Shown piece by piece: positions 1 through 64,000 of a stretch of DNA of 64,000 bases. This stretch comes from Dictyophora rubrovolvata (lineage: Eukaryota; Basidiomycota; Agaricomycetes; Phallales; Phallaceae). The position numbers were made by a program, and so were the translations under genes. The stretch lies in contig CP114121.1 in NCBI GenBank assembly GCA_029959195.1, positions 1,116,001-1,180,000 of the forward strand, written 5' to 3'. Each line of letters starts with the position of its first letter. Position 1 is the first letter of the stretch. A model generated the notes under the pieces. The model was not told the DNA's origin, did not search any database, and worked only from the letters and a program-made list of their open reading frames with translations.

Positions 1-2794
1 ATCTGTATATGCACCTTCACTCGCAGGCTATGTAGTAATCGAATTAAAAATCATTTCAATATCCGGCGGTAAATGCGACTTACAGCAACATCCCGAGCGT
101 ACCTATATAAAACACCCCGTTTTTCTCTCAGAGGGTGCTTTCCAGAGATCTCCCACTCTTGGCGTCTGGCTTGGATTAATTGTTCATCAGCAACCCATTC
201 AAGGCGTCTCGCTGCAGCGTCAATGATAATCTGATCACCATCTTTCAAAAGAGCAATAGGACCCCCAATTTGCGCCTCAGGTGTGACCTGTGGTGTATAC
301 AGCAAAATTGGGACATCAACAATAACATCTGGCATATGGTTGTGATCTATCTCACTAACATGGCCAATGATAAACCCTCGTGATGCGCCACTGAAACGGC
401 CATCCGTGATTAACGCGACACTTTTCCCGAGGCCAGCTCCCATGATTGCACCCGTTGGGCCTAAAACAAAACCGTTTGGCAGCTATGACGCGAAACGTAG
501 ATAAGCGCATACCTAACATTTCTGGCATTCCAGGTGCACCTTTTGGACCTTGATAACGAAAGACAACCACCGCTCCTGGCTTGATATCGCCCTTCTCCAA
601 AGCAGGATAGAAATCGTTGACACTGAAAAAGGAATAGACTTAGATTCCAGCAATATTTCTGGCCTAGAAGATGTCAAGTAACTTATCAAAGCATTTCGCC
701 ACACCCTAATTTGAATTATGTATAAAGGCACACGAGACACTACGGATCAAAAAGATAATAGCTGACCTCGAAGCGCAGCCCTTCCTTTCCGGTAAGCTTC
801 GCAACCGCAGTACCCGGTGCAAGGTTGCCTTTCAAGATCGTCAAATGTCCACTGCTTTTAATCGGATTTTCTAATGGCTTGACAACATCTTGAGTAGTAA
901 AATCTAATTCAGCGACCCCTTCCAAATTCTCGGCCAAAGTTTTGCCGGTTACTGTTAATGTATCCCCATGTAGCAAATTTGTATGATTCAGGAGATACTT
1001 CAATAAAGCAGGTATTCCTCCAACTTTATGCAGGTCTTCCATGAGGTACTTCCCTGATGGTCGGAGGTCGCAGAGATAAGGTGACCGGTCTCGGATAGTC
1101 TGGAAATCTTCGATGTCAAGCGGAACATCTGCCGCACGAGCCATGGCAAGTAAATGCAACACGGCATTAGTAGATCCTCCAATGATATTCACAATCGTGA
1201 TGGCGTTCTCAAAAGCTTTGCGTGTCAGAATATCGCTTCAAATGGAAAGTAAGTTCATGTTAATAGATCAGCAGGGTTCATGGGGCACAATACCGGGGCT
1301 TAATATCCCTGGCGAGTAGATTCTTCATATATGCGGCTGCTCGATAACATTCCTGCTTCTTTTCTGTGAAAATAATTAAATATATACGTTTTGGTGAATT
1401 TCATCCATCATACCCGGCCATGTAGCAGGTATAGAAGCAGAATAGGGTAATGAGATACCCAAAACTTCTAAGCAGGTGCTCATCGTATTAGCACTATGGA
1501 CATGTGAGCTACGCATTTCTCGATTTGGTGTATACACATGTACTTACGTATACATGCCCCCGCACGCACCGGGCCCGGGACATGCATGCCGTACCACATC
1601 TTGTCTCTGTTCATCCGTGATCGTTCCAGTCAAATATGCACCTATAGTAGCAGAATACAAAAAAAATAGAAAATATGAACACAAGCGTTATGTGGCTCAT
1701 AACACACCGTAAGATTCGAAGGCATCGCCAATATTGACCATTTCTCCCTTTTTGAAATCCATGCCTGGGCAATCAAGATGTCGCACTCCAGGAGAAATTG
1801 TTCCTCCGTAAACAACGATGGTAGGTCGATTATATCTAGCAGCGGCCATAACACAACCGGGCACTTGATAATAGTAAGTTGATTAATGCTCTGACGTAGA
1901 AAGTAACTATTAGACAGCACGACACACTGTTCTTGTCACAGCCGGGGATAGAGATGTTGCCGTCGTAATGTTGAGCCTTGAAACATTGAGAACAAGCTCA
2001 ACACTGATGAAGGTCTGCAGCGCACCATCACAACCTGCAATGACAAAACAAGTTTAATCTGGGACGTATTCGCATGAGAAAAAAAGAGACTTGTTACCGA
2101 TTCAATGCTATCCGCAATAAGATCTCTCGATGGTAAGCTATATCGCATGCCTACGAAGGTTAGCATTCCAAAACAGTTGAATGGTCAGATTTTCTTTACC
2201 GTCCGTTCCCATTGTAATAGCGTCGCTATGAGGGGTCCAGCATGTTAAATCCCATGGAATCTACATATGTGTAAATCCAAGTACCTAACACCTGCTTCGA
2301 ACTTAGAAGACATGCTTTAAAATAGCACGTGTCTGTGCGTACCGATAGTATTGAATGTCAGCCCGACAAGATCCTCCGATTTGCACCCTTCTTTGACGTC
2401 TCTGGCGAGGTCAAGCAAATGGCTGTTACATGGGTTTCCTTCCCACCAGATAGGACAGATTCCAATCTGAGGTTTATTCATGTCTTCCTCCATGACCCCA
2501 ACCGCATATACTGCATAAATCAGCGAGATTCTCTTCTGAAAATGTGCCGTGCTGCATACACATAGCTTGAGCACCCCCTCGAGCCTGTCCATAACAACCG
2601 TTAGAACCTTCGGTAAATCCGATCATGAATATCTGACCTTATCTTGAGTTAACTTTGCTGAATACTTGTTGAGTTGCACATTGGGCGAAGTCTGCGAGGG
2701 CTTGGCCACGGAATAACTGGGGGAAAAAGTGAATTGTCCACTCTACACGAATGAGTGGGATCTGACTGTACATTTCAACCACGCCAGGAGCCAT
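1..2794 (-). CDS. ILV3: Dihydroxy-acid dehydratase (ILV3), C-terminus off left edge
   Basis: Mitochondrial [Fe-S] enzyme that dehydrates dihydroxy acids to 2-keto acids in isoleucine/valine synthesis. The exons read in order [109 protein letters not shown] and [15 protein letters not shown]. The three family Fe-S cysteines lie in NPCN, GCDKN and PGPGACGG. About a dozen introns are present. One exon is only 7 bases (2285..2291), and one intron (near 280-350) is an open multiple of three. The last visible exon (1..27) encodes PASEGAYTD, so only a few residues are missing at the edge. Start at 2794 is the first in-frame ATG; I see no strong mitochondrial presequence after it, so an upstream exon is possible. 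Confidence 0.93.
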
Positions 2795-3089
2795 AATGGA
2801 AATGCAGTGGAGTGAGGGAAGAGAAGGGACGAAAGCCCTGCTCAATATATGAGATCGATTCCCTAATAGAACCAGCTGAGGAAACCCGTTTTGCGGGTCC
2901 GTCACGTGTGTTTCTTACTAGGAAACGGGTTCGCGCGTGACAAGAATATCCAGAATGCTTTCCGGAATACTATGAGAGTATAGTCATGCGAGTGTCATTC
3001 TCAGAACAAGAAGAGAAGATGAATAAGAATTATGGCATATCAATGCGAAAAGTTCGTTACATAAATAGTTATACCCTGGTAATAACCTC

Positions 3090-4171
3090 CTAACCGTCAT
3101 GCTTCGCTGATCCGGCACCCTTCCCATCCTGCAGACCCATCTTCAAGCAACTGGTCTGCCGAATGCATATGTTAAAAAAATCCTCATATTCCTTGACATG
3201 TTGCAAGCGGGCGGTGCTGAAAAAGTCAGCCGCCGTTATTGCCGGAGCAGGGGGCGCAGTTGTGAAAGTAGAAACGTCCGGAGGCAAGTATGTGACGCCG
3301 GAATCTGTGGAATACTTCTTGGCTACTGCTATAGCATCTTCTACTGCAAGCCTTCCTAGGCAGTCTTGAACGAGACCTTAAAGTGCGGGGATTTGGTCCG
3401 TGTCCTGATAGGGCTTCAAGTCAGGCCAGGTACACCATGCTTTAGGAATTATGTCCAGTGCATTAATGAAATTGGTCCTGGAAACGATACATTCGCAGTT
3501 TTTTTTTTTTCAGCCAAACATCCCTCCAACTAACTTTGGTTTTGGCTACCGATCCTGGAACAGTGGGTCCGGTGGTAGGATATGTTAAAATGTTGGTAAC
3601 CCGCAAAATCCTCGCCAACTTGAAGGTAAGAGCAACGGTCGGGGAAAGCGCACCACCTAGACTATGTCCTGTGAAGATCAAAACTGAATCAAAAGAGAGG
3701 GTAATGAGATAACGATAGAGTGTGTTTGCAGCTGGATCGCCGACGGCATTAGGTGGAGCGGGGTACGTGTTTATGGTATGGCAGACTATGCCAGTTCCGT
3801 ACGCAACATAAGCATTGCCGGCGACTGAGGTGACCTCAAGTTCACGGATTAATTCCTTATATCGTGTTGACCCATTGACTAGAATCAATGACACTTCTAA
3901 CTTCAAAGTCCTCAAGTAAGTCGTAAATATCAGCTGTTCCAGCGATCGCGACGACGTAGGCGTTACATTTCTCTCCATCTGGAAATTCCAAGCTCGAATG
4001 GTTGGCGACATACCAAATGTTATCAGGACCAGTGTTCCGTTTATCGTTCGGTTTATAAACGACAGGACTCCTAGGACAGGCATCGCCAACAGTGTTGATT
4101 AGACCTAGAATCCTTTGCAGTCTCTGACTGCGTTTGATGCCAGTGAAACTCCGAATACTTGTTGGAAACAA
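3090..4171 (-). pseudogene. Decayed class 3 lipase
   Basis: Alpha/beta-hydrolase of the fungal class 3 lipase family. The nucleophile elbow is clear (GHSLGGALSP), preceded by FPDGEKCNAYVVAIAG and VAGNAYVAYGTG and followed by a tail with TARLQHVKEYEDF. The coding sense is spread over more than one frame with no usable splice signals between the pieces. There is a frame change near 3880, another at a long T tract (about 3500-3512) and an in-frame TAA near 3380. No signal peptide is visible. This is a host gene that has most likely lost function. A sequencing error in the T tract could explain one lesion but not all of them. Confidence 0.7.
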
Positions 4172-5654
4172 TTATAAGCTGGTGAAGACATCTATAAAGG
4201 CCTTAGCACAAACTAGATTCTCGGAAAAGGAGCTGGTGTATTCACTGTAGGCGCTGCAAAAATCTTTCCTAGACTTTCAAACCACTCCTGTAAGTTTCAT
4301 GAAGAGAGAATGACGACATTTTATACCTAAACATCAACGAGAGTGCTGAGAATTAGGGGAAACAGTTCGTAATGGCGATTCCGAAGGCACCAGGTCCAAA
4401 TGCCCGTCGGTCGTACGGTATTCTTCATAGTGGTGCCCACAAGAGAGGGCACGGAATACCTAACCACAAGGGTGTAAGCGAGCTCCAAGTCGGTCCAGAA
4501 AAGTTAATCGTAGGGTTAAAAGAAGGCCGAACGTACACTAGGAAGACCTAGTAGTCCCTTGGCTGAGTCTTCGGGCACCCTATGAGGTGACACTAACAGA
4601 CCCTGAAGCCTGAGCGCATGTTCGAGTCTGTCTCTGAGTGCACGTTGAAATTCAGAGGTTGGTGAACTGGTGAATAGACAAATAGTTCGAGTTGACTTGA
4701 TCGTGACGAACCAAGCGGTGAATACACATAAGCAGAAGTTGTTTGTTGCATCTCGGACAGTAACACGTCGATTTGGCACAGACAGCAGAGGCCCGGGAAA
4801 TTGAAAGAAGTATGGACTATCATCACTGGGATGATCACTGTTTCGTCGCAAGGGAACAATTTACTCCTGTAATAGCCGAACCAACTAGTACGCCGCCGGT
4901 CGACATGTAGTACAACAACGTCTGGCAACGGTGTCACGCTGATATGATAGGATCGGCATCGTCCATCAACTGAGCTACTGTAAATCCGAAGATCAAACCT
5001 AAGTTGCCAATCTGCACACTTAGCGATTTGCAGTACATATAAGCATGTCAGAAGGCTGCGGCTGTTCTCAGCGCCCCCGGAGCGGACTATGAACTGATCC
5101 GAGTGGTCTAATGTCGAACGAATAGCATCTTTGAGAAAAATAATGATTTATTTCATCGTTCTAATCCAACACTCGACCTTACCAAACCATAATAGTATGA
5201 AAATCAAGATAGAAGGAAAGAAAAAGGAGGAGAAAAGCCGCTACCGCAGAAAAGGGACGAGAAGTAAAGCAAAAAAAAAGAATAACTACCGTGACCAAAA
5301 GGCATCGAATCACTCAGAAAGCGCAGTTGACAAAGAAGGAAGGGAAAGGAGGGAGTGTGTGGATAAGTCTTGAAACAAAGATTTAGTTGGTTTGGGCGAG
5401 AACCATACAGAACAGATGCTACAGATGATTCGACGGAGGAGAAAGAGAAATAGAAATAGAGACGTAGACAAAGTTATGAGAGAGCAGATAACACAGATAG
5501 AAAACAGTGGAGACCAAATAAGGACGGTGAAAAAAAAGGAGGGGAAAGAAGATTATACAAAGAAAAAACCGGCGCGGGATTCAAAAGGAACACGGATGGA
5601 CATTTAAGTAAAAGAAAACAGCAACTTAATTAAGGAAAGCAAGATAATAGTCCA
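4172..5654. other. Intergenic stretch, no supported gene
   Basis: No protein here could be recognised on either strand. Two overlapping minus-strand frames (about 4516-4937) are low-complexity and unlike any family I know; they may be eroded sequence upstream of the lipase remnant. From about 5200 to 5600 the plus strand is very rich in A and G, which creates Lys/Arg-rich open frames that look accidental. This part lies just 3' of CCR4 and may be its 3' untranslated region. A single tRNA D-arm-like string near 4970 has no matching T arm. Confidence 0.5.
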
Positions 5655-8054
5655 TCAATGAGGGCGAGTGCCATTCGTCGTAGCCGTATGTGACGATGGG
5701 AAGACGGGCGGAGGACGTATTATTGAATTGTCCTTCGGCGGCTTGACACGAAATTCGCCAACAAGGCATATATGACTAAGACCATTTCAGTCAAATGAAC
5801 TAAATTAACCGGGTTCGAAATAAGAAAACACGTACTCTGATGGGAAATGTGCATTCGGGAACCCAACAACTTTTGATAAATATGACTTGTCCACCTCCCC
5901 TAACACCGAAGTGATGGCAAGTGTAGGGGTAGAATACCAAATATAGTCAATCGCACCCTGGAAAGTTGGTGTATGATTAGTCATCGAAAGCTCGCCAATG
6001 CCAGCATAAATGCTTTTAAGATTTAAACGGTGTTTCAGCCCGTCCGACGTGTATTTGCCATATACGTGAGACATAAAGTCAGGATGATCCGACGGCACTG
6101 TTCCGTTGGCAAGAAAATCGTAGACTCCGCTGTCGGGAAGAGAATTGAAGTCTCCACAAACAATTGTTGGAATTTTCGACCCATCAGTGTACATAGGAGG
6201 AGGGGAGCTATTTGGATCGTCAGATAACCGCGGTGGTAATTTTGCAAATCGGTCCGATATTTTCTGCAATTCGTCCATGAGTAAAGCCGCCTGGACAAGT
6301 TTGACATCTCGATACTCCGCGTCCCAGTAAATGTGCACGTTGGCAATAATAAGCCGTGAACCCGTCGCCCGACTTTCCAATAGTGTTACAACGGCAATGT
6401 GATCCTTAGTGAACACTCGATTGAACATGTCGTCTGTTTTCTTAAAGTCGGGACGTTGTAGGGCGATTTGGTTGAACTCAATGAGTAGATTTTCAACGAG
6501 CTGGTATCTGTATTACAAACATAAATACAGCTCAAAGGAGGGAGAAAAAGGTACTTATTGCTTACTTGCTCGCTTTGTAGAAAGTTGCGCACCCGTCTAC
6601 TCGCCGCCGTTCAGCTTCACCCATCGTACGAGCACGCGATTTTGGCCAATGGACACCTTCATAGTCATGTGGGGAGAGATTCCGTATAAAGTAATCCTCA
6701 TACTGTCCAACCTCCACTTCCTGAAGACACAAAAAATCGGCATCGTAATTCATTATTTCCGTCAGAATAAGGTCTTTCCGGTAATCCCATGCCAATGCCC
6801 AGCTGGGCGTGTAACCATATATATGCGTAGTGGCCGACCGTTCGCATAAAATGTTATACGATAGCAAGGTGAAAACTTCTGACAATGGATCGTTGTCGTA
6901 TGCCTTTCTTTCTGCCTCGGATTGAAGCATACGCCATTGCCGCTCTGGAGGAGGCGATGGAACCGGACAGGAATCTCGAAGATAAGAGATCAAACTCGAG
7001 GTACCATCTTTCTGTAAGGTGTTCCGTAACGTAGCCTCCAAGGGGTTACCTTCCAATCCAAGCATTTCCAGCTGATGTAAGCTACCAAGTTCATGAGGGA
7101 GCGTTGTAATATGATTGTCGAAGAGATAAAGTTCTCGAAGAAGAGTGAGCATGCCTAACTCTGGGGGTACAGAGGTTAGATCATTTCCAGAAAGATCTAG
7201 AAGGATTAATTGGCGCAACCGAGAGATTTCGGGTGGAATGAATGAAATAGAATTGTGGTTGAGATACAGGACGGTAAGATATGAAAAACGGAATAGGTTT
7301 AGGGATAAGTTCTTCAAACGAATTCCACCAAGATCAAGGGTCGTCCACGTCGACTCCTGCTGTTTGCGAATGTTCAATGGTTTTAGTCTTTGCGCGGGCG
7401 CAAGTGAAGACGTCGAGGCAGAGGGGGTGTGTCCATTTACGGGACGTTCTGCAATCGAGACGGCGGATGACGAACCTGGTGAAGCTTGTTTATCTGACCG
7501 GGGAGAGCCTGTAGCGTCGGAAGCCGTATCCGGAGGTAGCTGTGATATTGGCGGTTGTAGTTTGGCATTGGGATTGGTAATTGGAATGGGAGCTTTGGCA
7601 GAATTTCGGGTAGCCATTGCAGATGCACGAGCACGATGATGCGGATTGCTTGCTTGTCGACATAACTTAAGAAAGACAATACAAAAGGAAGGAGTCAGTG
7701 GCAAGAAGTACAAACCATAAATCCACAGCAGTGGAAAAACGAAGAGCCAGACAAAAGCATGAGTTATTTTGGGCTTACCTCTGCTTTCAACAGCTGAGTC
7801 TGCCAGTGATGGCTCAGCGGAGGCTGGGAAGGGGAGCCATTCTGGATCATGTTGACCTGCTGCGAGCTCTGCGTCGGCGATGGCAATGGGAAGACTTGAT
7901 GGATTGAATTGTGGTGTTGGTGGTGGATTGAAGGTGGCGGGGCGGGAGGCGGGACAGAAGGAGGAGCACCATTGACATAAGGATTGTACGCAGACGACCT
8001 CGACCACAGCGACTGGTCGTGTTTCGGTGAGCTCGCTGGAGGAGGATAATACAT
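5655..8054 (-). CDS. CCR4: CCR4 deadenylase (LRR + EEP nuclease)
   Basis: Catalytic poly(A)-shortening subunit of the CCR4-NOT complex, acting on cytoplasmic mRNA. Four exons fit: 7779..8054, 6566..7665, 5836..6507 and 5655..5775. The N-terminus is rich in Pro/Gln/His. Next come leucine-rich repeats (for example LTVLYLNHNSISFIP, LDLSGNDLTSVPPEL, LYLFDNHITTLPHEL). The endonuclease/exonuclease/phosphatase domain follows, with LLSYNILCE, CLQEVE, IVCGDFNSLPDSGVYDF and, after the last intron, FPSDHICLVGEF. The LRR plus EEP order separates CCR4 from other EEP nucleases. The open frame runs past the last exon into an intron, so the ending SEYVFSYFEPG is not the real C-terminus; the spliced end reads NGTRPH. 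It shares a 163-base gap with the divergent gene at 8218. Confidence 0.95.
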
Positions 8055-8217
8055 ATTATATTTTTTATTATTTTTGATCTTTTTTATCGGACTTTATGTT
8101 CAGCTGGCGTTCATTTGGGGAGGGAGAGAAGGACGGATTCAAACTCCGATAGATCTCGCTCCGCCGGCCGATAATCCGCCACCCACTGCTTCACTGCAGG
8201 ACGTGTGCGAAGGCCCG

Positions 8218-9653
8218 ATGACGAGCACGACGACCGACTATCTTTCGCATGTCTTGCACATCATTCAGGAGGCACATCCGACGCTGGCGGACCCGTCGAC
8301 CCTTCGCGCGGTTCTGCCGTCGTTGTTGCTGGCTCTCATAGCAGGAGACACTAATCTCATAATTAGTACCCCGCAGCCATCTCATCTGCAAAAGGTCATT
8401 GGCAAGGTAAGCTGCATTTTAATTCGAGCGTATTATATTACTTACAATCTCTCTAATAAAAAAGATATTGTCGACAATATTCGGTCTATCCGTTAAACGT
8501 ATCAGAATAAATACAGCGCAGCCTCCCAGTCAACTCTTGGATTCCTTGTTCATACATCCAACGTCTCATAAATTTCTCCCTCATCATAGGTCTCACTCTG
8601 ACCCGAGACCTCCCTCCAGCAACTTCACCGAACACTCCGACAGTACCCTGCACAATTCTCATTCTCTTATACCTCCTCTACCACGCTATCTGAGGCACAA
8701 TACAGACCCTCTGTTGCTTAACAGCCACGAGGACACCTTACCACGCTTACCCCAAGTCGTTGTAATATCCCACCTCGAAAGAGCTGGTCGCAGTGCTCAT
8801 CTGGCTTTAGCAGAAGTACTTGCTCTTCGTCAGGTCGTTTTCCACTCTAATGATACTGTTCTGCGCGGCGTCTGGGACCTTCCAGATCGATTTTTCACTG
8901 TCTATATCGCTCCACTCGCCGCTGGTGAACCAATGGAAAGACCAAATATTCACCCAAGTCTGGTATGAAGAATGTTTATTATTCAAATTTACCTGATTCA
9001 CAACCGTAAAGTTAGACCATTTCGCATTCAGCGCCACTCTCGGTCAATTACCCCAATCAAATCGCTCTCCTTCACCAAACGGTAACAGCGTACCCCCATC
9101 GCCGTCACCATCACATTCTCCGGTAATCAAATCGACCCTTTCGCCTATATTCTCTTACAGTGACCTGCCTCCAGCACACTCCGTTCATCTATCGCCGCTC
9201 GTCTCGAATTACAGCGTCGCCCTCATCTCGGCCGCCAGGCATCACCCAGAACTGGACGGAAGCTTGCTAACAGCTCGATGCGTTAAACACGTCGAACACC
9301 TGCTAAAAGCATCCGGTATTGTATTTGGTCAATGGAATGGGGTTAGCGAACCAGTTCAGCTAACGGCTCTGGTTATGGAAGCTCATGTACGGCGCATCGT
9401 TCCTCCGGCTCTGGCTCATAGACTGCGAGTCAGGGACAGCCCCAGGGAGCAAATCATGGGTTTGATATGGCCAGAGGCAGGCGTGAAAGGCTGGAAAAGG
9501 AGTGTGGTTGAGGTCAGTAAGGGTGCTTCGACGGGGGATAGCGAAAACTTTCCCACAGGTTTAGGACCTAAATCGCCTAGCGCTAAGACGAGAACTTTGG
9601 ATAATCGAAGATCTATAAAAGCCATCCTTGCGGAGATTCTAGTAGAAGTGTAG
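8218..9653 (+). CDS. Unassigned conserved-looking protein, possibly AAA/Mg-chelatase-like
   Basis: A 442-residue protein from three exons (8218..8406, 8465..8962, 9012..9653) with canonical splice sites and a continuous frame. The N-terminal part (LRAVLPSLLLALIAGDTNLIIS) and middle part (VVISHLERAGRSAHLALAEVL, then VWDLPDRFFTVYIAPL and ERPNIHPSLLDHFAFSATL) resemble the ATPase-lid region of fungal proteins annotated as Mg-chelatase-like. I see no clear Walker A motif, so ATPase activity is doubtful. The C-terminal third is helical (NYSVALISAARHHPEL). Divergent from CCR4 across 163 bases. The function is not known to me; the family suggestion is only a resemblance. Confidence 0.65.
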
Positions 9654-9682
9654 AAACGCAAGGAGCATATCTCCGCAATATT

Positions 9683-10631
9683 TTATTCAAATGGCACCAC
9701 TTCATCGCCTATGATTATCATATGACCCGCATCTCCTCGTTCGGATAAAGGTGTTACTTTGTACTTGGTTTGCCGTTGTCGCCTTTGATGCTTGTTTGGT
9801 GATGTTCCTCCATTGGTATCGGCGTCACCATCAGGAGTCGTTTCGGTAGCCTTCAGTGTCGATTCCGAGGAAGCGTTTTCGTCATTGGCCATATCACAGT
9901 CGACTGTGTCCTCTGGGGTCACCGGAGGTGCTATTGTGGGCGTAGCTGAAATACTTCGGGAAGCCTTACAATGCAGACAGGTGTAAACTACCTTCTTGGC
10001 ACCTCTATTTCGTGCACCTGTGTTTTCAAGGTCAAAGATCTCAATAATGAGATATTCGAGAACGTTGTAACGTACTTTTTATACGTACAGTGGCAGTTGT
10101 TCCTGGCACTAGAACAGCATTACATGATTTACATAGTTTCCTTTTCACGGACGGGTCGCTGCACAAAAAAGAATCATGAGCAATTACATAGCTTGAATAG
10201 ATAAACTTAACAAACATCCTTAGCACGCTCTTGTTCCCGATAATTCGAAGATCGTTGACGTATTTTGCGCCAAGATTATTTAAAGTGGCTTTCTTTCTAC
10301 TATTCCTATGCTTTACGTCGCTGAGGTCGGACGATACGCGACCACCCGAGGCTGCTACTTCATCAACCACGGTGCCTGCCTCAGCATTTTCATTCATCGC
10401 AATAGTATCAGCGTCAGCATCTTCCTCGACATTCGAAGTATTCCCTGACGGTTTCTTCCGTATGTGATTTTGAGACTGTCGTAATGCGTTCACGCTGCCT
10501 AAGTAGGCACTGGCTTGATACAAAAAGTTCATTCGCTGAAAGGCCTCGCGATTCGGGACGCTGTGAGGATTCGGTGCACTGGGACCGCCTTTATTGTGAA
10601 GCTGTGACGTTCTTTGTGTATTTTTCCCCAT
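9683..10631 (-). CDS. RPR2: RNase P/MRP subunit Rpr2/Rpp21
   Basis: Protein subunit of nuclear RNase P, which trims the 5' leader of pre-tRNAs. Three exons: 10216..10631, 10076..10158 and 9683..10017. The family core is visible: FQRMNFLYQASAYL, then DPSVKRKLCKSCNAVLVPG, then VVYTCLHC. These give the two CxxC pairs (CKSC, CLHC) of the zinc ribbon. A basic linker (SRKKATL) and an acidic, Thr-rich C-terminal tail flank the core. Both introns are about 55-60 bases and preserve frame. The start codon is 106 bases from that of the divergent zinc-knuckle gene, so the two probably share a promoter. Confidence 0.85.
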
Positions 10632-10737
10632 TGGGCTCCGGAGTCGACAATTAATGCTTTTTGAGCTTGTTGAGAACGGCGAACGAACTAGAAACGCCAG
10701 CGCTTAGCGCTAGTTAGCCTCCCGTTACTTTCACGAA
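10632..10737. promoter_or_regulatory. Short bidirectional promoter RPR2 / ZCCHC9-like
   Basis: Only 106 bases separate the two divergent start codons. The interval holds the palindrome AGCGCT twice (about 10699-10704 and 10706-10711) inside a wider inverted pair AACTAG...CTAGTT. No TATA box was seen. Both genes act in nuclear RNA processing, so coordinate expression is plausible but inferred. Confidence 0.45.
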
Positions 10738-11853
10738 ATGACCCGTATAACGAACTTCGGACGCAAGAGAATGTACTTAAAAGCTAGCTTTGAAAGCAAT
10801 GTAGGCGAGGGTGACCACAAAGAAGAACATGAACAATCTCGGACTGTAGAATCTACGAACTCGAGCTCGAATCTAACCAAAAAACCTAGGAAAAGGCGGA
10901 GAAAGGCTGCAGGGAATGAGACGGATTCCAAGCAAGAAGAGGGAGAAGGAGATAGAGAAGTATCGAAAGAATCAAATCACGCAGACAAGAGAGGGGATCC
11001 TTTGAATGTACCTGTCAACAAGGGTAAGAAAGCAAAGTCGGGATTGAAAAAAGAACGAATGCATCAAAAACATGATCGAGGTGTTTTTTTTGTGTTTATA
11101 CTTCTTTCGCAGTCAAGTTTATTTATAAGACTTTCGTAGCCTTTTCATCGGAACGGAGGAGGCTTGGCCGAATCTCAGAACGAACAGCTGGGATGACTTG
11201 TCTTAGATGTCGACAAACGGGGCATACTGTCAAAGAATGCCCAAACGCTCACAGTCAAACTGAATTAGAAGAGGGCGAAGATGTAAAACGAGACACTAAC
11301 GACTCAAAACCGAAATTTGCTCCCGGTGTCGGGATATGTTACCGGTATCTATCTGTCTCGTCCCTCTTTTTAAGACTGTATCAATCGAATTCATTTTCAG
11401 ATGTGGAAGTCGACGACATAACCTCTCTCGCTGTAAAAAAACCATTGATCCAGAAAACCCTCTTCCATTTGCTTCTTGTTTCGTATGCTCCAAAACAGGA
11501 CACCTTGCATCAACTTGCCCACAGAACCAAGGAAAGGGTATATATCCTAACGGAGGTTCGTGTAAGATTTGCAAACAAACGGATCACTTAGCGAAGGATT
11601 GTCCATTAAAGTCGAAAGGTAATGATACATATTCTTAGCTCAAGGGGCAAAATTTCACCTTGCAGCAGAAATGGCTTCCAAGGAAACCGTAATGCTGGGC
11701 GACATACGAACGGAAGGAGGTGCAGATGAAGACGATTTTCATGTCATAAAGAGAAGGCGGGATGCCGTACAGAAAGAAGAGACGGTTTTGAAAAAAATGG
11801 GCGACCGTAAAGCTAACGTAACGAAGTCTAAGGTCGTGCAGTTTGATAAATAA
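10738..11853 (+). CDS. ZCCHC9-like nucleolar zinc-knuckle protein
   Basis: A basic N-terminal region (KKPRKRRRKAAGNE) is followed by four CCHC knuckles: CLRCRQTGHTVKEC, CYRCGSRRHNLSRC, CFVCSKTGHLASTC and CKICKQTDHLAKDC. The order and spacing, with GVGICYRCGS and FASCFVC between knuckles, match the ZCCHC9 family of nucleolar RNA-binding proteins. The short acidic/basic tail ends in KVVQFDK. Exons: 10738..11080, 11140..11344, 11401..11618 and 11666 (or 11669)..11853; the last acceptor is a CAGCAG choice. The knuckles alone could suggest a retroelement capsid, but the number, spacing and introns argue for the host family. Confidence 0.85.
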
Positions 11854-13829
11854 GGTCATTGTCCACTTGCTAAGCCATAAAAACATTTGCCTAATCTACG
11901 AACAGGCTGCTTTACAATAATTCAAGGATCGTTATCAGCCAAACTGAACAGTCTGTTTTGATCGTTCAATCCAACCAAGTCCCCCTGAATGTTTGTTGTC
12001 AAGGGTTTAATTGTGCTATTCCTCTGTAGCAGATATCTCCCTAAGGTCTCATCTCTCGCTCTTAGTTTTTCTATGAGTTGTTTGTGCTTGATCTCAACGA
12101 GTATTATGACAGCGATAAAGGCTGTCAATGGAGCATTCAGAATAAACGAAGTACGAAAACATTCCAAAGGAATTCATCCGCTTGGTATTCAGTGATTTTA
12201 CTCTCTATTTGTAATTTATGTCGGGTCCTTCATTACAGGGTTTATAAGTTTTAGTTCAAAGCGGAATGAATGCTCAGTATTTTTAAGTTGGAAAGATCGG
12301 AATGAAAATGTTTGACCAAGGAAGCAGCCGACAAGGATAGGGCACCTCCAATGTTTTGAAAACGCACGCTTTAGAAAAGAAGTACGTTTCGAACGGGAGT
12401 ACTAGTACCCGGCACGTTTGTACGGGAAACGCTTTGCTCGCGCGGCGACGGTAACAGTGACTATAACTCACGAAAGGCAGTCAAAACCAATTGCGCTAAC
12501 CAGCACCAACGTCAAAGCCAAATATTGTAATAACCTTAGACTTAAATAGATTGATTGGGGGTTGACAGGCAACCACATCTAATTTCTCCAAAAAAACCTA
12601 AGCTGATAACGAACTTGACGTTCACATTATATTTATGTATGTGCATACATATTATACTCGACCATTGACAGTTCAACTGATGATCCCTATATACATGATT
12701 CTAGGGAAATCAGTCTTGACTTACTACTGCGGCGAAACAGTAATCATTTGTGTAAGAATCAATACTGCCGGTTGAAAGGTGAATAACCTAGGGCAAGGTA
12801 CCAGTGGCCTAGAAAGATTACCAGTGAGTTGTTTGAACATTCTGATACCTACAATCGTTCGAATTCTGAGACAAAGCCCGAGTTGCTGGTTTCGTCGTGG
12901 ACGATAAACTCACGCTTACCACTGTTACGGGGAGTACATTTTAAACTAGAATGAAACAAAAGACCCAATTCCCCTCGACCCCCGTCAAGTTGGTTCCTCA
13001 AAGTGGTTCAACATTGAAAACACTTGGAAAGCGCACGGCCCTAGGACGCATCGCCTATTTTGATTTTTCACGAGCGCGATTGGATTGTGATCAGTTTCAC
13101 ACAACGACATCATCATATAGATGTCCTTCAAGGCACTGCTGCCACCTCAGGCTCCTTGGTCTGGATGATCGATTTATAGTCTGTTAGTACATGTTTATTA
13201 TTTTCAATCTGAGATATTAGATGCATGGCATTCAATACCCTTGCTTCCACGCTTTAACCTTTTTGGAAAAACTTAGTGGCTTTAATCGGCGATGGGTTTA
13301 TGAATTGTACTTAGTCTGATCCACCGCACATCTCATCTTTTTGGGAGTTTAGTCATATGCTCTTCATAAATCATCTATATATTACACTTTCTGAGAGTTA
13401 TTTTTAAATGATCTACGGAGCAACCGTCATGAATGGAGTGGCAGCCCCCCTTATTTACTATGAAAGGCTTTCGAACTTTTCCAGTCTTACGGAATTTATC
13501 ACGGAAATCTCACGACTGCATGAATGTTGCTCCCTATATCTTTAACAAGAATCAAAGAAGTTCGATTTTCCTGATGTGATACGACGAGGGTATTGTGATT
13601 TTTTGATTCAATATTTGTCAACAGACTTCATCGTCGGAAACGCATGTCTCCGAACCCTACATGAGTCCCAAATTTTAGACAGAAAAATGAATTCAACTCA
13701 TCTACGAAAATTTTAAGCTGGGAATTCTGAGGTTTAGGTGGAAATCCTTGTATCAACTAGGCATTAAACTATGTATAATGTGCAAAAGCAAGTCAAACAC
13801 GTCACCATACACAATTCAAATCCGGCTAG
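11854..13829. other. Intergenic stretch, no supported gene
   Basis: Nearly 2 kb without a recognisable gene. A minus-strand frame at 11922..12167 encodes a short hydrophobic segment (LTAFIAVIILVEI) followed by a charged helix. It lacks an in-frame ATG and no upstream exon could be placed, so I do not call it. The rest is AT-rich, with short palindromic ATGTATGTGCATACAT-type sequence near 12635. Confidence 0.5.
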
Positions 13830-16458
13830 AAGGTCTTCATCCCTTTTCGTACCTCCTATGCATTATCTAGTTCAGTCGGCAATGGGGAGCCTCTGTACAC
13901 ATTTTGAATAAACATTTTTGTTACAAATGGTGCTTGTTGAGGTGAATCTAAACTAGACAAAATCTGGAAAATGATTGATCCAACAAAACAAAGCGAACGA
14001 ACGACACACAATTCACATTGAGCTAGAAGTCTGAAGATAGCGCAGACGGAGTTTCGTTGGATGGCTCCCTGACATAATCCCAAGTCTCCGGCAAATCTTC
14101 AAGGTGCTTGATTCCGATTTGAAGGTACTTTTCAAGGTGCCGCTATAGGGACTCTGGATAGTCAGCGGAGATGAGGTCTGGGTCCAGAGCCAAGTTCAGG
14201 TCCTCCAGATCAAAGAGCAACCACTCCAGCAGTAGACCAACAAATGGTTCAAAGGCGCGAGAGAGGGTGTCTCTAGGTACTTTTGATTGTTGATCTACTT
14301 GTGATTGTTGTCTCTTTAGCACTTGGTCTTGTAATTTGAGGTCCTGAACAAACACACTCCTCACTGCAAGCTGCTCCAGCACACGAGATTGCAGATAAGA
14401 CCAATAATGCTCCTCGATGGGAGAGAATGTGGCGTCATGGAATTCCATAGCGCGCAACACAGCCGAAAATAGGACCCACACAAATGACTCTAAGTCGTCG
14501 ACAGCTGAATGAGGAACCTACCTATTCGTGAGCATGGCAGTTATCAGCCGACGAGACATGTATGGGGGCGTCCCCTATATATTGAGGTATCTGAGTACTG
14601 AGTGAATACCGAGTTCAAAATACGATGCACCGAGCGCTGCTTCGCGACCTCTCATTCCATCGCACCGCTAGATCGCCATCCGAAATGAACCCAGTACATT
14701 TGTCAAAGTATTTTTCAAGAATATCCTCCGTCAAAATATTTTTGAATCTAAATCAAAAGTTTATATATCTCAGAGTATTAGAGTATTGTGATGAACACAT
14801 ACCCTTCGATCCTGTCCCGTTTTTCGGGCGTTTCCATCAAAAGCACATTCCCACCGCTGACATCCCGATGAAGCCAGCCTTTTTCAAATATGACCCAATA
14901 GCCTGAAAGACAATATTGAGAGCTTAACGATTTGATAACAATAAGCGAGCGAAACCAACCTATCATAGCATGCAGAATGGCTTGAAGTAATTCCTTAAAA
15001 TCTTTTGCTTTGTAGAGTGGCTTCTCTTGTGTTTGAATGAGTAACCGAACATGCACGCGATGCTCGGGTCCTTTATTCTTATCCTCTTTTTGCTGGCTTG
15101 AGCCCTGAGAGGCAGTGATAGTTATGTTAGAGCTAGATTTCCACAGCCTCAACGGAATTGCGTTGTCTGGAAAAAACCAGGCTGTATCAGACTTGATAGC
15201 CGAAGCGGTATTGTCCCGCTGTATTGTGACTGGAAAAGAGCGTAAAACCGTTGGCACGCCAAATTTACTGCTTAGGTTTTCAAACACTTTCTCCTCTTGT
15301 TGTTCGCGGGACAGAATCGGCCAAGAGTCTTTCAAGATTAACGTGTTATAGCGACAAGGCGAATCAAAGACAGGCAAGTCGCATGGGCGGACTCTATCCG
15401 GTGAGGTTTTGGGTGACGCCGATGAGGTCTCGGGTGCCGGGCGAGCGTTAGCCTTCTCTGCCAGACGAGCCGATCTTCGAATTTCAGAGGACTGCGTTTG
15501 ACTCTCTGGGATGGCCGCTGGTGCCTTGCTGGGGGTACCGGTGTACTCATGCAGACCGTACACTACAATGCCGCTCTGAGAATCATCTGTCGTACTATAT
15601 TATCATATTGTTGTCAACCAAGATGAAAAAAATGAATCATACCCGTCTGAGCAGTACCAGCCTTGCCATTGGTGATAACGTCAACCCGTGTCTGCCGACC
15701 TACAATGGAGATGCGACGGAAGATATTATGATAAAATGAAAATGTCCCTTCCTCTCCAAGGTAGCACGTGGTATTATTGCAAGTCATATCAAACCCAGCG
15801 CTCCATCTATATTTGCAACTCCATCATATTCGTGCCATGTCCCGTATAAACTGCCTTTGGCCGTCATCAGTTTGAATATTGGTCTTAGAGGATAAACATA
15901 GCCAAGCGGGCGCGAACAATCCAAAGGAGACGCTGGCTGCTTTCTGCTCATAGAAGATGATGAGAACAAAACGGCTTCTTTGAGCATCAAAGATACTGCG
16001 TGCATAAGTTGCACCCTGCTCCACCATACTTGTATATTGACCCTTGACTTCAGCGCAGAGCTCAATGTCCATCCAAGACGCGCTCTCTTTGTGCGCAGGT
16101 GGTACTCGTGCCACGATGTCTAGCTTTAGGGAAGCGTCTTTGCCAGTACCTTCGTATACCTCGAATAGAACGTCCTTATATATGCTTCCTTCCATCAATT
16201 TGTGACCTTCCAATGATTCCTTAACGATATTGAGACGTTTGACGAAAGAAGCATAGTGATCGCATTCGTCCCCTGACTTTGGAAGCGGGGATTCGCTGAA
16301 CTTGTTAATACAGTTTTCAATTGCTTTTTCAAGATTTTGTTCAGGAGACGTATTGAAGATTTTGTCGAGCAACTGATCACTTTGGTAGATACGGCCGGAA
16401 AGCTCACTAGCGCTCATCTTTCATTGCCTGCTTCAAGTTCTGCTGTCCTGCTGGTGAG
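13830..16458 (-). pseudogene. FunK1 fungal-type kinase copy A, broken
   Basis: Homologous to copy B over nearly its whole length, including the 3' flank down to about 13830. Shared blocks include EGHKLMEGSIYKDVLFEVY, MDIELCAEVKGQYTSM, ATYARSIFDAQRSR, GLHEYTG, GWLHRDVSGGNVLLME and LSRAFEPFVGLLLEWL. Homology to copy B begins only at the segment encoding GQQNLKQAMKDE (about 16458), so the first roughly 35 residues are missing. In-frame stops relative to copy B are seen after FIRDMARI (a 3-base insertion) and in the C-terminal tail after DYPESL. It lies head-to-head with the queuine transferase; its lost 5' end abuts that gene's promoter. Confidence 0.85.
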
Positions 16459-16575
16459 GCCTCGATACTCTAGCGCCCGCGGCCTTCATGACAGTGACAG
16501 TCCTGGTCATTTCTCAATGCACATTGCACATCGATTTCTGGAATTCACAGGAATTCACACGTAATCGAGCTTTGA

Positions 16576-18502
16576 ATGGCCATGCAATTCGAAATAATCG
16601 CGCAATGCTCAACAACGAGAGCGAGGGTCTCTCGGATGACGATGTCTCGTGAGCGTTTTCATGTTTGTTATTTTATGATGATGGTGATAATCTGATTGGA
16701 TTGAAGACGGTGTGTCAGTAAGATGACAGAACTTGCTATTTTTCAATACGTCTCATCGATTTCCGCGTTGTGTAGAACGTTGCTTCCAGCATTTATGCCC
16801 GTGGCCACGCAGGCTGCTATAAAAGGCTTGACATACCAACAAATGGAGGAACTAGGAGTTACGTTACTTCTCAACAATACTTATCATCTCAATCTGCGGC
16901 CCGGCACGAAGATACTGCAGGAAGCCTGTGGTGCGCACAAATTTCAAGGTTGGAGAAAAAACCTCCTCACAGTACGTTTGAAATCTAGTCGAATCGAAAT
17001 ACAAAGATTTACTGACATCATGTGCTCGCGTAAGGACAGTGGAGGTTTTCAGCTAGTCAGCTTGAGCAAATTTACACAGATCACTGAAGAAGGAGCTCTC
17101 TTCGCTAGTCCATTTACTGGAGAGCCCACTTTACTGACTCCTGAAGAATCAATGTCAATACAACATACGATTGGTGCTGATATCATAATGCAATTGGACG
17201 ATGTAGGTATGCAATTCTCCATTAAGCTTTCAATGAAAATAAGAAATATGTAAAATCTGTAGTTCCCAGCCTTACAACGGGCCCCAGAGTAGAAGAAGCC
17301 ATGTGGAGATCTGTCCGTTGGCTTGATAGATGCATCGCGCAACATAAAAAGACCGGCCAACCGCATCAGAGCTTGTTCGCAATTATTCAAGGTGGACTCG
17401 ATGAGGATCTCCGAAATACATGCATCGACGATATGGTGAAACGAAAGGACTCCGTAGCAGGCTATGCCATAGGAGGTATGATTTGCGACCCTAAATGAAA
17501 GATGCGTAATTAAGTTTTCAGGGTTGAGCGGTGGTGAAGCCAAAGGTATTTAAATATCTATCTTTCAAAGAAAAGGATTAAACGTTCGTATCATTTTGCA
17601 AAGAAACCTTCTGGAAAATGTTTGTTCCGTGACTTGCTCGACAACTTAAAAAGATAACCAAGCCTCCTGCCTTGCTATAGGATTTCACTATGTGCCTCCA
17701 AGTTACCCTCAGATAGTACGTTTTATATTTTAATTGGACAACTTTCTTTTGACTTTTTTCTCCTAGGGCCCCGATATTCTATGGGGATAGGGTTTGCCGA
17801 AGGTGCTTCTAGTTTTACCTTTTCGACCGCTCTAGTGCTGAGAGCTCTGCTTAGATTTGTTAGTATGCATTGCATTAGGGGTCGATATGGTATGCACAAG
17901 GCACATGACACCGGTACCGGTCTCAATGAAATGTTACTTATGTACATACATTAGGCTGATTGTGTATTTCCAACACGGACGGCTCGTTTCGGAGTTGCTC
18001 TGACAAGAAAAGGTGCTATGAATCTGCGTGCGTGATACAGTTCAATAATGAGACATTGAAAGTGAAATTCCACATCTAGGCCTCAAAAAATATCGTCATG
18101 ACATGGAGCCTATTGATGAGAATTGCCCTTGTCCGACATGTCAAAGACGGACATCTAAGGCTTTCCTTCATCACAATATAGGAATAGAAACCGCAGCGGC
18201 ACATTGTCAGTGGGCTAATGATTCACGAATTTCATTATTTTAATTCGCATGTTCTACTTTTAGCTGTTACTCAACACAACATCGTCTTCCAGGCCAGGTT
18301 AATGGGTGACGCACAAAACGCCATCCTAAAAGACCAGTATCCAAATTTTCTAGAAACATTTTTTGAAGAGTATTATTCCCAGTCCAAAAGCTACCCACGA
18401 TGGATTATTGACGCTCTACGGAGCGTCTCTGTTGATCTACTTCAAGGGAGTTCATACTCGGTCATAGACGAGGCCGGAGTAAAGTGGGACTATGCTAAAT
18501 AG
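16576..18502 (+). CDS. QTRT1: Queuine tRNA-ribosyltransferase catalytic subunit (QTRT1/TGT)
   Basis: Exchanges guanine 34 for queuine in tRNAs with GUN anticodons (Tyr, His, Asn, Asp), normally as a heterodimer with QTRT2. Thirteen exons restore the family order: [157 protein letters not shown] and [11 protein letters not shown]. Catalytic Asp residues are present in DSGGF and DCVFP, and the zinc ligands begin CPCPTC. Exons 2 (7 bases, 16707..16713), 6 (24) and 7 (16) are very short. The residue before the nucleophile block is Ala where Phe is usual. This is the only intact copy; remnants lie at 32 and 35 kb. Confidence 0.93.
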
Positions 18503-18794
18503 ACCTATCTCATTCGTTGGTTTCACTTAAGAGTTTTTGGGTTACATGGTTGTGTTTTGGGTGTTTCAATCATCGTATTAGTTGTTACATGTTACATGTA
18601 GAAAGGGGTTTACTATGACGTCTTTGAAGTTGGTTACTGAGGCTTTTGGAGTATCTATGTCTCTTGCCCACTTGCTTCGCCAAAGAAAAAATTAGTCCAG
18701 CGGGGTATGGTCCATTAGTGATACTAATTAGCTGACACGTTGCGATGCGATAACCGGTATAAGAGTCTAAGAACACCCTAAGAACACCCGAAAA

Positions 18795-21700
18795 TCATCG
18801 CTTGCCCTTCCGGCGACTGGGTCTAGCGTTCTTTTCCTTTCGTTTTGCCATCAAGTTCCTCGTTCTTCGGATTTGTTCAACCGTCTTTAACTCGTTCTTG
18901 ACTTTTCCAATAGGTTTTGTACCATAACGACCACCAGGCCCCCGTCCCTTCCTGAAACCATTATTATCCTGGCCAGTAGTTTCTCCTGCATCAGGTTCTT
19001 TTCCACGTCTCTGGGGCGCGTCACTGTATTTATCCCGTTGTCTGGGTTCGGTCATCTTGTTATGTCGGAATTTTCTTCCCCCATTGAACGTATTTTGTCT
19101 GGCAGATTCAGGCTCTGCCTCGCCTACTCCAGGTAAACTCCTACGATGAGCATTCTTCCATTCATCAAAACGCCCACTGCGATATGATATCGGGAGCCGT
19201 GTTCCGCTTTCAGTGCGAACCAATTTGACATTATCGGCACCACCACCATCACCTTTGACGAACTTTTTCTTTTTTCTGTCCCATTTTAACTGTGACTGTC
19301 GACGCTGTCGTACGGCGACACCATCATCATTTGTTAAATCGAACGTCACTTGATTTGCTTGTTCAATAAATGAAGCACCGTCTTTCAGCGAATACCTTTT
19401 GGCAAATCGTTAGTCAGACTGATATCTTTTGACGTCAAGAACGTAGGTACCCTTTCTCCGTGATGGCATCTTTTTGCTCATATTCAATGTAATAGGCTTC
19501 ATCTTTGTAACTCCTGCGGGCTTTCTTTTTTGAAGTTTCAAAAACAGCCTAAAAGAATATCTGTTCAAAAGCATGGTCCAAACACAACATAAATATGCTA
19601 CTAATACCTCGAGGTCTGACTCGTCGGCCATCTCCAGTTCTACCTTTTCAGAACTTTCGTTTTCCTCCGTGTGCACAGAAGGTAAAGTAACAACACGAGC
19701 TCTCTCCATAGCCTTGTTCAAAGTTTTTCGTCTACTCTGCATTATTGAAGCAGCTTCATTCGACCCGCGAGTTCCTACTTCAAAAACAGTTTCATTAGGC
19801 CTAAATGAGTTGATAACCTTCATGAGATCTTCTCGAGAAGAATTGTGTTCAGAAGAAGGATTGTTTGGTTGAAAGACGGGATGAATGCCGACTTCTTTTC
19901 CGTTACCAACGCTCCAACGGCCACCATTAATCATCTCCTTAGTTCGCTTGTAGCTCGCTTGACTGGCCTTGCCTTGACTTCGCTGGTACATGAGTTCTCC
20001 TTTCATCATAACATCGCGCAGCCCTTTCAGAGAAGAAGTGTTTTCACGGAGTGTGTGAATATATTCCAACTCCTCATCCAGTTTATCACGAACGAACGTC
20101 CCAAGAACGAGCGATTCAACATATGCCGCTTCACTTGCTGCATGTACTTGTAACGGTCTCGCTAGGAACAATTGCAAGTCTAGCATATGAGGCAAGTCCG
20201 TATTCGTAAGAAAAGACCACGCCCATCCTTTCCGGCCGGCACGCGCGGTACGTCCGACACGATGAATAAATATACGAGAACCTGGTGGGAAGTCGTAATT
20301 TACGACATTTTCTAAAACGGGGATGTCTATTCCACGAGCTGCGACATCCGTGACTACAAGAACTGAAGTCAGGCCGTGTCGGAAGTTGTCCATCTGTTGG
20401 CTTCGGGCGGCTTGATCTAGCGTTCCATATATGAACGAGGTGGCATAACCCGCGGCAGTTAAAAGGTTGGTTATATACTCCACGTGATGCTTGGTCGCGA
20501 CGAAAACTAGTGTCTGATGCGGTGCCGTATCCACATTCGCCTTAGCCTTCTTATAAGTCTTTTCGTTCTTTTCTTCTGTAACAACCTTCGATGTCCCTAA
20601 AGGCACTTTGATGACATCTCGAAGGAGTATCAGCAGACAAGCGTCCTTTTCCGCTTGTTTGACCGAAAAAAACGCCATTCTGAGGTCCGAACTGATTTTG
20701 CTCTCGGCATCTAAACGAACAAGTTTTGGATTTTGTAGACCGGCTTTTGCGAATTCAACAAGCGTCTTCGGCAAAGTCGCAGAAAAAAGTAACGTTTGGC
20801 GATTTGTCGGGAGTCGACTGATAATTTCGTTCAAGGCAGTAGCAAAGCCCATCTCAAAGAGCCGGTCGGCTTCGTCAAAAACGACATAATGAGCGGAGCG
20901 AAGATCGAGGTTCATTTCGACGATTAGATGTAGTAGACGGCCGGGGGTTGCAATGATTCTACATGCATGACAATTATTTTTCCAGATGAAGTACAAGACA
21001 AAGGGATAAATTCTTACACATCGGGGTTGTTTGTGATCATTTCGAATTGCTGGTCCATGCCCTCTCCACCGACGACGAGACCCCATCTCAAGCTTTGACC
21101 CTTGGGATCAGTATCGTTTGACACTTCAACATCACCCGCATGAGCTCGAGCGCCGTTATTATTGTATCCCCTTGCGAGTTCTTTTCCGACTTTCAAGACT
21201 TGCACGGCAAGTTCTCTCGTAGGCACCAATATTAACGCGCGAGCACCAAATGACGTCGAGTGTCTCCCGCCTAGACGTTGAATTAGAGGTATCATGTACG
21301 CTAGTGTTTTGCCTGAGCCGGTACGAGCCATTCCGACGACGTCTCTGGGGGGGCTGGCCAAGAGACTTGGAATAGTCAATCGCTGAATGGGAGTTGGTGT
21401 TTTGTATCCCCGGAGTGTGAGAGAACGAAGGAGCGAAGGGTGCAGTCCTACATACTGTCAAGTAAGTCCCATCCCAAACACATAAAAACTGGAGGAGAAA
21501 AAAAAAAAGAATACAAACACGTACCCATACTCTGAAAACTTCCACCACCTACTTCCCCCTTTGTAATTTTATTCTTTCCTTTTGTTTTTTTCAAAACTTC
21601 AGTTCCGCTTTTCATATTGAACTTGGACATAGTTTCTTTTATAAAATCATCCTCGTCCGACTCTTCTTCTTCTTCGCTGCCCGTCTTTGCGCCGGGACCT

Positions 21701-21825
21701 GCCCTCCCACCGAGAAGATTTGCTGATATATCAACATCATTATCCAGCATTGGAACTTCTTCTATTTCCGAAGCAGATTCATCTTTTTCCACTGGTGCGG
21801 ACCGTTTTCGCTTTGAAGAAGGCAT
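18795..21825 (-). CDS. DBP10: DEAD-box RNA helicase DBP10 (DDX54)
   Basis: Nucleolar ATP-dependent RNA helicase for 60S ribosome assembly. Motifs visible: TPTPIQRLTIPSLL (Q motif), ARTGSGKTLAY, PTRELAVQV, IIATPGRLLH, FDEADRLFEMGF, LLFSATLPK, TLVFVATKHH, VVTDVAARGIDIP and HRVGRTARAGR. The C-terminal DBP10CT-like region has LKWDRKKKKFVKGDG, then a long basic tail ending RPSRRKGKR. The first in-frame ATG is at 21825 (MPSSKRKRSAP); the frame is open further upstream but has no ATG. Introns interrupt the N-terminus, the segment before IIATPGR and the C-terminal part. The gene is convergent with the queuine transferase, 292 bases apart. Confidence 0.94.
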
Positions 21826-22107
21826 GAAGTCGTTAGCACTAATGTGTTGTGAATTCGAGACGGTCACGCCGTTGGGGTCACACTTGTTGAGAACTCGACA
21901 TTGAATTTTTTGTTTTTTTGTTTGAGCCTTTGTGGCTGTCGACAATATATTTAATACAACTTGGTAGCCGCGATTTTATTTTATTCGTAGGCCCGTCATA
22001 CAAGTCGTGCCAAGAAAAAGAAAAGAAACAACACCCGACTATACAAACAAAAAAGTCGTTTACTACTCAAATCATCATCAAAGGAAATAAAATATATCTC
22101 ATTCTGC

Positions 22108-24497
22108 TCATGCGTAGGACTTCTCTTTTTCAGGAGAATATTCACTATCATCGTCAGCAACAATCGTAACTCCTTCAGCATCTTCTCCAACAGTGCCTTC
22201 CCAGCCATTCGCCGTAAGATATTCAAAGAATTTGGCATCTTCGTCTGCAAGATCGACACCGGTCATATCTGGTACGAAGAAGTAGGTGACGAGAATGCCG
22301 GTGATACCGCATATAGCGGCAATGATAAAGGTCCAACTGAAGCATGATTTAGGGAAAGAATAGGAGAATGACGAGAGTAACTCGGAGCTCACCGCTTGCC
22401 GAGGTTGTTTTGTATAGGTGTGAATGCTTGTGTACCGACAGCAGCACCGGTCTTTCCCATGGCTTGAAAGAGTGGGAAATAAGCATTTCATGATGATAAT
22501 TTGAGCTATGATACTCACCGGCACTAAGACCGTACAGGGTTCCACGAACTGGTGTCGCGAAGGATCTAGTCGCGAAAACTTAGTGCAAAGTCCAAAATAC
22601 CAAACGCCTCAAAAATCTTACTCAGCACTAACAAGACCGAGCATATCACCAGGACCCTAGAACAACACAGTGAGCAAAGTTAAACGATAAACGGGCTGAA
22701 CGAGAATCATAGTCACTAAGTTTCCGAATGATTGCATCAGTCCGTAACTAGTTTTCAGTCAGTACGAGACCGGAATATAAAGAAAGAAAGGGCATTTTCG
22801 AACTTACAATACCACAAATAAGGGAATAATTGTAGTGATTTTATTATAGGAGAGGCTAAGCGACGTTAGTAATTTAGAACGAAAAGTTGCTTTAATTGAA
22901 TAATTAACCCAATAATAAGACCGAAGACGAGATATCCACTGAATCCGAGCATCATCTATGTATTCTGTCAATCATTCTGAAATTTTGATATTTAATTATG
23001 GATGAGCACACATACGGTATTACGGCGACCTAAGCGGTTGCAGAGCCATGCGCCGACGAAGACGCCTTCACAGGGTCAACAATCGAGTAAAATGCGTTAC
23101 GGATATTCATTATCCTACCTGGCAAAGCAATAGCACCCAATAATAATTGATATTCGGCCGTACGTTTTATATCTCCGTTTTTAATAATACTCGAGATAAT
23201 TGTTCCCGAAAACACCTAAGTAATATGTAGCGGGAATATTAATTAATTAAACTGAATGTGTACCGCGTGTATGGGAAAAAAATACCTACTCCGTTCGGAA
23301 AAGTGACCTGTTATTATTCTCTCAGTCAGCTTTCTCATGTCAAGTAGCAAGGGGCGCGTGAGTGAAAAAATCGCATACAAAGTCGTAAAGGAACCAGGCA
23401 CCGCAAGTTCCGATTAGAGGTCTCCAGTATCTTTTAATCATAAGCCAATAAGGAACCTGACCTGCAAATACAAAGCAATTATAATTAGAAGGCAGAATCC
23501 ACAAGGACCAAGAACATGAGTCAACCCACGTTTGATGGCTCCTTTCCGATATAACTTTGAGCTGAGCATCTTTAAACGGAAGTAGAGAACAGTGATAGGG
23601 AGAAGGATCCCAATACCGAAACATACACGCCAGACGGTGTTGAGGTGATTTTCACCAGCGGCAGAAAGAACGATCAAGAAGACTGCAACGGCCAAGGGAC
23701 CGCCAAAACTCAAGACAAAGTTGGTGACCATGATGAATACTAATAAAAGTAAATGTTAGCCGCTGGCAAATAGATCCCCCTTCCCTTGGGGGGCCAAAGT
23801 CAACGGACGCGAACGCACCTGGACCGCGAGATTCGATCATTTTTTCATTTGCAGCTTCGGAGGCACTGGTGGAAGAAGCGGGATATTCACCACCGACGCC
23901 GACACCAGTAATACCACGAGCAAAAGTGAGGCACCAGAACAGACCGTTGATGCTACCGTTGGCGCCATTAGCGGCGGTTCCGATGGTCGCACCGATGATG
24001 ATGAGGAGGGTTGTTGCGACCAAAGCAGACTTTCGACCGACTTGGTCGCATATTAGACCGATGATGAGCTGACCGATGATTGCACCGACAAGGAGTGCGT
24101 TGGAGACTCGGGTGGAAACGTCGGAAGTGTATTCGAGGGGATACAACTTTTTGAAGACGACCTAAGGTGGGGGTGGGTGGTATGAGAGGAAATTGGTTAA
24201 TACGAAGGATATAGAATAACTGTACATTTCCCATAGTCAGAAGATTATTCTGGTCTGAAAAAAGTGGTTCATTTGTAAAGGAATAGATGGATAGCCAGCA
24301 GATGACTTACATCCATCACTGATGAGACCGAAAGCAGCGGCTGCAATAGTGAAATAAGCACTCAGTCTCTCTCTGGAGGTGAGAGAGTGAGCTTCCTGCT
24401 TGAGACGTGTACCAAGAACTTTGGCGGAAATCTGCTCTCTCGGTGCGGGGGATGCATTGGGCTTTTCGGCGTTGTCGCTGGCAGTTGACCGGGACAT
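22108..24497 (-). CDS. Inorganic phosphate transporter, PHO84 family (MFS)
   Basis: Plasma-membrane proton/phosphate symporter of the major facilitator superfamily. Diagnostic segments in order: AAFGLISDG, YPLEYTSDVSTRVSNALLVG, ICDQVGRKSALV, GVGVGGEYPASSTSASE, YWLMIKRYWRPLIGTCGAW, YDFVTFPNGVFSGTIISS and GDMLGLVSAESFATPVRGTLYG. A soluble acidic C-terminus follows (DDDSEYSPEKEKSYA). Many short exons occur; VTFPNG is a separate 18-base exon (23290..23307). GGEYP with YDF marks the Pho84/PiPT branch rather than sugar carriers. Two CACGTG boxes lie 156-180 bases upstream of the ATG, consistent with control by a Pho4-type factor. Confidence 0.93.
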
Positions 24498-25298
24498 AAC
24501 GACAAAAAGACAGTGGAAGCAGCGTCGGTCAGAAAGAGACAACAGAATGACATCTTTTTAAGTATTTTTCTTTTCGTGTAAATTCCTAAATTGAACCGTG
24601 GTTGGCTACTTGAAGCACAATGTGGGGCCAGGAGAGGGCGATCATTAATCAGCACGTGTTTTTCTTAACGCACGTGCGATCTACGCCGTCGAAAAACCCA
24701 AGTTAATCATAAGAGAAGTTAAGCACAATGGGCTAATGGCTATTAACTTGTCAGAAAGGTAAGGATAATTTCTTCCGAACGTATACAGTGTACACGCTCA
24801 CGCTCACTGGGCTCATACATACAATTGTTACGTAGTCAGTGTGCCTTTTTTTTTGGCCCTCGAGTTTGCACGTTCAACGGTGTGCTCGAGCCTGAGTGTG
24901 CTCCACCGTGGGTCAATATAGGTCACAACTTCGTAGCTTCAGGCCTCAACAATATCTCCGCTATCACCACCTCCATAATGAAAATATTCCCACAATTGAC
25001 ACATTCGATGCCCGCGCCAGAACTGCAGAATCTCCAAGCTCCAAGTTCCTGGACATTCTGATTGACTATGCATGTGCCTCTGAAACACTCCAACTTTCTG
25101 ACATGCTTCTGCTGCTTCCGAGTCCGAAGTCGCGATCCACGGCTCTATCGTGATGCTTCTGTTGAATACGGCAACGGACACCATTGACAGCTAGTGATCT
25201 CTGGTAGTCTCAGTACTCTTCCTACGTTCCACTTTATTCCCTATTTCCCCCAGCTTATTCGACTCCAACTACCCTCACCCCGCCATTCGTAGTAAAAG
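24498..25298. other. Divergent intergenic region
   Basis: Promoter space between the phosphate transporter (minus) and gene X (plus). It holds the CACGTG pair and, from about 24790, a run of short sense frames that do not resemble a protein. A C/T-rich stretch just before 25299 is typical of a fungal core promoter. No gene supported. Confidence 0.5.
24653..24676. promoter_or_regulatory. Paired CACGTG boxes upstream of phosphate transporter
   Basis: Two perfect CACGTG E-boxes at 24653-24658 and 24671-24676 sit 18 bases apart, about 160-180 bases upstream of the phosphate transporter ATG. CACGTG(T/G) is the core bound by the phosphate regulator Pho4/NUC-1 in ascomycetes. Binding here is inferred. 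Confidence 0.6.
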
Positions 25299-27130
25299 AT
25301 GACTGTCAATGTCCTGGGCCTCGAGGCAACTTCACTCGCTATTTTACTTGTTCCTGGTTTTCTTCCGTTCTTTTTTCTCGCTCAGAACTATCTTACTCTT
25401 CCACCAACACCAACATTGTTCTTGCCTCGTAATCAGGACAGAGCAAGTGTGATAATGTGTTGTTTCGTCTTCTTGCTCGGTCCCTTTGCTGCTTCCATCG
25501 CCGCTCTTCGCATAGTATCCACTACAAGTCGTCAGGACTCCTCTCTTACGACTATTATAATAATCCTCCAGAACCTTGTCCAGTTCTCGTGTATGTCTCC
25601 AACCTTTTCCTTGCTAGCTTCCTTTCAGTGCTTCTGAAGATACACCCTTTTCCAAGACCGGTTGCCGATTTTACTACTGCTTAATCGTTCCTCTGCTCTC
25701 GTTCGCGTAACAAGGTCTACAATATCAGACAGAAGACTCGACGCACATAACATCATCCTTGCCACTCTTATGACCACATGTAAGCCGATATCTTATTCGA
25801 CTTCCCATCTGCCTCGAGATCTTCATCCACTGCACTTGTAGCTTTTGTGCTAGCCATAATTCGCATTTTAATCCTCCCCAAAAGTTTTCCTTCTATTGTT
25901 CCAACTGCGTTCGCGATTATCGCGGATCTTTTTCCTATACCCCTCCAATGTTATTTCACCAGAATTGCAAATACCACCCCTAGGATTCGTAGGATCTGGC
26001 TTTTTTTAATCCTAATTCAGCTCTTCTCCGTGACCGTCACCGCTTTAAGCATTCCACGTAAAACAGTTTTCTCAATTTTAGCAGCATCGTTCACCGTCTT
26101 GTGGTTCGGGAGTGTGACTACGCTTTTCTACAGTCTGTTGTCTCCCGTATTTGTGCGTATATTCTAAATCTTGCTCAAATTGACTTGGCCAGGTTTATAT
26201 GCCTCTCCCATAATTCCCTCATCTACTTCTGGAGTCGGTCTCTCACCCCTGTCACCTACATCTCTCACCGGTCTCGCGGCCGAACTGAGAACATCTTCCC
26301 CTCAAGTGTTTTATGAAAACTCCCCCCATCGCAATCAACGTCAAAGCTCGCGCGGTCTTATTTCAGAGGATTTCACAGCCCTCCGAGATCCATTTGCTTC
26401 TCCAACTCGCGCCGGTCCCCATGCTAAATCACCGGAGCCATATGCACCCGTCTCTCCCCCGCCGGCGACGACTCCCCAAGTGCAAGTGCCATGTTCCCCG
26501 ACCCCTCAGTCGAAGACTCACCTGGCATCCGCTCGTCACGGTCATTATCACGACAAAACGGGGGTGAAAAATTCTTTACAGCAAATTTCTTCGCGTTTTA
26601 CGCACACCAGCAGCGTTGAGAAAAAAGAATCGACGCAGAGTCTTCAGCCTCTCGCTAACAGATCCAAGGAAGAACTCGAAGAAGAAAACAAACCGACAGA
26701 AAACGAGTCTTTTTTTCTTAACGATGAAGCCCTTCTAAGTCAGATATTGTTGCATTCTTTGACTACAGAAGCTATCCCCGGGCCGACTTCAAGAACAACA
26801 ACAACTCGTCCGACGAACTTTTTGAATTCAAATCCTCAAAATGTCAACATCAAAAACGATACAACACTGGCAGACTCTGCAAATGTAAGAACAGCCCGAA
26901 AACCCCGAAAAACTCATTGTCGCAATAGAAATATGGTTCAGGTTTCAGCGGAACGTTTATTAGGAGCCGGGAAGAATGCATCCAATTTCGTTTTTCGACA
27001 GGGAGAGTCTAGGTCGACCCCCTCCACGCCACAGGCCGCCCCCGTGCCAGGGCAGTGCAATAAGTTGAAGCAGAATGGCCCAACGGTGGATGGAGACCAT
27101 TGTTCTTGTTGGTGGGATCACGAAGCGTGA
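25299..27130 (+). CDS. Unassigned multi-pass membrane protein (gene X)
   Basis: The N-terminal part is strongly hydrophobic: LEATSLAILLVPGFLPFFFLA, CCFVFLLGPFAASIAALRI, IIIILQNLV, FVLAIIRILILP, IWLFLILIQLFSVTV and LWFGSVTTLFYSLLSPVFV suggest about six membrane segments. After an intron near 26160 a long hydrophilic, Pro/Ser-rich tail follows, with short basic stretches and a Cys-containing end (HCSCWWDHEA). At least three exons are needed; exact borders between 25630 and 25850 are uncertain. I do not recognise the family. Its final 150 coding bases and 3' flank are repeated at 32829-33157, marking the left boundary of a tandem duplication. Confidence 0.55.
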
Positions 27131-27315
27131 CACCTGTATCCAAAGGTGTATGCGATGTATGTATGTAATTTGAAGATGAGTTCGTCGTGTAATAGTTTGA
27201 ATGCGCCAGTAGTGCCAGAAGTATTCATTAAGAAGTTGTCGGTTCCGGTGTGCGGGCAGCGTGTCTGGTAGTATTCAGTCAAACCAGGCAGACAAATTGA
27301 ACGAATGCCTTCAAC
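26982..27315 (+). repeat. Left copy of duplicated gene X 3' end
   Basis: Nearly identical, apart from small indels and substitutions, to 32829-33157. It begins inside the last exon of gene X and runs about 185 bases past its stop. It starts at the sequence TCCAATTTCG, the left breakpoint of the tandem duplication. Confidence 0.85.
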
Positions 27316-27479
27316 AATAAACGCGATGGCACTCACCTTATGACTCCATTAGTATAATATTACGACTCATCTTATGACAAGTCTGAAGTTAAAAAGAGAG
27401 GAATCGTGTTATATTAGTGAGTAATCTATTGACCAAATAAAGTGCGCACCCTCAAAAGAAAAGATTGAACTTCAGGCGC

Positions 27480-28536
27480 GCCGTACGGATGGGATGTGGG
27501 CGTCGGCGCTTTGAGGTGAAAGACTTCCTGTCCCGCTTTTTTCCTCTTTCGATGTCCAACATACGGCGGACGTCAGCAGCAATGGTGTCTTGCCTTTCGT
27601 CTGAAGTTACATTGAATGAACGATAGCTTTCAAGCTCATTTCGATCTTCTCACCCATAGTCACCAAGGCACGGGCTAACGTCTCGATGTTTGTAGAAGAC
27701 AGCCCACCAAAGACCACGTCGTTGTCATCGTCGGGCGCTCCCTCAAAGACTAATGGCGCCATTCTGCGTCACGGCGCCGCCCTAGAACGGGTTTCGGGCT
27801 TCGTCTTTGCCTTCCCGACCCTGGCAGTCTTCTTCGCGACCTCCTTTTCCGCCTTCTTGGTAACTCGGTCGGGGTGGTGGCAACCCTTGTTTTTACGACG
27901 ACATGTCTCGCGAGCATGATGGATCGCGTACAGCACCTGGTTCAAGGCGCGAGGAAGGCGGTCTAGTATCGTCACCGACTGCGCGCTTTTTTAGTCGGAC
28001 AATCTTCATAGGATGTACGCCAGCCAAATCGACCTCTTCGACGTCGTCCTCGTCCTCGGATTCGCGACCTCTTTTGGAAATGGGCTTAGGTACTGGCTTG
28101 CTCTTTCCCGCTTCCACTGTTGTAGGCTATTATAGCGCTATCAGTTTGGAAAGGCAAAGATACGAAGTATAGTACTCACCTGGTCAATGAAACCGTCTGG
28201 AAACCATCTCTTAAACTCTTCTAACCACTCTTCATCTGTCTTCTCCTTTTCCTTCCTCTTTTCTACCTCTTTCTGTTTCCCCTTCTCCGCAATTCGCTTC
28301 CTGACCATTTCCACTTTTTTCACCTTATGATCTTCTTCGTATTTCTTTTGAAGTATCTTCACAATGTCTCGATCAAAACCCTTATCGATTGGCAAAACTA
28401 TCGCGTTGACTTCTTCCTGGTCTTCGAATACACAAATACGCCGATGATCGAGTGCCCACGAAACGCGCTCTTCAAATGTCGCTGGGACAACGTTAAAATC
28501 GCCAAATTCTATCGAGGAAGCTGGAGACGATGACAT
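27480..28536 (-). pseudogene. Unassigned basic coiled-coil protein, reading frame interrupted
   Basis: The first exon starts at 28536 (MSSSPASSIEFGDFNVVP) and carries a charged helix rich in Lys/Glu, ending WFPDGFIDQ at an intron near 28180. A second exon gives an acidic patch (ESEDEDDVEEVDLAG) and basic residues. Downstream, CRRKNKGCHHPDRVTKKAEK and a further segment with GEKIEMSLKA lie in other frames with stops between, so the 3' half looks decayed unless introns were missed. I do not know a function. In the second copy of the tandem duplication this gene is absent. Confidence 0.45.
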
Positions 28537-29196
28537 TGGTGTTGGGCGACGCGTTGAGAAAGAAGATGGGAGTTGGTGAAAATAGAAGTCTTTACGTCCT
28601 TTGCAACGGATGTTTCAGCTAAGTCACGGTGTCGTCACATAGCCGTGATCACCGTTCCCTGGAACGAGCGCAGCTTCAGGTTCTGCTGTCTTGTTGCTGA
28701 TGAGTATTGTAGGCTACTCGAGCTATGCATGGCTCGAGTGGTGTTTGATTTATGTAATGGGGGAGAGTTGAAAACCTTGGTTCCTTTTGGGACTTCAGAG
28801 GCCATCAGTAGGAAATCTGATAATAGAACACGACGTCATTCTGACGAGTCAAATTTCACGTAAATTCACCAAAGGACTAGACGCGGTCACGTGATGTTCG
28901 GCGTGGCATGTACAGGAATTAGAATAATACATGTTACACTAGCCTATGTAGCAAGATTAGTTGCTACTAGTCGTATTGAGAAAGGTGTCAAGCCTTCTTC
29001 GCGTGGACGAGACTTCGTTCTTGTGCCACACTTTACCTGTTGTCCGAGGGCCTTGAAGCTTGAAGCGCGACGCGTCCTACTATTACATACGCGTCAAACA
29101 TCACGTGATCGCGGCTAGTCCTTTTCGTCGGGCGGTCGTGTTCGGTGAGCAGAGGTAAGCCCGGGTGGCATCGCATTACTATCAGACCTTTTACTG
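28537..29196. promoter_or_regulatory. Upstream region of FunK1 copy B
   Basis: No gene supported. From about 28985 to 29196 the sequence is clearly homologous to 33455-33641 upstream of FunK1 copy C, including CGTGGACGAGA, a TCACGTGATCGCGGCTAGTCC block and GAGCAGAGGTAAGC. The shared block marks a promoter duplicated with the gene. TCACGTGA is a palindromic bHLH-type site. Confidence 0.55.
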
Positions 29197-31686
29197 ATGA
29201 CCTCTGAAACTCCCAAAGGGAACAAGGTTTTCAATTCTTCCTCGTTAAATCAAACGCCACTCGGGCGTAGCTCGAGTAGCCAACAACATTCCTCAGCAGC
29301 AGGACAGCAGAACCTGAAGCAGGCAATGAAAGATGAGCTTTTCGGCCGTGTCTACCAAAGTAATCAGTTGCTCGACAAAATCTTCAACACGTCTCTCCCA
29401 CAAGATCTCGGAAAGGTAACTCGGGACTGTATTAACAAGTTTAAAGGATCCCCGCTTCCAAAGTCGGGGGACGAACGCGATCACTATTCTTCTTTCGTCA
29501 AACGTCTCAATGTCGTTAAGAAATCATTGGAAGGTCACAAATTGATGGAAGGAAGCATCTATAAGGACGTTCTATTCGAGGTATACGATGAACAGATGAA
29601 AGAAGGTACCGGCAAAGACGCTCCCCTAAAGCCAGACATCGTGGCACGAGTACCATCCGCAAACAAAGAGAGCGCGTCTTGGATGGACATTGAGCTTTGC
29701 GCTGAAGTCAAGGGTCAATACACAAGTATGGTGGCGCAGGGTGCAACTTATGCACGCAGCATCTTTGATGCTCAAAGAAGCCGTTATTTCGTTCTCATCA
29801 TCTTCTATGAGCAGAAAGCAACCAGCGTCTCCTTTGGATTGTTCACGCCCGCTTGGCTATGTTTATCCTCTAAGACCAATATTCAAACTGATGACGGCCA
29901 AAGGCAGTTTATACGAGACATGGCACGGATATGGAGTTGCAAATATAGATGGAGCGCTGGGTTTGATATGACTTGCAATAATACCACGTGCTACCTTGGA
30001 GAGGAAGGGACATTTTCCCTTCATCATAACATATTTCACCGTATCTCCATTGTAGGACGGCAGACACGGGTTGACATTATCACCAATGGTACTGCTCAGA
30101 CGGGTATGATTCATTTTTTTCATCTTGGTTGACAACAATATAATAATATAGTACGACAGATAATTCTCACAACGGCATTGTAGTGTATGGTCTGCATGAG
30201 TACACTCCCAGCAAAGTATCAGCCACCACCCCAGAGAGTCAAACGCAGTCATCTGGAATCCGAAGATCGGCTCGTCTTATAGCAAAGGAAAACGCTCGGC
30301 TGGCATCAGAGACCTCCTCAGCGCCACTCAAAACCTCTCCGCATATAGTCCGCCCATGTGACTTGCCTGTTTTTCATTCGCCTCCTCACTATAACAAGTT
30401 AATCTTGAAAGACTCTTGGCCGATTCTTTCCCGCGAACAACAAGAGGAGAAAGTGTTTGAAAAACTGGGCAGTAAATTTGGCGTGCCAACAGTGTTAAGC
30501 TCTTTTCCGGTCATAATACAGCGGGACAACGCTTCGGCTGTCAAATCTGATACAGCATGGTTTTTTCCAGATAACGCAGAGAAGTTCAAGCTGTGGAACT
30601 CTAGCTCTAACAATGCCTCTCAGGGCTCAAGTCAGCAAGGAGAGGACAAGAATACAGGACCTGAGCATCGCGTGCATGTTCGCTTACTCATACAAACACA
30701 AGGGAAGCCGCTTTACAAAGCAAAAGGTCCGAAGGAATTACTCCAAGCCATTTTACATGCCATGATAGGTCAGTTTCACTCCCTTATTGTTACCAAATCA
30801 CCCCAAATTCAAACCGAATTTTAGGCTATTGGGTAATATTCAAGAACGGCTGGCTTCATCGGGATGTCAGCGGTGGGAATGTGCTTTTGATGGAAACGCC
30901 CGAAAAACGTGACAGGATCGAAGGGTATGTGTTCATCGCAATACTTTGGGATATATGAAAACTCCTATTCAGATTTGAAGATATTTTGACTGAGGATATT
31001 GTTGAAAAACACTTTGACAAATGTACTGGGTTTATCTCAGATGGTGATTTAGCGGTGCGATGGGATGAAATTGACCGAGAGATCGCGAAACAGCGCTCGG
31101 TGCGTCGTATTTTGAACTTAACAACCACCCGGTGCTCAGATATCTCAATGTACAGGGAACACCCCCATATATGTCTTGTCGACTGATATCCGCCATGCTC
31201 ACGAATAGGCAGGTTCCTCATTCAGCCGTTGACGACCTCGAGTCATTTGTGTGGGTCCTATTTTCGGCTATATTACACACTATGGAATTTCGCGAAGCCC
31301 CATTTTCTCAGATTGAGCTGCACTATTGGTCTTGTCTCCAATCTAGCAACCTTACACAGCTTGGACTGAGGGGTGCGTTCGTCGAGCAACTCGTTTCACA
31401 AAACAAGGCACTGAGGTCTAATCAACAATCAAAAGCAATCTCTGGTGAAATCCTCTCCCGCGCCTTTAAACCATTTGTTGGTCTGCTGCTGGAATGGTTG
31501 CGCTTTGCTCGTGACCTGAATGACCTGGACCTGGACCTCATTTCCACCGACTATCCCAAGTCTTTACAACCGCACCTTAAAAAGTACCTTGCGATCGGAA
31601 TTACACATCTTAAAGGGCTGCCGGATACTTGGGATTATGCTAAGGAACCACCTAACGAAACTTCATCTGCGCTGTCTTCTAGCTGA
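29197..31686 (+). CDS. FunK1 fungal-type protein kinase, copy B (intact)
   Basis: A 757-residue protein from five exons: 29197..30103, 30160..30768, 30825..30924, 30973..31099 and 31156..31686. The N-terminal half holds the family block YARSIFDAQRSRYFVLII, GLFTPAWLCLSS and MTCNNTTCYLG. The C-terminal half is the kinase: catalytic loop HRDVSGGNVLLME, a DFG-equivalent GFISDGDLA and GTPPYMS in place of APE. The tail has SRAFKPFVGLLLEWL. FunK1 is an expanded, poorly understood kinase family of multicellular basidiomycetes. Two introns needed the second possible AG (tacgacag at 30159; tacag at 31155) to keep the frame. All family blocks are in frame, unlike copies A and C. Whether it is an active kinase is not shown; HRD is kept, DFG is not. 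Confidence 0.9.
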
Positions 31687-31799
31687 ATGCGAACTGTGTA
31701 TCGTTCATTCACTTTGTATTGTTGGATCAATTATTTTCCGGATTTTGCCTAGTACATTTCTCCAGCCTTTGTAATTCGACAAGCATAATCTGTAATAAA

Positions 31800-32350
31800 A
31801 TGTTAACGTGTACAGGCTTCTCATTGTTGACCGAACTGGATCATGCATAGGAGGTACGGAAAGGGATGACGGAAGTAATCAGATTAATAAATAAAGAGAA
31901 AGACAGGTATGGGTATAAACAAGTATATGGTTTCGCACAGAATTTCCGCACTAGGAGCTGTCTCGAATCGAATCGACAGAGATACTCCGTAGAACGTCAA
32001 AGATCCATCGTGGGTAGCTTTTAGACGTACGCAGATTTAAAGCACCTTTTCTCGTAAGAGCAACTCCGAAACGAGCCGTCCGTGTTGGAAATACACAATC
32101 AGCCTAATGTACCATTTCGGTTGCGATTGGTATTGGCATCATGCGCCTCGTACCATATCGACGCCCAACTTGCATACTAACAAATCTAAGCAAGGTAAAA
32201 CTCGCGCTCTCGCTGTTGAGCTTTCAACTTGAGCATTGAGCGATGGCTTCGAATTGCATGGCCATTCAAACTTCAATTACGTGTGAGTTTTGTGTGAGTT
32301 CCAGAAATCGGCGTGCATTGGTGAATGATTAATGATTAATGACCACTGGT
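31800..32350 (-). pseudogene. Queuine transferase remnant in copy B
   Basis: Read on the minus strand, this region matches pieces of the intact gene at 16.5-18.5 kb. One piece is the ATG region (MAMQFE-like, near 32250-32285) with its upstream DNA. Another is the segment around the [12 protein letters not shown] exon (near 32040-32190). A third is part of the last exon (near 31985-32025). The intervening exons are gone. It points toward FunK1 copy B and away from the TyrRS fragment, so its start region lies head-to-head with TyrRS. The outer border toward 31800 is uncertain. Confidence 0.8.
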
Positions 32351-32456
32351 CTTGAACCACGCGAAATTTTGAAGATAATCGTGACGCGTGACTTCCGTGC
32401 GTTACTGCGGTCAAATTCTATCCGGAGCCGCCAGAGCCTTTGCTCCGTGCAGGGGA

Positions 32457-33157
<701 letters not shown>

Positions 33158-33641
33158 GTAAGTGTGTTGTACGAACACACCATGACATGCAATTTAATAA
33201 CTTTATTAACTCAACATCCGAAGCATATTTCTTTTTGGCTCACCTTACAATTCTATTATGATATTTTTATGATTCGTCCTAAATCGCTCCATTTCCTTTT
33301 TGGTACTAGCCAACCTTTCTTGTACGCTAAAATGCCTAGGGCTCATAATAATTTAATAAACGATAAAAAGAGGTCCGGTTAGCGACGAGCGTTAGTTAGA
33401 TACGGCAGGAGTGTAGACCCCTAAAAACACTAAACTTACATCTCGACGGGGTTAAGCCTTTTTTGCGTGGACGAGATTTTGTTTTTGTGACAGACTTTAC
33501 TTGTTGTCAGACCTCGAAGCGCGACGCGTCAAGTATCACGTGATCGCGGCTAGTCCTTTCATCTCTGGTTCTGTCGACGGTCGTGCTCGGTGAGCAGAGG
33601 TAAGCCGGGTGGCGTTGCACTACTCTCACAGATATTTACTG
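33158..33641. promoter_or_regulatory. Upstream region of FunK1 copy C
   Basis: No gene supported. From about 33455 the sequence matches the promoter of FunK1 copy B (28985-29196), including TCACGTGATCGCGGCTAGTCC-like sequence. The part before it is AT-rich; near 33235-33290 it resembles 27330-27380, so the 27.3-29.0 kb interval of the first unit is shortened here. Confidence 0.5.
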
Positions 33642-34518
33642 ATGGCCTCTGAAACCCCAAAAGGGACCAAGGTTTTCGGCTCTTCCTCATTAAATCAAAC
33701 GCCACTCGGGCGTAGCTCGAGTAGCCAACAGCATTCTTCAGCAGCGGGACAGCAGAACCTGAAGCAGGCAATGAAAGATGAGCTTACCGGCCGTGTCTAT
33801 CAAAGTGATCAGCTTCTCGACAAAATCTTCAATACGTCTCTTCCACAAGATCTCGAAACCGTAACCCAAGACTGTATTAACAAGTTCGAGAAATCCCCGC
33901 TTCCAAAATCAGGAGAGGAGCGTGATCACTATGCTTCTTTCGTCGGACGTCTCAATATCGTTAAGAAATCGTTGGAACGTCACAGATTGATGGAAGGAAG
34001 CATCTATAAGGATGTTCTATTCGAGATATACGATGAACAGATGAAAGAAGGGACCGGCAGAGACGCTCCTTTAAGGCCAGACATCGTGGCACGGGTAACA
34101 CCCGCAAATAAAGAGGACGCCTCTTGTGAGTGGCGCATTCCTGCAGGACCTCAAATCACAAAATAAAGCACTGAAGAAACATCAATCACAATTAGCCCCC
34201 AGTGCACCAGAGATCAAACAACATTCAGAAGTAGCCCCTGCACTGAAGGCCAATACGCAAAAATCAGAAGTATATAGAGACACCCTTTCTCGCGCCTTTG
34301 AACCATTTGTTGGTCTACTGCTGGAATGGTTGCTCTTTGCTATCGACCTGGATGACCTGGATCTAGAGCTCGTTTCCACCAAATATCCTGAGTCTTTACA
34401 ACCGCACCTTCAAAAGTACCTTGAAATCGGAATTACGCATCTTGAAGGGATGCCGGATAGTTGGGAGTATATTAAGGAACCATCTAACGAAACTTCTTCT
34501 GAGCCGTCTTCTAGCTGA
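33642..34518 (+). pseudogene. FunK1 copy C, internally deleted
   Basis: The first roughly 160 codons match copy B (start, SSQQHSSAAGQQNLKQAMK, LPQDLETVTQDCINKF, MEGSIYKDVLFEIYDEQMK, PDIVARV). Near 34125 it jumps to the C-terminal tail (SGAFLQDLKSQNKALKKHQ ... LSRAFEPFVGLLLEWLLF). The region corresponding to about 29690-31370 of copy B, including the whole kinase domain, is missing. The two halves are in different frames across the join. It is almost certainly non-functional. Confidence 0.9.
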
Positions 34519-34639
34519 ATATGGAATATTTGTTCATTCACTGTTTTGTTGAATCAATCATTCTCCAGATTTTGTTTAGTATATTTCTCCAGCTTTTGAG
34601 AATTTGATTCGCCTCAACAAGCATAATTTGTAATAAAAA

Positions 34640-35165
34640 TGGTTATTTGAAACGTGTACAAACTTCCCATCGCCGACCGAACCAGATGATGCGTAGGAGG
34701 TACGGAAAGGGATGAAGCAAGTAATCAGATTGATAAATAAACAGAAAGATGGATAAAAAAATGATGTAGTTGGCTATCTTTCCGGGAGAAGTGGAGAACT
34801 TTCGCACCGAATTCCAGCACCAGGAACTGTCTTGAATCGACGGACTCGGAAGGGAAGTAGATCAGCAGAAACGCTCCGACGACGGTAACCGTAGAACGTC
34901 AAAGATCCATCGGTAGCTTTTAGTCGCAGATTTATAGCACCTTTTCTTGTCAAAGCAACTCCGAAACGGGGCGTCTGTGTTGGGAATACACAGTCAGTCT
35001 AGTGGTAAGTAGTATTTTATTGAGCGTCATGTGTCTCGTACCACATCGACCCCTCACTTGCACATAAGCAAAGCTCTCAGCACTAAAGCGGTCGAACCGC
35101 GCTCTTGTTCATTGAGCGATACCTTCGAATTTCATAGTTTCAAACTTCAATTACGTGTGAATTCC
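34640..35165 (-). pseudogene. Queuine transferase remnant in copy C
   Basis: Counterpart of the copy B remnant: a piece of the last exon (near 34850-34925), the [12 protein letters not shown]-exon region (near 34925-35095) and the start region (near 35120-35165), on the minus strand, with the same large parts missing. The shared deletions mean the gene decayed before the tandem duplication. Only about 120 bases separate the old start from the TyrRS start. Confidence 0.78.
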
Positions 35166-35284
35166 AGAAATCGGTGTGCATCGAAAGAACGTCTTGAACT
35201 GGAGATAACCATGACGCATGACGCGTGACTGGTGCCGGTGAGCGTTACTACAGTCGAATTGCGTTCCAGAGCCTTTGCAGGGGA

Positions 35285-37063
35285 ATGAAGCAATGTCTTT
35301 CTTTCCTGCGCAAACGCACTTGGAATTCTAAACGCTATTCGGGCACTCAAAAGCAGTTGTATCATTCTCACAAGTTAATCTCGAAACTGTCATCTCGTGG
35401 TTTGATTGCGGATAAAACAGCCCCGTAAGACGTTCAATACCTTCATTCCAAGTTGCACCCACCTACATTGAGGACCTTTTTTAAAAAAGGAACGATACGT
35501 TGGAAAACTATCTCGCGAGCTCCAGGATTTTGTACTGTGGTATAGACCCAACAGCCGGCTCTTTGCATGTTGGAAATCTCGTTCCGCTTCTCAACCTGCT
35601 CCACTTTCAGCTGGCGGGACACCAAAGTATTGCACTGGTGAGGGAATTCCCACAACCACTCTCCTATTTCCTTAAATAATCAGCTTGGAGGCGCCACTGG
35701 TTTAATTGGTGACCCATCCGGACGCGATGAAGAACGACCTCTTCAAGCATCGGACGTCATTAGTCAAAACAGCACGAGCATTCGTCATCAACTGAATGTG
35801 ATATTCAATAATGCTATGAATTACGCGTCAAAGAGGATGCGATTCAAAGAACCCGTCACTTCAATCAAAATAATGAACAATCTGGATTGGTGGCAAGAGA
35901 TGTCTTTGATAAGCTTCTTGCAGTCCACTGGTAAACACATGAGGCTTGCACCCATGCTTTCTCGGGAAAGGTTGAATATCATCTACAAGGAGAAGAATAG
36001 CCGCTGATTATTCACAATTAGTGTTAAAAATCGCATGTCCTCTGCTAGCGGAATCTCCTTCGCCGAGTTTTCTTATCAGCTTCTACAAGCCTATGACTTC
36101 TGGTATCTTTACAAACACCATTCTTGTCGGATACAAATTGGAGGCTCAGATCAATGGGGAAATATCATCTCTGGTTTAGACCTAATTCTCAGGAAAGAGC
36201 CAGACTTATCTGCTGACGACAAGGCATACGGAATCACTACTCCTTTGCTCACCACTTCCTCCGGTCAGAAATTTGGAAAAAGCGCGGGAAATGCTGTCTG
36301 GTTGGACAGTAACAAAACAAGTGTTTTTGATTTCTATCAGGCAAAAAGCTTTGTGTGTTATATTATCAAAGGCTCATCGCTAATTCCGTGTAGTTTTTCT
36401 GGCGGACAGCTGACGCGGACGTCGAAAAGTATTTGAACATATTTACATTTATCCCTTCGGAAGAAATCGCAACCATAATTGAGGATCACAAGGTTAGTTA
36501 TTTTGATTTCACCTCCAACTTTATTATACCCTCATAGGCACAACCGGATCGACGTCTAGCGCAACGCTTGCTAGCACGCGAGGTGACAGAAATGATTCAC
36601 GGAGGTCCCCATAATTTTGTATACTCATTTCGATGGTTACCTAAATGATGTTATCTTGCAGGAAACGGCCTTTCACAGGCTGAGGCAGCTACTCGCCTCT
36701 TATTCGACACTGACCTTCACGACATCCGATTAGAGGATGCAGCAAAAGCACTTGAAAATGATTCTAGATACCATCCCCTTCTTGAAAGAGAACTGGTCGA
36801 TGTATCTTTAGCGAAACTGGCGGCGAAGTCCGGTCTTGTTCAATCCAGAGGTGAGAAATGTTATCTTTTAGCACCTATAGGAGCTGACTATGGATAAAGG
36901 TGAAGCAAATCGACTCATTCAAGCAAAAGGCCTATATTTAAACAATACTCCCGTTCAGACTGTCGACCGCAAGTTGCAGAAGACTGATCTTCTAGGAGGA
37001 CATGTTGTAGTTCTACGGGCTGGGAAAGACAAACATGCTGTTCTTGTGATCAAGGCCAGCTAA
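35285..37063 (+). CDS. MSY1: Mitochondrial tyrosyl-tRNA synthetase
   Basis: Charges mitochondrial tRNA-Tyr. Eight exons: 35285..35424, 35490..35637, 35684..35970, 36022..36340, 36394..36492, 36538..36604, 36662..36850 and 36900..37063, giving 470 residues. Motifs: [19 protein letters not shown] (HIGH equivalent is HVGN), [52 protein letters not shown] (KMSKS equivalent is KFGKS) and a C-terminal S4-like part ([16 protein letters not shown]). The N-terminus is basic and Ser-rich ([19 protein letters not shown]), as expected for mitochondrial import. Intron 4 (36341..36393) begins with GC. It ends 63 bases from the convergent TM9SF stop. Confidence 0.94.
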
Positions 37064-37126
37064 AAAGAATCCATATACTATCGAAAAAGTATATACACTC
37101 AGTAATTTTTTATTACCAATACCAAA

Positions 37127-39942
37127 TCAGTCTATTCGTATGGCACTGTAAAGTTTCCTCACGGCCCAAAATGTCGCCAGGAAACCAATCGTGCCTATAA
37201 ATGCGATTAGAAATAATGTACAGGATAAATGGGGTTTGTGTACCTGAAATAAGGAACTGCAAGAATGCAAGCAGGAATAAATAGCCTAGGTATAGGACGA
37301 CATTTGTGAAAGAGGCAAAGGATAGACGGGCTGCCCAGTAGAAAAAGCCATATGCGATGAGCCAGAAAGCACTTCCTCCACCAATCTAGAAGGACAAGTC
37401 TTAATGAGCAACTGTAGCTGTGTGTCCCAAATAGATGTACCATAAATGCACGCCAGTGCCATCTGTATTCTTCCGAGCAAAGGATGAAGTAGACAGCTAG
37501 GATCGTCACAGTCGCGATAGTAACGCCGACAACAACTAAACTAAGATATTAGATTGATAACAGAAACTATTCTAAACAATCATACTTGTAGTCAAAGCAA
37601 TGAAACCAAAAGCATAATATGCTCTTGACGCAAAAATGCTTGAGAGGATAAAGTACATCTCCACGAAAGCTGCACTAAACGGTAATACTCCGCTCAAAAG
37701 TGACGCGGCCTGAAAGAATGCATAGCTTAGTATATGTAGCAGACACGGGAAAGGAATGTAAAGTACCCATGGTTGTAAATATTTGGGCCCGGGGGGTATT
37801 TGACGGGGTATCTGATTGACTCTAACGGGATGACGTACTCCCTAAAGCAAATAATAATGGTTACATCTAATTAGTGTAATTACACAATTGCCTTGACGTA
37901 CACCGTGTTTTTTTCCAAGAAGTCCACCTACGATAGTCAACGGAGCGTCGATCAAAAACCACAGGAAGACAACGGAGAGCAATGTTCCGAATGGCATCGC
38001 TCCTGAAGAATTGGCGGAGATGAGGAAGAGATTAAGCAAAAACATAACAATGAAAATAAACCTATTAGCTGCATTTAAGATTGAGTAACATAGGAAGTAA
38101 AGGGGTAACTGACGTTGGAACAAGCGTTGCAGTGAAGAACAAGTTAATGCGATGATCGGTTCCACCAAATGATGCATAAACTCGTGTAGAAACATAGCCA
38201 GACACGCTGTACAGAAGTTTCAATATAGGAAGAATTAAACAAAAACCAGGAGTCAAAAGCGTACGAGCCGAATAAAGTCCAACAAATGATCATCACCGTA
38301 GCAAGAGCACCTCTATTTGATGGGGAAAGGAAGCCCAGAAGGGCAAAAACTACAGAGGGAAAAAAAATTAGATCGAAGGCGGAAATTCGAAGGAACAACA
38401 CAAGAGCACCTAATGTAACGCCTATCATCGCTATGAGCTGTGCTCCGTTTCCAACAAGAACCGAAAGAGCCATAAGATGTCTCGGAGTCCGGAATACTTC
38501 ACCCCAGATGAGCTTCCATCCGAAATCCTCTTGTATATCCTCCTATCAACAGCATAAGCACACGATTTTTGGAATATAGAACGGACATACAGCGAGATCT
38601 AACGCGTTATACCGGCTTATCTATACAAGAGCAAAATGGACTAGTTCAAGAATGGTGACCATGAAACGGCTGAATGACTTACGTCACGAGCTATGCTTCT
38701 GTATAAGATGAGACTAACCATGGCACAAAGGAAAATAACAATCATTGTGGCGCTGATCAGACTCAACCAATGAATTCTGAGGTCAAATATGTGAAGGTAT
38801 GTGTCATAACGAGTGGCCTGCAAATGGCCTTAAGGAATGGCCACACGAGGGCAGAATTGAAAGAGAGACATACCCAAGGCGTTGAGGAGGCCTAGAAATA
38901 AAATAAGCACAAAACGGTCGACGAACAAGATAGCACTTACATTCCATGAGACACTGTAGGTAAAGGGCACTTTAGTTTCCTGCGTCTCGCTGAGATGTAG
39001 AGGTGTTCCGCCAGCACAGACAGCTTGTCCACTCGAAGGTGCAAAACTAATCAATAAAATGAGACCTGGTGATCGCAACGAAGGATGAAATGCTACGACC
39101 TCATCGGCCAAACCAGGACACCGACTATGCGATTTTTGCCATCCGGCCTGGGATGGTATCTATTCAAAAATTGGGTCAAATTTGCAGGGTAAAAAAAAAT
39201 TAAATCGCGTACTGTATCACAATTTCCAGGTGGTTAAAGAAAGCAGGCGCAATGGGAAATCGTTCCTCGTCAACCTCGCCCAAAGCGAATCCTATGTCAA
39301 AAAATATTTCATGCGTTCTTTCATCTACTTTCATCTCGGCGGCAGGTAAACCATCGACTAGCCAGTTAACGTCGTAATCTTCTTTGATACGATCGTTTAT
39401 AAATTTGCCGTCCTCAGCTGGGATTATTTCATCGCAAAGCGCTTGGCAACTTGTGTTCTTGAGCATTGTAATCTATACCCCCAAAGGATTAAATTGAGGA
39501 ATACGTTATTTGTTGGACTCCTGGATGACGTACATTATAAGGAGATGTAAAAAGACGGTCACCGAAAAGAATGGCACCCAACGATTCCGACTGCTCTTTT
39601 GGTCCTTGTTCTGGTCGACAAAAGTGAAATGAGGGATAATAGTAGTCATCTGAAAAGAAGGACAAAGTTATTCACAGACAGCTCAGGCTGACTCTCACGT
39701 ACAATTAATCAACGATTTCTAATCAACACTGTCAGCCAAAGTTTGTAAAAATGGACACCATAGATTATGACACGCACAAGCTTGGCCTCTGGACCAATTA
39801 CTGGCGATAACGCATTGACAAGAACATCGACGGCATCTCCTGGAAGATAATCTCGAGGTGCAGATCCTGGGAGATAAAACGCTCGACTCAGAGATGTGAA
39901 AATAAATGCGACGAGACAGACCCTCCGTGTTGAAGGGAGCAT
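37127..39942 (-). CDS. Transmembrane 9 superfamily protein (EMP70/TM9SF)
   Basis: Endomembrane (Golgi/endosome) protein with a large lumenal domain and nine membrane segments. The start at 39942 gives a signal peptide (MLPSTRRVCLVAFIFTSLSR) followed by the family N-terminus AFYLPGSAPRDYLPGDAVD. Next come DYYYPSFHFCRP, ESLGAILFGDRLFTSPY, NTSCQALCDE and PFTYSVSWN. The membrane part has RIHWLSLISATMIVIFLC, IAMIGVTLGALVLF, LATVMIICWTLFGSY, GYVSTRVYASFGG and FLIDAPLTIVGGLLGKKHG. The last exon ends in VRKLYSAIRID, matching the basic retrieval tail of the family. At least ten introns are present. Divergent from RPB6 across 308 bases. Confidence 0.93.
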
Positions 39943-40250
39943 ATTGTAGTTGTGCTTATCTAATAGAACATCCAACGGCTTGTTAATTACTTGTTAAACG
40001 TACGAACTACGTCCGGCATTCGGCAATTGGACAGGGCAATCCCGGAAACATTGCATTCTTCTTTAAGGTCAAGATTTTATTTATTTATTACGTGAAGGGC
40101 CGAGCTCAGTAATGGCTTTGAACAGCTTGAAGCTTCAAGCGGTGAGCGTTTACGTAAACACATTGGTGACGCGTTACGAGTGTGACATTCGCCGCATTCC
40201 TTGTCATTTTTCTTTGTCGTATATAATATTTCTTCTCTTTGCGAGCAGAA

Positions 40251-40934
40251 ATGTCTGATGACGGCGGTGATGGTGGCGGCTATGATTATGACGATGGAGG
40301 GTGCGCTCTCCTCAATCACCTAAAATCCTTCGCCACCTTGCTAATCCCCTCTTTTCGACAGTTTCCAGGAATCACATTTTGTACTTGCCTTTTACCTTCT
40401 TCCTTCACAATTCAATTGTGTTGACTTCCACGGATGATCAACTCTCTAGGAAGAAGCCGAGTTTGCCAATCCTGAAGAGCAAGAAGAACAAAATGGAGAA
40501 ACCGCACACGTGAACGGCGATGCTCATATGAACGGTCATTCTGGACATGACCATCAAGGAGTTAATGGTACAGGTGGAGGAGAGACGGTCTCAGTTGCTC
40601 CTGTTGCTCCTGTTCCAGAACGACAGCCGAATAAAGTTCGCGTAACGACACCTTATTTGACGAAATATGAGCGGGCACGGGTGCTGGGTACGAGAGCTTT
40701 GCAAATAAGGTAATGTCAAGGCACTGTCACGTCGGTACTTAACAAAAGGTTTCTTATGCCGTTTTGTTTTATAGCATGAACGCCCCAGTCCTTGTACCAT
40801 TAGATGGAGAGACGGATGCCCTGCAAATTGCTATCAAAGAATTATCTCAGGGCAAAATTCCTCTAATCATACGACGTTATTTACCCGATGGAAGTTTTGA
40901 GGACTGGAGCGTCTCGGAACTTATCAGTGAATAG
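40251..40934 (+). CDS. RPO26: RNA polymerase common subunit RPB6 (RPABC2)
   Basis: Shared subunit of RNA polymerases I, II and III. Exons 40251..40300, 40362..40380, 40450..40709 and 40775..40934 give 162 residues. The acidic Gly/Asp start ([16 protein letters not shown]) and [16 protein letters not shown] lead to the conserved core: [53 protein letters not shown] and [11 protein letters not shown]. Exon 2 is only 19 bases; skipping it breaks the frame. A His/Gly/Asn-rich linker ([16 protein letters not shown]) before the core seems longer than in familiar RPB6 proteins. Confidence 0.95.
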
Positions 40935-41702
40935 CTGTATAAGCTATCGTTTTTAAAATTACAATATGTATTTTCTACATTCTATTGTTTTGACTTGTTC
41001 TAGCTTATATTTTGTTTCACCTACTTGTGCTCGAGGTTTAGACCAGCGCACTCATGTAAAATAATCCAAAAACATAAACTTTCTCGCTCATTGCTGTCTT
41101 TTGAACGTCGGGCAATGTTTAATCTACTAATTCGAACTCTAAGTACATAGAATACTGCTCTATCAAATCATAGTGTTGAACAAATATCGAACCTAACCAC
41201 ATTCAAAAAGTGCGGTACATAGTCACGACGACCTCTGCGTAACAACACGCCCTACACTCGTTTCCAAACGCTCACCACCCAAACGACCACGCAAGTCGGC
41301 TCTACAACCCAATAAGGGGAGAACACAAACTCACATTGACGAGCGGCAGGAGACAAGCTCAGATGTACGAGATAGGCGAGGATGTTATGATCCAGGTCTT
41401 CAGAATACGGAACCGTTGTTCAAATAGGCGATAGGAAGATAAAAGCCAGGTCCGATGTCGATAAATTTGTAGTCCATTACGAAAAATTTGAATACGAGGA
41501 AAATTTTGTCCATGTTTTGCCGAACGTGATCAAGGATTAAAAGAGGAAAACAGAAACAAAAATGGAAAGGATGCGAGAGAGATGCGAAATTGAAAGTGGA
41601 GATGTCGAATAAATAGAAAACCGGTTTACGGAGTTGATTGATACACGAGGGTGAGAAGGGTCACAGGTGAACTACGTGCTCTTGTTGCTTTTTCTTTTCT
41701 TC
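40935..41702. other. Convergent 3' region RPB6/HAC1
   Basis: About 770 bases without a supported gene, between two convergent stops. It probably holds the 3' untranslated regions of both, with AT-rich sequence after RPB6 and purine-rich sequence near 41520-41640. Confidence 0.5.
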
Positions 41703-43018
41703 TTAAACGACGACCAAAGAGGCTGAAATAGTCTCAGGGTCTGTAGTATGCGGTCTGAGCCCCAAACTCCAATCGCACTTGCCGCTACTACTCTCCACGA
41801 CGGTACTTTCATCTAGAACAGATGCAAGTAAATCTTGAAACTCTTCGCTATTTACTGTCGGCCTATTAACCGTATCGGGTAAAAGATCGAACAGTTGATC
41901 CATCTCCATGGCCATCTCGATATCGTCCTTTAAACCTAGACCGAGACATTCTTCCGACATGGACCCGGAAGGTAAGTCTAAGGGAATCAGACTCGGGGAG
42001 GCGGTCGGGGAGGTTTCCGCCCGACATTGTTGTAAGTCCTTGTCATGGCCAAGAGTAGATAGGCTACGAGACGACGGCGTTGAGAGGGGGTTGTTTGATG
42101 AGCTAGAGGTGTTGGTTGACAACATTTGAGAGAACCAATGTTCGATCCTGTTCTCAGACGACGAGTGACTATCGCCGAAGGTCTCTTGGAGTAGGATATA
42201 CGGCGCATCGAGATCGAAGGTGGACAACGCCGGAGAATGGATGGATCCATCCGCTGCAGGGATGCCGCTGGAGGAGCAGCGACAGACGCCACCCGTGCTA
42301 GGTGGCGAATGGAACCATCATTCGAAGCCGGTTGGTTGTCCACTGTAGGATGCGACGATGCGACAGATAAGGGAGTTGGAGGGAAGGCAATGGGAGCGTT
42401 GATGAACACGGGAAATGTGGTGGTAGGAGGGTCGGATTTAGGATCAGGAGATGGGGAGGATGGGGGTTTGGAGGCGGAAAAGGAAGAAGGAAGGCCCTGG
42501 GATTGAAGAGCTTTAACGACTGCTTCCCATCCTTGTTCAAGGGACTTTACACTGCGAACAAGAAAGTCGAAAAATGAGCATATGGATCTGGATAAAATAG
42601 ATGGATAGAGATAGATATGAACCTACCGCTCTTTTAATTCTGCGTTCTCTTTATCTTTCTCGGCGTTATCTCTCCGCTCACGCTCGCGTTGCAGTTCAGC
42701 GCGCAATTGTTCGTTTTCCTGTTTCAAAAGACGAACATTCTCCTCTAATTGGGAGAACTGTAATTTACGACGATCGCGAGAATTTTGGGCTGCGATTCGA
42801 TTGCGATGGGCGCGGGCCTCACGTTTCTCTTCAGGGGACGTATCAGTGCGTTGTCGCTTGCGAGGAGGTTGAGCTGTAGAAGTAGAAGGAGTAGCAGATG
42901 GGGTATCTGCACTACTCGTTGAAGCGACATGAATGGGTGAAGACACATCTGAGGCGGGTGATGGAAGGGAAAGAGAGGAGGGGTCAATGTAAGACGGTGG
43001 CGGAGTTGACTTCTTCAT
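41703..43018 (-). CDS. HAC1: HAC1/XBP1-type bZIP factor with predicted Ire1-spliced intron
   Basis: Transcription factor of the unfolded-protein response. The basic region (NRIAAQNSRDRRK) is close to XBP1/HAC1, followed by a leucine zipper (LEENVRLLKQENEQLRAEL). A conventional 75-base intron lies at 42552..42626. Downstream, the bZIP frame ends at 41987 (unspliced product 318 residues). A second, open frame carries the acidic domain (EMDQLFDLLPD, EEFQDLLASVLDES) and ends at 41703. Removing 42257..42297 (41 bases) joins the two frames to give 399 residues. The ends of that segment lie after the third base of two hairpin loops, as Ire1 requires. The gene symbol rests on family features; basidiomycete homologues are also called CIB1 or HXL1. 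Confidence 0.88.
42257..42297 (-). other. Predicted 41-base Ire1 unconventional intron
   Basis: Hairpin 1: stem CGCCACC/GGTGGCG around the 7-base loop TAGCACG (minus strand, 42307 to 42287). Hairpin 2: stem CATCC/GGATG around the loop CTGCAGC (42264 to 42248), the same loop as in animal XBP1. Cutting after the third loop base (TAG| and CTG|) removes 41 bases, shifts the frame by two and leaves G|CA at both joins. No GT-AG pair could make this join. Confidence 0.75.
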
Positions 43019-43631
43019 CGTTAGGCGATTATGACACAAAAATGGGACTAATTCAATATGAAACAGGCGGGAAGAAAGTCGTTAAAGAAAAGAAAGGAGA
43101 AAGAGTTGATTAAGAATGGCCAGAGGAGATGGACGGATAAAAAGTTGGGCTGACGTGGCAGTCGGGCGTCTATTAAATACTACGTGTCCGATTGACCAAA
43201 AATAGATTGCACTGCAGCCAATAGCGATGCCCGATAAAGATATACGCTACCCGTGACGGTGACGGTGACGAGTCCTGTGTTTATGGTCCACGTCACCCGC
43301 AGACATTGTTTAATATAATTATACTTGGTCGGACCGGTGCAGAAATTACAGCGATTGTATTGTATTGAGGGCCTGTGCCTCCGGTGCAGCAGTGCTGAAA
43401 CGAAATCACTTTGAACAATAATTGGCGGCCCGGGCAGTAATGTCAACTTGGAATTATTCACCGTTCTGTTCCTCAAATAGCATATAATGTGCAGTTGTCA
43501 AATGTGTAGTAAAATGCGCTCGCCTATTAGTAGATACGTGCAATGAGAGATTACAACTTGGAGGGTACTGATAAATATAGCAATTGCGTATAGGGAATAT
43601 TAGACAGCATAATATTTTAAAGCAAACGAAA
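43019..43631. other. Intergenic region upstream of HAC1
   Basis: Promoter of HAC1 and 3' side of the zinc-finger gene, both on the minus strand. It contains the two UPRE-like sites and a GGTGAC tandem run near 43258-43270. No gene supported. Confidence 0.5.
43151..43295. promoter_or_regulatory. Two UPRE-like sites upstream of HAC1
   Basis: TGACGTGG occurs at 43151-43158 on the plus strand and at 43288-43295 on the minus strand, about 133-277 bases upstream of the HAC1 start. TGACGTG(G/A) is the element bound by HAC1/XBP1-class factors, so autoregulation is plausible. Confidence 0.55.
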
Positions 43632-44805
43632 TCATCTTCGCCTTTTATTGCTCTTGTAAGCTAATGGCAGCTTTCCTGATTCTTCAGCTTCGTTAAATCG
43701 TCGTTTCCAAATCGCATACCCAACCGTCGGTCCATCTCCAGCCCGAACAGCGGGTAAATCATCTTGTCTCGGGATATCAAAGTGGGGACTTGGCGAGCGT
43801 GCCATCCGTGCCACAGCTCGAACCAATTGTCCATCAATGGTCTTGGAAATATCTATTCGAGCAAAGGCAGACTTGGGTGCGTCATCGTCACTTTCAATGT
43901 CTTCGAGCACGGCTGCGATATCTTCACTCAGTTTTTCCATCTTTCGCGCGGCTTTGGCGGCAATAAACGAGGGGTTAGGTGTAACCATCGGAACGTCCGT
44001 GAATGCATTGATCGTGTGGTCGGGAAACGGAGGACTGGGCACTTGCTTTTTCTTGGAAAGAGGCACAATCGTCGACTGTGGAAGATTCTCAACATCATTG
44101 TCGTGCAACGTTGAAATATGGTGAGCTAGTCGGTCGACATTTTGCGCTTTGTGTTTACATTCTACACCAGAGTACCAGCACGGAAAGGTATTCTCGTCTT
44201 TTGTTTCAGTTACGTGAAGTGAATTTGGAACCTACTTGATACTGGACACCTGAGTTTGAGAGAATTAAAATGGATCTCCATAAAGTGCTCGATAAGCTCG
44301 TGTGGATCGTGAAATGTTTTTTTGTTTTGACATGCATCATAACGGCAGCGATAAAGCTTTGACGACTTTAAGACAACCAGGTCAACAACAAAGAAAATGA
44401 ACAAAAACATCGTCACTTTACCATTGGTGATTTTAATGCTTCTGAGTGTATCGTCTGACAATGTCGCTTTTGTACATGCTAAAATTCTTGTTCGAGCTCA
44501 GGTGTCACTACAACGTCATCATCGATTCACACCTTTCTCAAATTCTCCAAACTTCCTAAGAGCGCAAAGCAATCTTGCCAACCACAGACAATAGGTCTAT
44601 TGATCTTCTCGAACACTTTTGACAACCTCGTCTCGTCAGATAGACTGGCTTGTTCTGAATGTTCATGCTCAATCACCGCGCGCACCACACAATCATCAGA
44701 ACCCGACTTCAGAGTGGCTGACCGCGACTCTGATAACGCCATATTAGCGAGATATTCACGCGTCGCGAACGGTGATCGCGCGTATAATGACAGATAATTG
44801 GCCAT
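43632..44805 (-). CDS. C2H2 zinc-finger protein, unassigned
   Basis: After splicing three introns the frame shows three C2H2-like fingers. They are CGWQDCFALLGSLENLRKH with VQKRH, CRYDACQNKKTFHDPHELIEH with FMEIH, and CPVSSRECKHKAQNVDRLAHH with ISTLH. A helical segment (AARKMEKLSEDIAAVLEDIE) and a basic end (YKSNKRRR) follow. The N-terminus (from MANYLSLYARSPFATREYLA) has no known domain. C-x4-C spacing is typical of fungal DNA- or RNA-binding fingers. I cannot name the orthologue. Divergent from the copper transporter, with 198 bases between starts. Confidence 0.75.
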
Positions 44806-45003
44806 ACGTTTCTCGGGATACGTACTTCCAGTCGTTCACGTTCAGACGTGTGTTGATTAATGCATGGGCGAGGAAAGAAGTCTTGGCGCCCACAAGCACC
44901 CGCGCGCCTTTCCTCTTTACTAAACACCTGCATTGGCAATAGCGTAAGCAATTCAACTAACCTTCCATTACTCCCAACGAGTCATATACATACACCCTCG
45001 GAT

Positions 45004-45803
45004 ATGAACCATCACGGACATCACGAATTGTATGCAATGAATGCAGGCGGTGGTATGGATCATGGCGGCGGCGATCACGGCGGAGGGAGCACGATGAAGT
45101 GCTCAATGAATATGCTATGGAACACCCAAATAATTGGTATGAATCGACAATTGACAGCGTTACTTATTATCCAGTTCATCCCTATCAATCGGCCAGAAGA
45201 TATAATAATAATCCCAACTTTTCAGATACCTGTATCGTATTTCCTCAATGGCACATAGGATCCAACTTCGCCTTCATAGTATCATTCCTTATCATTGTCG
45301 GGCTGGGCATCGTCTACGAATGGCTACGCAATTTCCAAAGACGCATTGACATCAGCATTACCAAATCCCTGTATGAACCAGTTGGAAGGATCCCAGTGAG
45401 TGATGCAAGTCCTTCAGCAGCAGGACGCAGTGAAACGGAAAGTTTGTTGACGGGACATCCCAAGGGCCGAAAGATGTATGTTCAGACGGAACATTTCAAT
45501 TAAATGAATTCAAGGTTTGATATTTCTCCTAGTGTACAAGTCCCTTTCGGGCCACGGTTGGTTCGGGCAGTATTGTACGGCTCTACCATTTTCCTATCAT
45601 TCTTTCTCATGCTGGTTTTCATGACTTACAACGCAAGTACTTTCAAATAATATTACGCGAGTTTTCCTGATAGTCTTATCTAGGCATATCTTATCCTTGC
45701 CGTAGTTCTGGGTGCGGCTATAGGCCACTATATCTTTGGTAGAACAATCGACTTGGACTCCATACTTGCAGAAAACGCTGGAAAGACAATGGCGTGCCAT
45801 TAA
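45004..45803 (+). CDS. Ctr-family copper transporter
   Basis: High-affinity Cu(I) channel, a homotrimer with three membrane helices per subunit. The N-terminus is Met/His-rich (MNHHGHHELYAMNAGGGMDH, MKCSMNMLWNT). Helix 1 includes FAFIVSFLIIVGLGIVYEWL. Helices 2-3 contain MLVFM, the MxxxM copper filter, and GAAIG, the GxxxG packing motif, 12 residues later; the C-terminus has Cys-His at its end. Four exons; the last intron (45633..45683) starts with GCAAGT. The Cys-His end matches Ctr proteins that bind copper at the channel exit. It could act at the plasma membrane or vacuole; the sequence does not decide. Confidence 0.92.
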
Positions 45804-45950
45804 ATTTTCCAGTTGTAAAGCTCTTGTATTAGTGCTCTATCTAGTTTTAGCACAGCGATAACGAATATACTTTTTCAAAAACGTCCTCATATTAACAACA
45901 TATAGGTGGACTGGTTAGTACCTAAGTTATCGAGGGAAAAACATCATGAC

Positions 45951-47545
<1,595 letters not shown>

Positions 47546-48442
47546 GATGACAAAAAAAGGGAAGACGGGGAGGAAGAGAAGAACGCAAGTAGATAGAGAA
47601 AAACCGTATGATACTTCGGCGCTTATTGCCGCACTGATGAATTCCGACGGAGTCCCAAATTTTGACAACCTTGAACTCAATTTCTGCTATCTACCATGCC
47701 CTTCTGTTCACTAAATAATCTTACTCTTTCAAAATTATGGACAGAGGCGTCTTCGTGTGGTTCTTCTGGAATATGACGTTTCTCCGCATTCTATTCATAA
47801 TAGCTGATTCGAAACATTCCACCCATGTCACAGTGATGGGCGCACCTGTTCAACCTTCAAGAGCACTACAATCTCTGGACGGAAGGAACACGAACGAACC
47901 TGGCTTGATCTTTGCTGTAAAGATTCAGCTAACACCGCCCGTTCTCCATGACACCCATATTCTCGAGCGATATTGCTACCGTGCCCCGGATCTTTGCGTT
48001 AGCCAGCAGGATGTTCGACGGGCTTAAGGATTTCCTAGACACTTCGAACGGACAGCCCCCCCAATCACTCAAATCTTTGCAAATGTGTTAAGGAAATCAA
48101 GTGTGGCGGTTTAAGCGCTTTCCTCAGATAAGAGAACTCCGGCAAACAAAAAATCGGATACCTTCCATAACGAGCTGAGAATTATTCACTCGGATAAAGC
48201 TTGTATTAAACTATGGTAATTATTCAGGAGTAGATCTTTTACACGTTTTTCAAATTCTGGTCGCGCTGGTCAATATGACAGAGTGAGTCTCAACCTGAGA
48301 GTCTACTTAACATCACTTCTCACAGTCTTGAACAAATCATCTTTAGCTGAAACGGAAAAAAAAATTGATTTGAAACCAGCAAAGTCATCCCTTGTTACAA
48401 TTTCTAACAAACCCAATTCTAATTTAGACATTTTTTTACAGA
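47546..48442. other. Intergenic stretch, no supported gene
   Basis: About 900 bases between PRMT1 and the desaturase, both minus. A 96-codon plus-strand frame (47737..48027) shows no family and no intron signals, so I leave it uncalled. The region probably holds the PRMT1 promoter and the desaturase 3' end. Confidence 0.5.
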
Positions 48443-49540
48443 CTAGTCTATTCTAATTCGGTTTCTTTCAAACTGACCCTTGTTCCACTCCGCCTTCCCC
48501 GTGTCACTTTTATCCTTAATAGTCGTATCGTACTTGATGATTTGCCAAAAGGTCTCAAACATACCGTTAGAAACCATGTTCTTTTCGCGATATTCCTGGT
48601 TGTCCCGCAATAACCTCTCGTGAGCATCCCTCAAGCGATAGAAAGGAACCTGGCTGTTCAAATGATGCGCCGCGTGCAAGCCATCATTTAATGGGTGGAT
48701 CCACCATCTCTGCCAGAATCCATCATTCGTCCGCGAATTGCCGAAATGTTTTGTCATGTCCTGACCGAGATGCTCCCCAAGTTCGGCCCACCAACGTGTT
48801 ATTGGTAGAATGCCTAGCCATGGGACAACGTAGTACAGGGCGAAGCCCTTCCAAACATTGAAGTGGTAGACGCCTGCTAATACGGACACCCAGTAAATGA
48901 GCTTACTGGGATAGGAATCGGCGCATGTCCAGAACTCGTAAAAGAGAGTGATAAGGTACTCGTAATGGAAGAAGCCCGTGAATGGGAGGCCGAATATCAA
49001 CCAGTACCATTTCGCCTGGGAAGGACGATTAGGCCCAATGACGCCAAAGGAGATGAGCCGCACGACATCTGCATCTCGAGCGGGATCACCAAGGTATTTG
49101 TGATGTTCGAGGTGCAAGACGCGGAAAATTTGGACAATTCTGAATGCAGGAAAAGCAAAGAGGAACTCGAGTTGGTCATGGAGTCTGACAGAAGTGAAAA
49201 GGTTGTGGTGAGAGGCTTCGTGGACGAGATGTTCGCATGCCCGTATGCGGGAACTAATGATGAGAGCAGAGATTGTGTAAACAGCCCACCATAGCTTGGG
49301 CTTGTTGAAGGATTGTGCATGTTCACATGCAAGTATACAACCTACGAAGATGACGTAGTTGTTGAGGATTCCGAGGAAACTCTTGAAATTGGACCTCTTC
49401 TGGTACTCTTTTGAAGTGGCATAGGCTTTACGGTATGCCTGGAGCTCTGGGGCAGAGTTATTGAGCTCCTTTTTAGAAGTCTTTGAGAGGGGGAATGAAG
49501 TGGAGGTGTCGATGAGCTCCTGAGCGATTGTAGTCGACAT
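48443..49540 (-). CDS. Intronless membrane fatty-acid desaturase
   Basis: A di-iron desaturase of 365 residues in one exon. Histidine boxes: HEASHH (box 1), HLEHH (box 2) and HAAHH (box 3), in the usual order and spacing. Membrane segments flank them (NYVIFVGCILACEHA, LWWAVYTISALIIS, WYWLIFGLPFTGFF, WVSVLAGVYHFNVWKGFAL). No cytochrome b5 domain is fused. The lack of any intron stands out among neighbours with 3-13 exons and could reflect lateral transfer or retrocopying. Substrate cannot be told from sequence; it is not a stearoyl-CoA type by motif. Confidence 0.88.
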   Translation of the reverse strand: MSTTIAQELIDTSTSFPLSKTSKKELNNSAPELQAYRKAYATSKEYQKRSNFKSFLGILNNYVIFVGCILACEHAQSFNKPKLWWAVYTISALIISSRIRACEHLVHEASHHNLFTSVRLHDQLEFLFAFPAFRIVQIFRVLHLEHHKYLGDPARDADVVRLISFGVIGPNRPSQAKWYWLIFGLPFTGFFHYEYLITLFYEFWTCADSYPSKLIYWVSVLAGVYHFNVWKGFALYYVVPWLGILPITRWWAELGEHLGQDMTKHFGNSRTNDGFWQRWWIHPLNDGLHAAHHLNSQVPFYRLRDAHERLLRDNQEYREKNMVSNGMFETFWQIIKYDTTIKDKSDTGKAEWNKGQFERNRIRID

Positions 49541-50067
49541 TGGTAGGTGTCTTGAAGATTTTTTGAGATTTTTTTGCTCGCTTTAAGTACTGAAAACACT
49601 CCGTTTTTCGGTGTCCGATGAAAAAAGAGAGATTAACTGGCTTCAGGGATTAAAATGTGAGAACTTGGATCTTACAAGCGGTGAGCAACGTTCTTGAAAA
49701 AAAACATTGAAATGACCAATGTATGCTCAGTATGCGAGCCTTTAGGAAAAACGATTTGAAAATAACAAAGGTCATTCGCAGTTTGATCATCTAGACTGGC
49801 TGTTCTAATAAATAATAATATGAAGGTTTAAGGTATTAATTACATGGAAGCTGTCGCCTAGTCGCGGAAGGAGTAAGCTCCCGGAAAAGTACACAGCTTG
49901 GGGAAATAATCTACCTGCAAAGTGCTTAGCTCCAGCAAGTTATATCATGTCATTTTGGTGTACGATGGCGGCTTAAATGATATTGTCGATTTCAGCGGCA
50001 GCTCCCACCATGACGGTGTAGTAAAGTAAGTCCCCACTTTCCGACTCTAGTAGCGGGTCCGAGTCCG
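49541..50067. other. Divergent intergenic region
   Basis: About 530 bases between the desaturase and the SulP transporter. AT-rich sequence follows the desaturase start; no gene seen. Confidence 0.5.
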
Positions 50068-53000
50068 ATGACCGCCGCTTCTGTCTCTTTCAGCATTTGT
50101 CAGAATCTGGGCATCCTGGGCATATCACAAGCAGACTTTTTCTTTGTTCTTAGAGCTCTTGAACATTCTTCAGCTGCTACTACTTTCGAGCGAATTCCGG
50201 TGGGGCTCGCATCATCTTACCAGCCGACCACGGACAATTCCAGGCTTAGGCGCCTATGCGACTCCCCCCGAATTGTTCCCGAATAGAATAAATCCCCTGA
50301 TCTTCTCCAGGTCCCTCGTTCGAAGGTTACGCGGTATCGAGATTAAATGGATGCCTTATGCGATTAGTAATCAACTTATAAGCATTCAAATCACCTTTGA
50401 ACGTGCGCTTCTTGCACCCCCCACCATGCCGGGAGACAAGTTCCTTCAGATGGATGCTGTCAAAACTCGCATCGGCAGACTATTGTCGAATGCACCTGGT
50501 AGACTGTACCGCGGCCTGCCATCCATCCTGCTTGGTACTTTATTCAACGTTCTCGACGCAGGTACTTGCAATATTTTTTTATAAGTGCAAAATAGCTGAT
50601 CTTTATCCAAATTTGTGTCGAATAGTCTCGACCGGTTTGCTTTTATTCCCAAGTAGTAATGGGAAAGGTGTCGACCAGTTCAAGTCTTTGCAGATCGAGG
50701 GGCTTTCGATGTACATTCTAAGGTGAATACGCCACAAAAAGTCATACGCCAGGAAAGCTGACCTCAAATTTTCATAGTACTGTTCTTTCTCAAGTGGCAA
50801 TGACATTAGGAGGCTCTCGGTTCCCTGGCGCAATGGGTGCAATGTTGATTGAAATTCTTCCCTTCCTTCGTGGTGTGGGTTCCGACATCCGCGACGCACT
50901 AGGAAACGACAACCCAGCTCTTATTCCGACTGTTTTTGCTGCCTATGCGCTCACCAGCTTCCTTACGGGCTTCCTATTCGTTGTCCTCGGTCTGCTCAAG
51001 CTAGGAAATTTGGTATGTTTCATCCCTTTACTTTCCCCCCCCCCCATATTATATCAATATAACCATTTTATTTCACAGGTCGCCTATTTTCCACAAACAG
51101 TATTGACTGGGGCTATTGGTGCAATCGGTCTCTCACTGTTTATTCTTGGACTTGAACTGACTGTTCCGGAATCGTCACCCCCGTTAACTCTCTCTTCGGC
51201 GGGCTCCCTTCTCTTTAATGTCCATCACCTTCCGATTCTTTTCGCCGCCATCTTACCACCTCTCCTTCTCTCTATTTCAAAGCGTTCCAAATTAATTGAA
51301 CGCTTGTCTAGGGGTCTTGTACACAACCCTTATTACGTCCCACTGTATCTTGCTTCAATCCCTGCGTTATTCTGGATCATAGCAGCGTCGGTGAAACTAT
51401 CGAAGGAGGACCTCGTCCGTAGCGGATGGCTATTCAGCGTTCCTTCCTCTCAGGGACAAAGCGGAATCGGCACCGGTTGGATTTATTGGCGTGAATTCAA
51501 TTTCCCGAAAGTCGAGTGGTGGGCCTTGAGAAATGCTATCACAAATATTGTCTTGCTTGTGGTTATTGGAGTTCTCAACTTACCCATCTACGTTCCTGCG
51601 CTGGCTTTTACTTTGGATGTTCCCTATGATATGAATCACGAATTTCTGGGACAAGGCGCTGCTAATATTTTAGCAGGCGTGGCTGGTACAGTTCCCAACA
51701 TTTTGGTACGTTGATGGCCGTTTTATTGTTCGGACAAAATTTTTTATCAACACATTTTTTATAGCAATATTCTTATGGTGTTTTTATTACTCGTGCTGGA
51801 GGTGGTCGTATAGAACTTGGCATCGTCACGGTCTTTACATTTATTCTCTTCCTCATCTCTAGTCTTCTTTTACCTTACGTACCGACTATTCTCGCTGCTG
51901 GCATGGTTATGTTCCTTGGTATTGAGCTAATGATCGATGCCGTTTGGGAATCTGCTCAAACTCTCGTTCTATTGGAATATCTCGTCGTTATCGGTACTCT
52001 TCTCGCTTGTACATTTGCTGGCTTCGCCCCAGGTTTTGGTATTGGCATTGGCACAGCAGCTGTGGTTTATTTAGCATATGGTGTCGTTGATTCTGTGCGT
52101 AACCTTCCTCCTTTATAAATACAGGACTCACTGCGATATTATTTGTCTTATTTGTCTAGCGTGCTCGTGTCTTTCAATGGGATGAATGGAATGAAACTCA
52201 TAAGCATCTCGCTGCAGCATCCGACAACAGCAGTCATCAAGTGGCGTCTTTGGACTGCCATGTACCCATTTCACCCCTCAGTCATATGCCCTCGCCTCAG
52301 CGACCACGCTCGGAGTCCATAGACCAAGAGGCGCAACTCACTTCCTCTTCTGTGCATTCCTTAAGCTCAGACATTCTCGATAAGATTAGAACAAAGGTTA
52401 TTGTCCTGACAGGCTACGTTTGTAAGTAATTTTCACCCCCGTTTGCTTTACGAACTGAATCGTTATAATTATTCTTTTTCAAGTCTTTGCCAGTATTCCC
52501 ACCTTTGAGAAGAATGTACTGGACAAGAAGGATAATACATCGACTGTTCTGGTCGACGTGACGACCGTACATCGTCTCGAAACAGCCGCTGCACAATGCT
52601 TTGATCGCGCGGTGCGAGATTTGGCTCCTCGGGATGCCGTTCTCATTGTTGCTGGCATCCGGAAGGGAAGCGGGGTTCATGCTGATTTTGAAAGAGCGGG
52701 TGTGTCGTTACTTTGGGACGACGACGATGCAGATGATCCCAATCGCAACTTGAAGGGTCTCAGGGCGTTTGAGAATCGTGTGGAGGCGTTGGCGTGGTGC
52801 AAGGCGAGGTTTGAGAGAACTTTATCATTGTCTGGCTCTGACAAGAGTAAGCGTTCTTTTTTCTTTCCTTCAAACGTTCTTAGTCCGATGTTAAGAGCAA
52901 TTTGTTTCAGAAATCTCGGAAGACGAGTCCGATTTGACCTATCCCCTGACCCCTACTCCTCCCGAAACTGCATTATACGAATCATTCTGCACGCTATTTG

Positions 53001-53611
53001 ATTTCGATATTAATACTATTTTGAAAATCAACGAGAAAGAAAAAGTGACCGACAGCGCTGATATTACTCCGGCTGTATCACGTATGCCGTCTTCGATAAC
53101 GTTGTCAAACTCCTCATCAAAAATCAAAAAATTCCTTTCGGCAGGAGGGAGAATGGTATCTTATAATTCTGGGAAGATAATTAGAGGTTCGGGCTGCAAT
53201 CAAATCAAAGTTAAGCATCAAGAGAGTTTACTAATTTACACTCGGTTAGATCCTACAGGAATCGCTCTCCTAGTGTCCGGATCAGCCTTTCTCCATCAGT
53301 CATCCTCCTTATCTTCTCAATCTCATACGAGCCGTCTCGCATTACGCGATCTACTCATGATGCTCCCTAAAGAGACCCTTTTGTATGCAAGAGAGCGAGC
53401 AAAAGCACTTTGGCCCTGGAGTAAAAACCGCCCGATGGCACTATCGCCTGGAGCTGTCGTTATACTGGATGATGACACGGAAGTTGTTGCCGAATCTAAA
53501 TGTGTTTGTGTTTACTTGGACAATATGGGAGAGGGTGAGCTGGCGGGATGGGCGAAGGAAGTGGTTGAGAGAAAAAGGATTAATTTTGCTGATAGACGAG
53601 CATTGAGATAG
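50068..53611 (+). CDS. SulP-family anion transporter with STAS domain
   Basis: Multi-pass transporter resembling the fungal Ygr125w/Vsb1 branch of the SulP family. Core: LPSILLGTLFNVLDA, STGLLLFPSS, LQIEGLSMYI, QVAMTLGGSRFPGAMGAML, GFLFVVLGLLKLGNL, YFPQTVLTGAIGAIG, LNLPIYVPALAFTLD and GQGAANILAGVAGTVPN. Further membrane helices and a cytoplasmic C-terminus follow, with STAS-like VLVDVTTVHRLETAAAQCFD and AVLIVAGIRKGSGVHADF. The end carries a cyclic-nucleotide-binding-like stretch (IIRGSGCNQIKVKHQESLL). Many introns. The start is uncertain: 50068 is the first usable ATG, but N-terminal exons up to 50400 (containing LGAYATPPELFPN) were not placed with confidence. Confidence 0.85.
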
Positions 53612-54558
53612 GACAACGTGGTGGGTTTAATATATACGAAAATATGTAGGCCGGTATACTCCATCCTTGTAGATGAATTCTCTAAATCTTTAGTATTTCT
53701 TAATTTGAATTCGGGCTCGTGGACGTCTTTATGCTATTAGCTTGTGCGATTCTCAATTCAGAATAGCATTCAAGTCACCGATCGTTCGGGATCAACGGGG
53801 CGTTTTCACGGATCAACGGCGGATAGCTGCGGATTCTAATTTGAGTAAGTAACTGGGAAATTGTTGTCCGGGCCCGCTGCAAATTAAATGACCATGGTCG
53901 ATTCAGACAGTTCTCATAGTGAAATGTTGCGAGTGGCAGCGAATTCTGTTGCGAGGACGTGGTATTCAGTTTTGGAGTATATGTATAGTGATCGCTGTGA
54001 TACGCGGACAGCCGACTAGTTCTCGCGCGCACTTCTAATTGGTGGTCAGCCATAGTTGTACTTGACAGATGCAGGTGTTCTATATAGCCGAACCCGGGCC
54101 ACTGTTGCCATTGCACTTCAATTTGATTTGGTTACACAGCCTTGCGATCGCTGAACATGCCAGAAACAGGGTGTTTTCTTGTGAACTGTCAGTGTCAGAC
54201 TCCAGAGTGGGTGGTGTCAGTGTCGAACCACGCTTTTATACGCATACCCATACGCATCATCATTGTATAAAAAAGAAAGCGTTCAAATTGTTACTCGGTC
54301 AAATTCTCTTTGCCAAGTCTTTTTTTTTCCTGGGCGCTAGAAGTGCCGCAGCGGAGGCAATCTTGGCAGGGTGGTAAATGAGAATCAGTCTCATTTCCAC
54401 TCACTCATCATCCTCACTCAGTTCACTGTTTTCACTTTCCATCTCCACAACTATTCAGTACCACAGATTACCACATTCATATATATAACGTTTACTTTCA
54501 TCAACTTTTGGATAAACAAGTTCCGTACTCTCTCTTTTCATCCATTCAGTCATCGACA
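53612..54558. other. Intergenic region, no supported gene
   Basis: About 950 bases with short frames only. A C/T-rich stretch (54400-54558) just before the protease start is typical of a fungal promoter. An upstream first exon for the protease could hide here. Confidence 0.45.
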
Positions 54559-56797
54559 TGCGCCGCCCTCGCGATGAGGGTTCCCAACCCCAAGGCGACC
54601 AAGGTGTCATATTGAATCTCACATTGTCCGGTGATGGCGTCTGGAATGCGTCAGTACTTCATATCACCATCCCCCCCTTCTTCCCTCACATTCCAATCTA
54701 GTATATACTCTCTCCAAGCTACCGTGGGGAAGGCTCGCCAGAATTTACGCCTTTCCATTGACACAGGCTCCTCAGATATTTGGATTGCTAGCACATCCTG
54801 CTCATCTTCAGCATGTTCCGGAGCCCACACGACTTTATACAACCCGGACAGTGCTATCCAAACCGGCCAAATTCTAACTCTCGACTACTTGTACGTTCAT
54901 CCCCCCTAATCTTTTGTGAAATACCCCTTCTATCTCTCGTAGACGTGGATCCGCAGACGGCCCAATTGTCTGGGATAATCTCACAATAGGACCCTATTCT
55001 ATTCCCGCCCAAGCTATGGTTTCCGCATCTCAAGTTACAGACGAACTCTTATCCTCAGATTTCGTCGGTCTCTTAGGACTGGCCCTTGCCAAGAACTCAA
55101 ATCTTGCAAAATTAATCCCTCCCACCGAAAGCGACGCACCTGACGGAGCAACCTTTCAACAAAACCTATTCGGTCTCACCCCCATTGACACTGCTCCGGC
55201 TCAACGTTTTCTCGGCATTTCACTCGAACGCCCTGGATCGCCCCGCATTCCTTCTTTGTTGACTATCGGTAAACATCCCGCAAATCTTATTCCGGATTTC
55301 GATCCTTCCAAAATCAATCTCATGACTTTAATTCCTTCTCTTATTGGCGACACTTATTGGAGAGTATCGTTAGATGCTATCACTGGCTGGGTTGATAGTC
55401 TCCCAAAGCCCATTGATTTAGGGGACTCAACAACGGTCACCAACGTAGATTTCCCAGTTGCGATTGTTGATACTGGGGGATCATTAATTCTTACAACAAG
55501 AAGTCTTGCCAATGCAATATATGGCGCATGGAATATCGGACCCGGATCCGACGGCAATTGTATGCTTCTGCTCTCTTTCCTTTTTCTTTTTTTTTTTTTT
55601 TAATAAAAGATTTTCATTTCTCTTACAGACTATATCCCATGTACAACTCCAATGAATATGACGATCAGTTTAGGAAGCATGGCTCCCATACCCATTCACC
55701 CTCTGGATTTAACAGCTCAACCGCCTAGTAGCGTTCCCTCGGTAACAGATACTTGCATAGGTATTATCCAAGCTTCGGATCAATTAAATGGGATCGCGGA
55801 CATGGTACTCGGCGTTGCCTTTATACGTAATGTTTACACCGTTTTATCTTCGGATCCGAGTAATAGTACGGACAACGGCACGGATACCACCATCAACGAA
55901 GAAATTTCCCCCATGTTGGGACTTTTATCTTTGACAGATCCAACAACTGCCCTAGAAGAATTTCATACTGTACGCGTTTTGGGTCAATCCCTTGAACCCT
56001 CCTCTAGCAGTAGCGTAAACTCGGGCACAGTCGTCGTGGACAGGAGCCTCAGCGTCGGTATCATCGTTCTCATCGCCATCATCGGATTTTTCCTTTTCTG
56101 TATAGTTCTGTTTGGAATTCGTTGGTGGATTTTACGACAGAGATTCAAGAGAAATCGTTCTCCTGAACAATTGAACCGAGCCGATTTAAGTTATCCGAAG
56201 ACGAAAGAAGAGTATGAGATGGATAATGGCTCGTCCTGTGCCAAAAGCACTGCGGCCGCCGACGAATTCAAGAATGAATCAAGTTATGCGGAGAGTACGT
56301 TAGGCAGTGAACGTACGCGGATAGAATCCGCATATATAGTTGATGAGACTGGTCAAGAGCTGCAGACTCCCCGATATCATTCGCCTGCTCGTCCCTCATA
56401 TGCCCAACTAACAACATCTTCACCTTCCCTTTCCCCAGAACAAACGGAAAGCACACAGCAATCCCTGAGTCATGGCTCACCAAATGAACATGATGAAAAT
56501 TATTCTTCTATCGAGACGACGACGACGACGACGACTCAGGCTGGACAACAACCACACACGTGGCTGCACTCACGGTCATTTTCAACGAGTTCTGCTACCG
56601 CCAGCTCGTTCCACGAAGAATTCGGTATGGCTGGCGTTGGTGCGCGAAATTCTATTGCGAGCGCGTCTAGTAATAAGGAAGTCCGGCCTCGAATACAAGA
56701 GGATGCGTATCGGTCTCTTTCGTTATCGATTTCGCCGGTGACACGGCTAATGGGCGACGAACTTGGACCGATTTCGGATGATATTATGTTAGAGTGA
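54559..56797 (+). CDS. Membrane-anchored aspartic protease (A1 family)
   Basis: Pepsin-like protease. The first catalytic motif is LSIDTGSSDIWIAS and the second is IVDTGGSLILTT. A region with Cys residues (SCSSSACSGAHTTLYNP) follows the first motif, as in secreted family members. After the protease domain comes one membrane helix (VGIIVLIAIIGFFLFCIVLFG) and a basic stop-transfer (RQRFKRNR). A long Ser/Thr-rich cytoplasmic tail then contains a Thr run coded by (ACG)n at 56517-56535. Start: MRRPRDEGSQPQ at 54559 with a first intron donor GTCAGT. This start gives no signal peptide, so an upstream coding exon may be missing. Confidence 0.82.
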
Positions 56798-59700
56798 ATG
56801 AGTAATACCACCGTGCATATATTTTTATGGTACACTGGGCATATTTCACCTTGTTTATTACGAAAGGGCTTCCCTCCTTTTTCCCGGCGTCATGTCACAA
56901 AACCACACTAACGGATTAACGAGGGGTGTCTCTATAGTAGGGCACTGGGATGGATGATAATGGAAGAAGAAGAAGAAGAAGAAAAGGAAAAAAACCTGCG
57001 ACGGCATGGTCTCCCTCTCAGTATTAATTATTACGTCATTTGCATTCAATGGACTACACATCAAAAGTCTTAATTTTCTATCTGCATCATGGTTTTCTCT
57101 CCTTTTTTTTTTTCTTTCGGTTTCCAAAATGTATCTTGTTTTGTTTAGTTGTACAATATTTTTTTTCTCCCTCCGCGCGACAACGACATTCTTTCTCTTT
57201 CTCCTGTTTTTCTCTCTCTTTTTTCCTGGTTAATACTTGGACGCGTACTATGTAGGGCGGTTTTTTTAGACATTTTTCCACGCGACTTTTGTGTTGTGTT
57301 ACAGCAGTAAAATTACTATGCTATTGTACGATATACATTTCTCGTTTCATGTTTATGCTTCACGACCTCACTTGATTAATTAATTGTAATAATACATAAT
57401 AAACAGTAAACGTGGATTCCAAGTGTAATTTTTTTTTAGTGTTGTAAGATTCCAGGAAACACCGTTCGTGGAGCGGAGAATAGTATGACATACATATGTA
57501 TATGTGCTTATCACCAACTGCACTGTGATGCATCCTAGTAATTGACATAAGTAAACATGCCTTTTTTTGAAAAAAATGAGGGGATGTTAAGTAAGTAAAG
57601 TATGAAGGATGATAACACGGGCTAAGTGAATCAATACTAATTCATTCAGTCATTAATGGTGTGCGGTATTTATTTAATTCGAGTTCGATGGACCGGTTGG
57701 CAGTATTAATTCGCCGGAGCTTCTTCTACTATATACCACCAGTTGTTGTATAGGACCGCTCATATAAAAATTGAGATAGTTCTGTACCAAAACAAACCAG
57801 AATCAAGATCTTTGGGCGGACCAGATTCCACGATCATCGGAAGAGTTTTTGTGGCCGGAGGGAAGAGAACACTTTCAATTTCGGAGACACGGTGGGAATC
57901 GAACGCGGGCAGCGCACACTTTTAATTGTCTCGCGCATTTTTTATTACCGGCGTGAACATGAAAAAAAAAAAAAAAGAGAAAGAAAGAAAGGAAAAGCGC
58001 GTGTGCTTGGGTGCGCTTGTGCCATGGCGTTTGAGTTTTTTTTTCTTTCTTTCATGATGTACTTACATAGTACGTAAGTGTGCAAGTCTGAGGAAGAAAC
58101 GTTGATATTGTGAATTTGGAGTTATTGACAAGCATGCTGAAGATGAGTGTGCGTGCGCTCGATATGACTTGAGACCAGTGTACTAGGTGACCGGAGAGAG
58201 ATACTTTTTTGTTATTGTTGCAGTCCGCCAGGACAAGTCTTCTATTGCCAGTGCCGGAAGGGGTCTTCGTTGTAACTGTAACTGTACTTACAATCGGAAA
58301 TACGAGTACTGAACGCGAACACAAGTGGACGCCGGCAGATAGATGACTTGCCATACTTTTTCATGTGCCCGGAGACTTATCGTTTGTAAGAGAACCGCAC
58401 GTCCGAGAGTTAAGCTGCTTAACATAGTTACTGGTGAACGTTAATGGCCGGTGAACATGCCAAACTCGAAACTTAGCGCCTGCCGCCATACAATACAAGA
58501 TACGTGTACCTGTCTGGAAGGGGGCTACCCGGCCGACAGAAATCTCCGAAATACGACAAACGTTGCAAAGGACTACATATGTACATCCTTACTCCGAATA
58601 AAATTTCATTCTTCTCGGTTTGTCACTGACAAGTGTGAAAAAAGAAACCACCCCGATGTGCCGGCCGATGGTGATTTCCGTTGCCTCACGGTTCAGAATG
58701 TGACGTCGCGCGTGGGCCAATATGTCTTTCCGTTCGGTCTGCAATTTACTTACCATAACAAAGCTCCGGATCACCTTAGCGATCGCGATAAGTTATCGTA
58801 CTTAAGTACATCCGTCGTTGCCGTTGCCATGTCGAGCAGGCGTTTCGAAAGGGAACGTCTTAACTGCCTGAAGGGCCGAGAAAATAGACGCCCGACTGTA
58901 AAGGATTTGGATATTTACTCCCGTGGCGTTTGTAACACGCTGACTGGCGGTGCAAGTGCCATGAATTGTACATTCTTTTTGAGAAGTCGGGTTCGTTCAA
59001 GAAGTCATGAAAACAAAGAGGAACAATCCTTACCACGAGGCTTCATGGCTATCTTATTTCCCATAATTACATTATTACTATTCAAATTCTTTTGCCCGGG
59101 ACGGTCTGGCGGCGATGCCAATGAAATCGTACGTTGGCTCCGTTGGATTCTTACTACACAGTAAGCATGCTGAATCGGTATGTTTTCTGTGTATGTGACG
59201 TGATTTATTATGGATCACTTTATAAGTAAAATTTACCCGAGAACAACAGGACTTGCGAATCTGCGTAGCATACTTTCGCCAAAGGCGTTCAAGTGCTGTT
59301 TAAAGATCGACCGATATCCAATCTGATACGTAAGCAGAATTATTTTTCAAAACAAAAACTTTAACTTTCGAGTGCTTCCTAATAGTAATTTTAGAATTGT
59401 CTTTGCGTGTTCTTATGGCATCTACATATCCGGCTGTAGTCAAGTCATGAGACTCTCCTAAAGACAGAGTTCCGACGCGTTCATTATTTGGATTAAAGAA
59501 GGTACCCTAAGGAAATGCACGAGATTTTCATTCATGTATGACTGAACCCTTTTTTTTTAAGCTTTGAACTTTTTCACCTCGTTCAAATTGGCCCTTACTG
59601 AGATGTGCACAGCAAGAACCCTTTACCGTCTGGCTATAATTCGCACGCCCGAGGTTGAACTCCAGTCTTGATCCATCTTTCCCGCAATATGACGCGTATG

Positions 59701-62700
59701 CAGTATGTATTTATGTGTTGTTTGAACCCTGACGCGCCTGACGTCGAGCGATTCTTCTGTTTAACATTGGTTAGTAGAAATCCCGATGATCTACATCCGG
59801 AGAATAACATACATATTTACATATACTCATGCTTATATGTTCTCAACACAAAACCTTGATCTCCGAACATCCCGGTCAGCCTAGAGCATTCTTTGATGAT
59901 AGGCCGCACAGTCGACATTCAGCCAACTCAAAACGTAAATATTCTTCTGGCGACAAATCGTCTAGAGCGCGTGATTTGCATTTCTGCAGTATCCTAATAA
60001 GGTGATGTGCTGACAGTTTTTGATGCTACACATTAAAGGCATTTAATAACATCAGTGTCTCAAGCGATTCGGGGATTTCGTCGGTACGTGACAATTTATT
60101 GCCAAGGGTATAAAGTTATGGTCAAGGACTACATATGTATGTAGTAGGGACTAGTGCGGGGTCCAATCGAATGTGCATCCACCGATGCGTACGAAGTTCA
60201 ATCACTTTTTGAAAAACGCCGACGCTTGAATTGTTCATGGAGACGAAAGCGCTGAACTAAAATGACTTTAACGGTCGGCGCACATCATAATCTGATAGAC
60301 AACTTGAACGTATTACGCTGTAATTCAGTTCAAATTCCTCAGCTCCAAAGGAAAATAGCTAGACTTTGAAATATGCAGGTTGAGGTTGAAGAAAAAAAAT
60401 TTTTTGGCATGTTTTCCTTACTACTTACATGCGCGAATAATCGGGGGCGTTTTAGTGCGGCGAATTTTTTTTTTCAGGCGTATATGAAGCGCTTGTGCTA
60501 CTCGGGCGGTACTTATTCAAAATTCGAATTTCGTCTGCAATTCTGGTTCTAACGTTATTCATCTCCTTATCAAGCGGAATGGAGTACTTTCATTACTATC
60601 ACCTCATATTACATGCGCCGCAGGACTGAAATTCATCAGTGGGATCCGGAAATGAAGGCCAAGTCCATGAATAATAATGATCAAAATTAGCACGTCCTCG
60701 CGCGCGGGTCGTTAGCATAACGTCGGATACGGATGCATCGGCCGAAGAAAGCGGAATGTGATCATTCAACAAAGGAACCTCCGCAGTGCGTGCGTGCGCG
60801 TGAACACGGTTCTAAGGGTGTTTTCTTTTTTTTTTCCAATCGTTTCGCAAGAACAGATTACGCAAACGTGCATGCCGAATCCACATTGAGCTCCAAAGAT
60901 TGAGATCGGGTTTGCATTTCAAGTTCATTCATATGTACATTAAGGGACGGTTCATTATCGGAGGTGTCGATGGAGGCACAACACGCAGTTTACTTGTCGA
61001 CGATTATAGGATATGTGGCTACACCGGAGCTACACTTGAACCTGTCGTTGTCTGCAAGCTAGCTTGTTATTGCGCGAACTGTCAAACACTTACGATTGGA
61101 TTGGGCTAAGCGTCTCGGCAAGTGTTACGCCCTGGAACCTGATAATCCCTTTTTAGGGTCTTATCCAGAATACGCGTTGATAATAACTCAGAATAACTCC
61201 TATATCCAGTCAGGAATGTGGCTTCGTCAGCCCCTTTTCTCCTTTGTCATGTCAAGCCATGCCATTTGTCAAGTCTTCGAAGACTTAAATGACTTCGAAA
61301 TTCTTCTAGTCCGACAAAAGTCGAGGTTTGTTCTGGTAATACGTATTAACGTGTCCAGCGGAAACTTCCTTTTTGAAATTGATAACGCGCCAATTAGGGT
61401 CAAAGTGGGGTTCCCTTCTTTTTTTGCCCGTCCGACGCGCATGGGATGGGATGTGATGAGAGCTTCAGCCTGAGTGTGGTTTGTGTGTTCTTCTCTTTCG
61501 ATGTTTGGCACATTCATAGGCTCAATTTTAGCAACAAAGGTTGTGCCGTGCCTACATGAATTTCACGAATTGACAGTTTTATATCATCCGGATGTCAGTT
61601 TTCTTTCCTTCTCCTTCTCCTTTTTAATTTGCACACTTTGGAAGGAAGCACCCCTTCATGTTCATTCATGTTCAAAAAATTTTGAAACGTTTTCAGGTCA
61701 TATGGTGTGGTAAACTTTAATAACTCTAATAAGAGAAGCATCTATTCGCCTTAGCGGTCACTTGCCGGCTTTCGTATCTAGGTATGAGCGGACTCGGTGT
61801 GCTTATCGCTGTTATGTGTATATCGAACTCAACTGATACAATGCACAGAATCCGTGAACAACTCGGATGAGATGTGGAGCTTCTTCTCCATATTGCGAGG
61901 CCCTCCCCGTGAGAGCACTAGCACTTAGTACCCCGTGGGACAATGTCTGGCAAAAATAAAAAGCAGCGGATAAAATTAGATTGAAACTCCATGGGAAAGA
62001 CGCTTCTTTTGGTCCTGATAATTTTGAATTCGGATCCTCACAGGTGTACATCAAATTCATTTAGATTGGGGATTCAGAGCTGTGGGAGGGAGACGCTCTG
62101 GTGGGTTGGTACGTGTCAGGCATGTAACTTCTGTTGAAACCTCTACCATGCACCAATTATGGCTCTTCGAGAGAGATATATCACTTCTTGCACGTCACCA
62201 GACATTAGTTTTACATGAATGATTTAGTAATGGTTTCAGGACGTTAAGTTCCCAGCAAGAACTACTTACTACGTTGACATCTTGTCACGATTCCGAACAG
62301 TACTTTGTTTACAGGCACCAGGTCGACGTTCTTTTTCGTTTATTCATAAAATACCATGATGATGATGGAGCATATACTATCACAAGTGGACAGTAAAGTT
62401 TCATAGCAATGGGGGCGAGTGGGAAGGCTGTAAATACATATAAATAGATTCTCGATACCGCAGTACGATTCTCCAGATTGATTATTACATGAGTTTACAA
62501 GACAGTTTGTTGACAGAAAATTTTTTTTCAGAAGGGACCATACCAGTAAGAGGTGGGTATGCACCAAGTTTCAGGAAGGGCAAAACCGACCCTGGCATTG
62601 GCACCACGTTGAACGAACCCTTCAATGGCGGACTCCAGGTTTGAATAATTAACCCATGGGTCCTAGGTGGCGTGCGCAGCTTGTGCTCAGGAAACACTGG

Positions 62701-64000
62701 CTGGCCACAGGAACTTTGCCTTGGTATAGTATTCGAGCAGGACCATTGAACGGACCATGGAAACTGTCGGGTAAAATTCAATTCAGGCTCTTCTTCTCTG
62801 TCAATGGAATCTCTTGCAGGTTAAATATTGTTCCTGAAGATGATAAGTACTTGACAAGCTAATAGAATATCATTACAGATAGCGATAAATGATAGTTAGA
62901 CAATTACAGAAATATACCGAGACACTCTCATCATCTATCATCAATACGGAATATGGGGCCCAACTTCAGGTCCTATCACGAAAATCCGGAATTGTATTAT
63001 TTGCCGAAGTAAGAACTTCATCCACAAGAACAAGATATTGTACCCAGATATGCCACTCAGTACTCAGTTATCGAACCGGACGCGCGGGGTTTCTGCCAAG
63101 CGTTTATGAGCCATGGCATAATGAAAGAACTCGAGCAAAGGGATGATGAGACGGATAAGTACCAGCTCATACGAATCCCAGGTGAACTGATGAATTAACA
63201 TCAAGGTTCCACTTCCCTTGGCTTCCCCGAAGAATAATTAACAGTCTAAGCTAGGTTAGAGGCAAAAGCTTCCTACTTCCAAAGTGCTGTGTAACCCGGA
63301 CCCGGCCAGGGCCACGGGATAGAATTGAGAGCCATTGTATTTTTTCATGGAGAATTTTAGAAGCGTTCGTCAGTGTGTACAGATAACACCGGGGCATTGA
63401 GAAGACGAGCGACATGCCATGACCAGTCAAGTCAGTTACCGACCGCCGAACCATTAAGTCAAAGTTCTTCGGCGTTAATTAATCCCTGTGTACGTACATA
63501 CATGATGATGACAGATCAAAGAAGCTTTCGCTAGTAGAGATAAACCTACTGCCTCGAAGCCAATAGTTTTAAATATTTGAGTTGGGTTTCGTGGGTGTCT
63601 ACCAATTAGAGAGACATTTCTCATCCGAATAAGAGTTCGAAATCAGACGAGTGGAGTGAACGAGAGGAGTATCGATAAGAAGGGAAGGATTGCGTGGCGA
63701 CCACCATCAATGAATGATGAAGCTATGGCATGGCATGGGTACACACATATTTTTAACAGGAAAATAGTCGGTTCCAGAGCATCGGTGATTGGATCATAAA
63801 TCTAATTTAGGAAGGATCAATATTTGGTGATCGCAATGATGTTCCTTGATAAACCCCAGACGTCTCATCTGATGTCTGGGCTTCAGAGCGTATGGAGTTT
63901 GCGAGTTGGGCTTTTTGAAAGGTGTTTTGTTTCGAAGGAAAATGAGAGTAAGAACAAAAACCCTTAAAGTCTGATAAGTTCCGGTTAGGTTAGTAAAGAA
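56798..64000. other. 7.2 kb region without a recognisable gene
   Basis: No family was recognised on either strand. The longest frame, 58457..59164 plus (about 235 codons), has basic residues and one hydrophobic stretch (MAILFPIITLLLFKFF), but no homology I know; it could be chance. Simple sequence is present: GAA repeats near 56963-56985, T/C runs near 57097-57230 and A runs near 57961. The string AAGGACTACATATGTA occurs near 58568 and again near 60124. The region could be the long promoter of a gene to the right of the window, or repeat-poor heterochromatin. Confidence 0.45.

Follow-up and report, generated by a model that had tools for sequence, protein, structure and literature searches.

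A candidate Ire1-type intron, probably of 41 nt, in a HAC1-like bZIP gene of the basidiomycete Dictyophora rubrovolvata

The closest described relatives of the element reported here are the introns that Ire1 excises from HAC1-type mRNAs, for which we relied on a set of published papers (PMC3154848, PMC4101180, PMC4891664, PMC6037481, PMC4836707, PMC10688622, PMC8104961, PMC6222058, PMC6627864, PMC6592678, PMC3149027, PMC6918084, PMC5024300, PMC6116095 and PMC8071499). In these accounts, animal XBP1 and S. cerevisiae HAC1 each carry twin hairpins with 7-nt loops that are cut after the third loop base, a G, and the present gene appears to be built in the same manner. Intron length is not shared, however, being 26 nt in XBP1, 252 nt in S. 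cerevisiae HAC1 and, as proposed, 41 nt here. According to the same literature, the specificity of Ire1 is CNG'(C/A)NGN in S. cerevisiae, UG'C in S. pombe and CUG'CAG in humans (the apostrophe marks the cut). Point-mutant tests are reported to have found the S. cerevisiae enzyme specific for a motif that includes C at -3 and G at +3, and a 7-nt loop of sequence CUG'CAGC is reported to be cut in vitro by both yeast Ire1 enzymes. A published idea, as relayed by a citing paper, holds that ejection of the XBP1 intron is helped by an RNA rearrangement that has an analogue in HAC1.

Two basidiomycete precedents are described in these sources, namely HXL1 with an intron of 56 nt and cib1 with one of 65 nt. 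HXL1 of Cryptococcus neoformans is, like the present gene, a bZIP gene that combines a single ordinary intron with an unconventional one downstream of the bZIP, whose splicing swaps the C-terminus. It differs in the length of the Ire1 intron (56 nt versus 41 nt) and also in its ordinary intron, which is described as 55 nt long and located in the bZIP's upstream region, whereas the one found here measures 75 nt and lies directly after the bZIP match. Both HXL1 borders are described as CAG, which is another difference from the present gene. The cib1 gene of Ustilago maydis is likewise a basidiomycete HAC1 homologue, and a regulatory role has been proposed for its unspliced form. Its 65-nt intron differs from the 41 nt proposed here and is tied in a figure legend to a CNG'CNGN consensus, which the 5' loop of the present gene breaks. 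The UPRE of pit1/2, TGCCACGTCG, is reported to occur in the cib1 promoter as well, and the present gene has TGCCACGTCA.

Among the matches listed in a search of open-licence literature, judged by titles and the beginnings of abstracts, there was no HAC1 intron from an Agaricomycete. One white-rot genome paper states that no clear HAC1 orthologue was identified, yet Ire1 and the ligase were present. HAC1 is sometimes elusive in mushroom-forming fungi, and if our reading of the present locus is right, it supplies the gene together with its intron. It would also add a new basidiomycete intron length beside 56 and 65 nt, and offer a naturally occurring 5' site at odds with the rule drawn from S. 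cerevisiae Ire1. Guidance of Ire1 by RNA architecture and clamp-driven intron release would, on the same condition, become testable.

A bZIP gene with two downstream frames

The window examined here is the whole 64-kb stretch of DNA that was analysed (64,000 nt). A first-pass annotation had recognized a bZIP gene in it, which lies on the reverse strand, and this identification is upheld by Pfam, which assigns the exon 1 protein to bZIP_1 (E 1.8e-08, residues 63-118) and bZIP_2 (E 6.3e-08), each over its curated cut-off. Exon 1 of this HAC1-like gene extends from the ATG at 43018 to 42627 and, as judged from the Pfam matches and the translation, encodes both the basic region and the zipper. We take the basic region, NRIAAQNSRDRRK, to be like those of XBP1 and HAC1. 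Matches of the bZIP to PDB entries are to Jun-type chains and are generic in nature (best E 0.00046), and the matches to NCBIfam all fall far under their cut-offs. A search of Rfam over 41600-43100 returned no match. Relatives of the bZIP were also sought in two sequence collections by pattern, where 28 matches in a viral contig collection and 238 in a collection of prokaryote contigs (genome_contigs) included none that could be confirmed.

Exon 1 is followed by a 75-nt intron (42626-42552, reverse strand, GTAGGT...TTCGCAG) that, from its sequence, appears to be an ordinary spliceosomal one, and its removal keeps the frame past the bZIP match. Exon 2, in its state before any Ire1-type splicing, occupies 42551-41703. 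The frame entering this exon continues to a TGA at 41989-41987 and thus specifies a protein of 318 aa with a basic tail. A second frame is open from 42317 to a TAA at 41705-41703. Because the unspliced frame stops at the TGA and the second frame opens only at 42317, a change of frame would have to occur between these two points. The proposed unconventional intron lies about 100 codons downstream of the residues matched by bZIP_1.

Removal of 41 nt would alter both the frame and the C-terminal tail, turning the 318-aa product into one of 399 aa. The tail that is lost comprises 103 aa with 1 D/E and 20 K/R, whereas the tail that is gained comprises 184 aa with 29 D/E and 8 K/R, in agreement with the earlier description of the second frame as acidic. 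Taken together, these features suggest that the gene is probably a HAC1/HXL1/cib1-type bZIP transcription factor of the unfolded protein response with an Ire1-type intron, probably of 41 nt.

Hairpins and exon-exon pairing around the proposed intron

The first-pass annotation had based its proposal on two hairpins with 7-base loops, and we find both of them with perfect stems on the reverse strand. Hairpin 1 (42307-42287) has a stem of 7 bp and the loop TAG'CACG at 42300-42294, which would carry the 5' cut, and hairpin 2 (42264-42248) has a stem of 5 bp and the loop CTG'CAGC at 42259-42253, which would carry the 3' cut. Cutting each loop after its third base takes out the 41 nt at 42297-42257 (CACGGG...CCCTG) and leaves 400 codons including the stop, exactly as had been calculated. 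The accompanying remark that known introns of this type have lengths of 2 modulo 3 is accurate for 20, 26, 56 and 65 nt, but it does not serve as a general rule, since published lengths of 19, 252 and 379 nt differ.

The two loops stand in very different relation to the known specificities of Ire1. The 3' loop, CTG'CAGC, agrees fully with CNG'(C/A)NGN and satisfies the S. cerevisiae, S. pombe and human rules together. The 5' loop, TAG'CACG, had already been flagged as departing from CNGNNGN at positions 1 and 6, and this doubt is justified: G is present at -1 and C at +1, while C at -3 and G at +3 are both missing, such that only G'C is in place and CNG'(C/A)NGN is violated. Six CNGNNGN loops occur upstream of the 3' site in exon 2, and none of them has a stem of more than 2 bp. 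Given an off-consensus 5' loop and no better candidate, either Ire1 in this organism is less strict about the 5' site or the 5' cut is made elsewhere. Stem-loops with 7-nt loops and stems of about 5 bp can be drawn at both borders, with hairpin 2 lying outside the minimum-energy fold. Because the 5' loop lacks the consensus, we class the element as a variant that would work like a HAC1-type Ire1 intron and not as a standard member of that group.

How readily such a pair of hairpins arises by chance was evaluated with a post hoc criterion, defined once the feature had been seen. It demands a pair of 7-nt loops whose third base is G, one stem of 7 bp or more and another of 5 bp or more, at least one loop of the form CNGNNGN, and a spacing of 15-120 nt that is 2 modulo 3. 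Dinucleotide shuffling of the 368-nt region where the frames overlap never produced such a pair (0/4000), and the only place in the 64-kb window that has one, on either strand, is this locus. With the stems eased to 5 and 5 bp, the fraction of the 4000 shuffles rises to 0.00075 and the window holds three matches, two of them at this locus. Dropping the motif requirement gives a fraction of 0.00725 and 17 matches in the window.

Folding of the transcript had been recommended as a check, and its outcome divides the pair. Hairpin 1 forms in the predicted fold, with a pair probability of 0.98 for the four pairs nearest the loop and with a U.G pair that narrows the loop to 5 nt (AGCAC). Hairpin 2, in contrast, is absent from the predicted minimum-energy fold: its 3' arm is engaged with the upstream exon, which leaves the hairpin a pair probability of no more than 0.08. 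Forming it would cost 5.2 kcal/mol, or 6.9 kcal/mol if both 7-nt loops are forced. A further hairpin of 8 bp with a 6-nt loop is predicted in the middle of the intron (42284-42263).

The pairing that displaces hairpin 2 is part of an exon-exon clamp around the intron, which adds to the first-pass observation and fits the same Ire1 reading. A 5'-exon arm (42354-42307) and a 3'-exon arm (42252-42204), the latter having GGATG in common with hairpin 2, are predicted to form a rod of about 35 bp in helices of 6, 9, 4, 5, 4 and 7 bp, including the perfect 9-mer GTGGACAAC/GTTGTCCAC. Competition between hairpin 2 and the clamp resembles the rearrangement discussed for XBP1. Pairing between the 5' UTR and the intron, which S. 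cerevisiae HAC1 has, is at the random level here (-20.1 versus -20.5 +/- 3.4).

Several comparisons indicate that the predicted pairing is exceptional for this DNA. First, the 161 nt around the intron fold with a predicted energy of -69.9 kcal/mol (z -5.67), which was equaled in 0 of 200 shuffles, and the inner 89 nt give a z of -3.99. Second, the duplex of the two 60-nt flanks has an energy of -53.5 kcal/mol. When flanks of this length separated by a 41-nt gap were scanned every 20 nt on both strands, this value was attained at 2 of 6370 positions, both of which are this locus, one per strand. With 30-nt flanks the observed value, -26.6, was reached at five of 12740 positions, two representing this locus and three lying elsewhere. 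Third, none of 500 synonymous recodings of both flanks was as strong, in fold energy and duplex alike. Fourth, the GC-corrected energy lies under that of all 1596 tiled 161-nt windows (residual z -3.31, the next being -3.06), in a comparison where the clamp window was centered by hand and the tiles were set at fixed steps. Among 28 windows along the transcript, the one that begins at 42383 has a z of -3.47 and the one that begins at 42343 a z of -4.25. The only other one of the 28 below -3 covers the 5' part of exon 1 (42819-42978, reverse strand; z -3.46 from 60 shuffles), where the fold is possibly a translation-control element.

Once the 41 nt are taken out, the predicted fold retains the rod, gains two pairs and places the junction within a 9-nt loop. 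The nicked complex is computed at -74.3 and its parts, taken separately, at -53.5 and -15.1, and by this estimate the cut intron would still be held by about 6 kcal/mol. These model energies do not show ejection to be favored, and the step from uncut to ejected intron is presumed in the scheme described below.

Placing the frame change

Where the frame changes was estimated with a codon score. Its training set was 17 ORFs from other parts of the window, each running from stop to stop over 200 aa or more and together holding 4575 codons; these are ORFs and not proven genes, and they are the 20 listed minus two of the HAC1-like gene and 58445-59164. On held-out blocks, with stops ignored, the score chose the correct frame 67 times out of 80. 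For a deletion of 41 nt it places the 5' cut at 42310-42197 (90% interval), a range that includes 42297. We regard it as very likely that this module contains an Ire1-type intron, whatever its borders, and as likely that those borders are the ones defined by the hairpins, 42297-42257.

An Ire1-type intron might instead use other borders, of which three are of interest: 26 nt (CTG'TCGC, 42282), 44 nt (CAG'CGGA as the 3' loop) and 59 nt (ATG'GTTC, 42315). Each of these lengths is 2 modulo 3 and leads into the same acidic frame, and if stems of at least 3 bp are demanded on both sides, there are 12 frame-opening combinations of 15-400 nt, the 41-nt one included. The codon scores do not discriminate among the lengths (38.4 for 26 nt, 38.1 for 41 nt, 37.6 for 44 nt and 38.5 for 59 nt), the others all being within 1 unit of the value for 41 nt. 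CTG'TCGC even fits CNGNNGN, yet it has a stem of 0 bp and runs into an arm of the predicted middle hairpin, while CAG'CGGA has a stem of 3 bp and ATG'GTTC has one of three consensus bases. Hairpin 1 has the longest stem among the sites listed and is situated at the tip of the clamp. We consider other borders unlikely.

Excision of an ordinary spliceosomal intron would switch the frame equally well, and there is no shortage of possibilities, with 302 frame-opening GT/GC..AG combinations of 35-399 nt. Of the four that were scored, 42287-42169 (119 nt) reaches 36.4 and 42201-41978 (224 nt, with a branch-like CTGAT) reaches 36.7, versus 38.1 for the 41-nt deletion; a conventional-intron candidate of 65 nt has a codon score of 30.7. 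Nevertheless, a full GTRNGT donor is present in none of the 302, five of its six bases are present in 12, and no CTNAY site lies between 8 and 50 nt ahead of the AG of the 119-nt candidate. Such an intron would also leave the clamp and the hairpins unexplained, and we judge it very improbable.

We give scarcely any weight to a third explanation, in which a sequencing or assembly indel, or decay to a pseudogene, has split the frames and the hairpins are coincidental. A single base lost or gained would join the frames, and the codon scores permit this (d = 2): when deletions are placed optimally, one of 2 nt scores 40.5 and one of 41 nt scores 40.1. An error or a pseudogene predicts no RNA structure, however, yet flank pairing that is unmatched at other sampled loci is centered here, and HXL1 likewise has a frame-changing unconventional intron downstream of its bZIP. 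Programmed -1 ribosomal frameshifting stimulated by RNA structure would suit the direction of the frame change and the very stable predicted structure, but it is the least credible of these explanations, as the overlap has no in-frame X XXY YYZ slippery heptamer and ribosomes slipping ahead of the clamp would run into a stop of the acidic frame at 42320-42318, inside the clamp arm.

If the Ire1-type intron with 41-nt borders is real, unstressed cells would translate the mRNA into the 318-aa bZIP protein with its basic tail. Under ER stress, Ire1 would cut TAG'CACG on the 5' side and CTG'CAGC on the 3' side, with the loops at the tip of the exon-exon rod, and the 41-nt piece 42297-42257 would be released. 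The exon ends would be held together because the rod uses no intron sequence, and tRNA ligase would then seal them inside the 9-nt loop. The new frame would supply an acidic, Ser/Thr-rich tail of 184 residues, and the resulting 399-aa activator would probably stimulate its own promoter as well. In this scheme the Ire1 cut, its exact position on the 5' side, the ligation, the control by stress and the autoregulation are inferred, whereas the gene structure, the frames, the hairpins, the predicted clamp and the promoter motifs come from the sequence.

We also propose, tentatively and with more doubt than confidence, that Ire1 in this lineage chooses the 5' site by architecture over loop sequence, following structure-guided, relaxed rules. 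The 5' loop would have lost the C at -3 and the G at +3 and kept only G'CA. Perhaps the rod presents the loops, competes with hairpin 2 to free the 3' exon, and keeps the ends for ligation.

Promoter motifs, the unspliced tail and the surrounding region

A putative UPRE-like site, TGCCACGTCA (43160-43151, reverse strand; TGACGTGGCA on the forward strand), is located 133 nt upstream of the ATG, and a second TGACGTGG (43295-43288, same strand) is located 270 nt upstream. These are the only two copies of TGACGTGG in 64 kb. Two or more copies appear somewhere in 38 of 100 shuffles, and the only point of interest is therefore that both copies fall upstream of the HAC1-like gene. One of them is overlapped by TGCCACGT at 43153-43160, which is reported to be common to two Cib1-bound sites of U. 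maydis; its single copy in the window compares with 1.31 expected, so its mere presence is unremarkable. Judged by motif alone, the gene would thus resemble cib1 in having a UPRE motif in its own promoter, which would be consistent with autoregulation. The ORF upstream of these putative sites (43632-44231) is on the same strand as the HAC1-like gene. All 11 window matches to the Puf-type motif TGTANATA fall outside the gene.

The tail specific to the unspliced protein (42256-41989, reverse strand) has a net charge of +18, whereas 2000 synonymous recodings that preserve the spliced-frame protein give 10.7 +/- 2.4. This basic charge is only suggestive of a possible function for the unspliced protein. 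The unspliced frame stays open as long in 22% of 5000 synonymous recodings, and its openness is therefore no evidence of selection.

Elsewhere in the window, C-terminal exons at 40450-40934 on the forward strand, convergent with the HAC1-like gene, resemble RNA polymerase subunit RPB6 by eye; the last of these exons gave no Pfam match at 1e-5. At 5805-8055 on the reverse strand, LRR and Exo_endo_phos ORFs occur together, a layout that we take to be that of a CCR4-type deadenylase. Finally, two Pkinase_fungal (PF17667) ORFs, members of a family that would point to a mushroom-type fungus, are separated by about 15 kb, with one on each strand (14778-15599, reverse; 30147-30824, forward). Their N-terminal sequences are closely similar by eye, and perhaps they belong to a duplicated or mobile family.
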